From: Candidatus Gastranaerophilales bacterium
Lineage (GTDB): Bacteria > Cyanobacteriota > Vampirovibrionia > Gastranaerophilales > Gastranaerophilaceae
Reading direction: 5' to 3'
Assembly (NCBI GenBank): GCA_944327225.1
Contig: CALVGZ010000003.1
Location: forward strand, 1 to 64,000
Length of the DNA stretch: 64,000 nt
Shown here: piece by piece, positions 1 to 64,000 of the stretch
Position numbering within the stretch: the first letter of the stretch is position 1
Layout of the letters: every line of letters begins with the position of its first letter
Program-made: the position numbers and the translations under genes
The notes under the pieces: generated by a model
Database searches by the model: none
What the model was told of the DNA's origin: nothing
Seen by the model: the letters and a program-made list of their open reading frames with translations, nothing else

Positions 1-49
1 ATGCTATTGAGATTCTTATATAATCAAAATAATCAATACTTGTAGACAT
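1..49 (-). CDS. rpoC: RNA polymerase beta' subunit, N-terminal fragment
   Basis: Only the first 16 codons lie in the window, and the gene runs off its left edge. The minus-strand reading starts at an ATG with an AAGGAG ribosome binding site at 55-60 and gives MSTSIDYFDYIRISIA, which matches the FDYVKIGLA-type start of bacterial beta' subunits. It follows rpoB by 31 bases, the usual rpoB-rpoC order, so the two are presumably cotranscribed. Whether the gene is split into rpoC1 and rpoC2 as in cyanobacteria cannot be seen. Confidence 0.8.
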   Translation of the reverse strand, partial: MSTSIDYFDYIRISIA

Positions 50-80
50 TTATTCTCCTTTGATTTTAATAATCTTTAAC

Positions 81-3000
81 TTAGTCTTTGAAGCTTGCAC
101 TTGTGTCAAAAAAATCAATATTTAAAAGTTCCGAATCTATATCGGAAAGAACTCTTTTGGGAGCAGACTTTCTTAAATCATCGGTATCACTCATTAAATC
201 GACTTCTTCTCCGCCTTTTTTGGAAACTGCAATATCCAAACCAATACTTTGTAATTCACGAACCAATACCTTAAATGATTCCGGAATACCTGGTCTTGGA
301 ATATTGTCACCTTTTACTATGGCTTCATAAGCTCTGGATCTGCCGTTAACATCATCTGATTTAATTGTCAACATTTCTTGTAACGTATAAGCTGCACCAT
401 AAGCTTCAAGTGCCCAAACTTCCATTTCACCGAATCTTTGACCGCCAAATTGAGCTTTACCGCCCAACGGTTGTTGAGTAACAAGTGAATAAGGACCTGT
501 GGAGCGAGCATGAATTTTATCGTCAACAAGGTGAACAAGTTTCAATATATATGAAATGCCAACAGCTATAGGCTCATCAAAAGGTTCGCCGGTTCTGCCG
601 TCATACAAAACAACTTTTCCGTCTTCTCTTACCCAATCTATACCCTTCTCCTTGATACCTTTAATAAGTTCAGCTTTTGTATTCATTTCAGATTGGTTAG
701 CACCGTACATCTCATCAAAAAGAGGGGACTCATAGTGATTACCTGTTAAATAAGACGCTAAACCCAATAAGTGTTCATAAGTTTGACCAACATTCATACG
801 TGAAGGAACACCAAGAGGATTCAATACTATATCAATAGGTGTACCGTCAGGCAAGAATGGCATATCTTCTTTTGGTAATATTCTTGAAACAATACCCTTA
901 TTACCATGACGACCGGATAATTTATCACCAACAGATACTTTACGCTTTTGAGCTATATAGACCCTGATAACAGTATTTGCACCAGGTGGAAGTTCATCAC
1001 CTTTTTCTCTATCAAATACTTTGACGTCTACTACTCTGCCGCCTTCACCATGAGGAACTCTTAAAGAATTATCTTTAACATCACGTGCTTTTTCAGCAAA
1101 TATTGCTCTTAAAAGCTTTTCTTCCGGCGGATGTTCTGATTCACCCTTTGGAGTAATCTTTCCTACCAAAACATCATCGGCATAAACTCTAGCACCAATA
1201 CGAACAATTCCTCTTTCGTCCAAATGCCTGATTGAATCTTCGGAAACATTAGGAATTTCACGAGTAATTTCTTCTGGTCCGAGTTTAGTTTGGCGGGCAT
1301 CAATTTCTAATTTTTCAATATGCAATGATGTAAATACATCATCATATACCAGTCTTTCATTAATCAAAATAGCATCTTCGTAATTGTAACCTTCCCAAGG
1401 CATGTACGCAACTAATACGTTTTTACCAAGCGAAAGTTCACCCATATTGGTTGATGCACCATCTGCAATAACATCACCTGCTTTAACCTTATCGCCTTCT
1501 TTAACTAAAGGTTTTTGATTAATACAAGTATCTTGGTTTGAGCGAACATATTTTAATAATTGATATTGATGAACATTTCCTTGTTTATCTTTTATATGAA
1601 TTTCTTCACCCATAACCTTGACAACAGTACCATCCACAGTAGAAACTGCAACCATGCCGGAGTCTTTTGCAACACGACCCTCTAAACCTGTGCCAACTAC
1701 AGGTCTTTGAGTAACTAATAGAGGCACCGCTTGACGTTGCATGTTTGAACCCATTAAAGCACGGTTTGCATCATCGTGTTCAATGAACGGAATTAAAGAT
1801 GTCGCAACAGATATAATTTGAATAGGCGAAACACCAACATAGTCAACCTTAGTTGATTCACCCATAGTAAATTCTGAACGATAGCGAACAGGAACGTAAG
1901 AATCTTTGATTTTTCTATCCTTCGTAAGTTCAATATCAGCAGGTGCTACACGATAATTCTCATCTTCGTCTGCAGTTAAATAATGGACTTCGTCCGTAAC
2001 TTGACCATCTTTTACAACAAAGAACGGGGTTTCAATAAAACCATAATCGTTAACTCTAGCGTGAGTTGCCAATGAATTGATCAAACCTGCGTTAGGACCT
2101 TCCGGAGTTTCAACAGGACATAAACGACCGTAATGGGAAGGGTGAATATCACGAACTGCAAAACCTGCACGCTCTCTCATTAAACCACCGGGACCAAGTG
2201 CCGAAATACGACGTTTGTGAGTTAATTCAGCCAACGGATTTGTCTGATCCATAAATTGTGATAATTGAGAAGAACCAAAAAACTCTTTTAAAGAAGCAAC
2301 CAATGGTTTTGTATTTAAAAGATTTAACGGGGTTAAAGTTTCAGAATCCTGCAACGTCATTCTTTCTTTAACTATTCTTTCAATTCTTGACAAGCCTACT
2401 CTGAATTGATTTTGTAACAACTCACCGACAGAACGTATTCTTCTATTTCCCAAATGGTCAATATCATCAAGAGTTCCTTCATCGTAAGTTAAATTTATTA
2501 AATATTCAATACCTGCAACGATATCTTGAATCGTAATCGTTCTTTGTGTTTCAGGTAAGTTTAATCCCAATTTTTTGTTTAATTTATAACGTCCAACTTT
2601 ACCTATATCATACTTCTTTTCATCAAAAAAACGAGCTTCCAGAATTGAACGACCTCCTGCGGGAGTAGCAGGATCACCGGGGCGAAGCTTTTTATAAACT
2701 TCAACCAAAGCTTCATCTGTTGTAGCAGCTGTATCTTTATCTAATGTTTTCTTTAAGAAATCGAAATGAGTAAATAAAGTTTCCATTTCAACAGGGGTTA
2801 TACCCAGTGCTTTCAACAAAGTTGTTGCTAAAATTTTTCTGTTTTTATCAATTTTTACATATACTAAATCATTTGCATCTGTTTCAATTTTTAACCATGC
2901 ACCTCGATTAGGAATTAATGTTGCATTATATAAACGTTTTCCCGTAGGAGATACTTCTTTTTTGTAATAAATACCGGGGCTTCTCACAATTTGAGAAACA

Positions 3001-3395
3001 ATAACACGTTCAGCACCATTAACAATAAATGTACCTTTATCAGTCATGGTCGGAATATCGCCAATATATACTTCTTGTTCTTTAATTTCACCAGAATCAC
3101 GATTAACCAATCTCATCATTACACGAAGTTGTTTAGCATAAGTTGCATCATGAATTCTTGCTTCTTCAATCGTATATTTTGGCTTATCAAATGTATAATT
3201 CGGTAAAAAATGTAACTCTAATCTGCCTGTATAATCCTTTATCGGACTAAAAGACAGGAGTTCTTCCTTTAAGCCTTCCTTTAAAAATTGTTCAAACGAT
3301 TTCTTTTGAACTTCAATCAAGTCGGGTAAATCTGTAAGACGAGTCCCCGGAATACCTTGAGGAGTAACACGGCTTGCTTTTTTTGTTGTTGTCAT
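81..3395 (-). CDS. rpoB: DNA-directed RNA polymerase beta subunit
   Basis: This is a full-length beta subunit of 1104 residues, close to the cyanobacterial length and shorter than the E. coli protein of 1342. The rifampicin-pocket region lies near residues 373-405 with [16 protein letters not shown] and SALGPGG intact, so no classical resistance substitution is seen there. The [12 protein letters not shown] active-site segment is near residue 822, and the C-terminal [17 protein letters not shown] motif that contacts beta' is present. The start ATG has a weak AGAGGT site upstream. rplJ and rplL, which often precede rpoB, are absent here. The gene has its own good promoter about 130 bases upstream and a long 5' untranslated leader. 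Confidence 0.98.
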
Positions 3396-3526
3396 CTAAA
3401 TACCTCTAATATATGTAATTACAATAATTATTAAAATAGTGCAAAACGGCTCTGTGACTACTTTTTAATTTATTCGGTTTTCAAATGCTTTTTTGCCATA
3501 ATGCAACATTTTATTAGACTTTATTA

Positions 3527-3554
3527 ATTATATAGGCTAAATATAAGCGGTCAA
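3527..3554 (-). promoter_or_regulatory. rpoB promoter
   Basis: The minus strand reads TTGACC (3549-3554), a 16-base spacer and TATAAT (3527-3532). It is the best sigma-70-type promoter in the 372-base gap between rpoB and the divergent gene at 3768. The predicted leader to the rpoB start is about 125 bases and I see no known attenuator or protein-binding leader in it. Confidence 0.65.
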
Positions 3555-3625
3555 GATTTAAGCTTAATAAAATTTTACAAAAGACTTGAATTTTTTTAAA
3601 AATAGTGTAAAATAAGTGACCGCTT
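3545..3625. repeat. 9-bp inverted repeat bridging two opposed promoters
   Basis: AAGCGGTCA at 3545-3553 is perfectly inverted as TGACCGCTT at 3617-3625. The left arm covers the -35 box of the rpoB promoter. The right arm lies at the expected start point of a plus-strand promoter, TTGAAT (3586-3591), 16 bases, TAAAAT (3608-3613). The spacing of about 72 bases between arm centres would suit a regulator that binds both sites and loops the DNA. This is inference; an isolated 9-bp match can also occur by chance. Confidence 0.4.
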
Positions 3626-3729
3626 GAATATATACCGACTTTAAAATTTGTTCTTAATGTTTAAAAAAATAAACCATTATATCCTGACAAAAAATCGTTA
3701 CAAGAATTTACTGTAATTTTTTTAAAAAT

Positions 3730-3738
3730 TGATAAAAT
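3730..3738 (+). promoter_or_regulatory. Extended -10 promoter for the TRL-like gene
   Basis: TGaTAAAAT forms an extended -10 element about 30 bases before the ATG at 3768. A strong GCGGAGG ribosome binding site at 3754-3760 follows. No convincing -35 box is seen. A second candidate promoter at 3586-3613 could also serve this gene. Confidence 0.4.
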
Positions 3739-3767
3739 TATTTTGTTAGGTTAGCGGAGGTTTATTT

Positions 3768-4077
3768 ATGAAAAAACTTTTTGGAATTTTAATGCTTTTA
3801 GTACTTATGACTTCTCCTTTGGCTATGGCTGCAGAAAATGTCTACGGCATTATTTACAAAGACGCAATGGAAGCAGGAGTTGGCTTTAGCGGAGTAGCTC
3901 CAGCTAAAAAAGGGGAAGCAACTTGCAGAAGCTTTTTTGCACTCGTTTGGACTAGGAGAATGCGGCATAAATGATGCGGCAAAAGCCGGAAAAATCAAAA
4001 CAGTTGCATACTACGATATACATACAAGAAATATCTTAGGTTATAAAAAAGTAACAACAACGGTATATGGGCAATAA
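3768..4077 (+). pseudogene. TRL-like small exported protein, broken by a one-base frameshift
   Basis: The gene starts with a strong ribosome binding site and a signal peptide ending in AMA-AE. It reads normally through KKGEATCRSF and then ends prematurely at 3974. If one T is removed from the run of six at 3933-3938, the reading continues as FLHSFGLGECGINDAA and ends in ILGYKKVTTTVYGQ at 4077, giving about 102 residues. That sequence matches the TRL-like family pattern (A-C-x-S, a G-[DE]-C-x-I-x-x-A core and a TT-x-VYG end). The protein is presumably periplasmic and its function is unknown. The break may be a sequencing error, a real null allele or a slippage-prone phase switch. Confidence 0.7.
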
Positions 4078-4082
4078 CTTTT

Positions 4083-4113
4083 ATTTGGCGGGGGAAATCT
4101 CCGCCAAATTTTA
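4083..4113. terminator. Bidirectional terminator between TRL-like gene and queH
   Basis: A 9-bp perfect stem (ATTTGGCGG at 4083-4091, CCGCCAAAT at 4101-4109) is followed by TTTT on the plus strand and preceded by A/T-rich bases. It separates two convergent genes. Confidence 0.75.
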
Positions 4114-4115
4114 AC

Positions 4116-4649
4116 CTAACGAATGCTATATAAACAACCGCAATATTTTTGAGTGTACATATTATTTTCTCTTGCAATTTGCCTAGAAATTTTAAATCCG
4201 TCATGCTTTTTAAAATCATAATTAACAAATTGTACTCCGCTACTTAAAGAAATAATATTGGCTTGTTCAAAAATTTGCTTGGAACTTTTATGGGGACTTA
4301 CGGTTAATGTTGTAGTAAAGTATTCTATGTTATTTTCTTTTGCAAATTCAGCAGTTCTCCAAAGCCTTAAATTAAAACATAAAGAACATCTGGTTCCCTT
4401 TTCCGGCTCATTTTTATATTCTTTTGCAAAGTCAAAAAATTTTTTTATGTCGTAATTCCCCTCATAAAAATCAACCCCTATTTTTTTGCAATATTTTTCC
4501 AATTCATTTTTTCTTATTTTATATTCCGAAAAAGGAAAAATATTAGGATTATAAAAAAATACTACAGGCTTGTAATTATCTTTTGTTAATAATTCAATTG
4601 GATAACTCGCACAAGGTGCACAACAAGCATGCAGTATAATCTTTTTCAT
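4116..4649 (-). CDS. queH: Epoxyqueuosine reductase QueH
   Basis: QueH carries out the last step of queuosine tRNA modification, reducing epoxyqueuosine to queuosine, and is not related to QueG. The family cysteine signatures are all present: HACCAPC near the N-terminus, GTRCSLCF in the middle and YCGC at the C-terminus, which together would hold the iron-sulfur cluster and second metal. The 177-residue length is normal for the short form. I chose the MKKIILHACC start; an ATG three codons upstream is possible. It lies just downstream of the VKOR-DsbA gene in the same direction with about 11 bases between them, so cotranscription is likely. Confidence 0.88.
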   Translation of the reverse strand: MKKIILHACCAPCASYPIELLTKDNYKPVVFFYNPNIFPFSEYKIRKNELEKYCKKIGVDFYEGNYDIKKFFDFAKEYKNEPEKGTRCSLCFNLRLWRTAEFAKENNIEYFTTTLTVSPHKSSKQIFEQANIISLSSGVQFVNYDFKKHDGFKISRQIARENNMYTQKYCGCLYSIR

Positions 4650-4660
4650 AACATTCAATT

Positions 4661-5869
4661 TTAATTATTTTCTCTTTTTAAAGCTAAATTAACTCTTTCA
4701 ACCAACTCATCATAAGGCATACCGCCCATATAAAAAACACCATTTATCACTAAAGCAGGAGTACCATTTAAATTATAAACAGCAGACTTATTAATATCTT
4801 CCAGCAATTCTTGAGCAATTTGAGGACTGTTTACATCACTTAAAAACTTGTTAATATCAATTCCAAGACGCTCTTTTTTAATATACTTAATAAGTTCTTC
4901 TTCGTTTTGCGGATGATAGTCAAAAAGAATGTTTGCTACACCCCAAAATTTTCCCTGTTTTTTAGCTGCAAGAGCATACTTTGAATATAAGCATGAATTT
5001 TCATGACCACCCAAAGTAACTGAAATTCTTGAATTACATGAAGTATCAAGAGGAAAATGAACATCCCTAACCAAAATCTTATTTTCTTTTGCAATTTTAT
5101 GAAGCATTATATTTAAAACTCTGCAAAAAGGGCAATTATAATCACTATATACATCTATAACAACACTTGCATTTTCATTACCTAAAACATTTCCTTTTAT
5201 TGCATATTTATTCGTTTTAGCTTCAAAAAATTCCTTCATCTCTTTTTCTTTTTTCAATTTAGGAGATAATACCAAACTATTATTAAGATAGGTTAATAAA
5301 GAGACAAAGGAAATCAAAACAATCAAAAATAAAACAAAATATTTTTTCGCACCTTTAATAAAGTCAACTACGGTAATCTTAATATCTTCAAGAAAAAACC
5401 CTTTACTGTTAGCTGTTAAAGCAATAAATAAGTCAACAAAATAAGTACAAAAACATAATACACAAATTTTATTTATTTTAAATATGGAAATAAATGCAAG
5501 AACCATTGAAATAGCAAAAGATAACAATCCCAAAGTTGCAATATAACTTCTTGGATTTTCAAAAACATCAAAAATAGTATTTTTAAATTTTGCTTGAATT
5601 CTGTCAACAAACAAAAGCATCAGCATAACAATATACAATATCATTCCCCACAACGCATTGGGAACTCCAAAAGAAAGGCTGTAACTAGTTTTAGAAACTC
5701 CATCACAATCAATTAAATCAGAAACCGAACAAAAACTCGGCACATAAGCTTCCAAAAAATTTGTTTTATAAAAAATTAAACTTAACTCAATACAAAGTCC
5801 AATACCAATTAAGACCAATAAAAATATGATCGTCCATCTAATTTTTGAAAATTTTAAATTATTTTCCAT
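4661..5869 (-). CDS. Vitamin K epoxide reductase-thioredoxin-like (VKOR-DsbA) fusion
   Basis: The first ~190 residues form a polytopic VKOR domain with the paired loop cysteines C47 and C55, the conserved FGVPNALWG segment and a membrane CxxC (CVLC, about residue 134). After a further membrane segment comes a periplasmic thioredoxin/DsbA-like domain with CPFC near residue 243. Such proteins oxidise cysteines of exported proteins and pass the electrons to quinone, replacing DsbB plus DsbA. The same fused layout is typical of cyanobacteria, which supports the lineage guess. The ATG is preceded by AGAGGAAAAG. It probably forms an operon with queH. Confidence 0.88.
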   Translation of the reverse strand: MENNLKFSKIRWTIIFLLVLIGIGLCIELSLIFYKTNFLEAYVPSFCSVSDLIDCDGVSKTSYSLSFGVPNALWGMILYIVMLMLLFVDRIQAKFKNTIFDVFENPRSYIATLGLLSFAISMVLAFISIFKINKICVLCFCTYFVDLFIALTANSKGFFLEDIKITVVDFIKGAKKYFVLFLIVLISFVSLLTYLNNSLVLSPKLKKEKEMKEFFEAKTNKYAIKGNVLGNENASVVIDVYSDYNCPFCRVLNIMLHKIAKENKILVRDVHFPLDTSCNSRISVTLGGHENSCLYSKYALAAKKQGKFWGVANILFDYHPQNEEELIKYIKKERLGIDINKFLSDVNSPQIAQELLEDINKSAVYNLNGTPALVINGVFYMGGMPYDELVERVNLALKRENN

Positions 5870-5962
5870 ATCTTTTCCTCTATAAAGACAGTTCCAAATT
5901 CAGGTAATATTATTATACAACTGTCTAACTTACATAATAATAGACAAAAGTATAATAAAAAT

Positions 5963-5990
5963 AAAGATGTATTTTTAAAAATACATCTTT
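5963..5990. terminator. Terminator downstream of dnaJ-like gene
   Basis: AAAGATGTATTT (from 5963) and its exact inverse ending at 5990 make a long perfect hairpin flanked by A-rich and T-rich stretches. It abuts the stop codon of the dnaJ-like gene, so it would end its minus-strand transcript; it could also act on the plus strand. Confidence 0.75.
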
Positions 5991-7040
5991 TTAAGAATTA
6001 ATCTTTTTTAAATTTTCGTATAATTCAACTGCCTCACGGGAAATTTCCTTGGGAAGTACTATCTTAATTCTTGCCTCAAGATAACCCTTTGCACCGTCTT
6101 TCTTGGGTAATCCCAAATCTTTCAAACGCAATTTCTTACCCGAGGAAGTCATTTTGGGAATTTTAATTTTAATTTTACCGTTTGGAGTCAATATATGCTT
6201 TTCACAGCCCAAAACAGCTTCATAAGGCAACAATTCAACATCCCTTACAAGATTGTAATCGGATATTTCATAATTATCGTCAGAAATATTAACAACCAAA
6301 TACACATCCCCGACTTTACCGTATGCGTCTTTTTTACCTTCACCCTTCAGACGAATTTTTTGTCCTTCCTTTACGAATTTAGGCACTTGAAAAGTTAAAC
6401 TCTTGGACACTTTTTCAAGTCCCGTCCCCGAACAATTAGAACAAAAACCTTGCCTTGAGCCATGACAAACCTGACATTCCTGATATGTGCTAACTATAAT
6501 TGATTTTTTAGGACATTTTATTAAATCATCCACTGTTAAATACACATTTTGAACTATGTCAAGATTTTCTTCTTTCTTTTTCGATTGAGAGCCGGAAGCA
6601 CTTCTACTATATGTTCTTTGTCCCGAAAAATCTCCGAATTGAGAAAAATCTCCAAAATTTGTATAAGTTCTGCTTCTTTGGTTTTGAGCCTGTTGGCTCA
6701 TGATATCTCCAAATATCGCCGAGAAAAAGTCAGAAAAACCGCCAGCAGAAGAACCGGAACCGCCAAAATTTGAAAAATTAAAGCCTTCAAATCCCGGTGG
6801 AACATTAAAATCGGCACCTTGTTGCCAAGAAGAACCCAACTGATCGTAACGTTTTCTTTTGGTTTCATCGCCCAAAACCTCGTATGCTTCGTTTATATCT
6901 TTAAATTTAGCTTGAGCATCGGGTGATTTGTTTACATCAGGGTGGTACTTTCTTGCAAGTTTCCTGTATGCTGATTTGATTGTTTGCTGATTTGCGTCTC
7001 TTGAAACGCCTAAAATTTCATAATAATCTTTATATTTCAT
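5991..7040 (-). CDS. dnaJ: DnaJ-type co-chaperone with a half zinc domain
   Basis: The protein has an N-terminal J domain with the HPD triad at residues 33-35, then a G/F/S-rich linker (about 75-150) and two C-terminal substrate-binding beta domains. J proteins stimulate the ATPase of DnaK. Canonical DnaJ has four CxxCxGxG motifs binding two zinc ions. Here only two cysteine pairs remain (about 187-201, CQVCHG and CSNCSGTG), so at most one zinc site is possible. It is thus between DnaJ and the zinc-free CbpA class. No dnaK or grpE lies nearby. The start codon follows a TAATAT box by six bases with no Shine-Dalgarno site. Confidence 0.85.
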
Positions 7041-7046
7041 ATTTAT

Positions 7047-7052
7047 ATATTA
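7047..7052 (-). promoter_or_regulatory. -10 box six bases before the dnaJ-like start codon
   Basis: The minus strand reads TAATAT, then six bases, then ATG, and no ribosome binding site is visible. This suggests a leaderless transcript. The base composition is so AT-rich that a chance match is possible. Confidence 0.35.
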
Positions 7053-7098
7053 AATCCAAAATTACAAAAATTAAGTATTCTTAATTATTTTTTTATAA

Positions 7099-10000
7099 TT
7101 ATTTTTTTCTCCATTTAAAATACCTCACTGACGAAACATTTTTCGGATTTCCAACTACTCTCACCTTAAACTCTCTGGTGCTTTCATCATTACCGTACGC
7201 CAAAGGCGGAATTTTTGCAACGTATTCATCTGGTATTTCTTCCGATAACATTTTTTCAAACGGAGAAACCGTCAAAGACTTAATAATATTTTTAGCATCA
7301 TCGGACATTTTATTTACTATTTGTTCCGTCGAGAATTTACCAATCGGACCTAAAACATTTACTATTTGATAGGGAATTTTTCCATATATTTCCATATTAC
7401 AATCCTGTGTTAAAGTATTAAATTTACCAAACAAATATAAACTCATATTTGTCCCTTGAGTCTTTATGTATTGAACATCGGCCAAAGAATTTTTTATATT
7501 TACAGTACCTTCTATAGTTTTAAAATCTCCTGTATTTTGATTTGTTATTGTTGACAAAGTTGAATTCAAAGTCAATTTCAAAATACTTTGAGATAAAATA
7601 TTTCCTGCCTGCAAAAACCTTTCAAGTTTTGCAAATTGAGACAATTCACCATCATCTATATTAAATTTTATATAACCATCAAAAGTTTTTAAAACTTCAT
7701 CAAAACTAAAACCTTTAAATTCCGCCTTTATTAATGAACTTAATTTTCCGCTTGCAGCAATAGAGAGATTTTTTATTTCTTTTATATTGTTTGTCAAAAG
7801 CCTTACGTTTACTTCTTTTAAAATCATTTCAATATTAGTTTTATTGTTATTAATTTCATGAACAAAATTTCCTGATATATTCCCCTTGAATAAATCTGCT
7901 TTAAAGTCTTTAGCATATATAACATTATTTTTTAAATTTCCTTCAATATAGACCGAATTCAAAAGCATATTCATAAGTTCAAGACTAACTATGTTAGCTC
8001 TGAAATCAGACACTTCAATATTATTACCATTGTTCTTCTTAAAATATCTGCTTACAGTATCAAGATTTATATAATTTGAACTAATTTGAGCATAATCAAC
8101 CAGAATTTTATCTTTCAACATTTTTAATTGTGCAATTAAATCAAAATCAAATCCGAAAATTTTACCCCTGACAATATTTATATATGCACTTGAATTTTTA
8201 ATATTCAAAAGCAAATCAGGAATAAACAGATTGTAATCCCTGCAATTCAAATTATATAAATTTAAATTACCATCAATTTGAGGATAAGATGTTTTTCCGT
8301 TTATAGTCAAATTACCTATTGCGTCAAAAGAAATAAAATAACTTGGTATATACAAAGAAAGCTTTTCCTGAATTAATATTTTAAAATTATTCAATATTGG
8401 ATTTAAAGAAGAATAATTCAATACAATTCCTGAAATCAAAGCTTGTTTTCTTGAACCGGATAATACATAGCCTTCGGTTATAATTAATCTGTCTTTTAAA
8501 ATATTCAAATCGAGAAAAAGTACAGGTGCTTCTTTTTCTTTTGATTTTATGACTATAAATTTATTGTCGTGAGGAATTTTTGCTTTTATTTTTAATAATA
8601 TGTTTGAATTTTTTTGTTTATAATTTTTTATTTCACCTTCAATAACAAAAGGTAAATCGTCAAAAGATACATTTGTTTTTGGAATTAAAATATTATCAGG
8701 CAAAATTTTTAAATTAATTTTGCTGGTTTTTATTATATTATTTTTAAATTTTACATTTGGATCAATAATTTGAACTAAAATATCAGAAAATTTATTATTA
8801 CTTGGATTTGAAGAAATTAAAATTTCATTTGCAAAACATTCACTTTTTAATGACTTAACAAAAATTCTAACCTGCTCAAGTCTAGAATTTACGGTTATTA
8901 TAGGATTTTTAAAATTTCCCTTTATATTTGCAGAAATTTTAACCATACCGCTCTTAAAAATATAATCATCTAAAATAGGAACAAAAGAAGAAATTAACGG
9001 TAAACTTTTTCCCAAATTAATGATACTCGCCAAATCTATCACATCAGAATGAATTTTTAAATTCAAATTAGTCTGTTCATCTATATTTCCAATTACATAA
9101 AATTTTGAATTACCAAAATTTAAAGAAGTATCAACTATATTTATTCTACTATTTTGTAAACTAACATTTGAATTAATATTTTTCAGATGCAAACCTGTTT
9201 TTTTATGAAACAAAGACGCGTTCTTTATTTCAAATTTTCCATTTGAAATAATTTTTCTAAAATCACTTTTTAAATATAAATCAACAGATGCCACCCCGTT
9301 AAAAACTATTTCATCGGCATCAAATTTGATATTTAAAATTTTATAAAAAACATTTAATACCTCTTTAAAATCCGAAAGATTAATTTTATTTGAATTTGCC
9401 TTAATTTCAACAAATTTATTTTTTGAAGTACTTGCATTCAACTTAATTTTTAAAAATTGATTCTTTATAAAATTAAAATCACAATCAGCAAAAATTTTAT
9501 CGGCACTAAAGGTAAGTAATAAATTATTTTTAGGAAGTTTTAAGCCATTTACCATGAATGAATAATCTGAAAATTTTACGATGCCGTCAATATTTGTTCT
9601 TTTTTCTTGGGGTGTAATTTTTAAGTCAATATCTGCCCTTGAATAAAATTTATATTTATCTGCAAATACCAAAGGATTATATGTTAATTTTGAAATAATA
9701 TCATTAATTTTACTTACTGGATAATTTTTTGTCCTGAAACCCAACTTTAAATTAAAATCCGCAATCTTGAAGGAAGAACTTTTCAGTTGCCCCTTTGTTA
9801 CTACATTAAAACTGCGATTTTTAAAATCAAAAGAAGGAAATGAAGAAAATTTTAAATTATTAGCTAATAATACAAAATTTTTATTTACATTAATGTCATA
9901 TAAATTGAAAAATAGTTTATCAGTATAAAAATTAAAATTTCTGATTTTAAATTTTGATTTTTTGGATTCGTCTAAAATATTTTTTAAATCAAAATAATCG

Positions 10001-10467
10001 AAACAACTATATTTTTTATTTTTATTAAAATCAACAAAAATTGAAATGCTTTCGCTTTTAATTTTTGAAAAATCAACATACCCAAAAAACAAAGAAAGTA
10101 TATTCAAATCAATATTAACTTTGTCGATAATCAAAAAATCTTTATCTTTTGAATATTTTAACTTGAATTCGTCAGCTTTAATATTTACATCCAATTTATA
10201 ATTTGGACTTACTTTTAAATTATCTATATCAAAGATTAAATTTGTATTTTTTGAAAAATAAGAATTTAAAAAAAGTTCAACATTATCTTCTTTTATATAT
10301 TTAGGAATTAAACAAATAAAAGAAATATACAAAACAATTAATATAAACAAAAACAATAAAATAAACCGTTTTAAAAATTTACAAAAATTACCACTCTGAA
10401 TGTCTCTTTTTCTAAAAACAACATTCAAACTTTTCTTAAACCAGCTTTTTTTCTTAATATATATCAT
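7099..10467 (-). CDS. Giant AsmA/YhdP-like envelope protein
   Basis: This 1122-residue protein starts with a basic cytoplasmic end and one membrane anchor (about residues 34-55), followed by a very long periplasmic region of repeating beta-rich segments typical of AsmA-like bridge proteins, which are thought to carry phospholipids between the two membranes. The C-terminal ~200 residues hold the conserved AsmA-type block (LERFLQAGNILSQSILKL, IEGTVNIKNSLADVQYI, MSLYLFGKFNT). The same block recurs in the plus-strand gene at 14645. It lies five bases after the second exbD in the same direction and is the last gene of the tonB-exbB-exbD-exbD series. The exact subfamily is uncertain. Confidence 0.75.
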   Translation of the reverse strand: MIYIKKKSWFKKSLNVVFRKRDIQSGNFCKFLKRFILLFLFILIVLYISFICLIPKYIKEDNVELFLNSYFSKNTNLIFDIDNLKVSPNYKLDVNIKADEFKLKYSKDKDFLIIDKVNIDLNILSLFFGYVDFSKIKSESISIFVDFNKNKKYSCFDYFDLKNILDESKKSKFKIRNFNFYTDKLFFNLYDINVNKNFVLLANNLKFSSFPSFDFKNRSFNVVTKGQLKSSSFKIADFNLKLGFRTKNYPVSKINDIISKLTYNPLVFADKYKFYSRADIDLKITPQEKRTNIDGIVKFSDYSFMVNGLKLPKNNLLLTFSADKIFADCDFNFIKNQFLKIKLNASTSKNKFVEIKANSNKINLSDFKEVLNVFYKILNIKFDADEIVFNGVASVDLYLKSDFRKIISNGKFEIKNASLFHKKTGLHLKNINSNVSLQNSRINIVDTSLNFGNSKFYVIGNIDEQTNLNLKIHSDVIDLASIINLGKSLPLISSFVPILDDYIFKSGMVKISANIKGNFKNPIITVNSRLEQVRIFVKSLKSECFANEILISSNPSNNKFSDILVQIIDPNVKFKNNIIKTSKINLKILPDNILIPKTNVSFDDLPFVIEGEIKNYKQKNSNILLKIKAKIPHDNKFIVIKSKEKEAPVLFLDLNILKDRLIITEGYVLSGSRKQALISGIVLNYSSLNPILNNFKILIQEKLSLYIPSYFISFDAIGNLTINGKTSYPQIDGNLNLYNLNCRDYNLFIPDLLLNIKNSSAYINIVRGKIFGFDFDLIAQLKMLKDKILVDYAQISSNYINLDTVSRYFKKNNGNNIEVSDFRANIVSLELMNMLLNSVYIEGNLKNNVIYAKDFKADLFKGNISGNFVHEINNNKTNIEMILKEVNVRLLTNNIKEIKNLSIAASGKLSSLIKAEFKGFSFDEVLKTFDGYIKFNIDDGELSQFAKLERFLQAGNILSQSILKLTLNSTLSTITNQNTGDFKTIEGTVNIKNSLADVQYIKTQGTNMSLYLFGKFNTLTQDCNMEIYGKIPYQIVNVLGPIGKFSTEQIVNKMSDDAKNIIKSLTVSPFEKMLSEEIPDEYVAKIPPLAYGNDESTREFKVRVVGNPKNVSSVRYFKWRKK

Positions 10468-10472
10468 TCTGT

Positions 10473-10856
10473 TTACATTTCAACTATTGAAATGCTTGTT
10501 ACTCCGGCCGTTCTGGCATCATCCATTAATTTTACAACACTTTGATGACTTGAATTTCCTGCAGCTTGTATCAAAATTCCATCCGTATTTACTTTTGATT
10601 GTTCTTTTAAAACACTAACCAAGTCGGATTCATTTACAGGTTGATTATTAACAATATAATTATTATCTTCGGTTACCTGAACGGTTAAAATTTTTGTATC
10701 TTTATTTTGCTGATTTTCTTCAACATACTCCGGCACAGCAAGAGATAAACCTTGTTGATCCAATATCGGAGCTATAACCATCATTAAAATCAACAACACA
10801 AGAAAAATATCAGTCAAAGGTGTAATATTTATTTCATTAAAAGTTTGTCTTTTCAT
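10473..10856 (-). CDS. exbD: ExbD/TolR-family biopolymer transport protein (second copy)
   Basis: This 127-residue protein has a short cytoplasmic end, one membrane helix with the essential aspartate (D16 in ITPLTDIFLVLLIL) and a periplasmic domain, as in ExbD and TolR. It would form the proton channel with the ExbB upstream and energise TonB. Its start overlaps the stop of the first exbD by one base, so translation is probably coupled. Outside the N-terminal 25 residues it differs greatly from the first copy, suggesting a distinct partner or a mixed dimer. Confidence 0.88.
   Translation of the reverse strand: MKRQTFNEINITPLTDIFLVLLILMMVIAPILDQQGLSLAVPEYVEENQQNKDTKILTVQVTEDNNYIVNNQPVNESDLVSVLKEQSKVNTDGILIQAAGNSSHQSVVKLMDDARTAGVTSISIVEM
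10794..10846. repeat. 53-bp perfect direct repeat, copy in second exbD
   Basis: These 53 bases are identical to 11225-11277 and encode the EINITPLTDIFLVL membrane segment of the ExbD protein. The genes are otherwise strongly diverged, including at synonymous positions, so the identity looks like gene conversion or unusually strict constraint. Confidence 0.9.
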
Positions 10857-11314
10857 TAGCCTTTTTCCTCATTTTTTTCAAGTTCTTTTTGTTGCCTACT
10901 GCCCAATGGTTCGCCTGCAACTATCATTTTTTCAAATCCCGCATCTTGTGCTGCTTTCATAACTTTCATTATCTCTGAACTTTTGGTTTCTTTATCCGCT
11001 CTTACAACTACTTCTTTTTTTTCCAAATTGGCAACTAACGAATTCAATGATTCATACAAATTTTCAGGGGCAACCTTTGTTTCATTCACATAAAAGCTTC
11101 CGTCTTTCGTGATGGATACGGTTGCATTTTTGGTTTCAATAGCAAGCCCGGAATTAATTTCCGGCATTTTAATATTATTATCCATTGACTGAAAGCTGGG
11201 AGCTATTACCATCATAATAATAAGCAACACAAGAAAAATATCAGTCAAAGGTGTAATATTTATTTCATTAAAAGTTTTTTTTCTGCCATCTTCTTGTTGT
11301 ATATTTACATTCAT
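10856..11314 (-). CDS. exbD: ExbD/TolR-family biopolymer transport protein (first copy)
   Basis: This 152-residue protein has the ExbD layout: cytoplasmic end, membrane helix with aspartate D25 (the same residue number as in E. coli ExbD) and a periplasmic domain ending in a K/E-rich tail. It starts 14 bases after the exbB stop and overlaps the second exbD by one base. ExbD dimers sit inside an ExbB pentamer and couple proton flow to TonB movement. Two unlike ExbD proteins in a row suggest a heterodimer or two alternative complexes. Confidence 0.9.
   Translation of the reverse strand: MNVNIQQEDGRKKTFNEINITPLTDIFLVLLIIMMVIAPSFQSMDNNIKMPEINSGLAIETKNATVSITKDGSFYVNETKVAPENLYESLNSLVANLEKKEVVVRADKETKSSEIMKVMKAAQDAGFEKMIVAGEPLGSRQQKELEKNEEKG
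11225..11277. repeat. 53-bp perfect direct repeat, copy in first exbD
   Basis: The partner of 10794-10846, in the same orientation and 431 bases away. Recombination between the two would fuse the genes in frame into a single exbD. Confidence 0.9.
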
Positions 11315-11328
11315 TTTATTTACCTGTT

Positions 11329-11976
11329 TTATAAAGCAATGGAGCTGTTATTGTCAACATTCACTTCTTCGTCGGAATCAATAAAACTTAAAAATACAAG
11401 TTTTATCAATTTAAAATCGGATTCAAAGCGTGCAACAACAGTTTGAAAATAATTAAACAAAACTACTGCAACAATAGCTACACCCAAACCTAAAGCTGTC
11501 GCAATTAAAGCAGATGCAATACCGGTTGCAACAGCAGCGGATTGATTGCCTTGAGTTGCCAAATCTTGGAATGTATATAAAATTCTAACTACAGTACCAA
11601 ACAAACCAAGAAAGGGAGCAACACCGCCAATTGTACCAAGTATTGTCAAATGACGCTCCAATTTTCTGACTGCTAATGAAGATGAAATATCATAAGCTCT
11701 TGAAAAACCGGCTTTTTGTTCGGTATAAATTCTTAAAGCCTCGTCCACCATCTCCGAAATTATTCCGCCAAGTTGAACAGAAATTCTTTGTGCAGCACCA
11801 ATATTATTTTTAACCAATGCTTTTTGCAAACTGGGAATAAATTCAGATATATTTCTTTCATTTTTTCTATAATAGTTAATTCTATTTATAGCCACATAAA
11901 CAACTAAAATCGAACAGATAAATATTGGAGTTAAAACCATCCAATCTTGTGCAATTGCTGCTAACATTAAATCCAT
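11329..11976 (-). CDS. exbB: ExbB/TolQ/MotA-family proton channel protein
   Basis: The 215-residue protein has three predicted membrane helices (about residues 13-33, 115-135 and 146-176). The TIGGVAPFLGLFGTV segment and the ALIATALGLGVAIVAVV helix are the MotA/TolQ/ExbB family hallmarks. It would be the pentameric inner-membrane channel that, with ExbD, turns the proton gradient into force on TonB. It stands between tonB (24 bases upstream) and the two exbD genes (14 bases downstream), so the set is almost certainly one operon. TolQ cannot be excluded by sequence, but the TonB-like partner favours ExbB. Confidence 0.92.
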   Translation of the reverse strand: MDLMLAAIAQDWMVLTPIFICSILVVYVAINRINYYRKNERNISEFIPSLQKALVKNNIGAAQRISVQLGGIISEMVDEALRIYTEQKAGFSRAYDISSSLAVRKLERHLTILGTIGGVAPFLGLFGTVVRILYTFQDLATQGNQSAAVATGIASALIATALGLGVAIVAVVLFNYFQTVVARFESDFKLIKLVFLSFIDSDEEVNVDNNSSIAL

Positions 11977-12000
11977 TTTTTTATCCTCATTTCTCTATTT

Positions 12001-13215
12001 TTATCTCATTACACTATTTAATACATTATAATCAAACGTGAACTCTATCGGAACAGACTGACCCTTAAACTCAGGGGGCAGTGGCCTAAAAGGAGCAGTT
12101 AATTCAATGGCACTCATAGCTGCCCTATCAGCCAAAGGTACGCCTGAAGATTTAGTAACTCTATGAGACAACAACCTTCCGTCCCTTCCGATTGTAAAGG
12201 TTATTACAACTCGTTTAGAACTATCGCCCTTTGGAGGAGACCAATTCCTTTTAATTCTTTGTTCCAAATCACGCATATAAGGACCCCAATTCGGTTGACG
12301 AATAGCATCAATTCCAGGAGTACCGTTTGGATTACCCGGACTCGGATTCCCGCCGGAACCATAACCGCCGGATGAACCCCTTGAAGCGTATCTGCTACCG
12401 GAAGAACCTGAAGATGAACCACCCCTCGAAGCCGACGAACCTGCAGAACTAAACTTGGGAGCAGGAGAAGTAGAAGCACCGCCGGATTTTGAACCCCCAG
12501 AAGTGCCGGACGTAGCGGGCGGTCTGTATGTAGAACCAACAGGAGCCTTGCTTGGAGCAACAGGAACGTTAAAAGGACTCTTAGGTGCAGTTGCGATTCT
12601 TGGAGCAGAGGGTGCTTTGGGTGCGACCGAAGGTCTGACCTGTGGTTTAGTGGCTGTTGGAGCCTTAATGGGAGTTGGCTTTGCAACAGGTTTTTGTGCT
12701 ACAACAGGCTGTTGCACCACTTTTTGCACAGGCTTGCTGACTTGCTTTTGAACCACCTTTTGCACCTGTTTTTGTACTGGTTTTTGAGGAACTTTTGCAA
12801 CTTTTTGCTGTTGTTTTTGAGCAACCTTAGGTTTAGACGGGGCAGATTTAGCAGGACTTGGTTCCGATACAGAACGCTTTGGATCATGCTTACCACCTGC
12901 ACGTGAATCCCTGTCTGATCTTATTTTAGTATTTTTATTTATAGGGGGTTTAGACTCATTTTGAACCAATTTGAATTCAACATCTCTTACAGGCAACTCG
13001 GGTTTTGGCAAATGTGGAAAAACCAACCCCATAATTGCACTTATAACAACAGAAAAACAAATAAGAAAAACGTGAACACAAATAGATAATCCGATACCTT
13101 TATATGGCCCGATATCATCTGTTGTATTAAAAAAGTTAGGCAATTTCTTTTTTGCCGTTACTTGCTCATCTATTATTGAACTTTGTAAATCAAATCTATT
13201 TCTAATTTGTGCCAT
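12001..13215 (-). CDS. tonB: TonB-family energy transducer with long low-complexity linker
   Basis: About 40 cytoplasmic residues precede one membrane helix (about 41-66). Then comes a K/Q/P/V-rich stretch (about 85-225), a G/S-rich stretch (about 226-300) and a C-terminal TonB domain (about 315-404) with PYMRDLEQRIKRNW, VVITFTIGRDGRL and SSGVPLADRAAMSAI. It would span the periplasm and transmit force from ExbB/ExbD to outer-membrane partners. At 404 residues it is longer than E. coli TonB (239), mostly in the linker. No TonB-dependent receptor lies in the window, so its target is unknown; the AsmA-like gene in the same series is one candidate. TolA-like function is the main alternative. Confidence 0.88.
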   Translation of the reverse strand: MAQIRNRFDLQSSIIDEQVTAKKKLPNFFNTTDDIGPYKGIGLSICVHVFLICFSVVISAIMGLVFPHLPKPELPVRDVEFKLVQNESKPPINKNTKIRSDRDSRAGGKHDPKRSVSEPSPAKSAPSKPKVAQKQQQKVAKVPQKPVQKQVQKVVQKQVSKPVQKVVQQPVVAQKPVAKPTPIKAPTATKPQVRPSVAPKAPSAPRIATAPKSPFNVPVAPSKAPVGSTYRPPATSGTSGGSKSGGASTSPAPKFSSAGSSASRGGSSSGSSGSRYASRGSSGGYGSGGNPSPGNPNGTPGIDAIRQPNWGPYMRDLEQRIKRNWSPPKGDSSKRVVITFTIGRDGRLLSHRVTKSSGVPLADRAAMSAIELTAPFRPLPPEFKGQSVPIEFTFDYNVLNSVMR

Positions 13216-13285
13216 AATTAATTTTGTTTCCAGAGTAATTATTATTTACTTAATAATATTTATGAATTACCCGAAAGTATATACT

Positions 13286-13978
13286 TTATTGTGCAGTAAT
13301 TGTGATTGGCTGGTCAAAAAGTATATTTATTTGACTATTTGCAGGTATAACGATATTTTCACCTTTATCAACCGTTCTTTTTATAAGACCTAAGCCCGCT
13401 CCGACAGCAGTTCCATATACTGCACCGCGTCCGACAGATCCACCCGATAATGCTCCCATTGCAGTACCCAATACCGCACCTGAACCTGCTCCTATAGCCG
13501 TATCTTTTGCGTATTCCTTAGCACTATCAACTGTACTGCCGCCTTTCAATGTACCTGACGAATCAGTTGTAGCAATAACCGCACTAATTGGGATTATATT
13601 ATTATAGGGGGTTCTGATTGCGGTAAACCTTATTTGCATTTTTGCATTTCTATTTCCAAATGTAGCCTTTTTATTTTCCACCACTGTTCCCATAATTGTA
13701 CTGCCGGATGCGGCAATAGTTTGTCCGTTATATATAAAATCTTCGGTTAAAACAGCATTAACCGTCTGTCCCACAACAGCACTTAAAGAATTTATTTCTT
13801 GAGATAAAACTGCACTACAAGTAACTCCTGCAGGAACATAAAGGGCATAACCTTGCAAATTGGAATTATTCTGCTGAGCAGGGGCAGAATAATTAAAATT
13901 CTGACCAGCAAAACAACTTGTACCCAAAAGCATACAAGAAACCAAAAAAACTTCAAATAATATATTCTTTTTTATCAT
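13286..13978 (-). CDS. Exported protein with glycine-zipper segment
   Basis: A signal peptide (cleavage likely after SCFA) is followed by an N/Q-rich stretch and a beta-rich domain with the pattern of a pilus- or VirB10-like barrel (VPAGVTCSAVLSQEINS, GQTIAASGSTIMG). Around residues 160-205 there is a glycine-zipper-type helical pair (GAGSGAVLGTAMGALSGG), then a final beta strand ending in PITITAQ. GGAGAGG ribosome binding signals precede the ATG. It lies 70 bases upstream of tonB in the same direction. The cell location is presumably periplasm or outer membrane. The function is not known. Confidence 0.6.
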   Translation of the reverse strand: MIKKNILFEVFLVSCMLLGTSCFAGQNFNYSAPAQQNNSNLQGYALYVPAGVTCSAVLSQEINSLSAVVGQTVNAVLTEDFIYNGQTIAASGSTIMGTVVENKKATFGNRNAKMQIRFTAIRTPYNNIIPISAVIATTDSSGTLKGGSTVDSAKEYAKDTAIGAGSGAVLGTAMGALSGGSVGRGAVYGTAVGAGLGLIKRTVDKGENIVIPANSQINILFDQPITITAQ

Positions 13979-14042
13979 AAATTCCTCTCCAAAAATATTT
14001 CAAAAATATTTTATCATACTTGAAACAAATTTTACAAATTTA

Positions 14043-14582
14043 TTAAAAATAATAATCCTCACCAATCTCAATCAACAAGTTATCTCTCGGCCCAAAATAA
14101 ACATGCTGACCAAATTCATATTCTCCGCTTGGAACATACTGCAAAGAACCGCCCCAATGGTTTCCGTAGACTTTTCTCGGATGGATGGTAGTGTTATAAG
14201 AAGCAGGATTAGTTAAAGTTCCACCGAACACATCCGAACCCGAAAACAGAACTTTTCCTTTAATATCCCTTTTTTCACCATTAAGTTTAATTATTGTATC
14301 AATATCTATTTTTATAGCAGCATTTACACCTTGTACGGGAAGTTTGAGCATACTTACATACCCTTCAAAAATATCCCCCTTCTCAACTGCCTTTTTTTCT
14401 AATACCCATACATCAGAAGGTACAATAAAATATACTCTGGAGCCTTCTTCAAGACCTTGGGTTGAATATATTTTTTTTACATATACTTTAACAAGAGAAC
14501 CCTTAGGCAAATAAGGTTCAAAAGCAAAAACACAATTTGGCAAAACCAATGTTAAAAATATTAATAATATTTTTTTTAGCAT
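14043..14582 (-). CDS. Exported hypothetical protein, beta-rich
   Basis: A signal peptide (cleavage likely after VFA) precedes about 158 mature residues of mostly beta character with two short repeats of a barrel-like pattern (PKGSLVKVYVKKI, KKAVEKGDIFEGYV). It resembles the first domain of the neighbour at 13286 in style (an initial PxG-S/V-T/K strand, then a -GD/-GQ strand), so both may belong to one family of periplasmic beta proteins. I do not recognise a named family. TAATAT lies six bases before the ATG and there is no Shine-Dalgarno site. Confidence 0.55.
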   Translation of the reverse strand: MLKKILLIFLTLVLPNCVFAFEPYLPKGSLVKVYVKKIYSTQGLEEGSRVYFIVPSDVWVLEKKAVEKGDIFEGYVSMLKLPVQGVNAAIKIDIDTIIKLNGEKRDIKGKVLFSGSDVFGGTLTNPASYNTTIHPRKVYGNHWGGSLQYVPSGEYEFGQHVYFGPRDNLLIEIGEDYYF

Positions 14583-14588
14583 AATTCA

Positions 14589-14594
14589 ATATTA
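14589..14594 (-). promoter_or_regulatory. -10 box six bases before the start codon at 14582
   Basis: The minus strand reads TAATAT, six bases, ATG, with no ribosome binding site. It is one of about ten such arrangements in the window. Confidence 0.35.
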
Positions 14595-14644
14595 ATAGAT
14601 TTTTTCATAATTTCAAGATTTTAATAATATATTTTTAGCCAATT

Positions 14645-17600
14645 ATGTTAAAAAAAACTATAATGAATAATATGTCAGAAGAAAAAATATCAAAGAACAA
14701 CATAATACCAATACTTAAAAAAATTCTTGCAATAACGTCAGTATTTTTCATAATTCTACTTATTGCAGTCATAGTTATAAAAAGTATATTTTCATACTCG
14801 CTTATTGAAAAAAATCTAAGTGATTATTTAGGCTTAAAAATAGAATTAATAGACCCAAAAACTACATTTGATATAAAATTCAATATAAATACAAAAGCAA
14901 AACTTATAAACATATATGACAAAAATAAAAAAATAAAGTTTATAACCGTAGAAAATCCGAATATAACATTCAAACCAATAGGTTTTATATTCAACAAAAT
15001 TAATTTCAAAAAATTAAATGCAAAAAATATAGAATTAAATATTAAAAGAAATTCAAAAGGGGAAATTGACTTAATTGAATATTCAAATCTAAAAAATTTA
15101 AAAATTTATAAAAAACAAAAATTTAAATTAACCAAGTTAAATGCTCAAATAAATAACCTTAAAATTAACTTTAAAGACGAATATAAAATCAAAAGCGAAA
15201 TTACTTTTAATCTGAATAACACCGATATAAATATCTCCAAAAAAAATAAATACCTAAATATATATCAAACCGGTACAATAGATACCTATACAAATTCAAA
15301 AAGACAAACTGCTAATCTTTATTTTTCCGCAAAATCAAAATACCCTCTAAACAATTTCAACACATCAGATCTATCACTGAACATAAATGTTAAAAATATA
15401 AACCACTATATATTTAACGACATCATAAAAAAATACATTTCAAAAGACATAATAGCTTTTGAAGGCATATCCGACATTGCTATCAGAACGGATGAAGAAA
15501 ATTCAATCCAAAAATTAACTGCAACAATAAACAATCCAACACTAAAATTGTCTGATAATAAAATAATATCACCCTTTAAGAAAGGAATAACAATAAGCTC
15601 CGATTTTATTCCGAAAAAAGACGAAATAAGCATATCTGATTTAAAAATAAATTCAAACAAACTTTCAATTTCATCAAATGGAATAATCACAAAGCCTTTT
15701 AATAAAAACAGAAATTTTGATTTCAAAATAAATATTTCAAATACTGAATTAAATAAATTATTGTATTTTATTCCAGATAATTTAATATACTATCGGCCAA
15801 AAGGCATTCCTACTCTCAAAAAATCAAATTTTCACGGCATAGCAAACGGAAACATAAATCTAAAACTTTTTCCTCTTGATATAACAGGTAATTTAAAAAT
15901 TTCAAATGTACACATTCCAAATTATCCAAAATCATATACAGAAAATGATGTCAATTTATTTTTCATGAAAGACAAAATGCGAGTTTATACAAAAGTGTAT
16001 ACTCCCGAAAATGAATACGTAGTAATAGACGGCATATCAAACCTTGATGATTCTTTATACGGAAAATATAATGTAAAATCTACATCTAAAATTGATTTGG
16101 CCTATGCAAAATTATACCTTGTTCCAATACAACAAATAATTGGATTTAACATAGGCCCTGTGCCAATTATGGATATATCAGGCTACGGAAATATAGACAT
16201 CAAAACTCAAGGAACAATAAAAGACGCTCAAATTTTTGGTGAATTTCAAGCATATAATGCAAGTGCAAAAATTGAAGGATTAGAAGCAAAATTAACTAAC
16301 GGAGATTGTAAATTAATTTTTGATAACAGGAATTTAATCTTTAAAAAAATTCACGGAAACATGGAAGAAGCAGATTTTACCTTAACAGGAATAGGCGACA
16401 CAAAAGGGAATATTGATTTAAAAGCAGAAATTAAAAATGCAAGAACTCACAATATTTTAAAAATATTTAACAACAGCATAATAACAAAACCATACACAAA
16501 AATTACAAAAAATATTGCTGCTTCGTCTGGGCAAATAAATGCATTGATAAATCTTGACGGAACTATTGATAATTGGGAAGACAAAAATTTCCTATCCAAA
16601 CTTTTACTTTCAGGCAATATTGATTTTAAAAATAATAAAATTATTTTAAATAATAAAATGTCTGCACAGAAAATAAACGGTACACTCACTTTTGGACAAA
16701 AACAAAAAGGATTATTTGAAGTATACATTAATGATTCGAAAATTAACTTAAACTTTGATATACCCAATTCTTTGGAAAAAATAGCAAAAGGAGATGAATT
16801 TAACTTTGAAAACACAATATATTCAAATAAATTCGCTTTTATGGATTTATTGAAAGAACTTACAAAAAATAATAAATACGCACCTCTTCTATCCAACATA
16901 CAAAAAATTGATTTTTACACCAAATTCAATATAAAAACACAGGGCAAAATATCTTTAGATAACATTAATCTTGAAAAATTAAAAAATTATGGATATATAA
17001 CGGGTCTGAACGACTCAACAAAACCAAATATCAAATTTAATTCCGGAATAATCAGAATTAACGAAAATAAACTTTTGTTCGAAAATTTTGACACTTCCAT
17101 CTTAGATGGAAATATTAAAGCAAAAGGATATATACAGAACTTTCTTTCCAAAAATCCAAATTCAGATGCCGTAATTACGTTAAATAACTTAAATTTAGCA
17201 GGTTTAAATCAAATTTTTACAAAAACAAACATTACAACCGGAAAATTAAAAAGCGGAAAAATTATTTTAAAAAAAGATACCGTTAAACTAAGCTCAATAA
17301 GTGTAGATTATGATAATATGCCATTATTTATAAATGCTTCTTTAAAAGATATGTATAAAACAAAAAATCTTGAAGCCAATTTCTCTACAATTCTAAATGA
17401 ACAATCAACAGATAGCCTAATAAATCCTTATTTGACTTATCCGATTAAAGTCAAAGGCGAAATTCCAACAAAAGGATTTTTCAAAGGAAAAGCGGACAAT
17501 TATTCAATCGACTTAACGGCAACAATACCCAAAAACTCGGATATTTCATTTAGCGGAGCAAACCTTGGAGACATAAACCACAAAAGAGAAATCACAGGAA

Positions 17601-19042
17601 GAATTGATGTAAAAGGAAACAAAGCAAGTATTAATAATTTAAGGCTGATTAACTATATCACAAACCAAAACGGGAAAATAAACCCAATAACAGCTTTAAA
17701 AATAAACGGCCATCTTGTTCAAAACCAAAGTAACTTAAATTATGATAATCTCAGGATAACAACTCTATCACCCATAAATGTCAGAATATTAAATCTTATA
17801 TTCAAAAAATCTCTCCTAAAACGAGGAAATTTTGAATGTGATATAAATTTAAAAGGAAATATAAAATCTCCACAAATAAACGGAAGAATATTTTTGCAAG
17901 ATTTGGATATTCCACTATATGACACTCAAATTAACAATATCAAAGTAAATATTTCAAATAAATACATTGATTCAGAAATTTTGGCAAAAAATAATCAAAG
18001 CGACCTAAAGATGCTTTTGAAGGCACAAAACAAACTAATAGCTCCTTACATAGTTGAAAATATTAACATACAATCCAATAAGCTTAATATTAATGAAATA
18101 TTATCCAGTATAACACACACACAAAATAAGACTGATATAAACAAGAAAAATGAACTTTTAATTAAACCTTCAGAGGTTATTGTCAAAAACGGAACTTTTG
18201 ACTTTAAAGAAGTTTCTTTTGAAAAAATAAAAGCACAAAATCTAAAAGGAAACTTTAATTTTCAAGATGACATATTTAACTTGAACAACTCGACACTTGA
18301 TATTGCAGAAGGTAAATTTACGGCAAACGGAAAATATGCTCTAAAATCAACAAAACTGAATCTTAATGCCAAAATGGAAGATTGTAACTCAAATGTTTTA
18401 ACACAAGAGTTTTTAAATTTATCCGATCAGATTTTTGGTAAAATAAACGGTTCAATTATTCTTTATGGAAAAAATTTAAACACTTCAGAAGCAATTAAGA
18501 ATATAAGCTCGAATGTTGAATTTTCAATCAACAACGGAAAAATGCCAAAATTAGGTTCTCTTGAATATCTTTTAAGAGCAGGCAATTTAATTAAAAACGG
18601 AATTTTAGGTTTATCATTAAATAACTTAATTCAAGTCTTAACTCCTTATAAAACAGGGGAGTTTGAAAAAATTACGGGTACTTTATCAATTGATAAAGGA
18701 GAAATTCAAAATTTAGAAATAATGTCTCAAGGCAAAAATCTTAGCATGTATTTAAACGGCAACTATGACATACTTGAAAATTTTGCCGACATTAAAATAT
18801 ATGGTAAACTATCACAAAATATTTCAAATGCACTCGGAGCAGTTGGAAATGCCTCGCTAAAACAATTTATAGAATCTATTTCACCAAGAAAAAATAAAAA
18901 AGAAATAAACAACGAAACTCAAGAAAACCTTAACAAAATTCCGACAATTGAAGTTGAAAATCCCGAACCAAGGTATTTCAAAGTAAAAGTTCTTGGTGAT
19001 ATAAATAAAGAAAATTATATTAAAAACTTCTCATGGATATAA
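14645..19042 (+). CDS. Giant AsmA/YhdP-like envelope protein, second paralogue
   Basis: The 1465-residue protein has one membrane anchor (about residues 28-50) and then a periplasmic body very rich in N, K and I, made of repeating beta segments. The last ~200 residues carry the AsmA-type block: LEYLLRAGNLIKNGILGLSL, ITGTLSIDKGEIQNLEIMS, LSMYLNGNYDI. This block aligns with the C-terminal block of the 7099-10467 protein. It probably forms a long hydrophobic groove for lipid transport to the outer membrane. The start is uncertain: ATG codons at residues 1, 7 and 10 all lack a clear ribosome binding site, and a TAATAT lies 14 bases before the first. It is divergent from the exported genes at 13-14.6 kb. 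Confidence 0.75.
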   Translation: MLKKTIMNNMSEEKISKNNIIPILKKILAITSVFFIILLIAVIVIKSIFSYSLIEKNLSDYLGLKIELIDPKTTFDIKFNINTKAKLINIYDKNKKIKFITVENPNITFKPIGFIFNKINFKKLNAKNIELNIKRNSKGEIDLIEYSNLKNLKIYKKQKFKLTKLNAQINNLKINFKDEYKIKSEITFNLNNTDINISKKNKYLNIYQTGTIDTYTNSKRQTANLYFSAKSKYPLNNFNTSDLSLNINVKNINHYIFNDIIKKYISKDIIAFEGISDIAIRTDEENSIQKLTATINNPTLKLSDNKIISPFKKGITISSDFIPKKDEISISDLKINSNKLSISSNGIITKPFNKNRNFDFKINISNTELNKLLYFIPDNLIYYRPKGIPTLKKSNFHGIANGNINLKLFPLDITGNLKISNVHIPNYPKSYTENDVNLFFMKDKMRVYTKVYTPENEYVVIDGISNLDDSLYGKYNVKSTSKIDLAYAKLYLVPIQQIIGFNIGPVPIMDISGYGNIDIKTQGTIKDAQIFGEFQAYNASAKIEGLEAKLTNGDCKLIFDNRNLIFKKIHGNMEEADFTLTGIGDTKGNIDLKAEIKNARTHNILKIFNNSIITKPYTKITKNIAASSGQINALINLDGTIDNWEDKNFLSKLLLSGNIDFKNNKIILNNKMSAQKINGTLTFGQKQKGLFEVYINDSKINLNFDIPNSLEKIAKGDEFNFENTIYSNKFAFMDLLKELTKNNKYAPLLSNIQKIDFYTKFNIKTQGKISLDNINLEKLKNYGYITGLNDSTKPNIKFNSGIIRINENKLLFENFDTSILDGNIKAKGYIQNFLSKNPNSDAVITLNNLNLAGLNQIFTKTNITTGKLKSGKIILKKDTVKLSSISVDYDNMPLFINASLKDMYKTKNLEANFSTILNEQSTDSLINPYLTYPIKVKGEIPTKGFFKGKADNYSIDLTATIPKNSDISFSGANLGDINHKREITGRIDVKGNKASINNLRLINYITNQNGKINPITALKINGHLVQNQSNLNYDNLRITTLSPINVRILNLIFKKSLLKRGNFECDINLKGNIKSPQINGRIFLQDLDIPLYDTQINNIKVNISNKYIDSEILAKNNQSDLKMLLKAQNKLIAPYIVENINIQSNKLNINEILSSITHTQNKTDINKKNELLIKPSEVIVKNGTFDFKEVSFEKIKAQNLKGNFNFQDDIFNLNNSTLDIAEGKFTANGKYALKSTKLNLNAKMEDCNSNVLTQEFLNLSDQIFGKINGSIILYGKNLNTSEAIKNISSNVEFSINNGKMPKLGSLEYLLRAGNLIKNGILGLSLNNLIQVLTPYKTGEFEKITGTLSIDKGEIQNLEIMSQGKNLSMYLNGNYDILENFADIKIYGKLSQNISNALGAVGNASLKQFIESISPRKNKKEINNETQENLNKIPTIEVENPEPRYFKVKVLGDINKENYIKNFSWI

Positions 19043-19067
19043 ACAAATATAAAAACAATTAACTAAA

Positions 19068-19093
19068 AAGCCGAAAATAAAAATTTTCGGCTT
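19068..19093. terminator. Bidirectional terminator between AsmA-like gene and gapA
   Basis: AAGCCGAAAAT (19068-19078) and ATTTTCGGCTT (19083-19093) form an 11-bp perfect stem with a four-base loop, with A/T runs on both sides. It separates two convergent genes. Confidence 0.85.
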
Positions 19094-19116
19094 AATTATT
19101 AAAAACTGCTTTTAAA

Positions 19117-20133
19117 TTATAGTTTAGAAGCAACCATATATGTAGTTTCAGCTAATCTTGTAGAATAACCCATTTCATTATCATACCAAGAAACAACTTT
19201 AACCATGTTGTCGCCCATTGTCATTGTTAAAGCAGCGTCAACTGTTGAAGATTGAGAAGTTCCGATATAATCAGATGATACAAGAGGAGCTTCTTCATAG
19301 CACAAAATGCCTTTTAATTCTGCTGATTCACTTGCTTCTTTTAAAGCAGCATTAACTGCTTCAACAGTAACAGGTTTTTCAGTTTCAAATACAACGTCAA
19401 CAACTGAAACATCAGGAGTTGGAACTCTCATTGCGAAACCGTTTAACTTACCTTTTAATTCAGGAATAACCAAAGCAACTGCACGAGCAGCACCTGTTGT
19501 TGTAGGTACAATATTTAATGCACCTGCACGAGCTCTACGAGGATCTTTGTGTCCTGCGTCAAGAATTCTTTGATCACCTGTATAAGAATGAACTGTTGTC
19601 ATTAAGCCTTTAACTATACCAAATTTTTCTAAAACAACTTTAGCAACCGGAGCTAAGCAGTTTGTTGTACATGAAGCCATAGAAATTACATCATGTTTAC
19701 TTGGATCATATTCATTTCCATTAACACCAAGAACGATTGTTTTATCTTCGTTTTTAGCAGGAGCTGAAATAATAACCTTTTTAGCACCTGCATCAATGTG
19801 AGCTCTTGCTTTTGTAGCATCTGTATAAAAACCTGTTGATTCAACAACAACTTCAACGCCCAATTTAGCCCAAGGTAATTGAGCAGGATCTTTTTCAGCA
19901 AACATTAAGATTTTCTTACCATTAATGATAATTCCGTCTTCAGTTGCTTCAACTGTGCCATCGAATTTACCCATAACCGAATCATATTTGAATACATGAG
20001 CGGCATCAGCAGGTTTTAAGCCCGGGTCATTAATTGCAACGTAATCGATTTTATCAAAAATACCTTCTCTGATAGCAGCACGTAAAGTGTTTCTTCCGAT
20101 TCTGCCGAATCCATTAATTGCGACTTTTCTCAT
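19117..20133 (-). CDS. gapA: Glyceraldehyde-3-phosphate dehydrogenase, type I
   Basis: This glycolytic enzyme oxidises glyceraldehyde 3-phosphate to 1,3-bisphosphoglycerate. The NAD-binding start NGFGRIGRN, the catalytic cysteine in SCTTNCLAP (about residue 154), the HSYTGDQRILD segment and the C-terminal SWYDNEMGYS are all intact. The 338-residue length is normal. GGAGAGAC precedes the ATG, and a good promoter lies 40-68 bases upstream. The gene is isolated, with pgk and tpi not adjacent. Cofactor preference for NAD over NADP cannot be settled from the motifs alone. Confidence 0.97.
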   Translation of the reverse strand: MRKVAINGFGRIGRNTLRAAIREGIFDKIDYVAINDPGLKPADAAHVFKYDSVMGKFDGTVEATEDGIIINGKKILMFAEKDPAQLPWAKLGVEVVVESTGFYTDATKARAHIDAGAKKVIISAPAKNEDKTIVLGVNGNEYDPSKHDVISMASCTTNCLAPVAKVVLEKFGIVKGLMTTVHSYTGDQRILDAGHKDPRRARAGALNIVPTTTGAARAVALVIPELKGKLNGFAMRVPTPDVSVVDVVFETEKPVTVEAVNAALKEASESAELKGILCYEEAPLVSSDYIGTSQSSTVDAALTMTMGDNMVKVVSWYDNEMGYSTRLAETTYMVASKL

Positions 20134-20173
20134 ATAGTCTCTCCTTCTAAAATGTAATTAATACTACACATTA

Positions 20174-20201
20174 GTTATACTACAAAAAAAATCACTTGCA
20201 A
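20174..20201 (-). promoter_or_regulatory. gapA promoter
   Basis: The minus strand reads TTGCAA (20196-20201), 16 bases, TATAAC (20174-20179), with the ribosome binding site and ATG about 40 bases downstream. Confidence 0.6.
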
Positions 20202-20252
20202 GAAATTTAAAAGTTAAGAAATTAAACAAATAAATATCAAATAATTTATGTA

Positions 20253-20261
20253 TGATAAAAT
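20253..20261 (+). promoter_or_regulatory. Extended -10 box six bases before the start codon at 20268
   Basis: TGaTAAAAT is followed by exactly six bases and ATG, without a ribosome binding site. Transcription would begin at or beside the start codon. Confidence 0.45.
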
Positions 20262-20267
20262 TTAATT

Positions 20268-21152
20268 ATGGTGAGGAAATTAGTATCAATTTTTCTGATT
20301 TTTATGGGCTTCATCCCCAATACTTCCGTTTTTGGGGAAGATATAATCAAATTGGATAAAGTTAAAAATTTTGATATTGAATATAAAGAACAAACCCAAA
20401 CGCTTAAAGGCTCTTTATTTGTAGACGACACTCTTGAAGCTCAAAATCAAATAAATGAACAACAAAGAGCCGACATGGAAGACATTGAAAATCTTTGGAA
20501 TGCAACAGTTGAAAACAATCCAATGATTGGCTTTTGTCTAAAAAAACTCGCAATTCCGGCAGAACAAAGAAGAATACACTCCTCAATGTTTGCCAAATCA
20601 ATGAGTGCCATTATTTCAGGAGCTGCACTTTTACCATCATTTCTAGGCATGAACTACGGAATTCAGTCAGGCAGCTATGCAGCCGGAAGACTTGCAACCA
20701 GTTTAATCAACAAAGAAAACAATGACAAATTGCAAAATCCTTCCATAACAGATACAGAAGCAATTGAACTTGCCAGTTTAATTGAAGATTTACAAGATGA
20801 AATAATTGTCGATTATTTTAAATATAAAGGAGCATTAACCAAATTAAAAAAATGCAGAGAACAGCTCCTTTTACATAACAAAAACTATTCAGAAGCACTA
20901 AAAAGAAATGATTCACTTGATATTACAATAACTTCATCCCAATGGGAAGATGAATTAATCGAAGAATACAGATTAAAACAAGAAGTTAAAAAATACCAAC
21001 TTGCTCTGACAAGGCTTGCAGGCAAAAAAACTGTCGACAATCTTAATGTTGCACAATTTGATTTAACAACTCAAAACGTTAATAAAAAAGACTTAAATTA
21101 TGAAAAAAAATTAATTAACGTATCCAGTGTAAACGGAGAAAGTAAAAAATGA
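20268..21152 (+). CDS. Exported coiled-coil protein, first of a tandem pair
   Basis: A signal peptide (about residues 1-23) precedes a mostly helical protein. Two parts match the next gene: a DIENLWNATVENNPMIGFCLKKL segment (shortened here to its pattern LWNAT...KL), a short hydrophobic G/A-rich middle, and a long coiled coil with IEDLQDEI and a final LALTRLAGKK-V-NL. The last motif recalls the end of the helical repeats of TolC-family outer-membrane factors, but no beta barrel is seen. The stop overlaps the next start (ATGA), so the two are translationally coupled. The likely role is a paired periplasmic structural or assembly factor; no function is known. Confidence 0.6.
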   Translation: MVRKLVSIFLIFMGFIPNTSVFGEDIIKLDKVKNFDIEYKEQTQTLKGSLFVDDTLEAQNQINEQQRADMEDIENLWNATVENNPMIGFCLKKLAIPAEQRRIHSSMFAKSMSAIISGAALLPSFLGMNYGIQSGSYAAGRLATSLINKENNDKLQNPSITDTEAIELASLIEDLQDEIIVDYFKYKGALTKLKKCREQLLLHNKNYSEALKRNDSLDITITSSQWEDELIEEYRLKQEVKKYQLALTRLAGKKTVDNLNVAQFDLTTQNVNKKDLNYEKKLINVSSVNGESKK

Positions 21153-22036
21153 AAAAAATCATATTAACAAGTTTTATTTTATTTTCTTCATTTGCACATT
21201 GTGCCGATTTGTCAGATTTAACCAAACCAAAACCATTTCTTGGAAGAATGGCAAACTCGGATAAAGTTGAAACAAAAACAATAAAAAATAATGAAATTAA
21301 CAACAAAAAAACAGAAGAACCTACAAAAGAACAAACGGCAAAAATACAAGCTCCAAAAGAACAAACAGCAGACACAATAAATTCAAACTGGGCAGATTTA
21401 AGTCTTAAAAAATTAGCAGATGACGTCAGTTACGAACTTGATTTAGATTCATCTAAAATAAATGCTGATTTGGCAGTTTTGTGGAATGCAACCACAATGC
21501 GTTCCGAAACCATGAAATATACTATTTATAAACTCTCAAATCCCGATGAAGATAAACCAAATGAATCAACACTTAAAAAAATATTAAAACCGATTGCAAA
21601 TATTTCAACACTGGCAGGAGCAAGCGTAGCGGGGGATCCATTTATGGCAACGGGAGCCTTAATTGGCGGTGGACTTGTAAATGCGTTTATGAAGGATGAC
21701 AAGGAAGTAAATTACAGATTTTCAAAAGTTTCCGATGCAGATATGGTGCTTTTGGTCAGAAAAATAGATGATTTGCAAAAAAAATTACTTGATTTATACG
21801 TCGATTACAGAACTAAAGAAAATTTATACAAAATGGCACAAGAAAATTTTGAAAAAAGAGAAAAAAATTATATTAATTCACAAAACAAATCAAAAGAAGA
21901 ACTAGTTATAGCAGATGTTTATTACAGAACAGCAAAAACACAAGCCCAAAGAGCTCAAGATGAGTTTATGACATCACGAGCAATACTGGAAAACCTTGTT
22001 GGAAAAGATGCTTTAGAAAAAATAGAAGAAGAATAA
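21149..22036 (+). CDS. Exported coiled-coil protein, second of a tandem pair
   Basis: A signal peptide (cleavage likely after AHC-A) is followed by a K/E/T-rich linker, the LAVLWNATTMRSET segment, a glycine-rich hydrophobic patch (GASVAGDPFMATGALIGGG) and a coiled coil (IDDLQKKLLDLYVDYRT) ending in LENLVGKDALEKIEEE. Order and spacing mirror the preceding gene, so the pair arose by duplication. The ATGA overlap implies a fixed ratio and perhaps a hetero-oligomer. The function is unknown. Confidence 0.6.
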   Translation: MKKIILTSFILFSSFAHCADLSDLTKPKPFLGRMANSDKVETKTIKNNEINNKKTEEPTKEQTAKIQAPKEQTADTINSNWADLSLKKLADDVSYELDLDSSKINADLAVLWNATTMRSETMKYTIYKLSNPDEDKPNESTLKKILKPIANISTLAGASVAGDPFMATGALIGGGLVNAFMKDDKEVNYRFSKVSDADMVLLVRKIDDLQKKLLDLYVDYRTKENLYKMAQENFEKREKNYINSQNKSKEELVIADVYYRTAKTQAQRAQDEFMTSRAILENLVGKDALEKIEEE

Positions 22037-22043
22037 AAAAAAG

Positions 22044-22066
22044 CTATTGTATTTAGTATACAATAG
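22044..22066. terminator. Hairpin after the exported pair, weak terminator
   Basis: CTATTGTAT (22044-22052) and ATACAATAG (22058-22066) pair perfectly. No T run follows on the plus strand, so intrinsic termination is doubtful; it might instead stabilise the 3' end of the transcript. Confidence 0.3.
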
Positions 22067-22195
22067 ACTCTAATAAGGATGACAATAAAGTTATATGGTG
22101 TGTATATTATTTACATTTATTTGACTTACATTTTTATCTACGTACCACTAAACTCAAATCTTTAACATTTATTTTTAAATATCCGCCATTTGATG

Positions 22196-22201
22196 TATAA
22201 T
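22196..22201 (+). promoter_or_regulatory. TATAAT six bases before the GT2 start codon
   Basis: A perfect TATAAT is followed by six bases and ATG at 22208, with no ribosome binding site. The 153-base gap upstream (22037-22189) contains no gene. Confidence 0.45.
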
Positions 22202-22207
22202 CAAGCT

Positions 22208-23149
22208 ATGAAGTTAGTTATACAAATTCCTTGCTACAATGAAGAATCAAACATTGCAAGAGTTATAGAGGATATTCCGAAAAAAATTGACGGAATAGAC
22301 GAAATGAAAATTATAATTCTTGATGATGGCTCCACCGATAAAACAAGCGAGACAGCCGGCAATTACAATGTAAAAATCATAAAATCAAATACGAAAAAAG
22401 GTCTTGCAAATACTTTTAAAACGGGGGTTAATATTGCACTTGAAGAAAATGCCGATATTTTAGTTAATATCGATGGTGATAATCAATACTCGGCAAAAGA
22501 TATAGAAAAACTTATCAAACCAATACTTGAAAACTCTTGCGATATAGTAATAGGCACCAGACCTATTGCAACAATAAAAACTTTTTCACCATTAAAAAAA
22601 TTTCTACAAAAATTCGGCTCATATATTGTTAAAATAATATCAAAAGCAAATGTAGAAGATGCTGCAAGCGGGTTTAGAGCATTTTCCAAAAAAGCACTTT
22701 TAAATATAAATGTATTCAATCAATTCACATACACAATAGAAACACTTATTCAAGCAAAGAACAAAGACCTGACAATAAAAAATGTTGATATAAACGTAAA
22801 TGTACAAAAAAACAGGCAATCTAAACTTTTTAAAAACAACTTTGACTACATCTTTAAACAAACAAAAACTCTAATTCGCTTCTTTATTATATATAGACCA
22901 GTAAAATTTTTTTGCAATCTTGCCAATATTTTCCTCATTTTTGGCATAATTTTGGGAATAAGGTTTTTATATTACTATTTTGGAAATAGTGGCATTGGTC
23001 ACGTTCAATCATTGATATTATGTGCGATTTTATTAATTTTATCATTTATATTATATATGCTTGCAATAATCGGAGACCTTTTTACTATAAACAGAAAGCT
23101 TTTAGAAGATATCCAATTTGAACTGAGACAAAAAAAATACAAAAAATAA
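22208..23149 (+). CDS. Family 2 glycosyltransferase, polyprenyl-phosphate type
   Basis: The GT-A domain has IPCYNEE at the start, DDGSTD (about residues 38-43) and NIDGDNQY for nucleotide-sugar and metal binding. Two C-terminal membrane helices (about 232-255 and 266-290) make it like dolichol- or undecaprenyl-phosphate sugar transferases. It probably loads a sugar onto a lipid carrier on the cytoplasmic face. I use the ATG at 22208; TTG and ATG codons five or six codons upstream fall inside the -10 box. It starts a glycan-related run with the PfkB-type kinase, DUF4330-like and O-antigen ligase-like genes. Confidence 0.82.
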   Translation: MKLVIQIPCYNEESNIARVIEDIPKKIDGIDEMKIIILDDGSTDKTSETAGNYNVKIIKSNTKKGLANTFKTGVNIALEENADILVNIDGDNQYSAKDIEKLIKPILENSCDIVIGTRPIATIKTFSPLKKFLQKFGSYIVKIISKANVEDAASGFRAFSKKALLNINVFNQFTYTIETLIQAKNKDLTIKNVDINVNVQKNRQSKLFKNNFDYIFKQTKTLIRFFIIYRPVKFFCNLANIFLIFGIILGIRFLYYYFGNSGIGHVQSLILCAILLILSFILYMLAIIGDLFTINRKLLEDIQFELRQKKYKK

Positions 23150-23184
23150 ATTTTGTGCTAATATATTATGACGTTGAGGATTTA

Positions 23185-24186
23185 ATGGAAAAAGAGCAAC
23201 TTTTAAAATATATAGATAAACTAAAAGAACCAAAAATTCTTGTTATTGGTGATTTTGCACTGGATGAAATGGTATACGGAAATACGGAACGTATCTCCAG
23301 AGAAGCACCTGTTTTAATTCTTGAGCATTATGAAACTAAAAAAATATTAGGTGCAGCTTCAAATGCCAGTAACAATGTTTCATCTTTAAATAATGGAAAA
23401 GTTGCAGCATTGGGTGTGTATGGCGAAGATTACTACGGTCAACAGCTTATTAAAATTTTAAATGAAAAAAATGTAGATACATCTTTAATGGTTATGGATA
23501 AAACAAGAAAAACCACAACCAAAACAAGAATTTCAGGTTCCTGTAATCATAGCATAACTCAACAAATAGTAAGAATAGACAGACAAACAAAAACTCCGCT
23601 GAGTGAAGAAACTGAAAAAAAAGTAATAGAAAACATAAAAAAATCTATTAAAGACTTTGACGGGATCATTTTATCGGACTACCATCTCGGTTGTTTGACA
23701 AAAAATATAGTACAATGTGCCATACAAGAAGCTAAGAAATATAATAAAATTATCGTTGCCGACATTCAAAAAGATATGGAAAAATATAAAGGTGTTACGG
23801 CGATCACTCCAAATCAACCGGATTCGGAAAAGCAAGTTGGCTTCTATATTAAAGATGATGAAGCTTTAAAAAAAGCAGGAAAAAAACTTTTAGAAGATTT
23901 AAATCTTGAGAAAGTGCTGCTTACAAGAGGCGAAAACGGGATGGCACTTTTTGAAAAAACGGCTGATGAAACAAATTTTAAAAAAATCTCAGCATTTAAT
24001 AAAAAAGAGGTTTTTGATGTAACAGGTGCCGGAGATACGGTAGTTGCAACTTTTACTTTAGCACTCTGTGCGGGATTGTCCGGAGAAATCTCAATGTATC
24101 TTGGTAATTTAGCAGCAAGTATAGTAATAAGATACTTCGGATGTCATACTGTAACTATAGAAGATTTAAAAAAAGAACTCACATAA
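23185..24186 (+). CDS. PfkB-family sugar kinase, RfaE/HldE kinase-domain type
   Basis: The fold is ribokinase/PfkB. The N-terminal VIGDFALDEMVYG and the RISREAPV-L segment are typical of the RfaE1 heptose 7-phosphate kinase domain, and the C-terminal DVTGAGDTV (about residue 280) holds the catalytic aspartate. It would phosphorylate D-glycero-D-manno-heptose 7-phosphate for LPS core or a similar ADP-sugar. The cytidylyltransferase half found in bifunctional HldE is absent. I chose ATG 23185 because of the GAGG just upstream; a GTG ten codons earlier is open. The substrate is inferred from similarity and from the glycan neighbours. Confidence 0.75.
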   Translation: MEKEQLLKYIDKLKEPKILVIGDFALDEMVYGNTERISREAPVLILEHYETKKILGAASNASNNVSSLNNGKVAALGVYGEDYYGQQLIKILNEKNVDTSLMVMDKTRKTTTKTRISGSCNHSITQQIVRIDRQTKTPLSEETEKKVIENIKKSIKDFDGIILSDYHLGCLTKNIVQCAIQEAKKYNKIIVADIQKDMEKYKGVTAITPNQPDSEKQVGFYIKDDEALKKAGKKLLEDLNLEKVLLTRGENGMALFEKTADETNFKKISAFNKKEVFDVTGAGDTVVATFTLALCAGLSGEISMYLGNLAASIVIRYFGCHTVTIEDLKKELT

Positions 24187-24201
24187 TAAAAAGGAAACGT
24201 T

Positions 24202-24771
24202 ATGAATTTTATTAAAAAACTCAGACCCTTTGATTATTTAGTTATCGGAATAATTTTAGTTATAGCATTGGTAGGCTTTTTAACCTTTAGCGGTAAAAGA
24301 ACAACCTCATCAAACCAAATAGAAACAACAACAAATATCGAACTTGAAGTATATTTAAGAGGTGTCAATGTTACTTCAAATGAACCGTTATTTAAAAAAG
24401 ATGACGAAACTTTTATAACAATAAGAAATGTCCCGTACACAAAATTAAAAATAAAAGACGTAAAATTCGATAAAAGAAAAATCATGCTTCCAACTATAAA
24501 TCCCAAAAAACCATATATAACGGTAAATGATGACACTACACCATACCAATATGACTATTTGGTAAAAGTTACAGACAGTGCAAAAATAACAAAAGACGGA
24601 GATGCGGTTGTAGGCGGTAATAAAGTTAAAATAGGACTACCTATAACGCTTGAAGGTGCAAAATATAAATTAAACGGGGTTATTTCAAATATTATGATAA
24701 GTCCCGAGCCGGAAAATAAAGTTCATGAAGATTTAGACAAGCATACAAAATTAAATCAAGATGTTCAATAA
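24202..24771 (+). CDS. DUF4330-like membrane-anchored protein
   Basis: One N-terminal membrane helix (about residues 12-30, after FDYLVIGIILVI) is followed by ~155 periplasmic beta-rich residues. The layout and the LRPFDYLV opening recall DUF4330 proteins, which occur widely in cyanobacteria and lack a known role. AAGGAAAC gives a ribosome binding site. The gene overlaps the next by 11 bases, so it belongs to the glycan operon. The family call is tentative. Confidence 0.55.
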   Translation: MNFIKKLRPFDYLVIGIILVIALVGFLTFSGKRTTSSNQIETTTNIELEVYLRGVNVTSNEPLFKKDDETFITIRNVPYTKLKIKDVKFDKRKIMLPTINPKKPYITVNDDTTPYQYDYLVKVTDSAKITKDGDAVVGGNKVKIGLPITLEGAKYKLNGVISNIMISPEPENKVHEDLDKHTKLNQDVQ

Positions 24772-26062
24772 TACAAAAAAATTTATTAACAACAGTTTAT
24801 TCATGGAAAATATTAATAATATTTGCTTTGTGGTTTTATTATCAATATTATTTTCCGCAATAATTTTTTCATCAGACATAATGGGTGTTTTAGCACTTTT
24901 ATTTTCAACATTAATCATCTTTAAAACATTATTTAAAAAAAATAAAAATTATGAATTTTCAAATTACGAAAAGACTCTTTTAATTTTCTTTTTAATTGTA
25001 ACAGTGAGCCTTTTTGGTTCAACATTGTTTAAATTAAGTCTCCATGGATACATAAAAACAGCTATTTATATTTTGTTTTTTTATTGTGCCGGAATATTTT
25101 TCAGTGAAAATAAAAACAAAATTTTACCAACTATTATTTTTATATGTTGTCTGATGAGCTTTGAATCAATTATTGCAATACTTCAAAATTCATCCGACAT
25201 CGCAGAAATCTCCGGTTGGCAGGATATGACAAATATAAATCCCGAGGAAGTAATTTCAAGAGCATACGGAACCCTAAAGCCTTACAATCCCAATCTTTTA
25301 GCAGGATATCTGCTTTGCGGACTTTCTTCTTTTGTTTTCTTAATACTAAACAATCTTAAAAAAGGTAAAAGAAAGTTTGCAATAATATATTTAATTTTAT
25401 TTATTATAAGTCTGATAGCAATAATAGATACGGGATGTAGAGGTGCATATCTTGGATTTTTATTTTTCTTTCCGACTTTATTTGCTGCATTAGTTTACTA
25501 CATCAAAAGAAATTTCGGCGGACTGTCAAACATAAAAAAAAGATACAAAAACACAATCATAGCAATTTTAATCGGACTTTCATATTTTATTTTAACAAAT
25601 CCTGCCCTAACAAAAAGAATAGAGTCCATTTTTGCTCTAAGAGCAGATAGCTCAATATCATTCAGGCTAAATGTTTATGAATCGGCCTTTAAAATGTTTT
25701 TAGATAACCCATTTTTAGGAATAGGCGTTGGCAATCAAAATTTTAGAGAAATATACGGACTATATATGAAAACAGGATTTGATGCACTCGGTTCGTACTG
25801 TGTGCCATTAGAAATTGCAGTTGAAAGCGGAATTTTTGCTTTAATTGCTTTTATAATTTTTCTTGTTTTAGTAATTAAATCCTGTTTTCAAAATTGTTTA
25901 AATAACGAAAATGATAACAATACAAAAATACTTTCTCTGTGCATAATTTTAATGATTTTGGCAACAATGGGACACGGCTTATTTGATACAATTTGGTTCA
26001 GACCACAAGTACAGCTTCTTTTTTGGACAAATATAGCAATGCTAAAAGCTTATAAAAATTAA
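24761..26062 (+). CDS. O-antigen ligase/polymerase-like (Wzy_C) membrane protein
   Basis: The 433-residue protein has about ten membrane helices. The features of the O-antigen ligase/polymerase family are present: a central loop with YNPNLLAGYLL, a TGCRGAYLG motif and the periplasmic loop FLDNPFLGIGVGNQNF, followed by a final helix pair. It would join or polymerise lipid-linked glycans in the periplasm. Its start overlaps the DUF4330-like gene by 11 bases, and its stop overlaps the convergent ROK gene by four bases. Confidence 0.78.
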   Translation: MFNNTKKFINNSLFMENINNICFVVLLSILFSAIIFSSDIMGVLALLFSTLIIFKTLFKKNKNYEFSNYEKTLLIFFLIVTVSLFGSTLFKLSLHGYIKTAIYILFFYCAGIFFSENKNKILPTIIFICCLMSFESIIAILQNSSDIAEISGWQDMTNINPEEVISRAYGTLKPYNPNLLAGYLLCGLSSFVFLILNNLKKGKRKFAIIYLILFIISLIAIIDTGCRGAYLGFLFFFPTLFAALVYYIKRNFGGLSNIKKRYKNTIIAILIGLSYFILTNPALTKRIESIFALRADSSISFRLNVYESAFKMFLDNPFLGIGVGNQNFREIYGLYMKTGFDALGSYCVPLEIAVESGIFALIAFIIFLVLVIKSCFQNCLNNENDNNTKILSLCIILMILATMGHGLFDTIWFRPQVQLLFWTNIAMLKAYKN

Positions 26063-26931
26063 ATTAGCTCATTTCCTAATAACACTGCACCAATCATACC
26101 GGAATAATTGCCTGCTTTTGCATGATAAACTTTTGTTGGAGATGTTAATACGTAAGAATTAACAAACCTTTCAATTTCCTCAACATCAACAAATTTTTCC
26201 ATAGAACCCGATAACACAAAACAATCAGGATCGAATAAATTTGCCAATCCTAAAATACCTAACGCAATGTCATTTTGCCAAACTTTAAGTGCTTTTTTGT
26301 AGTCCTCATTACCGACTTTAGCACCATCAACAATATCATAAGTCGTAATATTTTCATTGCCTGAAATTTCTGTAGCAGTCAACTTTAAACCGTTTCCGCT
26401 TGCATAAGACTCAAAACAATCCCAAGCCCCGCAGGTGCATTGCCTTCTTTTATTTCTTGACATAACAAAATGCATTTCACCAGCACCGCCTGACTTACCC
26501 TTTAAAAGCTTACCGTTAATTATTATTCCGCCGCCAACACCCGTTCCTAATGTAAGCATAATCGAATTTTTACAATCTTTAGAAGCACCGATTTTATATT
26601 CAGCCCAAGCAGCACAATTTGCGTCATTTTCAATAAATATTTTTTTATCGGACAACTCCGAAAAATTAATATCCTTATAGCCAATAGGTAAATTAGCAGT
26701 CGAACCTATTACTTTATCATTTTCGTTATTTACAGTTCCCGCAGTTGCAATTGCAACAAATTCAATATTATTTTCAAATTTTAAAATTATATTTTTCAAC
26801 AAACTTTCAATTTCTCTTGCCGATTTCGGAGTCGCAACTTTACTAATATCTCCCTTAATAGCACCATTATTATCAATCAAAGCATAAGAAACCTTTGTCC
26901 CGCCAATATCAATACCTAATGCAAAATTCAT
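26059..26931 (-). CDS. nanK: ROK-family sugar kinase, likely N-acetylmannosamine kinase
   Basis: The ATP-binding GIDIGGTK is at residues 6-13, the catalytic ENDANCAA and GTGVGGGII follow, and the zinc-binding CTCGAWDC-FES loop is present. ROK enzymes phosphorylate hexoses such as glucose, N-acetylglucosamine or N-acetylmannosamine. The gene starts seven bases after nanE with an AAAGGAG site, so ManNAc phosphorylation is the best guess for its substrate. Glucokinase is the alternative. The symbol is by context only. Confidence 0.75.
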   Translation of the reverse strand: MNFALGIDIGGTKVSYALIDNNGAIKGDISKVATPKSAREIESLLKNIILKFENNIEFVAIATAGTVNNENDKVIGSTANLPIGYKDINFSELSDKKIFIENDANCAAWAEYKIGASKDCKNSIMLTLGTGVGGGIIINGKLLKGKSGGAGEMHFVMSRNKRRQCTCGAWDCFESYASGNGLKLTATEISGNENITTYDIVDGAKVGNEDYKKALKVWQNDIALGILGLANLFDPDCFVLSGSMEKFVDVEEIERFVNSYVLTSPTKVYHAKAGNYSGMIGAVLLGNELI

Positions 26932-26938
26932 AAAACAG

Positions 26939-27625
26939 CTACGCTCCTTTTAATCTTTTAAAAATTAACTGCGGACGAGTTATGGCGGAACCGACCACAA
27001 CGGCATCCGCACCGATTTTAAAAGCATACTCTACTTCTTTTCTTTCCCAGATTTTTCCTTCTAATATTGTGAAAACATCCAACTTGTCCTTGATTCTTTT
27101 AATAAGTTCAAAATCCGGTTTTTCAGGCAAGTTTTCGGTTTCTGCAGTGTAACCGCTAAGAGTTGTTGAAACTATATCACAGCCCAAATTATAAGCATTC
27201 TTGGCTTCATCAAATGTGGCAATATCAGCCATAGCAAGCTTATTTTTTGACTTAACAAAATTAACCAAATCAGATAACTTTTCATTATTCGGTCTTTGCC
27301 TTAATGTAGCATCAAATGCTACTATATCGGCACCCGCATCAATTATTTTTCTGCAATTATCAACTGTTGGAGTAATATATACCAATTCTTTATAATTTTT
27401 AGGAACTACTTTCGGCTTTGTAATACCAATTACTACAACGTTTTGAAATTCTTTTTTTATATTTTTAATATCTCTTTCGCCTGCCAACCTTAAAACTTTA
27501 GCACCACCAAGACTAACAACACTTTTAGCCATTGCCATAATACAATTCTCATCATACAAAGGCTCATTAGGCATAGCTTGAATTGAAACTATTACTTCAT
27601 TTTTAATTTTCTTTAAAATTTCCAT
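26939..27625 (-). CDS. nanE: N-acetylmannosamine-6-phosphate 2-epimerase
   Basis: This TIM-barrel enzyme interconverts ManNAc-6-P and GlcNAc-6-P in sialic acid breakdown. VSIQAMPNEPLYD near the start, the DATLRQRPN segment, MADIATFDEA and the VVGSAITRP end are the family's conserved parts, including the catalytic lysine in LEGKIWERKEV. It is followed by the ROK kinase in an operon. No sialidase, nanA lyase or transporter lies in the window, so the source of ManNAc is unknown. The ATG follows TATAAT by seven bases without a ribosome binding site. Confidence 0.9.
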   Translation of the reverse strand: MEILKKIKNEVIVSIQAMPNEPLYDENCIMAMAKSVVSLGGAKVLRLAGERDIKNIKKEFQNVVVIGITKPKVVPKNYKELVYITPTVDNCRKIIDAGADIVAFDATLRQRPNNEKLSDLVNFVKSKNKLAMADIATFDEAKNAYNLGCDIVSTTLSGYTAETENLPEKPDFELIKRIKDKLDVFTILEGKIWERKEVEYAFKIGADAVVVGSAITRPQLIFKRLKGA

Positions 27626-27632
27626 ATTTCAT

Positions 27633-27638
27633 ATTATA
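27633..27638 (-). promoter_or_regulatory. TATAAT seven bases before the nanE start codon
   Basis: The minus strand carries a perfect TATAAT, seven bases, then ATG, with no Shine-Dalgarno sequence between. It suggests a leaderless nanE-ROK transcript. Confidence 0.45.
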
Positions 27639-27682
27639 CAACATTTCAAAATATTATATATAATTTAAAAAAAGGAGGAAAA

Positions 27683-27880
27683 ATGGGAAAAATAATCGCA
27701 CTAATCATAATTGCAATAATCGCATGGTTTGCATATACAAACAACCAATTTGATTTAAATAATATAAAAGAACAATCTATAAAAGCACTCGAAAAAGAAA
27801 AAACCATAAATTCAATTAACTCAAGAAGAAATCAAGATCAAACAGACATAAATAAAATCATGAGCGGAGAAATAAAATAA
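27683..27880 (+). CDS. Small single-pass membrane protein
   Basis: The 65-residue protein has one N-terminal membrane helix (residues 3-19) and a charged tail. AAAGGAGG lies just before the ATG, a very strong ribosome binding site that supports the gene being real. It stands alone between nanE and glmU. The function is unknown. Confidence 0.6.
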   Translation: MGKIIALIIIAIIAWFAYTNNQFDLNNIKEQSIKALEKEKTINSINSRRNQDQTDINKIMSGEIK

Positions 27881-27984
27881 CGATATTTATTTTTGTTAAA
27901 AATTATGTCAGAATTATATTTTTTTATTCAATAATATGATTTTTTATGAGAAAATCAACATAGTTCAAGATTAAAGGCGAATCC

Positions 27985-29340
27985 ATGGAAAAAGAAATTA
28001 AAGCAATCATTTTGGCGGCAGGCAAAGGAAAAAGAATGCACTCAACCGTACCAAAGGTGTTGCATGAAATATTTTCCAAACCTCTTTTGGGCTGGGTCGT
28101 TGAAGCGATACAAAGACTGGGGCATGAAACAGAAAGTATAGTTGTAATAGGACATCAATCACACGATGTGGAAGATTACCTGAATGATAACTATAAATAT
28201 GTTAAGACCACATTCCAAAAAGATCAGCTTGGGACAGGACATGCAGTTGCACAAGCTGTGCCACTATTAAGCCAATTTAGAGGAACCGTTATAATAACCT
28301 GTGGTGATACTCCTTTAATAACAACAAAGACTCTAAAAAGTCTTGTACGTTACCATCAGGATAATGATTCAGATTTAACCGTTATGACGGCAAGATTCGA
28401 TGACCCGACCGGATACGGAAGAATCATAAGAAGTTCCAAAGATGAAGTTATAGCCATAGTAGAAGAAAAAGATGCACTTGAAACCCAAAAGGAGATTCAA
28501 GAGGTTAATACCGGCATATATTGTGCAAAGTGGACAAAAATAAGACATGCCTTTGCAGAACTCAGCAATAATAATGCACAAGGTGAATATTACTTAACAG
28601 ATATTGTAAGATGGTCAAGAAAACAAGGTTTAAAAGTACTTGGATACGAAATAAAAGACAACAGAGAAATATATGGTATAAATTCAAGAAGGAACCTATC
28701 TTATGCAGCAGAATTAATGAATCAAAGAAAGCTCGAAGAACTTATGGATTCTGGAGTTACTATAGTTGACCCAAAAACCACTTATATTTCACCTGAAACA
28801 GAAATTGGTCAGGATACAATTATTTATCCGAACACATACATAAATGGTAAAAATAAAATTGCTAAGTTTTGTAAAATTGGTCCAATGACCCACATTAGAG
28901 GGAATTGCGAGGTAGGAGAAGGATCAAAAATAGGTAATTTTGTTGAATTAAAAAATGCAAAAATAGCAAAAAAAAGTAATGTTTGTCATTTAAGTTATGT
29001 AGGGGATGCACAAATTGGATCCAATGTTAACATCGGTGCGGGTACAATTTTTGCAAACTACAACTCAATAACAAAAGAAAAAAAGGGTTCTACATTATCA
29101 GACGGCGTTTCAATAGGCTCAAACTCGGTAATAGTTGCACCTGTCGAAATAAAACAAAATGCTTTTGTTGCAGCAATGAGCTGTATTACAAAAGATGTAG
29201 AAGAATCATCTCTTGTAATGACTCGTGGTCCCCAAAAAGAAATAAAAAATTGGGTAAAAAATAAAAAAGGAGAAAAATTAAATGGGTCTCGAACTGGAAA
29301 CACAAATGAAGGAACTAGAAAAAATACTTCCAACTCATGA
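27985..29340 (+). CDS. glmU: Bifunctional UDP-N-acetylglucosamine pyrophosphorylase/acetyltransferase
   Basis: GlmU acetylates glucosamine 1-phosphate and joins it to UDP, supplying UDP-GlcNAc for peptidoglycan and LPS. The uridyltransferase half has LAAGKGKRM, CGDTPL and YGRI. The left-handed beta-helix half (about residues 250-430) has the hexapeptide pattern and the NFVELKNAK, HLSYVGDAQIG and GAGTIFANYN segments. The C-terminal ~20 residues after NWVKNKKGEKL are unusual, because the reading frame runs 59 bases into prs. Length and core are otherwise normal. Confidence 0.95.
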   Translation: MEKEIKAIILAAGKGKRMHSTVPKVLHEIFSKPLLGWVVEAIQRLGHETESIVVIGHQSHDVEDYLNDNYKYVKTTFQKDQLGTGHAVAQAVPLLSQFRGTVIITCGDTPLITTKTLKSLVRYHQDNDSDLTVMTARFDDPTGYGRIIRSSKDEVIAIVEEKDALETQKEIQEVNTGIYCAKWTKIRHAFAELSNNNAQGEYYLTDIVRWSRKQGLKVLGYEIKDNREIYGINSRRNLSYAAELMNQRKLEELMDSGVTIVDPKTTYISPETEIGQDTIIYPNTYINGKNKIAKFCKIGPMTHIRGNCEVGEGSKIGNFVELKNAKIAKKSNVCHLSYVGDAQIGSNVNIGAGTIFANYNSITKEKKGSTLSDGVSIGSNSVIVAPVEIKQNAFVAAMSCITKDVEESSLVMTRGPQKEIKNWVKNKKGEKLNGSRTGNTNEGTRKNTSNS

Positions 29341-30298
29341 TATAAAACTTTTTTCCGGCCGTTCAAACAATGCTCTTGCATCTGAAATTGCAGAATATTT
29401 AGGAACAAGCCTTGAACCTATTACAATTAAAAATTTTTCAGACGGTGAAATCTATGTTCAAATCCAAGATTCAGTTCGGGGAGACGATGTATTCATAGTC
29501 CAACCAATTTGCGACCCTGTAAACGAAAATCTTGTAGAGCTGTTAATTTTACTAGATGCTTTTAAACGTGCCAGTGCAAAATCAATAACGGCAGTAATTC
29601 CATACTATGGATATGCAAGACAAGACAGAAAAGCATCAGGCAGAGAAGCAATAACAGCAAAGCTTGTCGCAGATTTATTAACCCAAGCAGGTGCAACAAG
29701 AATTCTTGCAATGGACCTTCATACAGGACAAATTCAAGGCTTCTTTAATATCTTAGTTGACCATATTTATGCAACTCCTGTTATAGTAAATTACGTTAAG
29801 AACATAGACACTAAAGATTCCGAACTTGTCTGTGTTTCACCTGATATGGGCGGTGTTAAAAGAACAAGAGCCTTGGCTAAGCAAGTAGGAGCACCTCTTG
29901 CAATAATTGATAAACGCAGAGACAAACACAATAGTGCAATAGCTTGCAACATAATAGGAGATGTTAAAGACAAGATTTGTGTTATGTTTGATGACATAAT
30001 TGACACTGCCGGCACAATATGTGAAGCGGCAAGAATGCTCAAAGAAAAAGGGGCAAAAGATGTTTATGTTTGTGCGGTTCATCCTGTATTCTCTGGTCCT
30101 GCACTAGAAAGACTTGAAACATCACCAATAAAAGAAGTTATTGTTACGAATACAATTCCTTTGAAAGATACTGTAATTCCTGAAAAAATTAAACAAGTAA
30201 GTGTTGCACCACTTTTGGGTGAGGCAATTTCAAGAATACATGATGACAAATCGGTTTCAAGTTTATTTGGTTTTGAAATCGAATACAAAAAAGATTAA
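29282..30298 (+). CDS. prs: Ribose-phosphate pyrophosphokinase (PRPP synthase)
   Basis: The enzyme makes PRPP from ribose 5-phosphate and ATP for nucleotides, histidine and tryptophan. Family features are clear: FSDGEIYVQI, YARQDRK, the metal-binding DLHTGQIQGFF and the PRPP loop VMFDDIIDTAGTI. The ATG has an AAAGGAG site inside the end of glmU. The 338-residue length includes an extra ~17 residues at the N-terminus before the usual start; an ATG at codon 9 is an alternative. The glmU-prs order is common in bacteria, but a 59-base overlap is not. Confidence 0.95.
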   Translation: MGLELETQMKELEKILPTHDIKLFSGRSNNALASEIAEYLGTSLEPITIKNFSDGEIYVQIQDSVRGDDVFIVQPICDPVNENLVELLILLDAFKRASAKSITAVIPYYGYARQDRKASGREAITAKLVADLLTQAGATRILAMDLHTGQIQGFFNILVDHIYATPVIVNYVKNIDTKDSELVCVSPDMGGVKRTRALAKQVGAPLAIIDKRRDKHNSAIACNIIGDVKDKICVMFDDIIDTAGTICEAARMLKEKGAKDVYVCAVHPVFSGPALERLETSPIKEVIVTNTIPLKDTVIPEKIKQVSVAPLLGEAISRIHDDKSVSSLFGFEIEYKKD

Positions 30299-30314
30299 GT
30301 AAAAAGAGGACAAA

Positions 30315-30902
30315 ATGGATAAGACTAAAGAACAACTAAGGACATTAAAAAAAGAAGTTCAAAGTTGCGTTGATTGTCCATTAAGCAAAAACAGAACAAA
30401 TACGGTCTTTTCAGACGGCTCGGAAAATGCACCGATTATGTTTATAGGAGAAGCACCAGGAAAAAACGAAGACGAAACAGGTTTGCCTTTTGTCGGAAGA
30501 GCTGGACAGCTTCTAAGAAAATATTTAAATGAAATCGGTTATAAAAGCGATGATTTTTATATAGCAAACACAATAAAATGCCGCCCGCCGGAAAACAGAA
30601 AGCCAACAAACAGAGAAAAAAAGGCCTGTGAAAAATTTTTACAAAAACAAATTGAACTTGTAAATCCTAAAATTATTGTTTTAGTTGGTTCAACAGCTCT
30701 TGAAAGTTTTATGATTGAAAAAACAACAATCACAAAATCAAGAGGAAAAGTTTTTGAAAAAGAATTTGCAGGAAAGATGAGAAAATTTATACCAATATTT
30801 CATCCTTCATATCTTTTAAGACAACATTCCGAAGAACAAGACTCGCCAAGGTTTTTATTTAAAAAAGATTTATTACACATTAAAGAATATATTTTAAAAT
30901 GA
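30315..30902 (+). CDS. Family 4 uracil-DNA glycosylase, iron-sulfur type
   Basis: This enzyme removes uracil from DNA. C18 and C21 at the N-terminus, with later cysteines in IKCRPPENRKP and KKACEKF, are the four [4Fe-4S] ligands of the family. The active-site GEAPGKNED and the FHPSYLLR motif are intact. AGAGGA precedes the ATG 16 bases after prs. The stop overlaps the start of the DHH gene (ATGA), so the two repair-like enzymes are coupled. Confidence 0.9.
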   Translation: MDKTKEQLRTLKKEVQSCVDCPLSKNRTNTVFSDGSENAPIMFIGEAPGKNEDETGLPFVGRAGQLLRKYLNEIGYKSDDFYIANTIKCRPPENRKPTNREKKACEKFLQKQIELVNPKIIVLVGSTALESFMIEKTTITKSRGKVFEKEFAGKMRKFIPIFHPSYLLRQHSEEQDSPRFLFKKDLLHIKEYILK

Positions 30903-32047
30903 AAATCAACAATACTTTAATCAATTTTAAAGCAAGAAAAATTCCAAAAAAACAAGCTAAACAAATTGAAAATGCCCTTAAAAAATCATCAAAAATAGAT
31001 ATAATATGTCATGAATCCACCGATTCCGATGCTGCAAATTCCGCTGTTGCGATGAGGGATTATTTAAAACCTTATGGCATAAATTCAAGAATAATAATTT
31101 CCCACCAAGATTTAAAAACCTTACACCTTGAAAAAGAAAAAAATATCATACAAGCACATAAACTAAAAGACAAAGAAAATCCGGAAACAGTACTTTGTGT
31201 TGATTTTAGTGCAAAAGAGAGAATTTCTCCAAAAGTACTTAAACACATTAAAAAAGCAAAACAAGTTATATGTATAGATCACCACGAAGGAAGCAATTTA
31301 CAAGATAGCGTAAAACAAAATTACTTTTATATAGATACCTCAGCCAAATCCGCAACCAGCATAATTTACAGACTTTTTGAAGCAAGAAATAAAGAAATTA
31401 CAAAAAAAACCGCATATAATTTATTTTACGGATTAATAAGCGACTGCAATAAAAGAGGTTTTGTTCATTGCGACGGAATTAGAGGAACAATAACACCTTG
31501 TGACAGTTTTAAAGAAAATAAAGAAGCTTTTGAAATATATACTGCCCTCAAAGAAAAACTTTCCGATGAGGAAATCTCAGATATAGCAAGAAAAATTGAT
31601 ATAACATCAGGGCTAACAAAAGAGGAAAAAAAATTTAGCAACTCTTTACATGAAAAAATAAAATTTAGCAAAAATAAAAAAATTGCATACGTAGTTATAC
31701 CGCCAGATGACAAGATTTGGAAATCTCTTGGAGAAGACAACACAAGAACAAGTGCAATATTAAATAAGTTCAGACAAAGCATATTAAATTCAAAAGAAGA
31801 AAAATATACAACAGTAAAAACAGTAATAACATTCTATAAAGCAAGTGATAAATACAGAATGAGCATTCATTCAAAAGAAGAAACTCTGGATAAATTTTAT
31901 GAATATCTTAAAAAACAAATTAAAAATCCTACGTTTTCAGCAGGAGGACACAAAAAAAGAGGTGGAGGAAGCATAAATATCACAAACATAAAAAACTGCA
32001 TTTTATGGGCAAATGAAGTAATTAAATATGCTGATTTTTACGATTAA
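30899..32047 (+). CDS. DHH/DHHA1 phosphoesterase with N-terminal NFKA motif
   Basis: The DHH domain has HESTDSDA, CVDFSAKER and IDHHEG (about residue 125) for two metal ions, and the C-terminal DHHA1 domain ends in GGHKKRGGGSI. The family includes RecJ-like and NrnA-like nucleases and cyclic-dinucleotide phosphodiesterases; a nano-RNase or c-di-AMP role is plausible but not shown. The protein opens MKINNTLINFKARK, with a NFKA motif shared in style with other unrelated proteins here. It is coupled to the uracil-DNA glycosylase by ATGA. Confidence 0.82.
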   Translation: MKINNTLINFKARKIPKKQAKQIENALKKSSKIDIICHESTDSDAANSAVAMRDYLKPYGINSRIIISHQDLKTLHLEKEKNIIQAHKLKDKENPETVLCVDFSAKERISPKVLKHIKKAKQVICIDHHEGSNLQDSVKQNYFYIDTSAKSATSIIYRLFEARNKEITKKTAYNLFYGLISDCNKRGFVHCDGIRGTITPCDSFKENKEAFEIYTALKEKLSDEEISDIARKIDITSGLTKEEKKFSNSLHEKIKFSKNKKIAYVVIPPDDKIWKSLGEDNTRTSAILNKFRQSILNSKEEKYTTVKTVITFYKASDKYRMSIHSKEETLDKFYEYLKKQIKNPTFSAGGHKKRGGGSINITNIKNCILWANEVIKYADFYD

Positions 32048-32212
32048 TTATTAAGTTTTGTATCATATAAAACCAATCATTAAAAAAATTTTATTTTTTA
32101 AATATAATAATAAAGCAAATGAATTAACACTTTAGAATTATTTTTGGTTATAATTATATTTGTGTTAATATTTTATTAAACAAATTGTAGTTAGTATTAA
32201 AAGGATTAAATT

Positions 32213-33907
32213 ATGGCTTTACCAAATGTAGCTTATTTTTCAATGGAGATTGCAATAGATCAATCCTTAGCAACATATTCAGGTGGCTTAGGATTTTTGG
32301 CTGGTTCACACATGCAATCGGCAGGATACCTTCAAATGCCAATGGTTGGGGTAACCATGCTGTGGTCTTTCGGTTACTATGATCAAAGAATTAACGAAAA
32401 CGGTAATGTTGAAGTAGCATACATAAGAAAACACTATGACTTTTTAACAGATATAAATGCGTCAACAACAGTTAAAGTTTTTGGCGAAGATGTAATCGTA
32501 AAAGCATATAAAGTTGAAGGTGATTTATTTGGAACTTGTCCAATATACTTACTAACAACAGATATAGAAGGAAATTCCGAATGGGCTAGAAAAATCTCAC
32601 ATAAACTATATGACGGAGATGAAAAAATCCGTATAGCTCAAGAAACGGTACTTGGTATTGGTGGTGTCAGAATACTCCAAGCAGTAGGATACAACTTTGA
32701 CACTATTCACTTAAATGAAGGTCATGCACTTCCCGCTGCATTTGAATTATTAAGACAGTGCAATGGAGACCTTAAAGCAGTAAGAAGAAAAACGGTATTT
32801 ACAACACACACTCCAGTTCCTGCAGGAAATGAAGTTCACTGGGTCGACACATTACTTGAAGGCGGATTTTTCTCGGGCTGTTCAAGAGAAACTGCAGTTG
32901 AATTAGGTGGAGAAAATTTCTCTTTAACTGTTGCAGCTCTTAGAATGTCAAGAATTGCAAATGCTGTTTCGCAATTACATGGACTTGTTGCAAACAAAAT
33001 GTGGGAATGGGTAAAAGACAGATGTCCGATTAAAGCTATTACAAATGCTGTTAATCTTCACTACTGGCAAGATGAAAGAATCGCAAAAGCAAAAACACCC
33101 CAAGAGCTTCTTGATGCAAAATATGAAATGAAAAAAGACCTGTTCCAATATATTTCAGATACTCAAGGAAAACGTTTTGATCCAAATGTACTTACAATCA
33201 CTTGGGCAAGAAGATTTGCAGATTATAAACGTGCTTGGTTAATCTTAATGGATGAAGACAGAATTGCAAAATTATTAAACGAAAACAAAGTTCAACTGAT
33301 TTTTGCAGGTAAATTCCATCCCGATGACGTTATGGGCAAAGAAACATTTAACAACATTCTTAAAAAATCTTACAATATGAAAAATGTTGTAGTTCTGCCA
33401 GGGTACGAACTTGCTTTATCTGCTAAACTTAAAAAAGGTTCCGATATTTGGTTAAACACTCCAACTCGTCCGCTCGAAGCTTCAGGAACATCAGGAATGT
33501 CGGCTAATATGAACGGTGCTTTGCACTTCTCAACTTATGACGGTTGGACAGTAGAAGGAACATTCCCCGGAATCAATGGATATACTATTGAATACCCCGG
33601 ATTAGATGATGATATTCCATGGGAAGAAAGACACTGGAAAGATCATAGATGCATGATGAATACACTTGAAAACGAAATCATACCTACATACTATGAAAAT
33701 AAACAAGAATGGGCTCGCTTAATGCGACAAGCAATGAGAACAGCTGAAGGATATTTCAATTCAGACAGAATGGTTATTGAATATTTTAACAGAATCTATA
33801 AACCGATAGCCCATGGTGGTGCTCAAGCAGGAGAAGACAATAACAGCGAATCAAAACCCTTTGAAGCACCAAATCAAGATGCTTGGACATATTCAAACAT
33901 CAAATAA
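32213..33907 (+). CDS. GT35 alpha-glucan phosphorylase-like protein lacking the PLP lysine
   Basis: The 564-residue protein matches the short bacterial/archaeal alpha-glucan phosphorylases: SMEIAIDQSLATYSGGLG at the start, HLNEGHA, FTTHTPVPAGNEVHW, YKRAWLILMDEDR and QLIFAGKFHPDD. In these enzymes the cofactor lysine sits in EASGTSGMK. Here that place reads EASGTSGMS (TCG codon near 33499), so pyridoxal phosphate could not be held in the normal way. It may therefore act as a glucan transferase, or bind the cofactor differently, or be regulatory. The ATG has AAAAGGA upstream. A terminator follows. No other glycogen gene is adjacent. Confidence 0.8.
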   Translation: MALPNVAYFSMEIAIDQSLATYSGGLGFLAGSHMQSAGYLQMPMVGVTMLWSFGYYDQRINENGNVEVAYIRKHYDFLTDINASTTVKVFGEDVIVKAYKVEGDLFGTCPIYLLTTDIEGNSEWARKISHKLYDGDEKIRIAQETVLGIGGVRILQAVGYNFDTIHLNEGHALPAAFELLRQCNGDLKAVRRKTVFTTHTPVPAGNEVHWVDTLLEGGFFSGCSRETAVELGGENFSLTVAALRMSRIANAVSQLHGLVANKMWEWVKDRCPIKAITNAVNLHYWQDERIAKAKTPQELLDAKYEMKKDLFQYISDTQGKRFDPNVLTITWARRFADYKRAWLILMDEDRIAKLLNENKVQLIFAGKFHPDDVMGKETFNNILKKSYNMKNVVVLPGYELALSAKLKKGSDIWLNTPTRPLEASGTSGMSANMNGALHFSTYDGWTVEGTFPGINGYTIEYPGLDDDIPWEERHWKDHRCMMNTLENEIIPTYYENKQEWARLMRQAMRTAEGYFNSDRMVIEYFNRIYKPIAHGGAQAGEDNNSESKPFEAPNQDAWTYSNIK

Positions 33908-33920
33908 TAAATTATGTTTT

Positions 33921-33950
33921 AAAAAAGGGGCTTTTAAAGCCCCTTTTTTA
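33921..33950. terminator. Bidirectional terminator between GT35 gene and kdsC
   Basis: AAAAAGGGGCTTT and its exact inverse AAAGCCCCTTTTT form a GC-cored stem with A and T runs on either side. It separates convergent genes. Confidence 0.9.
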
Positions 33951-33976
33951 AATGTCAGTTACGTGTATTCAATTAT

Positions 33977-34507
33977 TTATTGATTTGTCGGCTTTGAAAT
34001 CATTTCATAAGTAATTCCTTTAGAATCCAAAATAAAGTCGCACAAATCACGAACCGCACCTCTGCCGCCATTATATGAAGAAATGAATTTGCATTTTTCT
34101 TTTACCAATTTTACGGCATCATTGGGGCAACAGCTCAAACCGACTTTATCCAAAACGCAAATATCCGGTATATCATCACCCATATAGGCAATCTCATCAA
34201 AAGAAAGAGAATATTTTTCAGCCAAATCATTCAAAGCAGAAAGTTTATTTTTTTGCCCCATATATAGTTCTTTTATATTTATCATTTCAGCTCTCAATTT
34301 AACCGCGTTGTTATCTCTTGCAGTAATAATTGAAGTAATTAAACCGGCACGAGATAACATCACTACTCCAAGTCCGTCTTTTGCATTATAGGTTTTTATT
34401 TCTCTGCCGTCTTCCAAAAATGTTAGCGAGCCGTCTGTCATAACCCCATCTACATCAAATGCGACAATCTTAATTTTTTTTGCAATTTCTTTTAATTTTG
34501 TATTCAT
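33977..34507 (-). CDS. kdsC: 3-deoxy-D-manno-octulosonate 8-phosphate phosphatase
   Basis: This small HAD phosphatase releases Kdo for lipid A-core synthesis. The nucleophile motif is FDVDGVMTDG, the NAKDGLGV and ITARDN segments bind substrate, and MGDDIPDI holds the metal-binding aspartates. The 176-residue length fits the tetrameric C0-type KdsC. GGAGG lies upstream of the ATG. It stands alone, with kdsA, kdsB and kdsD outside the window. Its presence is good evidence for LPS or a Kdo-containing glycan. Confidence 0.9.
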   Translation of the reverse strand: MNTKLKEIAKKIKIVAFDVDGVMTDGSLTFLEDGREIKTYNAKDGLGVVMLSRAGLITSIITARDNNAVKLRAEMINIKELYMGQKNKLSALNDLAEKYSLSFDEIAYMGDDIPDICVLDKVGLSCCPNDAVKLVKEKCKFISSYNGGRGAVRDLCDFILDSKGITYEMISKPTNQ

Positions 34508-34597
34508 TTAAAATTTAGCCTCCGATAAAAAAATTATACACTAAATGTATTAGTTTTATACTTTTTAAATCAAAAAAATATTTGTTCTGTCGAAAAC

Positions 34598-34603
34598 TAT
34601 AAT
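34598..34603 (+). promoter_or_regulatory. TATAAT before the gene at 34624
   Basis: A perfect TATAAT lies 20 bases before the ATG, giving a leader of about a dozen bases without a Shine-Dalgarno site. Confidence 0.35.
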
Positions 34604-34623
34604 GTAGTAAACAAAGAACAAAT

Positions 34624-34929
34624 ATGAATAATATAAAAAAAATCCGTCTTTCTAAGAATGATTTTATCATTGATTTGGAAAAAACCTCATTAAAATTGCC
34701 ATACAAAGTATTACAAGATAAATATATTGTAGACATCAGCTCTTACAATTTAATTAGTGCTACAAAATATGCAATCTTGTGTTCGACATATTGCTTTATA
34801 AAAAACTTTAAGAAGAAAATATGTTGGCTTGTAAAAGACGAAGAAATTAAAAAAGCAATTTCGATACTTAGGCTAAGAAACACCGAACAGGAAGTTATAA
34901 ACAAAAAAGAAGCAAAAATGGCGTCATGA
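34624..34929 (+). CDS. Hypothetical protein coupled to KDPG-type aldolase
   Basis: The 101-residue protein has a strand-helix-strand-helix pattern (KYIVDISSYN, a helix with TKYAILCSTYCFIKNF, KKICWLV, DEEIKKAISILRL) reminiscent of a STAS-type fold, but I cannot assign a family. Its stop overlaps the aldolase start (ATGA), so both are made from one transcript. Confidence 0.55.
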   Translation: MNNIKKIRLSKNDFIIDLEKTSLKLPYKVLQDKYIVDISSYNLISATKYAILCSTYCFIKNFKKKICWLVKDEEIKKAISILRLRNTEQEVINKKEAKMAS

Positions 34930-35519
34930 ACATATTTGACATTATTAAAGAAGAAAAAATATACGGAATAATAAGAGAAGATGACCCCGAACTATCCTTC
35001 GAAATTGCACAAGCATATATAGAAGGCGGAATAAAACTAATAGAAATCAATTCGCCTCTTGAAGTAACAAAAAAAATATCAAAAATCAAAAATACAATTA
35101 TCGCACAAGGCGGGGTTATTACAACCACACAAGCTCATAAAGCACTCGAAGCAGGAGCTAATATAATATCAAGCCCAATCTTTCAGACAAATCTTGTAAG
35201 ATTTGCCTCTTGTTATAAAGCTTTTTTAATTCCATCCGTTACAACATCAAATGAAGCCTATAGTGCTTGGAGAGCAAGAATGCCGTTAATTAAAATATAT
35301 CCGGTATCAGAAATGGGAGGGGTCGGATATATTCAAGATATGGTCAAACCTATGCCATTTTTAAATTTGCTTCCTTGTGGTTTTGTTAAAATAGAAGAAA
35401 TAAACAACTATATAAAAGCCGGTGCAATAGCTGTGGGCGTCGGACGAGAATTGTACGGAAGCAAAAACTATAATGAAATAGTTAAAACCGCTAAAGAAAT
35501 CAAAAAAATGGTTAAATAA
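34926..35519 (+). CDS. KDPG/KHG-family aldolase
   Basis: The protein is a 197-residue TIM barrel of the 2-dehydro-3-deoxy-phosphogluconate aldolase family. The Schiff-base lysine lies in PLIKIYPVSEMGG, and GGVITTTQAHKALEAGA, LPCGFVKIEEINNYIKAGA and AVGVGRELY are conserved. The acidic motif is IEINSP in place of the usual E-V-T-L-R-T, so the substrate may differ from KDPG. No edd or sugar dehydrogenase is adjacent. It would cleave a 2-keto-3-deoxy sugar acid phosphate to pyruvate and an aldehyde. Confidence 0.82.
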   Translation: MNIFDIIKEEKIYGIIREDDPELSFEIAQAYIEGGIKLIEINSPLEVTKKISKIKNTIIAQGGVITTTQAHKALEAGANIISSPIFQTNLVRFASCYKAFLIPSVTTSNEAYSAWRARMPLIKIYPVSEMGGVGYIQDMVKPMPFLNLLPCGFVKIEEINNYIKAGAIAVGVGRELYGSKNYNEIVKTAKEIKKMVK

Positions 35520-35534
35520 ATTTATTTTAGGTCA

Positions 35535-35565
35535 AAAGCGGATAATTTTATCCGCTTTATTTTTA
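35535..35565. terminator. Bidirectional terminator between aldolase and thrS
   Basis: AAAGCGGATA (35535-35544) and TATCCGCTTT (35549-35558) form a 10-bp stem with a four-base loop, followed by ATTTTTAT. It lies between two convergent genes. Confidence 0.88.
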
Positions 35566-37347
35566 TCAACCAGATATTTCAATTTCACCTTTTGAATTTA
35601 TTTCTTTTGTTAATTTTTCGATAAATTCATCAATTGTCATTTCGCCAATTTGACCAACACCGCGTTTTCTGATTGCAACTTTACCTTGTTCGATTTCCTT
35701 GTCGCCTGCAATTAAAACATAAGGCACTTTTTGATTTTGCAAATAATCTCTAATTTTATAATTCATTGATTCTGATTTTTCTTCAAAGATTACACGAATA
35801 CCATTTTTTCTAAGTTTCTTATAAATTTCATCCATATAATCATTGTGTCTATCTGCAATAGGAACAAGAGCAACTTGATGAGGTGCAAGCCAAGCAGGGA
35901 AGGCTCCGGCGTAATGTTCAATCAAAATTCCATGGAATCTTTCCATTGAACCAAAAATTACTCTATGAAGCATAACGGGAGTTTTTAGTTGACCGTCTTT
36001 ATCTTGATATTTTATATCAAACCTTTCAGGTAAATTAAAGTCTAATTGTATTGTTGCACATTGCCAAGTTCTGCCAAGCGCATCTTTAACTTTAAAATCA
36101 ATTTTAGGGCCGTAGAATGCGCCATCTCCTTCATTGATTTCATATTTCATACCACGCTTATCCATAGCTTCTTTTAAACCGGCTTCTGCTAAGTCCCAAT
36201 TTTCAAGTTTGCCGACATAACTTTCAGGACGAGTTGATAATTCAACTTCAAAAGTCATGTTAAATATTTTCATAGTATCTGCGACAAAATCAATAATTTC
36301 ATTAATTTCATCAACTAATTGCTCTGGAGTACAGAAAATATGAGCATCATCTTGAGTAAAACCTTGAACACGAGTTAAACCGGATAATGCACCAGATTTT
36401 TCACGTCTATATACAGTTCCTAATTCACCCATTCTTAAAGGCAAATCACGATATGAATGTCTTTGTGATTGATAAATCAAAATATGAAAAGGACAATTCA
36501 TAGGTTTAACTATATATTGTTCATCATTTTCATCTTCTTTTTGGATAAAGAACATATTTTCTCTGTAATGATCAATATGACCGGATAATTCCCATAATTT
36601 TGATTTAGCTAATTGAGGTGTTTGAACAAGCACATAACCGCGTTTTCTGTGTTCTTCTCTCCAATAATTTTCAATTTGTTCTCTTACTGTATATAAATTT
36701 GGATGCCATAAAACAAGACCTCCGCCGATTTCATCTCTTACAGAGAATAAATCTAATTGAGTGCCTAGTTTTCTGTGGTCGCGTCTTTTAGCTTCCTCTA
36801 ACTGATGAATATAATTATCTAATTCTTCTTGAGTTAAAAATGCAGTAGCATAAATTCTTTGAAGCATTTTATTATTTTCATTGCCTCTCCAATATGCACC
36901 TGCTACACTCATTAATTTAAATGCTTTAATTTCTTTAGTTGATTCAATATGAGGACCAGAGCATAAATCATTAAACAAAACATTTCCGTCTTTATCTTTT
37001 GTTAAATATAAAGTAGGATTGTCGTTTTTATGTTCTTCCAATAATTCTGCTTTATATATTTCACCTTGAGCTTTAAATTCATTAATTTGAGCTTCAACAT
37101 CAGGAATAACATACTTTTCAAATGTTAAATTTTGAGCGATTAATTTTTTCATCGTCTTTTCAATCTCTTTAAGATTTTCATCGGACAACGTTACGCCTTC
37201 TATATCAAAATCGTAATAAAAACCATTTTCAATAGCAGGGCCTATTGCTAATTTTGCTTGGGGGTAAAGTTTTTGAACAGCTTGTGCCATAATATGAGAA
37301 CAGGAGTGTCTAAGCGTGTGCAGTTTTTCATCAATATGTTTTTCCAT
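35566..37347 (-). CDS. thrS: Threonyl-tRNA synthetase without TGS domain
   Basis: The class II synthetase has the editing domain first (HSCSHIMAQAV, CSGPHIEST), then the catalytic core with the zinc cysteine in VKPMNCPFHIL, motif 3 in IFGSMERFHGILIEHYAGAFPAWLAP and a C-terminal anticodon domain (GKVAIRKR). At 593 residues it is about 50 shorter than the E. coli protein because the N-terminal TGS domain is missing; the start MEKHIDEKLHTLRHS enters the editing domain directly. AAAGGAAG precedes the ATG, and no upstream in-frame start restores TGS. Confidence 0.96.
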   Translation of the reverse strand: MEKHIDEKLHTLRHSCSHIMAQAVQKLYPQAKLAIGPAIENGFYYDFDIEGVTLSDENLKEIEKTMKKLIAQNLTFEKYVIPDVEAQINEFKAQGEIYKAELLEEHKNDNPTLYLTKDKDGNVLFNDLCSGPHIESTKEIKAFKLMSVAGAYWRGNENNKMLQRIYATAFLTQEELDNYIHQLEEAKRRDHRKLGTQLDLFSVRDEIGGGLVLWHPNLYTVREQIENYWREEHRKRGYVLVQTPQLAKSKLWELSGHIDHYRENMFFIQKEDENDEQYIVKPMNCPFHILIYQSQRHSYRDLPLRMGELGTVYRREKSGALSGLTRVQGFTQDDAHIFCTPEQLVDEINEIIDFVADTMKIFNMTFEVELSTRPESYVGKLENWDLAEAGLKEAMDKRGMKYEINEGDGAFYGPKIDFKVKDALGRTWQCATIQLDFNLPERFDIKYQDKDGQLKTPVMLHRVIFGSMERFHGILIEHYAGAFPAWLAPHQVALVPIADRHNDYMDEIYKKLRKNGIRVIFEEKSESMNYKIRDYLQNQKVPYVLIAGDKEIEQGKVAIRKRGVGQIGEMTIDEFIEKLTKEINSKGEIEISG

Positions 37348-37478
37348 TAAAACTTCCTTTGTATACTATTAATTAATTTTATTCTAACATGAAACGATAA
37401 TATGTAAATTTTTATTTACATAACTCTTGATTACAAAATATGAAACATGTAAAATGAAGGAAAATAAAGGAAATAATA

Positions 37479-38465
37479 ATGAATCTTACAATATCACCGG
37501 TTAAAATAAACTCATTACAAATACGCAAAATCAACCCATCAAACGGTTTAAACATAAGTACAAATTTAAAAGCAGATACCATTTCTTTTAAATCAATTTC
37601 TTTTAAAGAAATGGAAAGAATAAATAAAACATTTCACAGTTCAAAAAAAGAAAATCTTGATGAAAAAATTGCCGGTATGCAAAAAGCTAAAGCAAAAATA
37701 AGAGCCTCTTTTATTAATAAAATTAAAAATCCAAATACAAAAGAAAGTATACCCAACGGCATAATAGTATATGGACATGAAGGTTCGGGTAAAACTTCTT
37801 TCATAGAAGCAACAGCAAATGAAAGTGACTGTAATCTATTAGAAATTTTACCTTTTGAAAATTTTACAAATGAAATAGAAGATAGTTTAATTTATGCAAG
37901 AAATTTATATAACAAAACAGGAAAAAGGACCGTTATTTTATTAAAAGGTTCTGATATAACTCTTGATGATTCATCTGAAAATGAAGATAATGTACATTTT
38001 ATAAACAGCATTTTGGACAATTGTGCAAAAACTCCTGATGAATCCAAAGACGGTTTTGCTGCAACAATCTTTTTTGAAACATCTAAACCTCAACTGATTT
38101 CAAAAAAACTGCTATCTTCAAATAAAATTAGTGCAATTATTAATATTCCGTTTGCATCGAATGAAGAAATTATTGCTATAATTAAAAACTATATCAACAG
38201 ATACAAACAAAATGGCGGAAAGATTGATACAGATAACATTGACTATGAAAAACTTGCTGAAATATTAATGCCTAACCAAAAAGGTTGCCATATCAATGAA
38301 TCATACAAGTACGTAGTACAAAGAGCCATAGAAAAATATGCAAAAGACCCTTCAATTCCCTTTGAAAAATATCTTGAAGACACAGCAAACAAAAAAAGAA
38401 GATATTACACACAAAGCAAATATATGAAACAACTAGAAATTAACGATTTAATTAAGGAAAGATGA
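37479..38465 (+). CDS. AAA-type ATPase with N-terminal SFK motif
   Basis: About 90 leader residues include ISFKSISFKEM near residue 35, then a P-loop GHEGSGKT (about 98-105), a hydrophobic strand with TVILLKGSD where Walker B would lie, and a C-terminal helical lid. The ATPase resembles the DnaA/AAA+ type in size, but no specific family is clear. The FK-containing leader is shared in style with unrelated proteins in the window. AAAGGAAA gives a ribosome binding site. Its stop abuts the stop of leuB. Confidence 0.7.
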   Translation: MNLTISPVKINSLQIRKINPSNGLNISTNLKADTISFKSISFKEMERINKTFHSSKKENLDEKIAGMQKAKAKIRASFINKIKNPNTKESIPNGIIVYGHEGSGKTSFIEATANESDCNLLEILPFENFTNEIEDSLIYARNLYNKTGKRTVILLKGSDITLDDSSENEDNVHFINSILDNCAKTPDESKDGFAATIFFETSKPQLISKKLLSSNKISAIINIPFASNEEIIAIIKNYINRYKQNGGKIDTDNIDYEKLAEILMPNQKGCHINESYKYVVQRAIEKYAKDPSIPFEKYLEDTANKKRRYYTQSKYMKQLEINDLIKER

Positions 38466-39554
38466 TTATCTTAACTTTTCAATTATTAAATCAGTTATCC
38501 TTGAAGTAGTGCAAAGTTCTTTGCCTTTTTCAAAAATGTCTCTTGTCCTATACCCTTCCTTTAAAACATCTTTAACTGCCCTGTAAATACAGTCGCTTGC
38601 ACGTTTATTGTCAAAAGAATAATTAAGCATCATTGCAACAGAAAGTATCGTTGCAATAGGATTTACTACATTTTTTCCTGCTATATCAGGTGCTGAACCG
38701 TGAATTGGCTCATACATATACGGGGTTTTACCGTCGGACAAAGAAGCCGAAGGCAACATTCCCAATGACCCGCATATAGTGGAAGCCTCATCAGACAATA
38801 TGTCTCCAAATATATTACCTGTCAAAATAACATCGAATTGCCTCGGATTTTGAATTAACTGCATTGCCGCATTATCCACATACATAAAAGAAAGCTCAAT
38901 ATCATTATATTCCTTGGCAACTTCAATGGTAATTTCTCTAAATAATCTTGAAACATCCAGAACATTAGCTTTATCGACACAACAAACTCTTTTTCTTCTT
39001 TTTTGAGCGGATTTAAAAGCAACATGGGCGATTCTTCTGATTTCATCTTCATCATATATCATATTATTAAATCCGACTTTAATTTCCCTTCCGTCAAGAG
39101 TTCTTTTTTTAGTAATACCTTTTGGCTCACCAAAATATACATCGCCCATTAATTCTCGCACTATCATAATATCAATATCACGAGCAATTTCTGATTTTAA
39201 AGGTGATGCAAACAAAAGTTCATCAAAAACTTTTACCGGACGCAAATTAGCAAAAAGATTTAACTTTTTTCTGATTCCTAAAAGTGCCTTTTCAGGCCGA
39301 AGCTCCGGAGCCAAATTATCATACTTCCAATCCCCAACGGCACCCAACAAAACTGCATCCGATTTTAGACAAACTTCGACAGTCTTATTTGGCAAAGGCA
39401 AACCTGTTTCGTCATAAGCCCTACCACCAATAGGAACATAGTCATATTTAAAAGGCATATTATACAATAGCGAAATTTTATCCAAAACTTTAATTGCAGA
39501 AGATAAAATTTCACCCGACACTCCGTCACCCATTAAAACTGCAATATTTTTCAT
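38466..39554 (-). CDS. leuB: 3-isopropylmalate dehydrogenase
   Basis: LeuB oxidises 3-isopropylmalate with NAD in leucine synthesis. Key parts are present: the arginine-rich [21 protein letters not shown] substrate segment (seen near residue 90, in pieces), [26 protein letters not shown] and the metal site [12 protein letters not shown]. The 362-residue length is standard. It starts three bases after leuD, forming a leuDB operon. Confidence 0.95.
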
Positions 39555-39557
39555 AAC

Positions 39558-40037
39558 TTAAATTCCCAATTTCTTTTTAGTGTATTCAACAAGCCCGCCA
39601 ACTTCAACCATATACTGTATTTCAGCGGGGTAGGGCTGGAAATTATATTCTTTGTCTTTAGATTTATTATATATTTTTCCATCATTTAAGTCCAACTCAA
39701 TCACATCATTCCTATCAACTTCAGATTGAATCTTAGAATTCTCTATAATGACTAGACCTATATTTATTGCATTTCTATAAAAAATCCTGGCAAAAGACTT
39801 AGCAATAACAGCCTTAATACCAGAAGCTTTAATAGCAAGGGGTGCATGCTCACGACTTGACCCACAGCCAAAATTCTCACCCACAATTATACAATCTCCA
39901 CTCTTTACATTTTTAGAAAATTCAGTATCTATATCCTCCATGCAGTGTTTTTTTAATTCATCTGCTTCTTTACTGTTTAAATAACGAGCGGGTATAATTA
40001 CGTCTGTGTCTACATTATCACCATAAATCCAATTCAT
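39558..40037 (-). CDS. leuD: 3-isopropylmalate dehydratase small subunit, short type
   Basis: The protein has the small-subunit aconitase swivel domain with [13 protein letters not shown] at the start and [14 protein letters not shown]. At 159 residues it is the short type seen in archaea, Thermotogae and cyanobacterial relatives (E. coli LeuD has 201). It requires LeuC, which is not in the window; leuD is the first gene of this leuDB pair. A homoaconitase-like role is possible but the leuB neighbour favours leucine. Confidence 0.92.
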
Positions 40038-40174
40038 ATTTTAACCTTTTTTCATCCATTTAAACTATATACAATCACTATATTATAAATTAATATAAAT
40101 ATGCAAACAGGAATTTGAAAAACAAATTCACACAGTAGTAACTTGTATACAAAGCATTAAAAAGGAGTACAACA

Positions 40175-40372
40175 ATGCAAGAAACAATTATCGAAACAGC
40201 TGGAAAAATCTGGGAATACCTAAATGAAAACGGTGAAGTAACAACTAAGAAAATGAACAAAGATCTTGGTTTAAACGAAAATTTTGCCGGACTTGGTTTA
40301 GGTTGGTTAGCTCGTGAAGACAAAGTTAACTTCAACAAAAAAGGTTCTTACACAAAAATTAGCTTAAGATAA
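40175..40372 (+). CDS. Winged helix-turn-helix protein of the DUF2582 type
   Basis: The 65-residue protein is a small winged-helix domain (ETAGKIWEYLNENGEVTTKKM, LGLNENFAGLGLGWLAREDKV) found in gut bacteria and others. It may bind DNA or act as an adaptor, but no role is established. AAAGGAG precedes the ATG. A terminator follows, so it is a single-gene unit. Confidence 0.75.
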   Translation: MQETIIETAGKIWEYLNENGEVTTKKMNKDLGLNENFAGLGLGWLAREDKVNFNKKGSYTKISLR

Positions 40373-40395
40373 TTACAAAATTTAACTTTTGGAAA

Positions 40396-40436
40396 AGAAA
40401 TCCCTGTCAAAATGTTGACAAGGATTTCTTTTTTTT
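40396..40436 (+). terminator. Terminator after winged-helix gene
   Basis: GAAATCC and TGTCAA on the left pair with TTGACA and GGATTTC on the right with one mismatch, and a run of eight T follows. This is a strong intrinsic terminator. Confidence 0.88.
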
Positions 40437-40491
40437 AGACAATAAAAAAGTATCAAATAATTTTAAAAAAGAATAAGAAAAGGAAATAAAA

Positions 40492-40818
40492 ATGGCTACA
40501 CCAAAGAAAAGAACAGGAAAAGCAAGTCAAGCAACAAGAAGAGCGAACTGGAAAGGAACAATTCCCGCAACTACAACTTGTCCTAATTGCAAAGCAGTTG
40601 TTTTAACTCACACAGTTTGCCCGGAATGCGGATATTATAAAGATGGTTTTGCTTCGAAAAAATCAAAAGAAGTAAAAAAAGAATCTGTTGTTGAAAAAGT
40701 TGAAACTCCGGTTGAAGAAAAAAAAGAAGAACCTAAAAAAACAAGAAAACCGAGAGCCAAAAAAGCCGATACAGAAAAAAAATCAGAAGAAAAAACTGAA
40801 GAAAAAGAAGCTGAATAA
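40492..40818 (+). CDS. rpmF: Ribosomal protein L32 with charged C-terminal extension
   Basis: The first ~57 residues are L32: MATPKKRTGKASQATRRANW followed by the zinc ribbon CPNC/CPEC and GYYKDG. Normal L32 ends there. Here another ~50 residues follow, almost only K, E, P, T, V and A, with alternating basic and acidic blocks and no predicted fold. AAAGGAAA gives the ribosome binding site. The gene is followed at 29 bases by plsX, the classical rpmF-plsX-fab order, so ribosome and lipid synthesis are cotranscribed. Confidence 0.95.
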   Translation: MATPKKRTGKASQATRRANWKGTIPATTTCPNCKAVVLTHTVCPECGYYKDGFASKKSKEVKKESVVEKVETPVEEKKEEPKKTRKPRAKKADTEKKSEEKTEEKEAE

Positions 40819-40847
40819 AGAGAGTTAAAAGTATTAAGGAATTTAAG

Positions 40848-41897
40848 ATGACAAGAATAGCAGTTGACGCTATGGGGGGAGATCATGCTCCTGATGAAAT
40901 AGTTAAGGGGGCAGTTTGGGCTGCACAAGACTATAATGTTCCAATTGAACTGGTTGGAAAGATTGATGAAATACAAAGAGTATTGGATGAAATTTCCAAA
41001 AAAGGCATTCGCTCAACTCGTGGCGGCTATTTTGTTAAAAAAATTAAAGTAGACTTATCGAAACTTGACATAAAAATAACCCAAGCTAATGAAGTTATAG
41101 AAATGGGAGAAGCAGTAGGAGTAGCAATCAGAAAAAAGAAAAATGCTTCAATAGTTCTTGCTGTAGATGCCGTTGCGAAAGGAAGCTCTGACGCTGTCGT
41201 TGCAGCCGGCTCAACGGGAGCTGCCATGGCAGCATCATTGTTCGGATTGGGAAGATTAAGAGGCATAGAACGTCCTGCTATAGCTGCAACGTTACCCACA
41301 ATGAAAGAACCAGTAATATTAATTGATGCCGGTGCGAACAGTTCCTGTACACCGGAAATGCTTTTTCAATTTGCGACAATGGGTTCAACTTTTGTTAAAA
41401 ATGTATACAACAGAAAAAACCCAAGAATCGGGGTTTTAAATATAGGTGAAGAAGAAGAAAAAGGAAATCAATTAGTTAAAGATACATATAAACTTTTAAA
41501 AGAGAATACTATAGGGTTAAATTTCATAGGAAATGTCGAAGGCAAGGAATTATTCCAAGGCGATGTCGATATAATTATTTGTGAAGGCTTTGTGGGAAAT
41601 GTTGCCTTAAAAACCATAGAAGGCTCCGCTATGATGCTGTTTAAATTAATTCAACAAGAATTTACAAGCGATATTCTTTCGATGATAGTTGGGCTTTTAG
41701 CTAAACCTTTTATGAGAAGAATATATAAACGCATAAATTATGAAGAATTTGGCGGAGCGTTATTATTGGGAGTTAAAGGAATAACAGTAATTTCCCATGG
41801 CAGAAGTTCATCTTATGCAATTAAAAATGCTGTAAGGGTTGCAAAAGAAGCAGTAGAATCGAATGTAAACAAAAAAATCGCAGAAATAATAAGTTAA
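40848..41897 (+). CDS. plsX: Phosphate acyltransferase PlsX
   Basis: PlsX makes acyl-phosphate from acyl-ACP for the first step of phospholipid synthesis. DAMGGDHAP at the start, the AGSTGA-MA segment, GANSSCTPEML and CEGFVGNVALKT-EG are conserved. The 349-residue length is normal. AAGGAA lies upstream of the ATG. plsY and plsC are not adjacent. Confidence 0.96.
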   Translation: MTRIAVDAMGGDHAPDEIVKGAVWAAQDYNVPIELVGKIDEIQRVLDEISKKGIRSTRGGYFVKKIKVDLSKLDIKITQANEVIEMGEAVGVAIRKKKNASIVLAVDAVAKGSSDAVVAAGSTGAAMAASLFGLGRLRGIERPAIAATLPTMKEPVILIDAGANSSCTPEMLFQFATMGSTFVKNVYNRKNPRIGVLNIGEEEEKGNQLVKDTYKLLKENTIGLNFIGNVEGKELFQGDVDIIICEGFVGNVALKTIEGSAMMLFKLIQQEFTSDILSMIVGLLAKPFMRRIYKRINYEEFGGALLLGVKGITVISHGRSSSYAIKNAVRVAKEAVESNVNKKIAEIIS

Positions 41898-41914
41898 AAC
41901 CAAAAGGGGAGAAG

Positions 41915-42859
41915 ATGACAAAATTTGCTTTTATATTTCCAGGTCAAGGTTCTCAAACAACAGGCATGGGATTAGATTTATTCAATAATTTTGATGACTC
42001 GAAAAAAATATATAATATAGCAGACGAAGTTTTAGGCAAAAAAATATCTGAAATTTGCTTCAATGGGCCTGATGATAACCTGAAACAGACAATAAATGCT
42101 CAAAGTGCAATTGTTGCAACTTCAATTGCAGCACTTGCAGCTTTTAAGAGCAAATGCAATATAGAACCCGAAGTTGTTTTAGGTCATTCACTTGGTGAAT
42201 ATTGTGCAATGTACGCTGCGGGCGTAATGGATTTAGAAACAACAATGAAAGCAATACAAAAACGCTCTGAACTAATGGATGAAGCAACAAAAATAACAAA
42301 GGGTACAATGGCAGCAATCTTAGGTGCTAAAATTGAAGACATTAATTCCTCAATTGAAGAAGCATCAAAAATAGGACTTGTACAAATTGCAAACTACAAT
42401 GACCCAACCCAAGTTGTTATTACAGGAGAAATTGAAGCAGTTAGTAAAGCTTGTGAAATAATAAAAGAAAAAGGAGCAAGAAAAGTAGTGCCTCTTGCTG
42501 TTTCCGGCGGATTTCATTCAAAATTAATGAACAGTGCAAAAGAAGGCTTTGAAAATTTTGTAAAAGAATTAAATCTAAACAACGCAAAAATCCCCGTTAT
42601 AACAAATGTAGACGCTAAATTAACTACAAAAAAAGAAGATTTCCTGACTAAAATGCCAAATCAAATAAACTCATCGGTTATGTGGAATCAATCAATTGAA
42701 AATGCCATTAAAGAAGGAGTTAGTGTTTTTATAGAATTTGGCAACGGAAAAGTTCTAGCCGGATTAAACAGAAAAATTTGTCCGGAAGTCAAAACATACA
42801 ATGTTTCAGACTCAACAACACTAAAAGCGGTAATTGAAGAATTAACAGTAGGAGTATAA
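41915..42859 (+). CDS. fabD: Malonyl-CoA:ACP transacylase
   Basis: FabD moves malonyl from CoA to ACP for fatty acid elongation. FPGQGSQ at the start, the nucleophile serine in GHSLGEY (about residue 91), ANYNDPTQVVITG and the catalytic histidine in SGGFHS are intact. Length 314. AAGGGGAG precedes the ATG. It follows plsX by 17 bases and precedes fabG by one base. fabH, usually between plsX and fabD, is missing here. Confidence 0.96.
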   Translation: MTKFAFIFPGQGSQTTGMGLDLFNNFDDSKKIYNIADEVLGKKISEICFNGPDDNLKQTINAQSAIVATSIAALAAFKSKCNIEPEVVLGHSLGEYCAMYAAGVMDLETTMKAIQKRSELMDEATKITKGTMAAILGAKIEDINSSIEEASKIGLVQIANYNDPTQVVITGEIEAVSKACEIIKEKGARKVVPLAVSGGFHSKLMNSAKEGFENFVKELNLNNAKIPVITNVDAKLTTKKEDFLTKMPNQINSSVMWNQSIENAIKEGVSVFIEFGNGKVLAGLNRKICPEVKTYNVSDSTTLKAVIEELTVGV

Positions 42860-42860
42860 A

Positions 42861-43592
42861 ATGGACGAAAATAAATTAGCCCTTATTACAGGTGGATCTC
42901 GAGGTATCGGAAAAGCAATTGCCCTCAAATTAGCTCAAGCAGGGTATAACATTGTTATCAATTATGCGGGTAATACCGATGCTGCAAATCAAACAATCGA
43001 AGAAATTAAAAAACTCAATGTCAAAGCTGAAGCATACAAATTTGATGTTTCAAACCAAACCGAAGTAGAAGAAAATATAACAAAAATAATTGAAAAGTAT
43101 GGAAGAATAGATGTACTTGTAAATAATGCAGGTATTACCCGAGATGATTTGTTTATAAGGATGACCGAAGAAAAATGGTCTGCGGTAATTAATACAAACT
43201 TAAACAGTGCCTTCTACGTTACAAAACCGGTTGTTAAACTTATGATGAAACAACGTTTTGGCTCTATCGTAAACACAACAAGCGTAGTCGGTGTATATGG
43301 AAATGTGGGTCAAGCTAACTACTCTGCAGCCAAAGCAGGTCTTATAGGATTTACAAAATCTCTAGCAAAAGAACTTGGTGCAAGAAACATAAGAGTTAAT
43401 GCAGTTGCTCCGGGATTTATTGCAACAGATATGACAAAAGACCTTGCAAACATAGAAGAATACTTAAAATTGATTTCTCTTAAACGTCTTGGAACAGCAG
43501 AAGATGTTGCTCAAGCGGTTAAATTCTTAGCGGTTGACTCTGAATATGTAACGGGTCAGGTACTTGAAGTAGACGGCGGAATGATAATATAA
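42861..43592 (+). CDS. fabG: 3-oxoacyl-ACP reductase
   Basis: This short-chain dehydrogenase reduces 3-ketoacyl-ACP with NADPH. TGGSRGIGKA binds the cofactor, NNAGITRDDLF follows, and the active-site serine and YSAAKAG are present; GMII is the normal FabG end. Length 243. It begins one base after fabD with GGAG inside the fabD end, so translation is coupled. Confidence 0.96.
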   Translation: MDENKLALITGGSRGIGKAIALKLAQAGYNIVINYAGNTDAANQTIEEIKKLNVKAEAYKFDVSNQTEVEENITKIIEKYGRIDVLVNNAGITRDDLFIRMTEEKWSAVINTNLNSAFYVTKPVVKLMMKQRFGSIVNTTSVVGVYGNVGQANYSAAKAGLIGFTKSLAKELGARNIRVNAVAPGFIATDMTKDLANIEEYLKLISLKRLGTAEDVAQAVKFLAVDSEYVTGQVLEVDGGMII

Positions 43593-43598
43593 TCTATT

Positions 43599-44231
43599 AT
43601 GCTTGTTAATAAAATAATATTATTCTTAATCATTATACCGGCAGCCTTAAAACTGTCGGTATTGGCATCGGAATTTAAAAGCTATGAAGACACCATGCCT
43701 GATTTTTCCGAACGATCATTAATAATGAGATCCTTATACAACAAAGAATCCATAAATCAAGAACAAAGAGATATTCTAACCTCAAAAAAAATGTACCTTG
43801 CTCCTGCATGCCTTTTTGAACAAATTAAAAAAAATAATATTGAAAATGTAAAACTACTACTTGAATTCAAACTGGATCCAAACAAAAGCTACTTAAGCGA
43901 CTATCCCTTATACTATGCCTCAAAATTAAACAGAACAGATATAGCAAAACTTTTAATCGAATATGGAGCAAAGCCTGATAAAGGATTTTATAGTGAACTT
44001 TATGAAGCAGTAAAAAATAAAAATACAGAACTTGCCCAAATACTTATAGATAAAAAAGCAAAAGTTAATTATCAAGACTCAATTACAAATAATACAATTT
44101 TGTATTATGCACTTAAAAATAACATGTTCGATATCGCCCAACAGCTTATCATAAAAGGTGCATATCCTGATAAAAAATCAATCAAGATAATTAAAAAAAG
44201 AAAATTATATAATCTTATTCCTGAAAAATAA
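43599..44231 (+). CDS. Exported ankyrin-repeat protein
   Basis: A signal peptide or anchor (about residues 4-23) is followed by about four ankyrin-type repeats (IENVKLLLEFKLDP, RTDIAKLLIEYGAKPD, NTELAQILIDKKAKV, MFDIAQQLIIKGAYPD). It would bind protein partners in the periplasm or outside. It starts six bases after fabG, where acpP commonly lies, so it rides on the fatty-acid operon. Its stop is two bases from the convergent pheS stop. Confidence 0.72.
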   Translation: MLVNKIILFLIIIPAALKLSVLASEFKSYEDTMPDFSERSLIMRSLYNKESINQEQRDILTSKKMYLAPACLFEQIKKNNIENVKLLLEFKLDPNKSYLSDYPLYYASKLNRTDIAKLLIEYGAKPDKGFYSELYEAVKNKNTELAQILIDKKAKVNYQDSITNNTILYYALKNNMFDIAQQLIIKGAYPDKKSIKIIKKRKLYNLIPEK

Positions 44232-44233
44232 TA

Positions 44234-45268
44234 CTAAAATTGTTTCAAAAACCTAATATCATTGTTGAAAAACAATCTGATATCATCAATTGCATACTTC
44301 AACATAGCGAGTCTTTCAATCCCCATACCAAAAGCAAAGCCGGAGTACACCGTTGAATCAATCCCGACATCATTTAAAACATTCGGATCAACCATACCCG
44401 CACCCAAAATTTCAAGCCAACCAGTGCCTGAACATATTGAACAACCTTCACCTTTACACATAATACATTGAACATCAATTTCAACAGAAGGTTCGGTAAA
44501 AGGGAAAAAACTGCTTCTAAAACGAGTCGGGCGAGATGAACCAAAATAAAGACGGATAAATTCGTTCAAAACACCTTTTAAATGTGCCATTGTAACATTT
44601 TTATCAACGTACAGTCCCTCAATTTGATGAAATAAATTATTTTTTCTCGCCGAAACATTTTCATTTCTATATACTCTGCCCGGAGAAATAATTTTTATAG
44701 GAGGTTTAGAGTTCATCATCTGACGAGCTTGAGCATTTGAAGTTTGACTTCTTAATACCACATTTGGCATATCTTCGCAGTAAAATGTATCTTGTACATC
44801 TCTTGCGGGATGTTCTTTAGGAACATTTAAAAGATCAAAATTATATTTTTCCATCTCAACTTCAGGAGAAAATTCGGGCCTAATAAGACTAAAACCAAGC
44901 AAATTAAAAATTTCTACAATTTCATCAATAGTTTTTGTCAAAGGATGTACATGACCCATCGGAATATAATCACCATCCAAAGTTATATCTATTTTTTCAC
45001 TTAGCAGTTTTTCATTTAACTCTTTCTTGTAAAAAATTTCATTTTTTTCTTCAATTAAAGAATTTAATTCGCTCGATACCTTATTCAAAAGTGCTCCTAT
45101 AACAGGTTTTTGCTCGGGCGATAAATCTTTCATACCCTTCTTCAAGTTATTAAACTCGGAGTTTCTTGAAAGAAATTCATTTTTAACTGCCTCTAATGAT
45201 TTTAAATCGGTTGCCTGTTCAATTTTTAAAATTGCATTTTGTCTTATTTCTTTAATTTTATTTTCCAT
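44234..45268 (-). CDS. pheS: Phenylalanyl-tRNA synthetase alpha subunit
   Basis: The N-terminal coiled coil is followed by a class II catalytic domain with HPLTKTIDEIVEIF, VLRSQTSNAQ, GLYVDKNVTMAHLKG, FFPFTEPSVE and GFAFGMGIERLAML. Cysteines in CIMCKGEGCSICSGTGW form the knuckle seen in many bacterial PheS. Length 344. AAAGGAG precedes the ATG. pheT is not adjacent, so the beta subunit is encoded elsewhere. Confidence 0.96.
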   Translation of the reverse strand: MENKIKEIRQNAILKIEQATDLKSLEAVKNEFLSRNSEFNNLKKGMKDLSPEQKPVIGALLNKVSSELNSLIEEKNEIFYKKELNEKLLSEKIDITLDGDYIPMGHVHPLTKTIDEIVEIFNLLGFSLIRPEFSPEVEMEKYNFDLLNVPKEHPARDVQDTFYCEDMPNVVLRSQTSNAQARQMMNSKPPIKIISPGRVYRNENVSARKNNLFHQIEGLYVDKNVTMAHLKGVLNEFIRLYFGSSRPTRFRSSFFPFTEPSVEIDVQCIMCKGEGCSICSGTGWLEILGAGMVDPNVLNDVGIDSTVYSGFAFGMGIERLAMLKYAIDDIRLFFNNDIRFLKQF

Positions 45269-45314
45269 TAATCATTCTCCTTTTTTCATAATAGCCTAAA
45301 CAAAAAATTTATAC

Positions 45315-45320
45315 TATAAT
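45315..45320 (+). promoter_or_regulatory. TATAAT seven bases before the start codon at 45328
   Basis: A perfect TATAAT, seven bases and ATG, with no ribosome binding site. It is another candidate leaderless start. Confidence 0.45.
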
Positions 45321-45327
45321 ATTTGCC

Positions 45328-46842
45328 ATGGATTTAATATTTTATTTAACTTTAGGGTTATTTATCCTTATTTTTGGAACTATCGATAACAACATTGACT
45401 ATGACTTTTGGGCAAGATTAATTGTCGGAAAAAACTTTTTTCAAACAGGAAATCTCTTCAATTTTGACTTTCAGTCTTGGGGTTCAACTCACAAATTTAT
45501 AGATCACGAATGGGGTTCAAGTTTAATTTTTTATTTGATACAAAATTATCTTGGTGATGTTGGGATATTTATTTTTAAATCTATAATAATTTTTCTGACT
45601 TTATTTACCCTTACAAAAATCATAAGACTCGAAAATAAAAAAATGCCGCTGTATTTTCTGTTTTTCTTCTTTGCTATTCAAGCTGTTTCATACAATATTT
45701 TCTCAACTATAAGATGCCAAACATTTTCTTTTCTGTTTTTTGCAATTTATTTATACATTCTGAAAAAAACATCAACAGAAAAAAAATATAGAATTTTATG
45801 GTGTCTTCCTTTTTTAAATATTATTTGGACAAACCTTCATGGCGGATTTGTCATCGGATTAATTTTAATTTCAATATTTACAATAGGAGAATTTTTAAAC
45901 AAAAAACCCTTTAAACCATATTTAATCGCCCTTTTTATAACATTTTTTACATCCCTTATAAACCCATACGGAATAGAATACATTTATTTTATAATTTCAG
46001 CCCTCAGTTTGAACAGACAATACATAACGGAATGGCAAAGTTTATTTTTAATAAAATTTTATCAACACATAATGCTTAAGTACAAAATATTCTTTTTTAT
46101 TAGTATTTTTATTTTTATTTTTTCAATTTTTAAAAATATTAAACAAAACGGATTTATAAAATATATTAAAAAAATAGACAAAACCAAATATTTAATTATT
46201 CTTTTTACGCTTATAATTTCGATTAAATCAATAAGATTTCATGTCTTTTTTGTATATTCCGTAATTGCACTTTGTTATGCAGATTTTTATAATATTTTTA
46301 ATAAAAAATTACCCCAAAAAATCGATAAAACAAAAGAAATAATACTTTTTATTTTAATATTAATTTCCAGCATCTCACATATAAACAATTTTAAATTCGT
46401 AAATACTGTAAAATCATCGGAATATCCCATATTTTGTACTGAATTTATAAAAATCAACAATTTAAAAGGAAATGTTTTTACTAATTTTCATACGGGAAGC
46501 TATGTTTCATACAAATTATACCCAAACAATCAAATATATATGGATGGGAGATACGAAGAAGTTTATGATACAAACTTAATTAACCAAATGGCAGACGTTT
46601 TTTTGGCAAAAAATTACCAAACTTTTTTTGAAAAAAATCACGCTGATATTTTAATTATTGATAAAACCTACCCTATATATAATAAACTAAAAAAAGACTT
46701 AAACTGGTTTCTAGCATACGAAGACAAAAATTTTGCACTTTTTCTCCCTGCAAAATTAAAAAGCTTAAAATTCAAATCGCCAAACAATAAACAAACATAC
46801 TATGACAAAACAAAATTTATAACTAATATAAATTGGCTATAG
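45328..46842 (+). CDS. Polytopic membrane protein, GT-C-like
   Basis: The 504-residue protein has about ten membrane helices and a soluble C-terminal part (from about residue 385). The first loop with NIDYDFWARLIVG and DHEWGSSLIFY resembles GT-C glycosyltransferase-like membrane proteins, in which an acidic residue in the first periplasmic loop is catalytic. No named family is certain. It may move a sugar from a lipid carrier. Its stop overlaps the nifS stop by six bases (convergent). Confidence 0.6.
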   Translation: MDLIFYLTLGLFILIFGTIDNNIDYDFWARLIVGKNFFQTGNLFNFDFQSWGSTHKFIDHEWGSSLIFYLIQNYLGDVGIFIFKSIIIFLTLFTLTKIIRLENKKMPLYFLFFFFAIQAVSYNIFSTIRCQTFSFLFFAIYLYILKKTSTEKKYRILWCLPFLNIIWTNLHGGFVIGLILISIFTIGEFLNKKPFKPYLIALFITFFTSLINPYGIEYIYFIISALSLNRQYITEWQSLFLIKFYQHIMLKYKIFFFISIFIFIFSIFKNIKQNGFIKYIKKIDKTKYLIILFTLIISIKSIRFHVFFVYSVIALCYADFYNIFNKKLPQKIDKTKEIILFILILISSISHINNFKFVNTVKSSEYPIFCTEFIKINNLKGNVFTNFHTGSYVSYKLYPNNQIYMDGRYEEVYDTNLINQMADVFLAKNYQTFFEKNHADILIIDKTYPIYNKLKKDLNWFLAYEDKNFALFLPAKLKSLKFKSPNNKQTYYDKTKFITNINWL

Positions 46843-48045
46843 ACCAAGATTTTTAAGTTCATTTTGAAAAGGTGAAATTTTTGCGAGTTTTTTAATAACC
46901 TCAGGAACTTTTTGAATTGCGTAATCAATTTCGTCTTCAGTTGTAAATCTGGATAAAGAAAACCTGATTGATCCATGCAAAGATTCAAAAGGAACTTTTT
47001 GAGCCCTCAAAACATGTGAAGGATCAAGACTTCCTGATGTACAGGCACTTCCCGATGAAGCACAAATTCCAAGCTCGTTAAGATATAACAATATCAACTC
47101 ACCTTCAATATATTCAAAACCGATATTTGTAGTATTTGGAACTCGATTTTTACTTTTAGAATTTAGTTTTGCATTTTTCAATGAAGATAAAATACCATTT
47201 TCCAATTTATCACGCAATCTTTTAACTTCACTTAATTCAAATCCCAAACTATCCTTTGCAAGTTTTGCAGCCACACCCATTCCGACTATATAAGGAGTAT
47301 TTTGAGTACCGGCACGCAAAGAACCTTCTTGATGACCGCCAAGCATAAAAGGTTCAAATAAAGTACCCTGCTTAACATATAAAGCCCCGACGCCTTTAGG
47401 AGCATGAAATTTATGACCGGAAATCGAATAAAAATCTATATCGGTATTGTCGAGTTTAATCGGTATTTTTCCCGCTGCCTGTACTCCATCTACAAAAACT
47501 TTTAAATTTTTATTTATTTTTTTAGCCTCATGAGCTATTTCATATACTGGATATATAGCTCCCGTCTCATTATTTGCATGCATTACAGACAATAGTATTG
47601 TTTCCGGAGTAATTTTTGACAATAAATTTTCTATATTTAATTCTCCGTTTTCATTAACCGAAACATAAGTTGTTTTATAACCTTTTTTTTCATAGTTTTC
47701 ATAAACCGATAATACACAAGGATGTTCAACCTGAGTCGTTATTATATGATTTTTGGTTTCTAAATTACCATATTGATTTACAACTCCTTTTATTGCAGTA
47801 TTTGCGGATTCCGTACCACAGGATGTAAAAAGTATACTCTTTTCATTCTCAATACCAAGAAAATCAGCAATTTTTTTTCTTGATTCCTCTATTGCGTTAG
47901 CACAAATATGAGCACTATCATACATACTTGAAGGATTTGCATACTTATCTTTAAAATAAGGAAGCATACAATCTAGGACTTTTTCATCAATTTTTGTTGT
48001 TGCATTATTATCTAAATATACAATTTTTTCCATAACTTTACTCAT
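46837..48045 (-). CDS. nifS: Cysteine desulfurase, NifS type
   Basis: NifS takes sulfur from cysteine for iron-sulfur clusters. YLDNNATTK at the start, HANNETGAIYPV, the PLP lysine in SISGHKFHAPKG and the active cysteine loop SSGSACTSGSLDPSHVL are present. Length 402. The start overlaps the nifU stop by eight bases; an ATG four codons later (MEKIVYL) is an alternative. NifU and NifS together serve general cluster assembly here, because no nitrogenase genes are seen. Confidence 0.95.
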   Translation of the reverse strand: MSKVMEKIVYLDNNATTKIDEKVLDCMLPYFKDKYANPSSMYDSAHICANAIEESRKKIADFLGIENEKSILFTSCGTESANTAIKGVVNQYGNLETKNHIITTQVEHPCVLSVYENYEKKGYKTTYVSVNENGELNIENLLSKITPETILLSVMHANNETGAIYPVYEIAHEAKKINKNLKVFVDGVQAAGKIPIKLDNTDIDFYSISGHKFHAPKGVGALYVKQGTLFEPFMLGGHQEGSLRAGTQNTPYIVGMGVAAKLAKDSLGFELSEVKRLRDKLENGILSSLKNAKLNSKSKNRVPNTTNIGFEYIEGELILLYLNELGICASSGSACTSGSLDPSHVLRAQKVPFESLHGSIRFSLSRFTTEDEIDYAIQKVPEVIKKLAKISPFQNELKNLGL

Positions 48046-48865
48046 TCAAAACAATCAATTCATCATCCACAAGTTCTTTTAATTTTGTTTCAACAAAATT
48101 TTTTAAAGTTAATTTAGCATTTGCACATGTTGAGCAATGTCCCTTTAATTTAACATAAACATTATTTCCCTCAACATTAACCAACTCGATATCCCCAAAA
48201 TCTTTTTTTAACTCAGGAGATATCACATTCTCAATAACATTATTAATTTTTATAATTTTTTGAACAGGGGTCATTTTTTCTTTTGATTCGGGTTTTACAT
48301 ATTTCTTTAAAATTTTCTCGATATTTTCTCTGCACCTTCCGCAAGCAAGACCTGCAGATGTTATTTTTGAAATATCATCCATTGTTTTTGCACCATTTTC
48401 AACAATAGCGTCAGTTATATCTTTTTCGCTAACCCCAAAACAATGACATATAATCATCGAATTTTCTTCATTATCCTCAATAACTAACTCTTCCCAATCC
48501 TCACCCAAGTAATTTTTTAAAGCATCTTCAAGTGCTTCCCTTCCCATAACAGAACAGTGCATTTTCTCAGGCGGCAATCCGTCAAGTGCATCTGCTATTT
48601 GTTTATTGGTTATTTTTCTTGCTTCTTCTATCGTTTTTCCCTTAACCATCTCGGTTAAAATACTTGAAGCCGCAACAGCGGAACCACATCCAAATGTTTG
48701 GAACTTTGCATCGACAATTTTATTATTTTCTATTTTTAAATATAGTTTTAATTTATCACCACAAGATAATGCTCCGGCTTCACCTATTGCATCAGCATTT
48801 TCAATAAAGCCTACATTTTTAGGATTTTTAAAATGTTCTTTAACTTTTTCTGAATATTCCCACAT
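48038..48865 (-). CDS. nifU: Modular NifU iron-sulfur cluster scaffold
   Basis: Three parts are visible: an IscU-like N-terminus (MWEYSEKVKEHF, cysteines in SCGDKL, FGCGSA and KMHCS), a central [2Fe-2S] bacterioferritin-associated-ferredoxin-like part (CHCFG...CGRC) and a C-terminal NFU domain with CSTCANA. This is the full NifU layout. I start at ATG 48865, with GAAGG upstream; the in-frame TTG four codons earlier is unlikely. It is first in the nifUS operon. Confidence 0.94.
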   Translation of the reverse strand: MWEYSEKVKEHFKNPKNVGFIENADAIGEAGALSCGDKLKLYLKIENNKIVDAKFQTFGCGSAVAASSILTEMVKGKTIEEARKITNKQIADALDGLPPEKMHCSVMGREALEDALKNYLGEDWEELVIEDNEENSMIICHCFGVSEKDITDAIVENGAKTMDDISKITSAGLACGRCRENIEKILKKYVKPESKEKMTPVQKIIKINNVIENVISPELKKDFGDIELVNVEGNNVYVKLKGHCSTCANAKLTLKNFVETKLKELVDDELIVLNE

Positions 48866-48949
48866 AAATACCTTCAATTTCTATTCATAAAAAAATTATA
48901 ACACCTAAAAATCCTACGCCTATATGGCAAAAAAATTCTTATTTAAGTG

Positions 48950-48955
48950 CATAAT
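48950..48955 (+). promoter_or_regulatory. -10-like box six bases before the start codon at 48962
   Basis: CATAAT, six bases, ATG, with no ribosome binding site. Confidence 0.3.
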
Positions 48956-48961
48956 TATATT

Positions 48962-49459
48962 ATGGATAATCCTTTATACAATTCTTTAACAGAAAAATTA
49001 ATACAAGACGGTATATTGCCCTCGACTGATTTTTTTTATCAGGAAGACGACAGTAAAAACTTTTTCAAATTCGAAGAAAAAGAAGAGGAAAATCAAACAA
49101 AAACAAGAAAAAGGCTAAACCAATATGACCTTGATTTAATTGGAGATTCCGAAATTGCAACAAATCCTAAAAATAAGCCTTATGAATCAATAAAAAGATT
49201 TTTAAATTTTAAAAAAATTAAATTAGAAAACGGAAATGCAACTTTATATGAAATTATTTTTTCAAAATTCTTTCCAAAAATCTATAAAGCAAAACTCGTT
49301 AAGCAAGCAATGTCAAAATTCATCGAACTCAACATAGACACCCAAACTCTACTAAATAAAACTATACCATACGGAGAAAACGAAACAAGATATAAAGATT
49401 TAATTAAATATTTAAATTATGCAAACGAGCTACAAACAAAACTCAAAAAAAATATTTAA
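48962..49459 (+). CDS. Hypothetical soluble protein
   Basis: The 165-residue protein (from MDNPLYNSL) is K/N/E-rich and mainly helical, with no signal peptide or membrane segment. I do not recognise a family. A GTG start five codons earlier overlaps the -10-like box and is less likely. It converges on the small gene at 49460 with no gap. Confidence 0.5.
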   Translation: MDNPLYNSLTEKLIQDGILPSTDFFYQEDDSKNFFKFEEKEEENQTKTRKRLNQYDLDLIGDSEIATNPKNKPYESIKRFLNFKKIKLENGNATLYEIIFSKFFPKIYKAKLVKQAMSKFIELNIDTQTLLNKTIPYGENETRYKDLIKYLNYANELQTKLKKNI

Positions 49460-49693
49460 CTAAACAATCTCATCAAGATGATTGCCTTCAACCATTTTTC
49501 TTAAATTTCTTCTGCTATTATATAAATTCTTTTTAGATAATGCCTGTTCATAAAGCATATTCAATTTGGATGTTATAAACAACTCAGAATTATCCGAACA
49601 AGTACGTTTTGTGTACAAATTCATACTGTTATTCATTATGTTGTAATTTAAACCATTAATTTTTGCCATAATGTTGTACTCTTTTTGACGCAT
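49460..49693 (-). CDS. Small hypothetical protein behind a consensus promoter
   Basis: The 77-residue protein (or 69 from the ATG at 49669, MAKINGLNYN) is polar and has no recognised domain. Its promoter is a perfect TTGACA, 16 bases, TATAAT, the strongest in the window. The -10 box is only five bases from the first ATG, so either the mRNA is leaderless from MRQKEY or translation starts at the second ATG. High expression is implied. The function is unknown. Confidence 0.55.
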   Translation of the reverse strand: MRQKEYNIMAKINGLNYNIMNNSMNLYTKRTCSDNSELFITSKLNMLYEQALSKKNLYNSRRNLRKMVEGNHLDEIV

Positions 49694-49698
49694 TACCC

Positions 49699-49726
49699 AT
49701 TATACTGAAAACAGCTGAATTGTCAA
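49699..49726 (-). promoter_or_regulatory. Perfect consensus sigma-70 promoter
   Basis: The minus strand has TTGACA (49721-49726), 16 bases and TATAAT (49699-49704), with both hexamers exact. Confidence 0.8.
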
Positions 49727-49808
49727 GATTTACAAAAGATTTACATTAGATACACATTTTTTTACATTTCTTCACTTTTTATTTTTTTTATATTAAAATT
49801 AACAAGTT

Positions 49809-51500
49809 ATGTTAAAAGATTATTTTATTGAAATTACGAAAAATGCCATAAATGAGGCAATTAAAAATTCCAAGCTGGGTCAAACAAAAGAACTTTCTTT
49901 TGAATTAATTTGTGAAGCACCTAAAAACAAAGATTTTGGAGACTTTGCAATTAACGTTTCAGCTCTTGCAAGAACTGCTAAAATGGCTCCGCCATTAATA
50001 GCACAAACTATAGCCGAATACATAAAACAAGAAAACTTCTCAGTAAATACAATTTCAGGTTTTATAAATTTTAAAATCGAAAAAGAATTTTTAAACAACA
50101 TAATAATTGAAATATTAAAAAAACAAAAAAATTACCTAAAGACAGACATTGGTAAAGGTGAAAAAGTTAATATAGAATACGTAAGTGCAAACCCAACAGG
50201 ACCATTTCATATAGGACACGGGAGATGGGCAGCACTTGGTTCGGCATTAGCTAACATTATGAAATACTGTAACTACGATGTATTTCAAGAATTCTATATC
50301 AATGATGCGGGCAATCAAATAAATAAACTTGGCAAATCTCTTGAAATAAGAGTACGCCAACTCGAAGGTGAAAATATTGAGCTTGAAGAAGGTTTGTACC
50401 CCGGAGAGTACCTGATTGATTGTGCTAAAAGATATATAAAAGATAACAAAGGTCTTTCTTATGCAGATTTTGCAAAACAAGACATGTTAAGACTGCAAAA
50501 AGAACTTCTGGAAAAATTTAGAACACATTTTGACCTTTTCTTTTCGGAACTTAATCTTTATGAAGACAAAGAAGTCGAAAAAGCAATGGAAGCTCTTAAA
50601 AAAGCAGGCAAAATATATAAAAAAGACGGTGCTGTATGGTTTAAAAGTTCCGATTATGGCGACGATCAAGATAGAGTACTTATTAAAACGGACGGCAAAA
50701 ATACTTATTTGACAGCCGATATAGCCTATCACAAAAACAAACTGGATAGGGGTTTTGATCTTTTAATTAATATTTGGGGTGCGGACCACCACGGATACAT
50801 TCCAAGAATGAAAGCGGCAATTGAAGCACTTGGTTATGACAGTAACAAACTTGAAGTTATATTAGGACAACTTGTTAACTTAATTCAAAACGGTGAACAA
50901 CAACGTATGGGAAAACGCAAAAAAATGATAACATTAGATGACCTGATTGATGAAGTGGGAGTCGATGCTACAAGATTTTGGATGATAATGCGTTCTTCCG
51001 ATACAACGATTGATTTTGATATTGATTTAGCAAAATCTCAAAGCGATAAAAATCCCGTTTTTTATGTACAATATGCCCATGCAAGGGCATGCTCAATATT
51101 AAGAAAAGCTATTGAAAAACGCCTTGATATAGATAATAAAACCGAACTCGAACCATTTTTTACAAAAGAAGAAATCGAAAACTTTTATAAAAATGCAGAC
51201 ATAAATGATTTGTTTAAAAATCTCTCAAATGAATCATATCAAGCAATAAGAACACTCATCTTAAAACTCGAAGAGGGAAAAGCATTATTATTAAATGCTG
51301 TAAAATACAGAGCTCCTTATATGCTATGTAAATATTTAACTGAGCTTGCAAATTCATTCCATCATTTCTACAACTACACAAGAGTGCTGTCCGAAGACAA
51401 AAAAGACAGCTTGATGAAATTATCTCTTGTAAATTGTTTTAGAATAGTAATGGCTACTATGCTTGACTTAATCGGGGTTGAAGCTGTAGAAAAAATGTAG
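49809..51500 (+). CDS. argS: Arginyl-tRNA synthetase
   Basis: This class I synthetase has the N-terminal tRNA-binding domain, the HIGH signature in GPFHIGHGRWAALG, NDAGNQINKLG, a KMSK-like QRMGKRKK, and the DALRS anticodon domain near the end. Length 563 is normal. A TAAAAT box lies nine bases before the ATG (with TTCACT 17 bases further up) and there is no Shine-Dalgarno site, so the leader is at most a few bases. It is directly followed by the tRNA-like repeats and tRNA-Ile. Confidence 0.96.
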   Translation: MLKDYFIEITKNAINEAIKNSKLGQTKELSFELICEAPKNKDFGDFAINVSALARTAKMAPPLIAQTIAEYIKQENFSVNTISGFINFKIEKEFLNNIIIEILKKQKNYLKTDIGKGEKVNIEYVSANPTGPFHIGHGRWAALGSALANIMKYCNYDVFQEFYINDAGNQINKLGKSLEIRVRQLEGENIELEEGLYPGEYLIDCAKRYIKDNKGLSYADFAKQDMLRLQKELLEKFRTHFDLFFSELNLYEDKEVEKAMEALKKAGKIYKKDGAVWFKSSDYGDDQDRVLIKTDGKNTYLTADIAYHKNKLDRGFDLLINIWGADHHGYIPRMKAAIEALGYDSNKLEVILGQLVNLIQNGEQQRMGKRKKMITLDDLIDEVGVDATRFWMIMRSSDTTIDFDIDLAKSQSDKNPVFYVQYAHARACSILRKAIEKRLDIDNKTELEPFFTKEEIENFYKNADINDLFKNLSNESYQAIRTLILKLEEGKALLLNAVKYRAPYMLCKYLTELANSFHHFYNYTRVLSEDKKDSLMKLSLVNCFRIVMATMLDLIGVEAVEKM

Positions 51501-51529
51501 TTGATTTTAAAATTTATTTATGATAACTT
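51501..51529 (+). promoter_or_regulatory. Possible promoter of the tRNA-Ile repeat locus
   Basis: TTGATT (51501-51506), 17 bases and TAACTT (51524-51529) preceded by TGa, just after the argS stop and about 40 bases before the first repeat. The -35 TTGATT is the same as in the tRNA-Gly promoter. The -10 match is weak. Confidence 0.3.
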
Positions 51530-51569
51530 AGTTACTGCGAACAATTAATATCGTTCGGTTTGAATTTAA

Positions 51570-51665
51570 GGGCTATTAGCTCAGTGGCTCTGGGTGGGAC
51601 TCCAGAAGACGGGTGAAAGTTCAATCGGGCAAAGTGACAATTAAATAAGTTTTAAAAACAAATAA
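51570..51665 (+). repeat. tRNA-Ile-derived repeat unit 1
   Basis: The unit begins with GGGCTATTAGCTCAG-TGGCT, the 5' end of the tRNA-Ile at 51764 (one base missing), then continues with about 50 bases not found in that tRNA and an A/T linker (TAAATAAGTTTTAAAAAC). The second part contains a TCTGG/CCAGA hairpin and a GTTCAATC that looks like a T loop, but no 3' acceptor strand pairs with GGGCTAT and no CCA end follows. It is not a working isoleucine tRNA. Confidence 0.85.
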
Positions 51666-51763
51666 GGGCTATTAGCTCAGGTGGCTCTGGGTGGGACTCC
51701 AGAAAAACGGGTGAAAGTTCAATCGGGCAAAGTGACAACTAAATAAGTTTTAAAAACAAATAA
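51666..51763 (+). repeat. tRNA-Ile-derived repeat unit 2
   Basis: This unit is nearly identical to unit 1 (a one-base insertion after the AGCTCAG, a GAAGAC/GAAAAAC difference and one T/C change in the linker) and leads straight into the intact tRNA-Ile. The 5' 21 bases match the tRNA exactly. The segment CTCCAGAAAAACGGGTG faintly resembles the anticodon arm and variable region of tRNA-Trp, so the units may be Ile-Trp chimeras. Confidence 0.85.
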
Positions 51764-51840
51764 GGGCTATTAGCTCAGGTGGCTAGAGCGCACCCCTGAT
51801 AAGGGTGAGGTCCCTGGTTCGAGTCCAGGATGGCCCACCA
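51764..51840 (+). tRNA. tRNA-Ile (GAT)
   Basis: The 77 bases fold into a full cloverleaf: acceptor GGGCTAT/ATGGCCC (one T-G pair), D stem GCTC/GAGC, anticodon stem CACCC/GGGTG with loop CTGATAA, T stem CCTGG/CCAGG with loop TTCGAGT, and an encoded CCA. The anticodon GAT reads isoleucine ATC/ATT. Confidence 0.98.
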
Positions 51841-51843
51841 TAA

Positions 51844-51872
51844 AGGAGAGTATGATAGGTACTCTCTTTTAT
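51844..51872 (+). terminator. Terminator after tRNA-Ile
   Basis: GAGAGTA (51846-51852) and TACTCTC (51860-51866) form a stem with a seven-base loop, followed by TTTTATT. Confidence 0.8.
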
Positions 51873-51978
51873 TATATAAAAATCAATCATTTTTTATAAT
51901 TGTAATAACTAATCGTGGCACTTATTGAATTAAAATAAAAATTTATTCACTTACAATCTTCTGTTACCAAAAAATATT

Positions 51979-54021
51979 TTAATTAACAGACTTTTTACTA
52001 ATTGCTTTCTTTAATTCTTCTGTAAATTCATCCCTATACAAAAACCCAAGATGAGAACCGTTACTGAAAAGAACCAATTTATTATCACAATATTTCTTTA
52101 AAGTTAATAGCTGATTTTTGCTAATCAAATAATCATCCAAACTATGAAAAATTACATAATTATCGGAATTTATAAGATAATCGGAAATTGAATTTAAACC
52201 TGTCAAAGCTCTTAATTCTTCGTAAGAATAATTAACCAAGATATATTTTTTTATATAATCACCAAAATTAGAATTATAAATTAGATTATAAAATTTTTTA
52301 CTGTCAAAATCGGGGTTATTTATTTTTTCTGTCTCATAAATTAAGTCACATAGTTTTTGGTGAAAAACAAATGCGCTTATTAATTTGCCTTCAAAATTAC
52401 TAAACGGTAATTTCTCTGGCATTTGTGCATTTTCTTTTACATCCGAATAAGCTCTTATAACTTTAGCAACAGTTATTGCAACTTTTTCTTTAAAATCATC
52501 GGGATAATTTTTCCAACAAGCAATAATTTTATCAATTTGTTCTACCGCATAAATAAGTTCAAAAGGCGGACAAATAGCAATAAATTTATCTATATTATTT
52601 GCTCCGCTTTGATACTGTTCATTTGCCAAAAACAAAACCGCATAAGCTCCCAATGAAGTACCAAGGGCTGTTCTTTCAAGAAAAACTCTATCATATTTTT
52701 CAGACAAATAACTTATAGAATTATTTACCAAAATATTTATATATTTAACATCATCTTTAACAAGCCCTATTTTATAACCTTTTTCAAGACTTTTTAAAAA
52801 TTCCCACTGAAAATGACTACCTATAATTAAAACACTGTAGCCTTCGTTGTAAAAAAAATTCGCTAAAATATTACTGTGATTATTGTTTACCCCTTCGCCA
52901 ACCGAAGGAAATAATATAACCAAAGGAGATGTTTTATTTTTTTGTAATATATATCTTATCTGATATTTTGGTCTATTATTTAAAATCTCAATTTCTGCCG
53001 TTTTAATTTTTTTATCAAAAGACCTGTTCCAAAGAGAAATTTCGCTCCACATAGATTTATTTTTATTTTTTACATCTAACAAAGCCGTTCGCATGGAATC
53101 CAAAACCGGACTTTGCGGATTATAATCATTTAAAAAAATATCTGCGGTCAATTCCTTGTTAACATAATCATTAACAACTATATTTTCATTTTTTTTAACA
53201 GAACCCCTAACCTGCAAAACTTCTTCTTTTTTTTGATTATCAACAAGTTCAAATTCATCAAATTTATCATCTTTTATATTTTCAAGAATTTTTTTTCTGT
53301 CAAAATTTGAAAATTTAATATATTTTTCTACTCCAAAAAATTTTCTTGCAATATCGTAAGGATCAACAAAATTTGATTCAACCATTTTTAACATAGGTTG
53401 AATATATGCAGTTCGATTAATTAATAAACCCATTTTAACTGCAGCAGCAATAGGAGAAGCCACATAAGTTGTAGGATTTAAAGCAAAGTCAAATAATCTG
53501 CCGATTAAATCTCTTGTTGTAGTTGAAGAAATAAAAGGTAAAATTAAATAATTACCACATTTAATCTTACATTTAGCTAATGCCTGTTCCATATCCTCGT
53601 TATACATTTCTAAATGAAAAAGTTTATAAGCAACATCAATAAGCCCTGCTGCACCGAGAGTTGTATTTATAAAAAATCTTTTTGTTTCATTTTTAACTGC
53701 ATCCATATCCTTTTGCAATAGAGAACTTACAAGCCTTTTAGGAAATTCTATATTACTATATACTCTGTTCATAGAATCAATTACAAAATTAGGAAACAAA
53801 GAAGCCCATAAAATATGAATTTTTTTAGCAAAAATTTTATTTAATTTCAAATTAAAATTAAAAATTTTTCTGTTAAAATTTTCATATTTATCCTCATTTA
53901 AAAAAATATTACTGTAATTAGGATATTTTTGCTCATTTGATGTTAAGTTTTCTGCTAAAACCAGATTTATATTACAAACAATAAAATTAAATAGCAAAAA
54001 TAAAGCTATAATTTTTTTCAA
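51979..54021 (-). CDS. MlaA (VacJ) domain fused to alpha/beta hydrolase
   Basis: After a signal peptide (about residues 1-23) an MlaA/VacJ domain fills residues ~40-240: YENFNRKIFNFN, FFINTTLGAAGLIDVA, a gap, YLILPFISSTTTRDLIGRL-DFALNPTTY. MlaA takes phospholipids from the outer membrane's outer leaflet. After a linker, residues ~340-670 form an alpha/beta hydrolase with LFPSVGEG, the nucleophile elbow GTSLGAY (serine ~456), an aspartate in SLDDYLIS (~627) and a histidine in GSHLGFL (~657). The usual lipobox cysteine is absent, so it is probably secreted, not lipidated. The start codon is TTG with GAGG upstream. A lipid-acting hydrolase on a lipid-removal domain is a natural guess. Confidence 0.82.
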   Translation of the reverse strand: MKKIIALFLLFNFIVCNINLVLAENLTSNEQKYPNYSNIFLNEDKYENFNRKIFNFNLKLNKIFAKKIHILWASLFPNFVIDSMNRVYSNIEFPKRLVSSLLQKDMDAVKNETKRFFINTTLGAAGLIDVAYKLFHLEMYNEDMEQALAKCKIKCGNYLILPFISSTTTRDLIGRLFDFALNPTTYVASPIAAAVKMGLLINRTAYIQPMLKMVESNFVDPYDIARKFFGVEKYIKFSNFDRKKILENIKDDKFDEFELVDNQKKEEVLQVRGSVKKNENIVVNDYVNKELTADIFLNDYNPQSPVLDSMRTALLDVKNKNKSMWSEISLWNRSFDKKIKTAEIEILNNRPKYQIRYILQKNKTSPLVILFPSVGEGVNNNHSNILANFFYNEGYSVLIIGSHFQWEFLKSLEKGYKIGLVKDDVKYINILVNNSISYLSEKYDRVFLERTALGTSLGAYAVLFLANEQYQSGANNIDKFIAICPPFELIYAVEQIDKIIACWKNYPDDFKEKVAITVAKVIRAYSDVKENAQMPEKLPFSNFEGKLISAFVFHQKLCDLIYETEKINNPDFDSKKFYNLIYNSNFGDYIKKYILVNYSYEELRALTGLNSISDYLINSDNYVIFHSLDDYLISKNQLLTLKKYCDNKLVLFSNGSHLGFLYRDEFTEELKKAISKKSVN

Positions 54022-54114
54022 CTTTAAATCCTCAATTTTTATTTACATAAAAATTTATATTCTCTATTTAAAAAAAATAAAATTAGCTTACTTGCTATCC
54101 TGTTGAACAATAGA

Positions 54115-54140
54115 AAAAACCGCCCATAAAGGCGGTTTTT
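54115..54140. terminator. Terminator downstream of the gene at 54158
   Basis: AAAAACCGCC (54115-54124) and GGCGGTTTTT (54131-54140) form a GC-cored stem with a six-base loop; the minus strand then has a T run. It ends the minus-strand genes at 54.2-55.3 kb. Confidence 0.9.
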
Positions 54141-54157
54141 TTAAAAACAAATTTATT

Positions 54158-54421
54158 CTATTTTCTAATTTCAGAAACTTTATTAATTACGCCCTTTATA
54201 CATTTAAAAGCTAATACAAGACCCGCAACAACAATACCGGCTCCAAGTGCAGTCTTTTTATTTACATTTGGACTTACTTTTTTATATAAATCAGATTTTA
54301 CAAAAGCATCCTTTTTATCGGCAAAAAACACTCTTACTCGTCTTGCACCTTCTGAAGCCTTGCCACCAATTTCATTTAAACCCTCAACTACTTTTGATGA
54401 AGTATTTCCTGTAACTTTCAT
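54158..54421 (-). CDS. Small protein with C-terminal membrane helix
   Basis: The 87-residue protein (from MKVTGNTSSK) has a basic middle and one C-terminal membrane helix (TALGAGIVVAGLVLAFKCI). The start is uncertain: AAAGGT lies 12 bases upstream, and ATG codons seven and four codons earlier are open. It follows the FKG-tagged gene by about 26 bases in the same direction and shares its terminator, so they are probably one operon. The function is unknown. Confidence 0.55.
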   Translation of the reverse strand: MKVTGNTSSKVVEGLNEIGGKASEGARRVRVFFADKKDAFVKSDLYKKVSPNVNKKTALGAGIVVAGLVLAFKCIKGVINKVSEIRK

Positions 54422-54447
54422 ATTACACACCATACCTTTCATTTAAA

Positions 54448-55263
54448 TTATATAACGGCATTGACTAAATCAGCTACAACACCAAGACCATTACCAATAA
54501 GATCTTTTTTTGCCCTGTTTATTTCAGCTCTGTCTAGTGTTCCTTCAAATTTGTCTGCAAATTTGTCTGCTGCACCAAGAGCAATCGCACCAACAACAGC
54601 ATTTCTTGCAATATCAGTTTTATTTTGAATCCCAATCTTCTTCAATACGGCAAGAACATTTTCACCATGCGTTGCAACTTTATTACCATCTACAACCTGA
54701 GCCGCTTTTAAAGGGAATATTTTATCCACAACGCCTTTGATACCATTAAGCATTTTTTCATCAGGTGCACCGACTCTCACTTGTTCAGCCTTGGATGCAA
54801 TCTTATCAGTAATTGAAGCTACATCCATTTTTTTAAATGCTTTTCCTGCAAGTCTGACAGCACCTTTAGAAATAGCTTCACCGGCAGTTACAAGAGTTCT
54901 CATAGCCGGTTTTGCAATTTTATTTCCTTTAGCTGCAACACCTAATAACAAAGCGACACTGGAAATAATAGTTAAGATTCTAACATTATTTTCTGCGGTT
55001 TGTTTTGTTTCTATATATTTCTTTAATTTTTCACCAGCCATTTTTCTAAATTCTGCATCATCTTCATTATACGAAGAGGCGAAATCTGCATCATCTTCTT
55101 TAACGGATTTTGAAAAACAATCTTCACCATCTAATATCTCATCAGGTTCTAATATATCTGTATCTTTACTATCGACACACGATTCTTGCTTTTCATCTAC
55201 AGCAGGAAGCACATATATATCGTTGCCTTTAAATCCCACTGAGTTTATCGCACCTACTTGCAT
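54448..55263 (-). CDS. FKG-tagged hypothetical protein with one hydrophobic segment
   Basis: The protein starts MQVGAINSVGFKGNDIYVLP, carrying the GFKG motif at residues 10-13, then an acidic D/E-rich stretch (about 25-75), a hydrophobic helix (ILTIISSVALLLGVAAKG) and several amphipathic helices. AGGAGA eight bases before ATG 55263 decides the start over an ATG three codons upstream. There is no signal peptide. The helix-rich tail could be membrane-associated. It probably forms an operon with the gene at 54158. No known family. Confidence 0.6.
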   Translation of the reverse strand: MQVGAINSVGFKGNDIYVLPAVDEKQESCVDSKDTDILEPDEILDGEDCFSKSVKEDDADFASSYNEDDAEFRKMAGEKLKKYIETKQTAENNVRILTIISSVALLLGVAAKGNKIAKPAMRTLVTAGEAISKGAVRLAGKAFKKMDVASITDKIASKAEQVRVGAPDEKMLNGIKGVVDKIFPLKAAQVVDGNKVATHGENVLAVLKKIGIQNKTDIARNAVVGAIALGAADKFADKFEGTLDRAEINRAKKDLIGNGLGVVADLVNAVI

Positions 55264-55430
55264 ATTCAACATCTCCTAATTGAAATTAACACATCTGTAT
55301 AAAGTTCAAACAAATTTTTTTTTGCCATTCACAAAGAAATTATCTTTACAAATGTTTACATTATCAACACAAGCTTACATAACAGCTTAATTTTATAAAA
55401 AAACCTTTATTTTTGCAATAGTTTAAATGG

Positions 55431-56648
55431 TTATAAATCAAAATATTTTTTGTCTTTAATTTCATCAGGCATAAATTGTTGGATAAAATCCGGATTATCA
55501 TGTGTATATACATAATCTTTTCCAAATCCGTATTTTTCAGCATCTTTATAATGTGCATCTCTTAAATGTTTTGGCGGAAGAAAATCAAGCCCTGATTTAA
55601 TATCAGTTATGGCATTATCAATTGCCATTATTGCTCTATTTGATTTTTTTGCTTTAGCAACAAATTCAACAGCTTGAGCTAAAGTTATTCTTGCTTCAGG
55701 CATGCCAAGGTGTTCAACTGCTCTTAACGCCGCTTCTGCAATCAATAAAGCTCTAAAATCAGCATTTCCCACATCTTCTGACGCAACCACAATTAATCTT
55801 CTTGCAATAAATCTCGGATCTTCACCCGCAAGAAGCATTTTAGCAAGATAATATATAGCGGCATTGGCATCTGACCCCCTTAAACTTTTTTGAAAGGCAC
55901 TTGCATAATCATAATGAGAATCAATTGAATATCTTATGCTTGATTTTTGTAACAATTCTTCAACAGTCGATTTTTCAATTGTATCGTCAGATGCAAAGTA
56001 TGAATTTTCAATCGCATTCAAAGAAAATCTGGCATCTCCATTTGACAATTCAACTATACAATTAAGTGTATCATTGGGAAGATTTTTTTTTCCATAATTT
56101 TCACAAAGATAATCAAATCCTCTTAATACAATTTTTTTAACTGAACTATTATCAATTTTATCAAGCATAATGACTTGAGCACGTGAAATCAATGCCGGTA
56201 TTGTATGAAAAGAAGGATTTTCCGTAGTAGAACCTATAAAATAAAACAATCCGGATTCAACATAAGGTAAAAGTGCATCTTGTTGCGTCTTTGAAAATCT
56301 ATGTATTTCATCTATAAAAACAATTGTCTTATACCCTTCCCTTAAGCTTTCTTTTGCATTTTGAGCAGTTTCTTTTATATCTTTTACGCCCGAATTAACA
56401 GCAGATAACTCAACAAATTTTGCACTGTGGTATTTAGCACACAATCTTGCCAGTGTTGTTTTTCCGCATCCAGGAGGACCCCAAAGAATAAAAGAAAAAA
56501 GCCTTTTAGCCTTTAAAAGTCTATAAAACGGGGAATCGGAATTAATTACATTAGTCTGTCCCAAATACTCATCCAAAGTTTTCGGACGCATTAGCTCAGC
56601 CAAAGGAATTTGTTTATTATTATTTTCTAGCGAATCAAATAAATTCAT
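55431..56648 (-). CDS. rarA: Replication-associated recombination protein RarA (MgsA)
   Basis: RarA is an AAA+ ATPase that acts at stalled replication forks with the single-strand-binding protein and DnaB partners. The Walker A is GPPGCGKTTLARL, Walker B FIDEIHRF, and the sensor region GSTTENPSFH and the tetramer domain (SLRGSDANAAIYYLAKML, AGEDPRFIARRLIV) are typical. Length 405 is normal. The start is six bases after a minus-strand TAAAAT that overlaps the opposite gene's TATAAT; no ribosome binding site fits. Confidence 0.94.
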   Translation of the reverse strand: MNLFDSLENNNKQIPLAELMRPKTLDEYLGQTNVINSDSPFYRLLKAKRLFSFILWGPPGCGKTTLARLCAKYHSAKFVELSAVNSGVKDIKETAQNAKESLREGYKTIVFIDEIHRFSKTQQDALLPYVESGLFYFIGSTTENPSFHTIPALISRAQVIMLDKIDNSSVKKIVLRGFDYLCENYGKKNLPNDTLNCIVELSNGDARFSLNAIENSYFASDDTIEKSTVEELLQKSSIRYSIDSHYDYASAFQKSLRGSDANAAIYYLAKMLLAGEDPRFIARRLIVVASEDVGNADFRALLIAEAALRAVEHLGMPEARITLAQAVEFVAKAKKSNRAIMAIDNAITDIKSGLDFLPPKHLRDAHYKDAEKYGFGKDYVYTHDNPDFIQQFMPDEIKDKKYFDL

Positions 56649-56650
56649 TG

Positions 56651-56660
56651 TATAATTTTA
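56651..56660. promoter_or_regulatory. Overlapping divergent -10 boxes between rarA and the solute-binding gene
   Basis: The ten bases TATAATTTTA read TATAAT on the plus strand (56651-56656, 11 bases before ATG 56668) and TAAAAT on the minus strand (56655-56660, six bases before the rarA ATG). The two start codons are only 19 bases apart, so both mRNAs must be leaderless or nearly so. Confidence 0.55.
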
Positions 56661-56667
56661 ACACAAT

Positions 56668-57909
56668 ATGAAAAAAATAATTTTATATACATTTTTAATT
56701 TTTTTAATTGCGGGGTTAATAATATTCAAACTATTTTTAACAAACAATGCCGCAACAAAAAAACTTACCTTCTGGTCAATTCAACTTAAACCCATCTATG
56801 AAAAAGAAATAAATAAAATTATTGATGACTTCAAAAAAAATCACCCTGATTATGAAGTAGTATGGGTTGATATACCAATTCAAGAAGCACAAAAAAGAAC
56901 TCTGGCTTCAATCTTATCATCAACTCCGCCGGATTTAATTAACCTAAATCCCGACTTTTCAATAATATTGGCTCAAAGAAATGCTTTATATAATTTTAAC
57001 AAAGAAGATGTTATACAATTCCACCCTGATTTAATAAACAAATTAAAATATAACAATAAAATATATGCTCTTCCCTTTTACGCTACAAGTCCGGTAACCA
57101 TATATAATAAAAAAATTTATGATACATGTATAAAAAAAGATTTTATAGCTTCCTATGACGAATTATACAAAATTTCAAATGAGCTCAAAAAATGTTCAAA
57201 TGCTGTTCCATTTGCAGCTTCACTAAATGAAGGAGACACACTGGCTAAAATCCTAAACAAATACGACATAGATAAACTCAAAAGTAAAGAAGAAATAAAT
57301 TCCGCAATTAAAATATACTCCATGTTTAATGACATGTATAAAAACAATCTTTTACCAAAAGATGTTCTTACAATTAATCACAGGGAAGTAATTGAAAAAT
57401 ATATGTCCTCTCAAACCTTAATAGTTGTCGCAGGTTCAAATTTTATAGACATGATTAAACAAAACGCACCTGATACATATAAGGATTCTGCACTTAGTGA
57501 ACAACTTGTCGGTGAAAATAAAAAATATGATATTTCATTAATGAATTTAATTATCCCAAAAAAATCCAAAAATATAAAAGCTGCACTTGATTTTGCATTG
57601 CTTTTAACAAACGAAGAAAATCAACTTAAACTTTCTAAATTAACAAATGTTATACCTGCAAACAAATATGCTCTTGAAAATGAATACTTTAAAAATTGCT
57701 CTAATGACTTGGTAGAACAATCAAGATGTATTAGTGCTAAACAACTTAACAACCTCAATGATAAAGAATTCCCCGATAACAACAGAAAAACAACAAACGA
57801 AGCAATCAATAAAACTTTAGAAGAAATTCTTTTAAACAAAAATATCACTAAAATCAAAATTGAAGAAAAAATAAAAGAACTTTCCAAAATACTAAAAAGA
57901 GGATATTAA
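56668..57909 (+). CDS. Extracellular solute-binding protein, family 1 type
   Basis: One N-terminal membrane anchor (about residues 4-24) precedes a periplasmic sugar-binding-protein fold (KKLTFWSIQLKPIYEKEI, ILSSTPPDLINLN, ALPFYATSPVTIYNKKIY). No lipobox cysteine is seen, so it is membrane-anchored by its helix. It would capture a carbohydrate for an ABC importer, but no permease or ATPase lies in the window. The substrate is unknown. It is divergent from rarA across 19 bases. Confidence 0.78.
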   Translation: MKKIILYTFLIFLIAGLIIFKLFLTNNAATKKLTFWSIQLKPIYEKEINKIIDDFKKNHPDYEVVWVDIPIQEAQKRTLASILSSTPPDLINLNPDFSIILAQRNALYNFNKEDVIQFHPDLINKLKYNNKIYALPFYATSPVTIYNKKIYDTCIKKDFIASYDELYKISNELKKCSNAVPFAASLNEGDTLAKILNKYDIDKLKSKEEINSAIKIYSMFNDMYKNNLLPKDVLTINHREVIEKYMSSQTLIVVAGSNFIDMIKQNAPDTYKDSALSEQLVGENKKYDISLMNLIIPKKSKNIKAALDFALLLTNEENQLKLSKLTNVIPANKYALENEYFKNCSNDLVEQSRCISAKQLNNLNDKEFPDNNRKTTNEAINKTLEEILLNKNITKIKIEEKIKELSKILKRGY

Positions 57910-57924
57910 AATATCCTCTTTTTC
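57898..57924. terminator. Terminator after solute-binding gene
   Basis: AGAGGATATT (57898-57907) and AATATCCTCT (57910-57919) form a long stem with the stop codon in its tip, followed by TTTTTC. Confidence 0.85.
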
Positions 57925-57941
57925 TTCCCCCCATACAAATT

Positions 57942-58622
57942 TTATATTCTAACAATTTTTTTTTCTTTGATTTTTTCAAGATTTTTTTTAGCCATTTGAT
58001 TTTTAACGGCAAGTCTTTTTACAAAGTCAATTGCTTCAATATCCCTTTTTATTGCACTTTTTAACTCTAATATTTCTTCAAAAGAAAGTTCATCTATTTT
58101 ACTTGATTCACAAATCTCAAAAACATGCCTGAATTTCTTTTGCGTTTCCTCTTCAAACCCGTCCAATTTCATTTTATACCCATACCAATTATAAAATTGA
58201 TAAGCAATTGCATAAGGATTAATTTCTAAATTTCTTAATACGAACATTTCCGGAGTTTTAAAAGATATTTTTCTATTCAAAATAAGATTCAAATATAGTG
58301 CCTTTATCCCTTCTTGAGGCAATATAAATCCTTCCTGTTCATTTATAAAAGAAAGGATTTTATCTGCATTTTTAATTTTATAAACCGGAGTTTTAGCTCC
58401 TTCAATATAGTCAAAAAACTTTTGAGGATTTTTCAAACATTTTTCAACAATATTTTGTATTTTTTCTTCATTAATTGTTTTTTTATTTTCTGCGCCATTA
58501 TCGATAGTTAAAGTTGCACCGTTTACCGTAACAATTTTTTTACCTGCATACTTACCTGCAAGCATCGATTTTGCTTTATTTTTTTTATGTTTTTTAATTA
58601 AAAAATTCAAAATTCTTCCCAT
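57942..58622 (-). CDS. Basic hypothetical protein
   Basis: From MGRILNFLIKKH (an AAGAGG site lies six bases upstream, which decides the start over longer open options) the protein has 226 residues, is very K-rich and mainly helical, and has no signal peptide or clear domain. It lies directly after the broken repeat gene (58672-60632) in the same direction and may be its operon partner. The function is unknown. Confidence 0.5.
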   Translation of the reverse strand: MGRILNFLIKKHKKNKAKSMLAGKYAGKKIVTVNGATLTIDNGAENKKTINEEKIQNIVEKCLKNPQKFFDYIEGAKTPVYKIKNADKILSFINEQEGFILPQEGIKALYLNLILNRKISFKTPEMFVLRNLEINPYAIAYQFYNWYGYKMKLDGFEEETQKKFRHVFEICESSKIDELSFEEILELKSAIKRDIEAIDFVKRLAVKNQMAKKNLEKIKEKKIVRI

Positions 58623-58671
58623 TTTCATCCTCTTAATTAAATAAAAACTTTTTTTTAAAAAAAATTGCTTT

Positions 58672-59328
58672 TTAAACAATTATAGTTTTATCTTCTAATC
58701 CGAGAACATACAATCTTTCATCTAAAACAGGAAAAGAATAAGAATCTACATATATTCTCCCACCCAAATTTTTTCCTTTTAAATAGTATATTTTTTCCAA
58801 GTTTGTATTTTGCAAATACAAATTTCCACCAACTTTTCTAAGATATCTGGTGCTTTTTATTGCTGTATTTTGAAAACAAGCATCTTCACCCACATACTGT
58901 AAATTTCCAAGGCTCTTTAATTTTGAATTTTCAGCAAAAATACCGCCGCCAACTTTTTCTATACTTCCTAAAGATACTAAATTTGAATCTTTTAAAAATA
59001 TATTTCCTTTTACCTTTTCGATTGTTTTTGGAATTTTAATATTTGTTTCCGCAAAATTTAGATCACCGTCTACTACACTTACTCCATCCAAAAAATCTTC
59101 TTCATTTATTCCCATTGCTTCAAAAGGATTTGGAACATAGCTTCTCAACAACATAAAGCTTTCAAGTTCGCTTGGATTAAATGTTCCTATTTTCAAAGTA
59201 CCATCCTCAAGTTCTTCTGTTTCAATTCCCAATGCCTCAAAAACTTCTTTTTTATTTTTAGCATTTAATATCCTATTTAATAAAACTTTTGCATATAAAT
59301 AGCTGTTATATCCATCCGGCAGGCTCAT
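58672..59328 (-). pseudogene. Broken repeat protein, C-terminal part
   Basis: The 218 open residues carry a tandem ~22-residue pattern (V-GGxLxLxNSxLxS-LGxLxx, for example SLGSIEKVGGGIFAENSKL) that should form a right-handed or LRR-like solenoid. The true reading frame extends upstream through GDNLSIVQGDIID to about 59378. There one missing base would restore continuity with the ORF at 59379-60314 (NGTLKL then GSLKTEIG). It is thus the end of a gene of about 650 residues running 58672-60632. Confidence 0.65.
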
Positions 59329-59378
59329 ATCAATAATATCACCTTGGACAATACTTAAGTTGTCACCTATTTCGGTTT

Positions 59379-60314
59379 TTAAAGATCCAATTTTAACGTA
59401 CCGTTAACTTTTTGAAGCGACCCCATATTTTTAATTGAAGAATTGGATAAATCCAAATTACCGTTAACTTCTTTTAAATTTTTAAATCTTACAATGTTGG
59501 ATGCATCTAACCGCAAATCACCACCAACGATTTCAACCGCATCCATAAGTTCATTAGGATTAATTCCAAAAAATTCTAAATCCTGAGAAATAAAACTTTT
59601 AATTTTCAAATTTCCACTGTCGAGCATTTCCGCATTACAATTAAATTCAGGATGATTAAAAATAGCTAAATAATCTTTGTTTTGTATTAAAGGTTTTAGC
59701 TCATCTCTTAATGGAGCATATTGTTCAGCGGTTTCAATAGCCGATTGAATGCTATCTTCCATACCTTTTAAGGAATTTTTTTGCGTATAGTCCTTTATTT
59801 CTTTGCTATATAAAAGAGGAATCCGAGAGTTATTTCTCTGTCCTTGTATTTCAACTATATTATCACCTTCAAAACGAATACCGACTTTTGGTTTCCCATC
59901 GACCATATAAATATGAAAATCACCCTTTTTTAAATATGGTTCAGCTTGAGTCGAAGCAGTACACCAATTTGGATGGCTCAAAGCTTTTAATTTCTCAACA
60001 TTGGAATTAAAATTTTGTCTGTCATGTTCATAAGAAGAAATTGCAACCCAAATTCCATTTTTACCATAACTGTCATTATCAATTGAAATATAAATTTCAT
60101 GCAACTTCTCATTATATATTTTAGAAAAATTTAATTTAGCTTTCGGATTTTTAGAAAGCACTTCTTCCATATAAGTTATAGTATTTGCCAATGCACCACC
60201 GTTTAAAACAGGTGGTATTTTATCACTATTTTCTTTTAATCCATTTGTAACAGCCGTAAAAATCAAAAGTTGCAACGGTTTATTTTTAAAATAAGCACCA
60301 TTTTCATCGGACAA
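59379..60314 (-). pseudogene. Broken repeat protein, middle part
   Basis: The 311 residues contain WCTASTQAEPYLKKGDFHIY, which looks like a conserved enzyme- or phage-type motif, then a VGGDLRLDASNI and VNGNLDLSNSSIKN repeat region like that of the 58672 part. It has no proper start: it is preceded in the same frame by a TGA stop at 60324-60326 and the 60324-60632 part. It would read on into it if that TGA were a sense codon (such as CGA or AGA). Confidence 0.65.
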
Positions 60315-60323
60315 ATAAGAATG

Positions 60324-60632
60324 TCAATCATCAATGATAGCTTTTCTTTGAGCAGTTGCCTCAAGTGTCCTTGCAGTATAATTATGAGCCAGAATATCAT
60401 CAATTTTACCTTCTGCCCAGGAATTGAAATCATCTTTAGATGCGAACTTTTCAATCGGTGCTTTAAATAATTCAACAATCATCAAATCCAATCCGCTAAA
60501 CTCTTTCTTATGTAATCCCTTAAAACTAAGTTCAAAACTATCTTTTTGACCAATTTCAAACTTACATTTTTGTTGCCTAGCTGTATTGATAAAATTATTC
60601 GATTTTAAACCATTAACAAAGGAAATATTCAT
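60324..60632 (-). pseudogene. Broken repeat protein, N-terminal part with SFKG motif
   Basis: The 102 residues start MNISFVNGLKSNNF and include an ELSFKGLHKKEF motif near residue 36, of the kind shared with other proteins here. A helical stretch ends at TGA (60324-60326). The reading then continues in frame with HSYLSDENGAYF, the beginning of the 59379-60314 part, so TGA is probably a nonsense mutation. TGA is a normal stop elsewhere (for example at 30900 and 38463), so recoding of the genetic code is not likely. Confidence 0.65.
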
Positions 60633-60687
60633 AAACTATACAAAACAAAATCACAAAAATTATTGCATAATAATTATAAATCCATGT

Positions 60688-60693
60688 TACAAT
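60688..60693 (+). promoter_or_regulatory. -10 box six bases before the pseudouridine synthase start
   Basis: TACAAT, six bases, then ATG at 60700, with no ribosome binding site. Confidence 0.35.
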
Positions 60694-60699
60694 TCATTT

Positions 60700-61431
60700 A
60701 TGAGAATTAATAAATATATTGCCCAAAGCGGTTTGTGCTCCAGAAGAAAAGCAGATGAATACATTGAACAAGGCAGAGTCAAAGTTAACGGTAAAATTAT
60801 AACCATGCTTGGTTTTGAAATAAGAACCAAAGACAAAGTCACTTTAGATGACAAATTAATCCACTCAGATAAACTCGAATATTATAAATTTTATAAACCC
60901 ACAGGATATATTACAACAAAGTCGGATGAAAAAGGCAGAAAAACAATATATGACATACTACCAGAACAATATCATCGTCTAAATCCCGTAGGTCGGCTGG
61001 ATAAAGATTCTTCCGGACTTATTATATTAACAAATGACGGCAATTTAGCATACGAATTAACACACCCTTCGATTAAAGTTTCAAAAACATATCTTGTCAG
61101 AGTTGACGGTAAGCTAACAGATGAAAAATTAAAAAAATTATCCGAAGGAATTGAAATAGAAAAAGGTAAAATTGCATATTGCGATTGGACTATTCTTGAA
61201 GAAAATAAATCTGACACTTTATTTGAAATAATTTTATATCAGGGACTAAACCGCCAAATCAGAAAAATGTTTGAATTTTTAGGGCATAATGTGATAAATT
61301 TAAAACGTATAAGACATGCAAATATTGAACTTTTAGGTTTAAAAAAAGGTGAGATAAAACCTATTAAACCAAGACAAATAAAAGAATTAAAATCATATTT
61401 GGAAAAAATAAGGAATAGTGAAAATGCTTGA
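60700..61431 (+). CDS. Pseudouridine synthase, RsuA/RluB/RluE/RluF family
   Basis: An N-terminal S4 RNA-binding domain ([20 protein letters not shown]) is followed by the catalytic domain with [17 protein letters not shown], whose aspartate (about residue 100) attacks uridine, and a [11 protein letters not shown] segment typical of this branch. It modifies one uridine in rRNA, in 23S (RluB-like) or 16S (RsuA-like). I start at ATG 60700; the frame is open for 38 codons upstream, but those lack conserved features. The stop overlaps serS by eight bases. Confidence 0.88.
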
Positions 61432-62686
61432 TATTAAACTAATCAGAGAAAATCCGGAAAAAATCAATGAACTTTTAAAAAGAAGAAATCCTGATTTATC
61501 AATCGATAATGTCATAAAAATCGATGAGGAAAGAAGAAAAGTCCAATTTGAACTTGATAACTTAAGAGCAAAAAGAAAAACAGAATCAAATAAAATTGGT
61601 TTAATGAAAAAAGAAGGCATTGATACAACCGAAATTCAAGCTGAAATAAGAGCATTGGGGGAAGAAGCAAAAACTCTTGAAGAAAAACTAAATGAGCTAG
61701 ACAACAAACAAAAAGAAACATTATTATTTATCCCCAATACTCCCGATGAAAATATTCCGATAGGAGCAGACGATAGTGCTAATGAAGAAATAAAAAGATG
61801 GGGCGAGCCGACAAAGTTTAATTTTGAAGCAAAAGCCCACTGGGATTTATGTCCCGAGCTTGGTATGCTTGATTTTGAAAGAGGAGTTAAGCTTGCACAT
61901 ACAAGATTTACACTATACAGAAACTTCGGAGCCAAGCTTGAACGTGCAATTATAAATTTCTTTTTGGATACTCACACTCAAACAAGAGGTTATGAAGAAA
62001 TACTACCCCCCGTTATGGCAAACTCCAGAACTATGACAGGTACAGGGCAACTTCCAAAATTCAAAGAAGATATGTTCAAGTGTGTCGATGAAGACTTATA
62101 TTTAATTCCAACGGCTGAAGTTCCGGTTACAAACATATATCAGGATGAAATTTTAAATGAAGATGATCTTCCAAAATATATGACAGCCTATACTCCATGT
62201 TTTAGAAGAGAAGCGGGTTCAGCAGGAAAAGACACAAGAGGACTAATCAGACAGCATCAATTTAACAAAGTTGAACTTGTTAAATTAACAAAGCCCGAAG
62301 ATTCAGCACAAGAACATGAAAAACTGACTCAAGATGCAGAAAATGTACTCGAACTTTTAAAACTTCCGTATCGTAGGGTCTGCTTATCAACGGGTGATAT
62401 TGGATTTAGTGCAAAAAAATGTTATGATTTGGAAGTATGGATGCCATCATACAATTCATATAAAGAAATATCATCATGTTCAAATTTTGGTGATTATCAG
62501 GCAAGAAGAGCCAATATTCGCTTCAGAAGAAAAGACGGTTCTGTTGAATTCGTTCATACATTAAATGGCTCAGGACTTGCAGTAGGTAGAACATTAGCTG
62601 CAATTTGCGAAAACTTCCAAACCGATGACGGTCACATAATTATACCAAAAGTTTTGAGAAAATATACCGGATTTGATATAATTTAA
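61424..62686 (+). CDS. serS: Seryl-tRNA synthetase
   Basis: An N-terminal coiled coil (about residues 27-105) that holds the tRNA is followed by a class II core with [30 protein letters not shown] and motif 3 near [14 protein letters not shown]. Length is 421. The ATG at 61424 has AGGA nine bases upstream, inside the end of the pseudouridine synthase gene, so the two are coupled. Confidence 0.96.
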
Positions 62687-62709
62687 TTAAAGTCTTAGGA
62701 GATAAGAAT

Positions 62710-63096
62710 ATGAAAAAAATTTTAGTATTATTTTTAACACTGGTTATGACTAGCTCAGTAGTTACCGTAGCGGCGGATAAAGCTCAAAAGGCACAAGAAA
62801 AAGCACAAAAAGAAGCTATAAAAGCACAAGAAAAACAGCAAAAACAACTTACTAAAGAATTAAAAAATAAAAAAGACGTCCTAAAGGATGCAGAATACAA
62901 GCAATTAAAAGAACAATTCTTTAATGCTGACGGGTATGGAGATACGTACAACTGTAAAGTTGAAAAACAAAGATTTTGCAAAGTAAAAGTTCTGGACTCA
63001 GGTACTTATGTTTTATGCGACAGAGATGTTTCAAGGACACAATGGGAATCTGCTAAAATATTTTATAAATACGGCAGATGTACAAAACTAAATTAA
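62710..63096 (+). CDS. Small exported protein with K/A/Q-rich helix and cysteine-containing tail
   Basis: A signal peptide (cleavage after VAA) is followed by a helix of AQ/KA repeats (about residues 23-55) and a compact C-terminal domain with four cysteines (YNCKVEKQRFCK, YVLCDRD, YGRCTK), which probably form two disulfides, matching the periplasmic VKOR-DsbA system. AGGAGA precedes the ATG 24 bases after serS. The function is unknown. Confidence 0.65.
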   Translation: MKKILVLFLTLVMTSSVVTVAADKAQKAQEKAQKEAIKAQEKQQKQLTKELKNKKDVLKDAEYKQLKEQFFNADGYGDTYNCKVEKQRFCKVKVLDSGTYVLCDRDVSRTQWESAKIFYKYGRCTKLN

Positions 63097-63102
63097 AATA
63101 TT

Positions 63103-63132
63103 TTAAGGACAATTAATTATAATTGTCCTTAA
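63103..63132. terminator. Bidirectional terminator after the exported protein gene
   Basis: TTAAGGACAATT (63103-63114) and AATTGTCCTTAA (63121-63132) form a 12-bp perfect stem with a six-base loop. It lies between convergent genes and includes the minus gene's stop. Confidence 0.85.
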
Positions 63133-63491
63133 GTTTTATCATTATTTTCAACACCCGATTTTTTAATTCCTAAATAAAGAACTTTAACGTGTTTGTCCTG
63201 CACTACTTCTTCCATTTTTTTATCTAAAGCTTCTGCAACCTTTGCTGTCAATAAAAAATCACTGTCTTTATTTCCGAGAATCCTACCTTGCATTATATCT
63301 CTTTTTATTTTTTTTAAAAATCTACTAGACCTAAATTTAGACATGGCAACTTTTTTTAAAATTTCTCTCTCATCATCATCCGTAAAAACAAAAAAAGTAT
63401 GAAAATTCTCATCTTCGGGGGTTTTAATATTGGATAGAGTGTTCTGATTCAACCAATCCACAGAACAATACCCAAGACCACTTTGTTTCAA
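63129..63491 (-). pseudogene. C-terminal part of a frameshifted FK-type protein
   Basis: The 120 open residues (SGLGYCSVDWLNQNTLSNIK, a helical end with KFRSSRFLKKIKRDIMQG) have only a TTG at 63491 as a start. If one T is removed from the run of eight at 63492-63499, the sequence joins the upstream ORF as ELSLKK-LKQSGLGYC, giving a 190-residue protein. So it is the second half of the gene at 63424-63705. Confidence 0.65.
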
Positions 63492-63705
63492 TTTTTTTTA
63501 ATGAAAGTTCATAACCTGCACTCTCAAGAAATATACGATAACCATGTTTGCAATCAATATAGTTGAAAAATTGTGGAAATATATTATTTCTATAATAATC
63601 AAGACAATCCAAGCCATCATTCGGTGAAGGAAAAATGTTTTTGTCTACCTTAACCTTATATATAGCATTAAAATTTACTTTTGGGATGACAGAATTAATT
63701 CTCAT
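63424..63705 (-). pseudogene. N-terminal part of a frameshifted protein with NFNA motif
   Basis: The protein starts MRINSVIPKVNFNAIYKV, with an NFNA motif like the NFKA of the DHH protein, and has a short aromatic-rich domain (YYRNNIFPQFFNYIDCKHGY). After ELSLKK it runs out of frame to a stop at 63424. The original gene probably covered 63129-63705. No family is recognised. Confidence 0.65.
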
Positions 63706-63721
63706 AAAAATTTTCTATCAA

Positions 63722-63743
63722 AAAAGAGGGAAAACCCTCTTTT
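63722..63743. terminator. Terminator after tRNA-Gly
   Basis: AAAAGAGGG (63722-63730) and CCCTCTTTT (63735-63743) form a 9-bp perfect stem with a four-base loop, and the minus strand then has a T run. It ends the tRNA-Gly transcript on the minus strand, just before the start of the FK-type gene. Confidence 0.85.
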
Positions 63744-63745
63744 AA

Positions 63746-63820
63746 TGGAGCGGAAGACGGGACTCGAACCCGCGACATCTTCCTTGGCAAGGAAGCATTC
63801 TACCACTGAATTACTTCCGC
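63746..63820 (-). tRNA. tRNA-Gly (GCC)
   Basis: The 75 bases on the minus strand fold into a complete cloverleaf: acceptor GCGGAAG/CTTCCGC, anticodon stem CTTCC/GGAAG with loop TTGCCAA, T stem CGCGG-type arm with TTCGAGT, discriminator T and an encoded CCA. The anticodon GCC reads glycine GGC/GGT. Confidence 0.97.
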
Positions 63821-63837
63821 AAATTCACTGCTACTTT

Positions 63838-63865
63838 ATAATACAATATCAAAAAAAATAATCAA
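63838..63865 (-). promoter_or_regulatory. tRNA-Gly promoter
   Basis: The minus strand has TTGATT (63860-63865), 16 bases and TATTAT (63838-63843), 17 bases before the tRNA 5' end. Confidence 0.5.
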
Positions 63866-63965
63866 GTAAATTGAATACGGTAATTGTAAAGAAATATTAA
63901 TTTTAAGAAAAAAAATGAACATTTATATTTTTACTCTCGTTTTAAGGATTAGAAAGCAGGGAAAA

Positions 63966-64000
63966 ATGAAAAAAATAACATTATGCAGCATTTTAACGGT
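63966..64000 (+). CDS. Start of a probable exported protein
   Basis: Only 11 codons (MKKITLCSILT) lie in the window. AGGG precedes the ATG by four bases and the basic-hydrophobic start looks like a signal peptide. Nothing more can be said. Confidence 0.4.
   Translation, partial: MKKITLCSILT

Follow-up and report, generated by a model that had tools for sequence, protein, structure and literature searches.

Our analysis of the DNA ahead of the tRNA-Ile(GAT) gene in a 64,000-nucleotide stretch of a Candidatus Gastranaerophilales genome (called the window below), and of the flanks of other tRNA genes in this order, shows arrays of repeat units in which a tRNA end and its flank are duplicated, with tandem growth, cores that are common to several tRNAs and an orientation that follows the tRNA end. 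One pair of empty and filled sites, a patchy distribution and excess sequence identity are also seen. These tRNA-end repeat units resemble very small mobile DNA of a type not described before, and the window units and the arrays at other tRNAs are probably short, non-autonomous mobile elements that target tRNA ends in the Gastranaerophilales. Below, G000 is the window genome, other G labels are genomes and L labels are fetched loci. All of the genomes are draft MAGs whose contigs often break at arrays, and most loci were fetched by tRNA similarity; the searches with the family A core and for relatives of the L093 insert (both below) are the only unbiased scans.

Each of the two window units (table 1) consists of a partial copy of the tRNA-Ile 5' end (a "stub"), then a core (TCTGGGTGGGACTCCAGA..ACGGGTGAAAGTTCAATC), then a linker rich in A and T, like the one before the tRNA itself. 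The original prediction had both units begin with the 5' 21 bases of tRNA-Ile; this is exact for unit 2, but in unit 1 only nucleotides 1–15 are matched and the next position is one G short. The near-identity of the two units stands: over 81 nt, the sequence common to the unit/unit and unit/tRNA junctions has 98% identity, well outside what chance would give. The array is found at one place in the genome and is real rather than an assembly artefact, because its copies differ, it lies in the interior of a 148-kb contig and independent MAGs carry the same type of array. Elsewhere in the order, many tRNA genes and array units likewise have sequence of this linker type ahead of them. A recurrent motif, T(G)AAAATTRAATA, stands ahead of many tRNA genes (for example in both linkers of table 1), and is reminiscent of the boxA-type leader motif of rRNA operons. 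Given the promoter-like site upstream, the window units would be transcribed as part of the pre-tRNA leader. The other tRNA gene of the window, tRNA-Gly(GCC) at 63746-63820, is without such an array.

Table 1. Features of the tRNA-Ile(GAT) locus in the window
Feature	Position	Strand	Remark
argS, upstream neighbour	49809..51500	+	phylogenetic yardstick
Promoter-like TTGATT...TGATAACTT, after argS stop	51501..51529	+	under the threshold of the consensus scan
Unit 1	51570..51665	+	96 nt: tRNA-Ile 5'-end copy minus one G, insert core, AT-rich linker
Hairpin-like core stretch TCTGG..CCAGA, unit 1	51589..51606	+	pairing read from sequence; folding statistics give no support
Unit 1 linker, TGACAATTAAATAAG...	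51635..51665	+	
Unit 2	51666..51763	+	98 nt: copy of tRNA-Ile nt 1-21, insert core, AT-rich linker
tRNA 5'-end copy (stub), unit 2	51666..51686	+	equals tRNA nt 1-21 exactly
Hairpin-like core stretch TCTGG..CCAGA, unit 2	51686..51703	+	read from sequence
Unit 2 linker, TGACAACTAAATAAG...	51733..51763	+	abuts the real tRNA-Ile
tRNA-Ile(GAT), intact	51764..51840	+	sole tRNA-Ile(GAT) found in the genome
Terminator-like hairpin and T run, 3' of tRNA-Ile	51846..51874	+	scan places the palindrome on the - strand

The window units are not tRNAs. Neither ARAGORN nor an Rfam cmscan (even at E<=10) detects a tRNA in either unit, so the earlier reading is borne out in that the units have neither a pairing acceptor strand nor CCA. 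The same reading saw part of a tRNA-Trp, with a T-loop-like stretch, in the units; this resemblance is due to chance, since the local score of 15 was equalled by 92 of 1000 shuffles and the best unit score over all 37 tRNAs was reached by 271 of 300. The letters of the proposed TCTGG/CCAGA hairpin are present in both units, but the units fold no better than shuffles (a related Ile unit has a folding z of +0.5) and the hairpin thus draws no support from folding statistics. We also rejected a group II intron origin. The Rfam match to group-II-D1D4-4 (10.8 bits, E 4.9) is below the gathering score, no such match (E<=1) occurs in twelve other array loci, and we consider it chance.

The relatives of this locus recovered via argS come from Candidatus Gastranaerophilales gut MAGs. 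They keep the order argS, promoter-like site, tRNA-Ile, with zero, one or two units in between, and the promoter-like site is retained whatever the number of units. Units are present in many relatives, so the absence from close relatives that would have counted against the original prediction is not seen. Another genus-level group has an Ile unit of the same plan, which opens with that group's own tRNA-Ile 5' end (GGGCTGC.. versus GGGCTAT..) but has a different middle. Additional tRNA-Ile units lie on the 3' side in some species (L033, L035, L036, L048 and L092). The 3' Ile units of L033, L035, L036, L048 and L107 have a core with the two hairpins GTGCG-TTAC-CGCAC and CCAAGG-CTC-CCTTGG; modified versions of this core recur in distant families.

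The window unit is patchily distributed among these relatives. Unit 2 is 95.9% identical over 98 nt to the unit of L080, although the argS genes of these two species share only 77.1% identity and their leaders, from argS to the array, 57%; units are absent from L100, L074 and L087, which are closer by argS (81–82%). On the argS tree of 31 sequences the presence of units switches at least seven times. Gain, loss and exchange between species would fit this patchy presence and excess identity, and the exchange probably proceeds by homologous recombination anchored on the tRNA. For the window Ile core, movement between species is indicated, but the core was seen at tRNA-Ile only and not moving from one tRNA gene to another; we place it in the mobile class on the grounds of its shared architecture, its patchy presence and its excess identity. 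Among the roles that the original prediction listed (decoy RNA, RNase P substrate, mobile-element scar, regulator of tRNA-Ile), the mobile one is best supported, in the form of array-forming elements rather than a scar. A decoy or regulator of tRNA-Ile finds no positive support at this locus, where the units fold like shuffles and show no compensatory pair.

Similar arrays are present at other tRNA genes. We surveyed the flanks of all tRNA genes using exact 12-nt seeds, with unrelated tRNAs as the control. In the window genome this detected chimeric repeats at the Ile, Lys-TTT, Phe, Arg-CCT and Leu-CAA tRNAs (control, 23 of 1266 pairs); the genome also has a family A copy (below) after Arg-ACG. 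The congener G009 has such repeats at about nine tRNAs (control, 45 of 1350), G045 of another family at three, and G033 at none by this 12-nt seed survey. In the common plan the tRNA end and flank are repeated and accompany an insert rich in hairpins, which often also contains the same tRNA end in antisense. At 5' ends the order is linker, tRNA 5'-end copy, hairpins, usually antisense D-arm region, linker, tRNA; at 3' ends it is mirrored, with tRNA, flank, the tRNA 3' part in antisense, hairpins, and a tRNA 3'-end copy with flank or terminator. Stubs distal to the tRNA drift away from the tRNA sequence, and the inverted repeats seen in units derive from the target tRNA. Arrays with mixed cores occur at L188, L325 and L353.

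Individual arrays vary in size and state. The tRNA-Lys(TTT) gene of G000 (contig C8; L008, L152) has two identical 106-bp upstream units, each of which holds an exact 16-nt antisense copy of the tRNA D-arm, and unit and tRNA are 100% identical in G003. In G000 C19:1-212 (L002), tandem degenerate copies of about 85 bp follow tRNA-Arg(CCT), and the contig terminates inside the array; these copies are without the acceptor 5' strand and their anticodon loop is altered. The tRNA-Phe gene of G000 (C26; L016) has two 5' units, and tRNA-Leu(CAA) (C12; L027) has 3' units with an antisense T-arm. Upstream of tRNA-Leu(TAG) in G045 (C3; L289), an N run separates two copies of a unit end, which suggests a longer, unassembled array.

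The loci L092 and L093, close sisters on the argS tree, form a pair in which one site is empty and the other filled. In L093, tRNA-Ile is interrupted at nucleotide 17 by a 116-bp insert, which lies within an exact 61-bp direct repeat made of 44 nt of leader and 17 nt of tRNA-Ile; L092 has no unit at this site. This is one event of target duplication, in a family other than that of the window core, and 61 bp would be very long and unusual for a transposon. The insert folds far better than shuffles (z -5.5). Its relatives, which we call family C, adjoin tRNA-Met/Ile2 in the sister genome; related genomes have them at tRNA-Pro, and some of the family C copies stand in mixed arrays that also contain inverted family A.

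Families A and C have portable cores. That of family A (GGAGCAAYCGCTTCGCTTWTGCCCTCTC, a variable hairpin, TTCGGCAGAGT) was searched in 58 whole genomes regardless of tRNAs, with the reversed pattern as a control; it is present in 22 of the 28 genomes of the genus and in none of the 30 others, and the control gave 0. It stands after Phe, Arg, Lys, His, Leu and Met tRNAs, typically starting 42–56 nt past the tRNA 3' end (Phe, Arg-ACG, Lys-CTT, His), and reverse-complemented before Leu tRNAs, typically 44–50 nt ahead of the 5' end. Among 30 fetched family A loci, 24 have a tRNA on the fetched DNA and six do not, several of the latter at contig ends. The copies of L320 (Leu 5') and L324 (Phe 3') are near-identical, variable hairpin included. 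Family C is found before Ile, Met/Ile2 and Pro tRNAs, so that both families occupy several distinct sites, as palindromic elements do. In all 38 family A and C copies that have a tRNA within 700 nt, orientation is set by the tRNA end and not by transcription. The segment past the family A core always corresponds to the end of its own tRNA (median longest match 12 nt, versus 4 nt for other tRNAs), and none of 320 swaps reaches 12; for P1 stem length the same kind of test is moderately decisive only (median 6 versus 4, with 33 of 320 swaps equally good), and we do not count it among the main evidence. Cores of both families are found in the array of L351, where neither ARAGORN nor Rfam finds an RNA gene; this is perhaps an orphan array or an unrecognised structured RNA.

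Movement of such elements might proceed as follows. Short pieces of non-coding DNA with a core of about 50–120 bp would use tRNA gene ends as insertion sites and enter the gene some 8–21 nt inside from either end. Insertion would be accompanied by duplication of the tRNA end and tens of bp of flank, and a complete tRNA would therefore always remain; because the duplicated segment restores the tRNA, insertion should be nearly neutral. The duplicates of flank plus tRNA end would then serve as direct repeats, at which recombination or slippage could gain, lose and shuffle units to give tandem and mixed arrays, and cores could pass among tRNA genes and, via tRNA-anchored recombination, among species. 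The antisense arm may be a by-product of the insertion chemistry (snap-back or template switch) or, alternatively, may be kept since it holds the surplus tRNA end in a hairpin. The elements would then be actively mobile and selfish, an enzyme would be involved, and 5' arrays would simply be removed with the pre-tRNA leader. A more specific and doubtful version is an undescribed insertion system that would build arrays at tRNA ends much as CRISPR systems or integrons do: a hairpin module oriented by the tRNA end would be inserted, tRNA end and flank copied, and the module given an antisense copy of its new target.

Searches for a mobilising enzyme or a carrier were negative. In the window genome neither a Y1 transposase (RAYT) nor Cas1 (control genomes were positive) nor a reverse transcriptase (RVT_1) was detected, and we reject all three as the driver there. 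Viral carriage was likewise rejected: IMG/VR has no match to exact patterns for the Ile core and Ile 3' core or for families A and C, and the exact family A pattern has none in phage records. An exact 29-nt core has no match in named genomes. We found no relevant description of tRNA-associated repeats in Gastranaerophilales or Melainabacteria in the open-access literature.

Could the arrays have arisen with no element at all? Slippage and template switching by the host at tRNA genes might give tandem duplications with inverted filler copied from the tRNA, neutral debris that gene conversion homogenises. Template switching predicts sense and antisense copies of one tRNA end and duplication with filler, and the absence of detectable Y1, Cas1 and RT domains and the divergence of distal stubs agree with it. 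But the same core is found at different tRNAs (the hairpins at Leu 5' and Phe 3' are nearly identical), which means that filler is not newly made from each locus; moreover orientation depends on the tRNA end, and cores are retained where flanks are not. We regard this explanation as unlikely. Some larger integrative elements have tyrosine integrases for which tRNA genes serve as attB, and a partial tRNA copy next to a tRNA gene is the classic sign of integration of this kind (PMC9897764). It is very improbable, however, that the units are scars of such elements: they are tandem repeats of about 100 bp that lack ORFs of their own and occur at either end of tRNAs, often the 5' end; no ORF, integrase or cargo lies between the copies, and the inserts are small hairpin modules common to several loci.

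A functional 5' leader or 3' trailer RNA, whose antisense arm would pair with stub or tRNA to shield the tRNA or to control folding or processing of the pre-tRNA, would suit the position of 5' units between a conserved promoter-like site and the tRNA, and several units do beat shuffles in folding (z -2 to -5.5). Pairing of stub and antisense arm is kept in some stems after both sides have drifted (Lys L154 and L165, Ile L088 and L090, by eye), and there is one double change in each of two alignment sets. Overall, however, covariation is weak (at most one doubly changed pair per alignment set and none in the Ile set), so retention of antisense pairing is not proven, and the window units fold like shuffles. 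In addition, many species are without units, and a core that stands forward at 3' ends and reverse-complemented at 5' ends is not predicted by a function at the transcript level. We thus think such a function quite improbable; if it were real, the units would add a new type of element to pre-tRNA leaders and trailers. If mobile elements are the correct explanation, the tRNA genes of a widespread gut lineage harbour tiny parasitic DNA that is neutral through rebuilding its own target, and a non-coding class is added to tRNA-associated mobile DNA. This would explain the frequent breaks of draft assemblies at tRNA genes in these genomes, and raises the question of which enzyme acts and how the antisense target copy arises.

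These units share features with several known systems. Integrative elements leave a truncated tRNA copy beside an intact tRNA (PMC9897764), and so do the units described here, but with no integrase or cargo, with tandem units and at the 5' end too. CRISPR and integron cassette arrays are similar in one respect, that a constant segment (flank plus tRNA end) alternates with differing inserts (L325, L353, L188); unlike CRISPR, there is no Cas1 in the window genome and the inserts come from a few recurring hairpin families rather than being unique spacers, and unlike integron arrays there are no cassette ORFs. The bacterial MITEs RPE, YPAL/RU-2 and ERIC are <200 bp, non-coding and hairpin-forming, comprise several families and encode no transposase themselves; the duplications that YPAL makes vary over 3–26 bp, its preferred sites have dyad symmetry, and RPE has entered the RNA genes for tmRNA and M1 RNA (PMC2229807). 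The tRNA-end elements are likewise short, non-coding and hairpin-forming and fall into several families. On the other hand, their site is the tRNA end, the duplication includes that end (61 bp in the one clean case), and they carry an antisense copy of the target and build tandem, mixed arrays.
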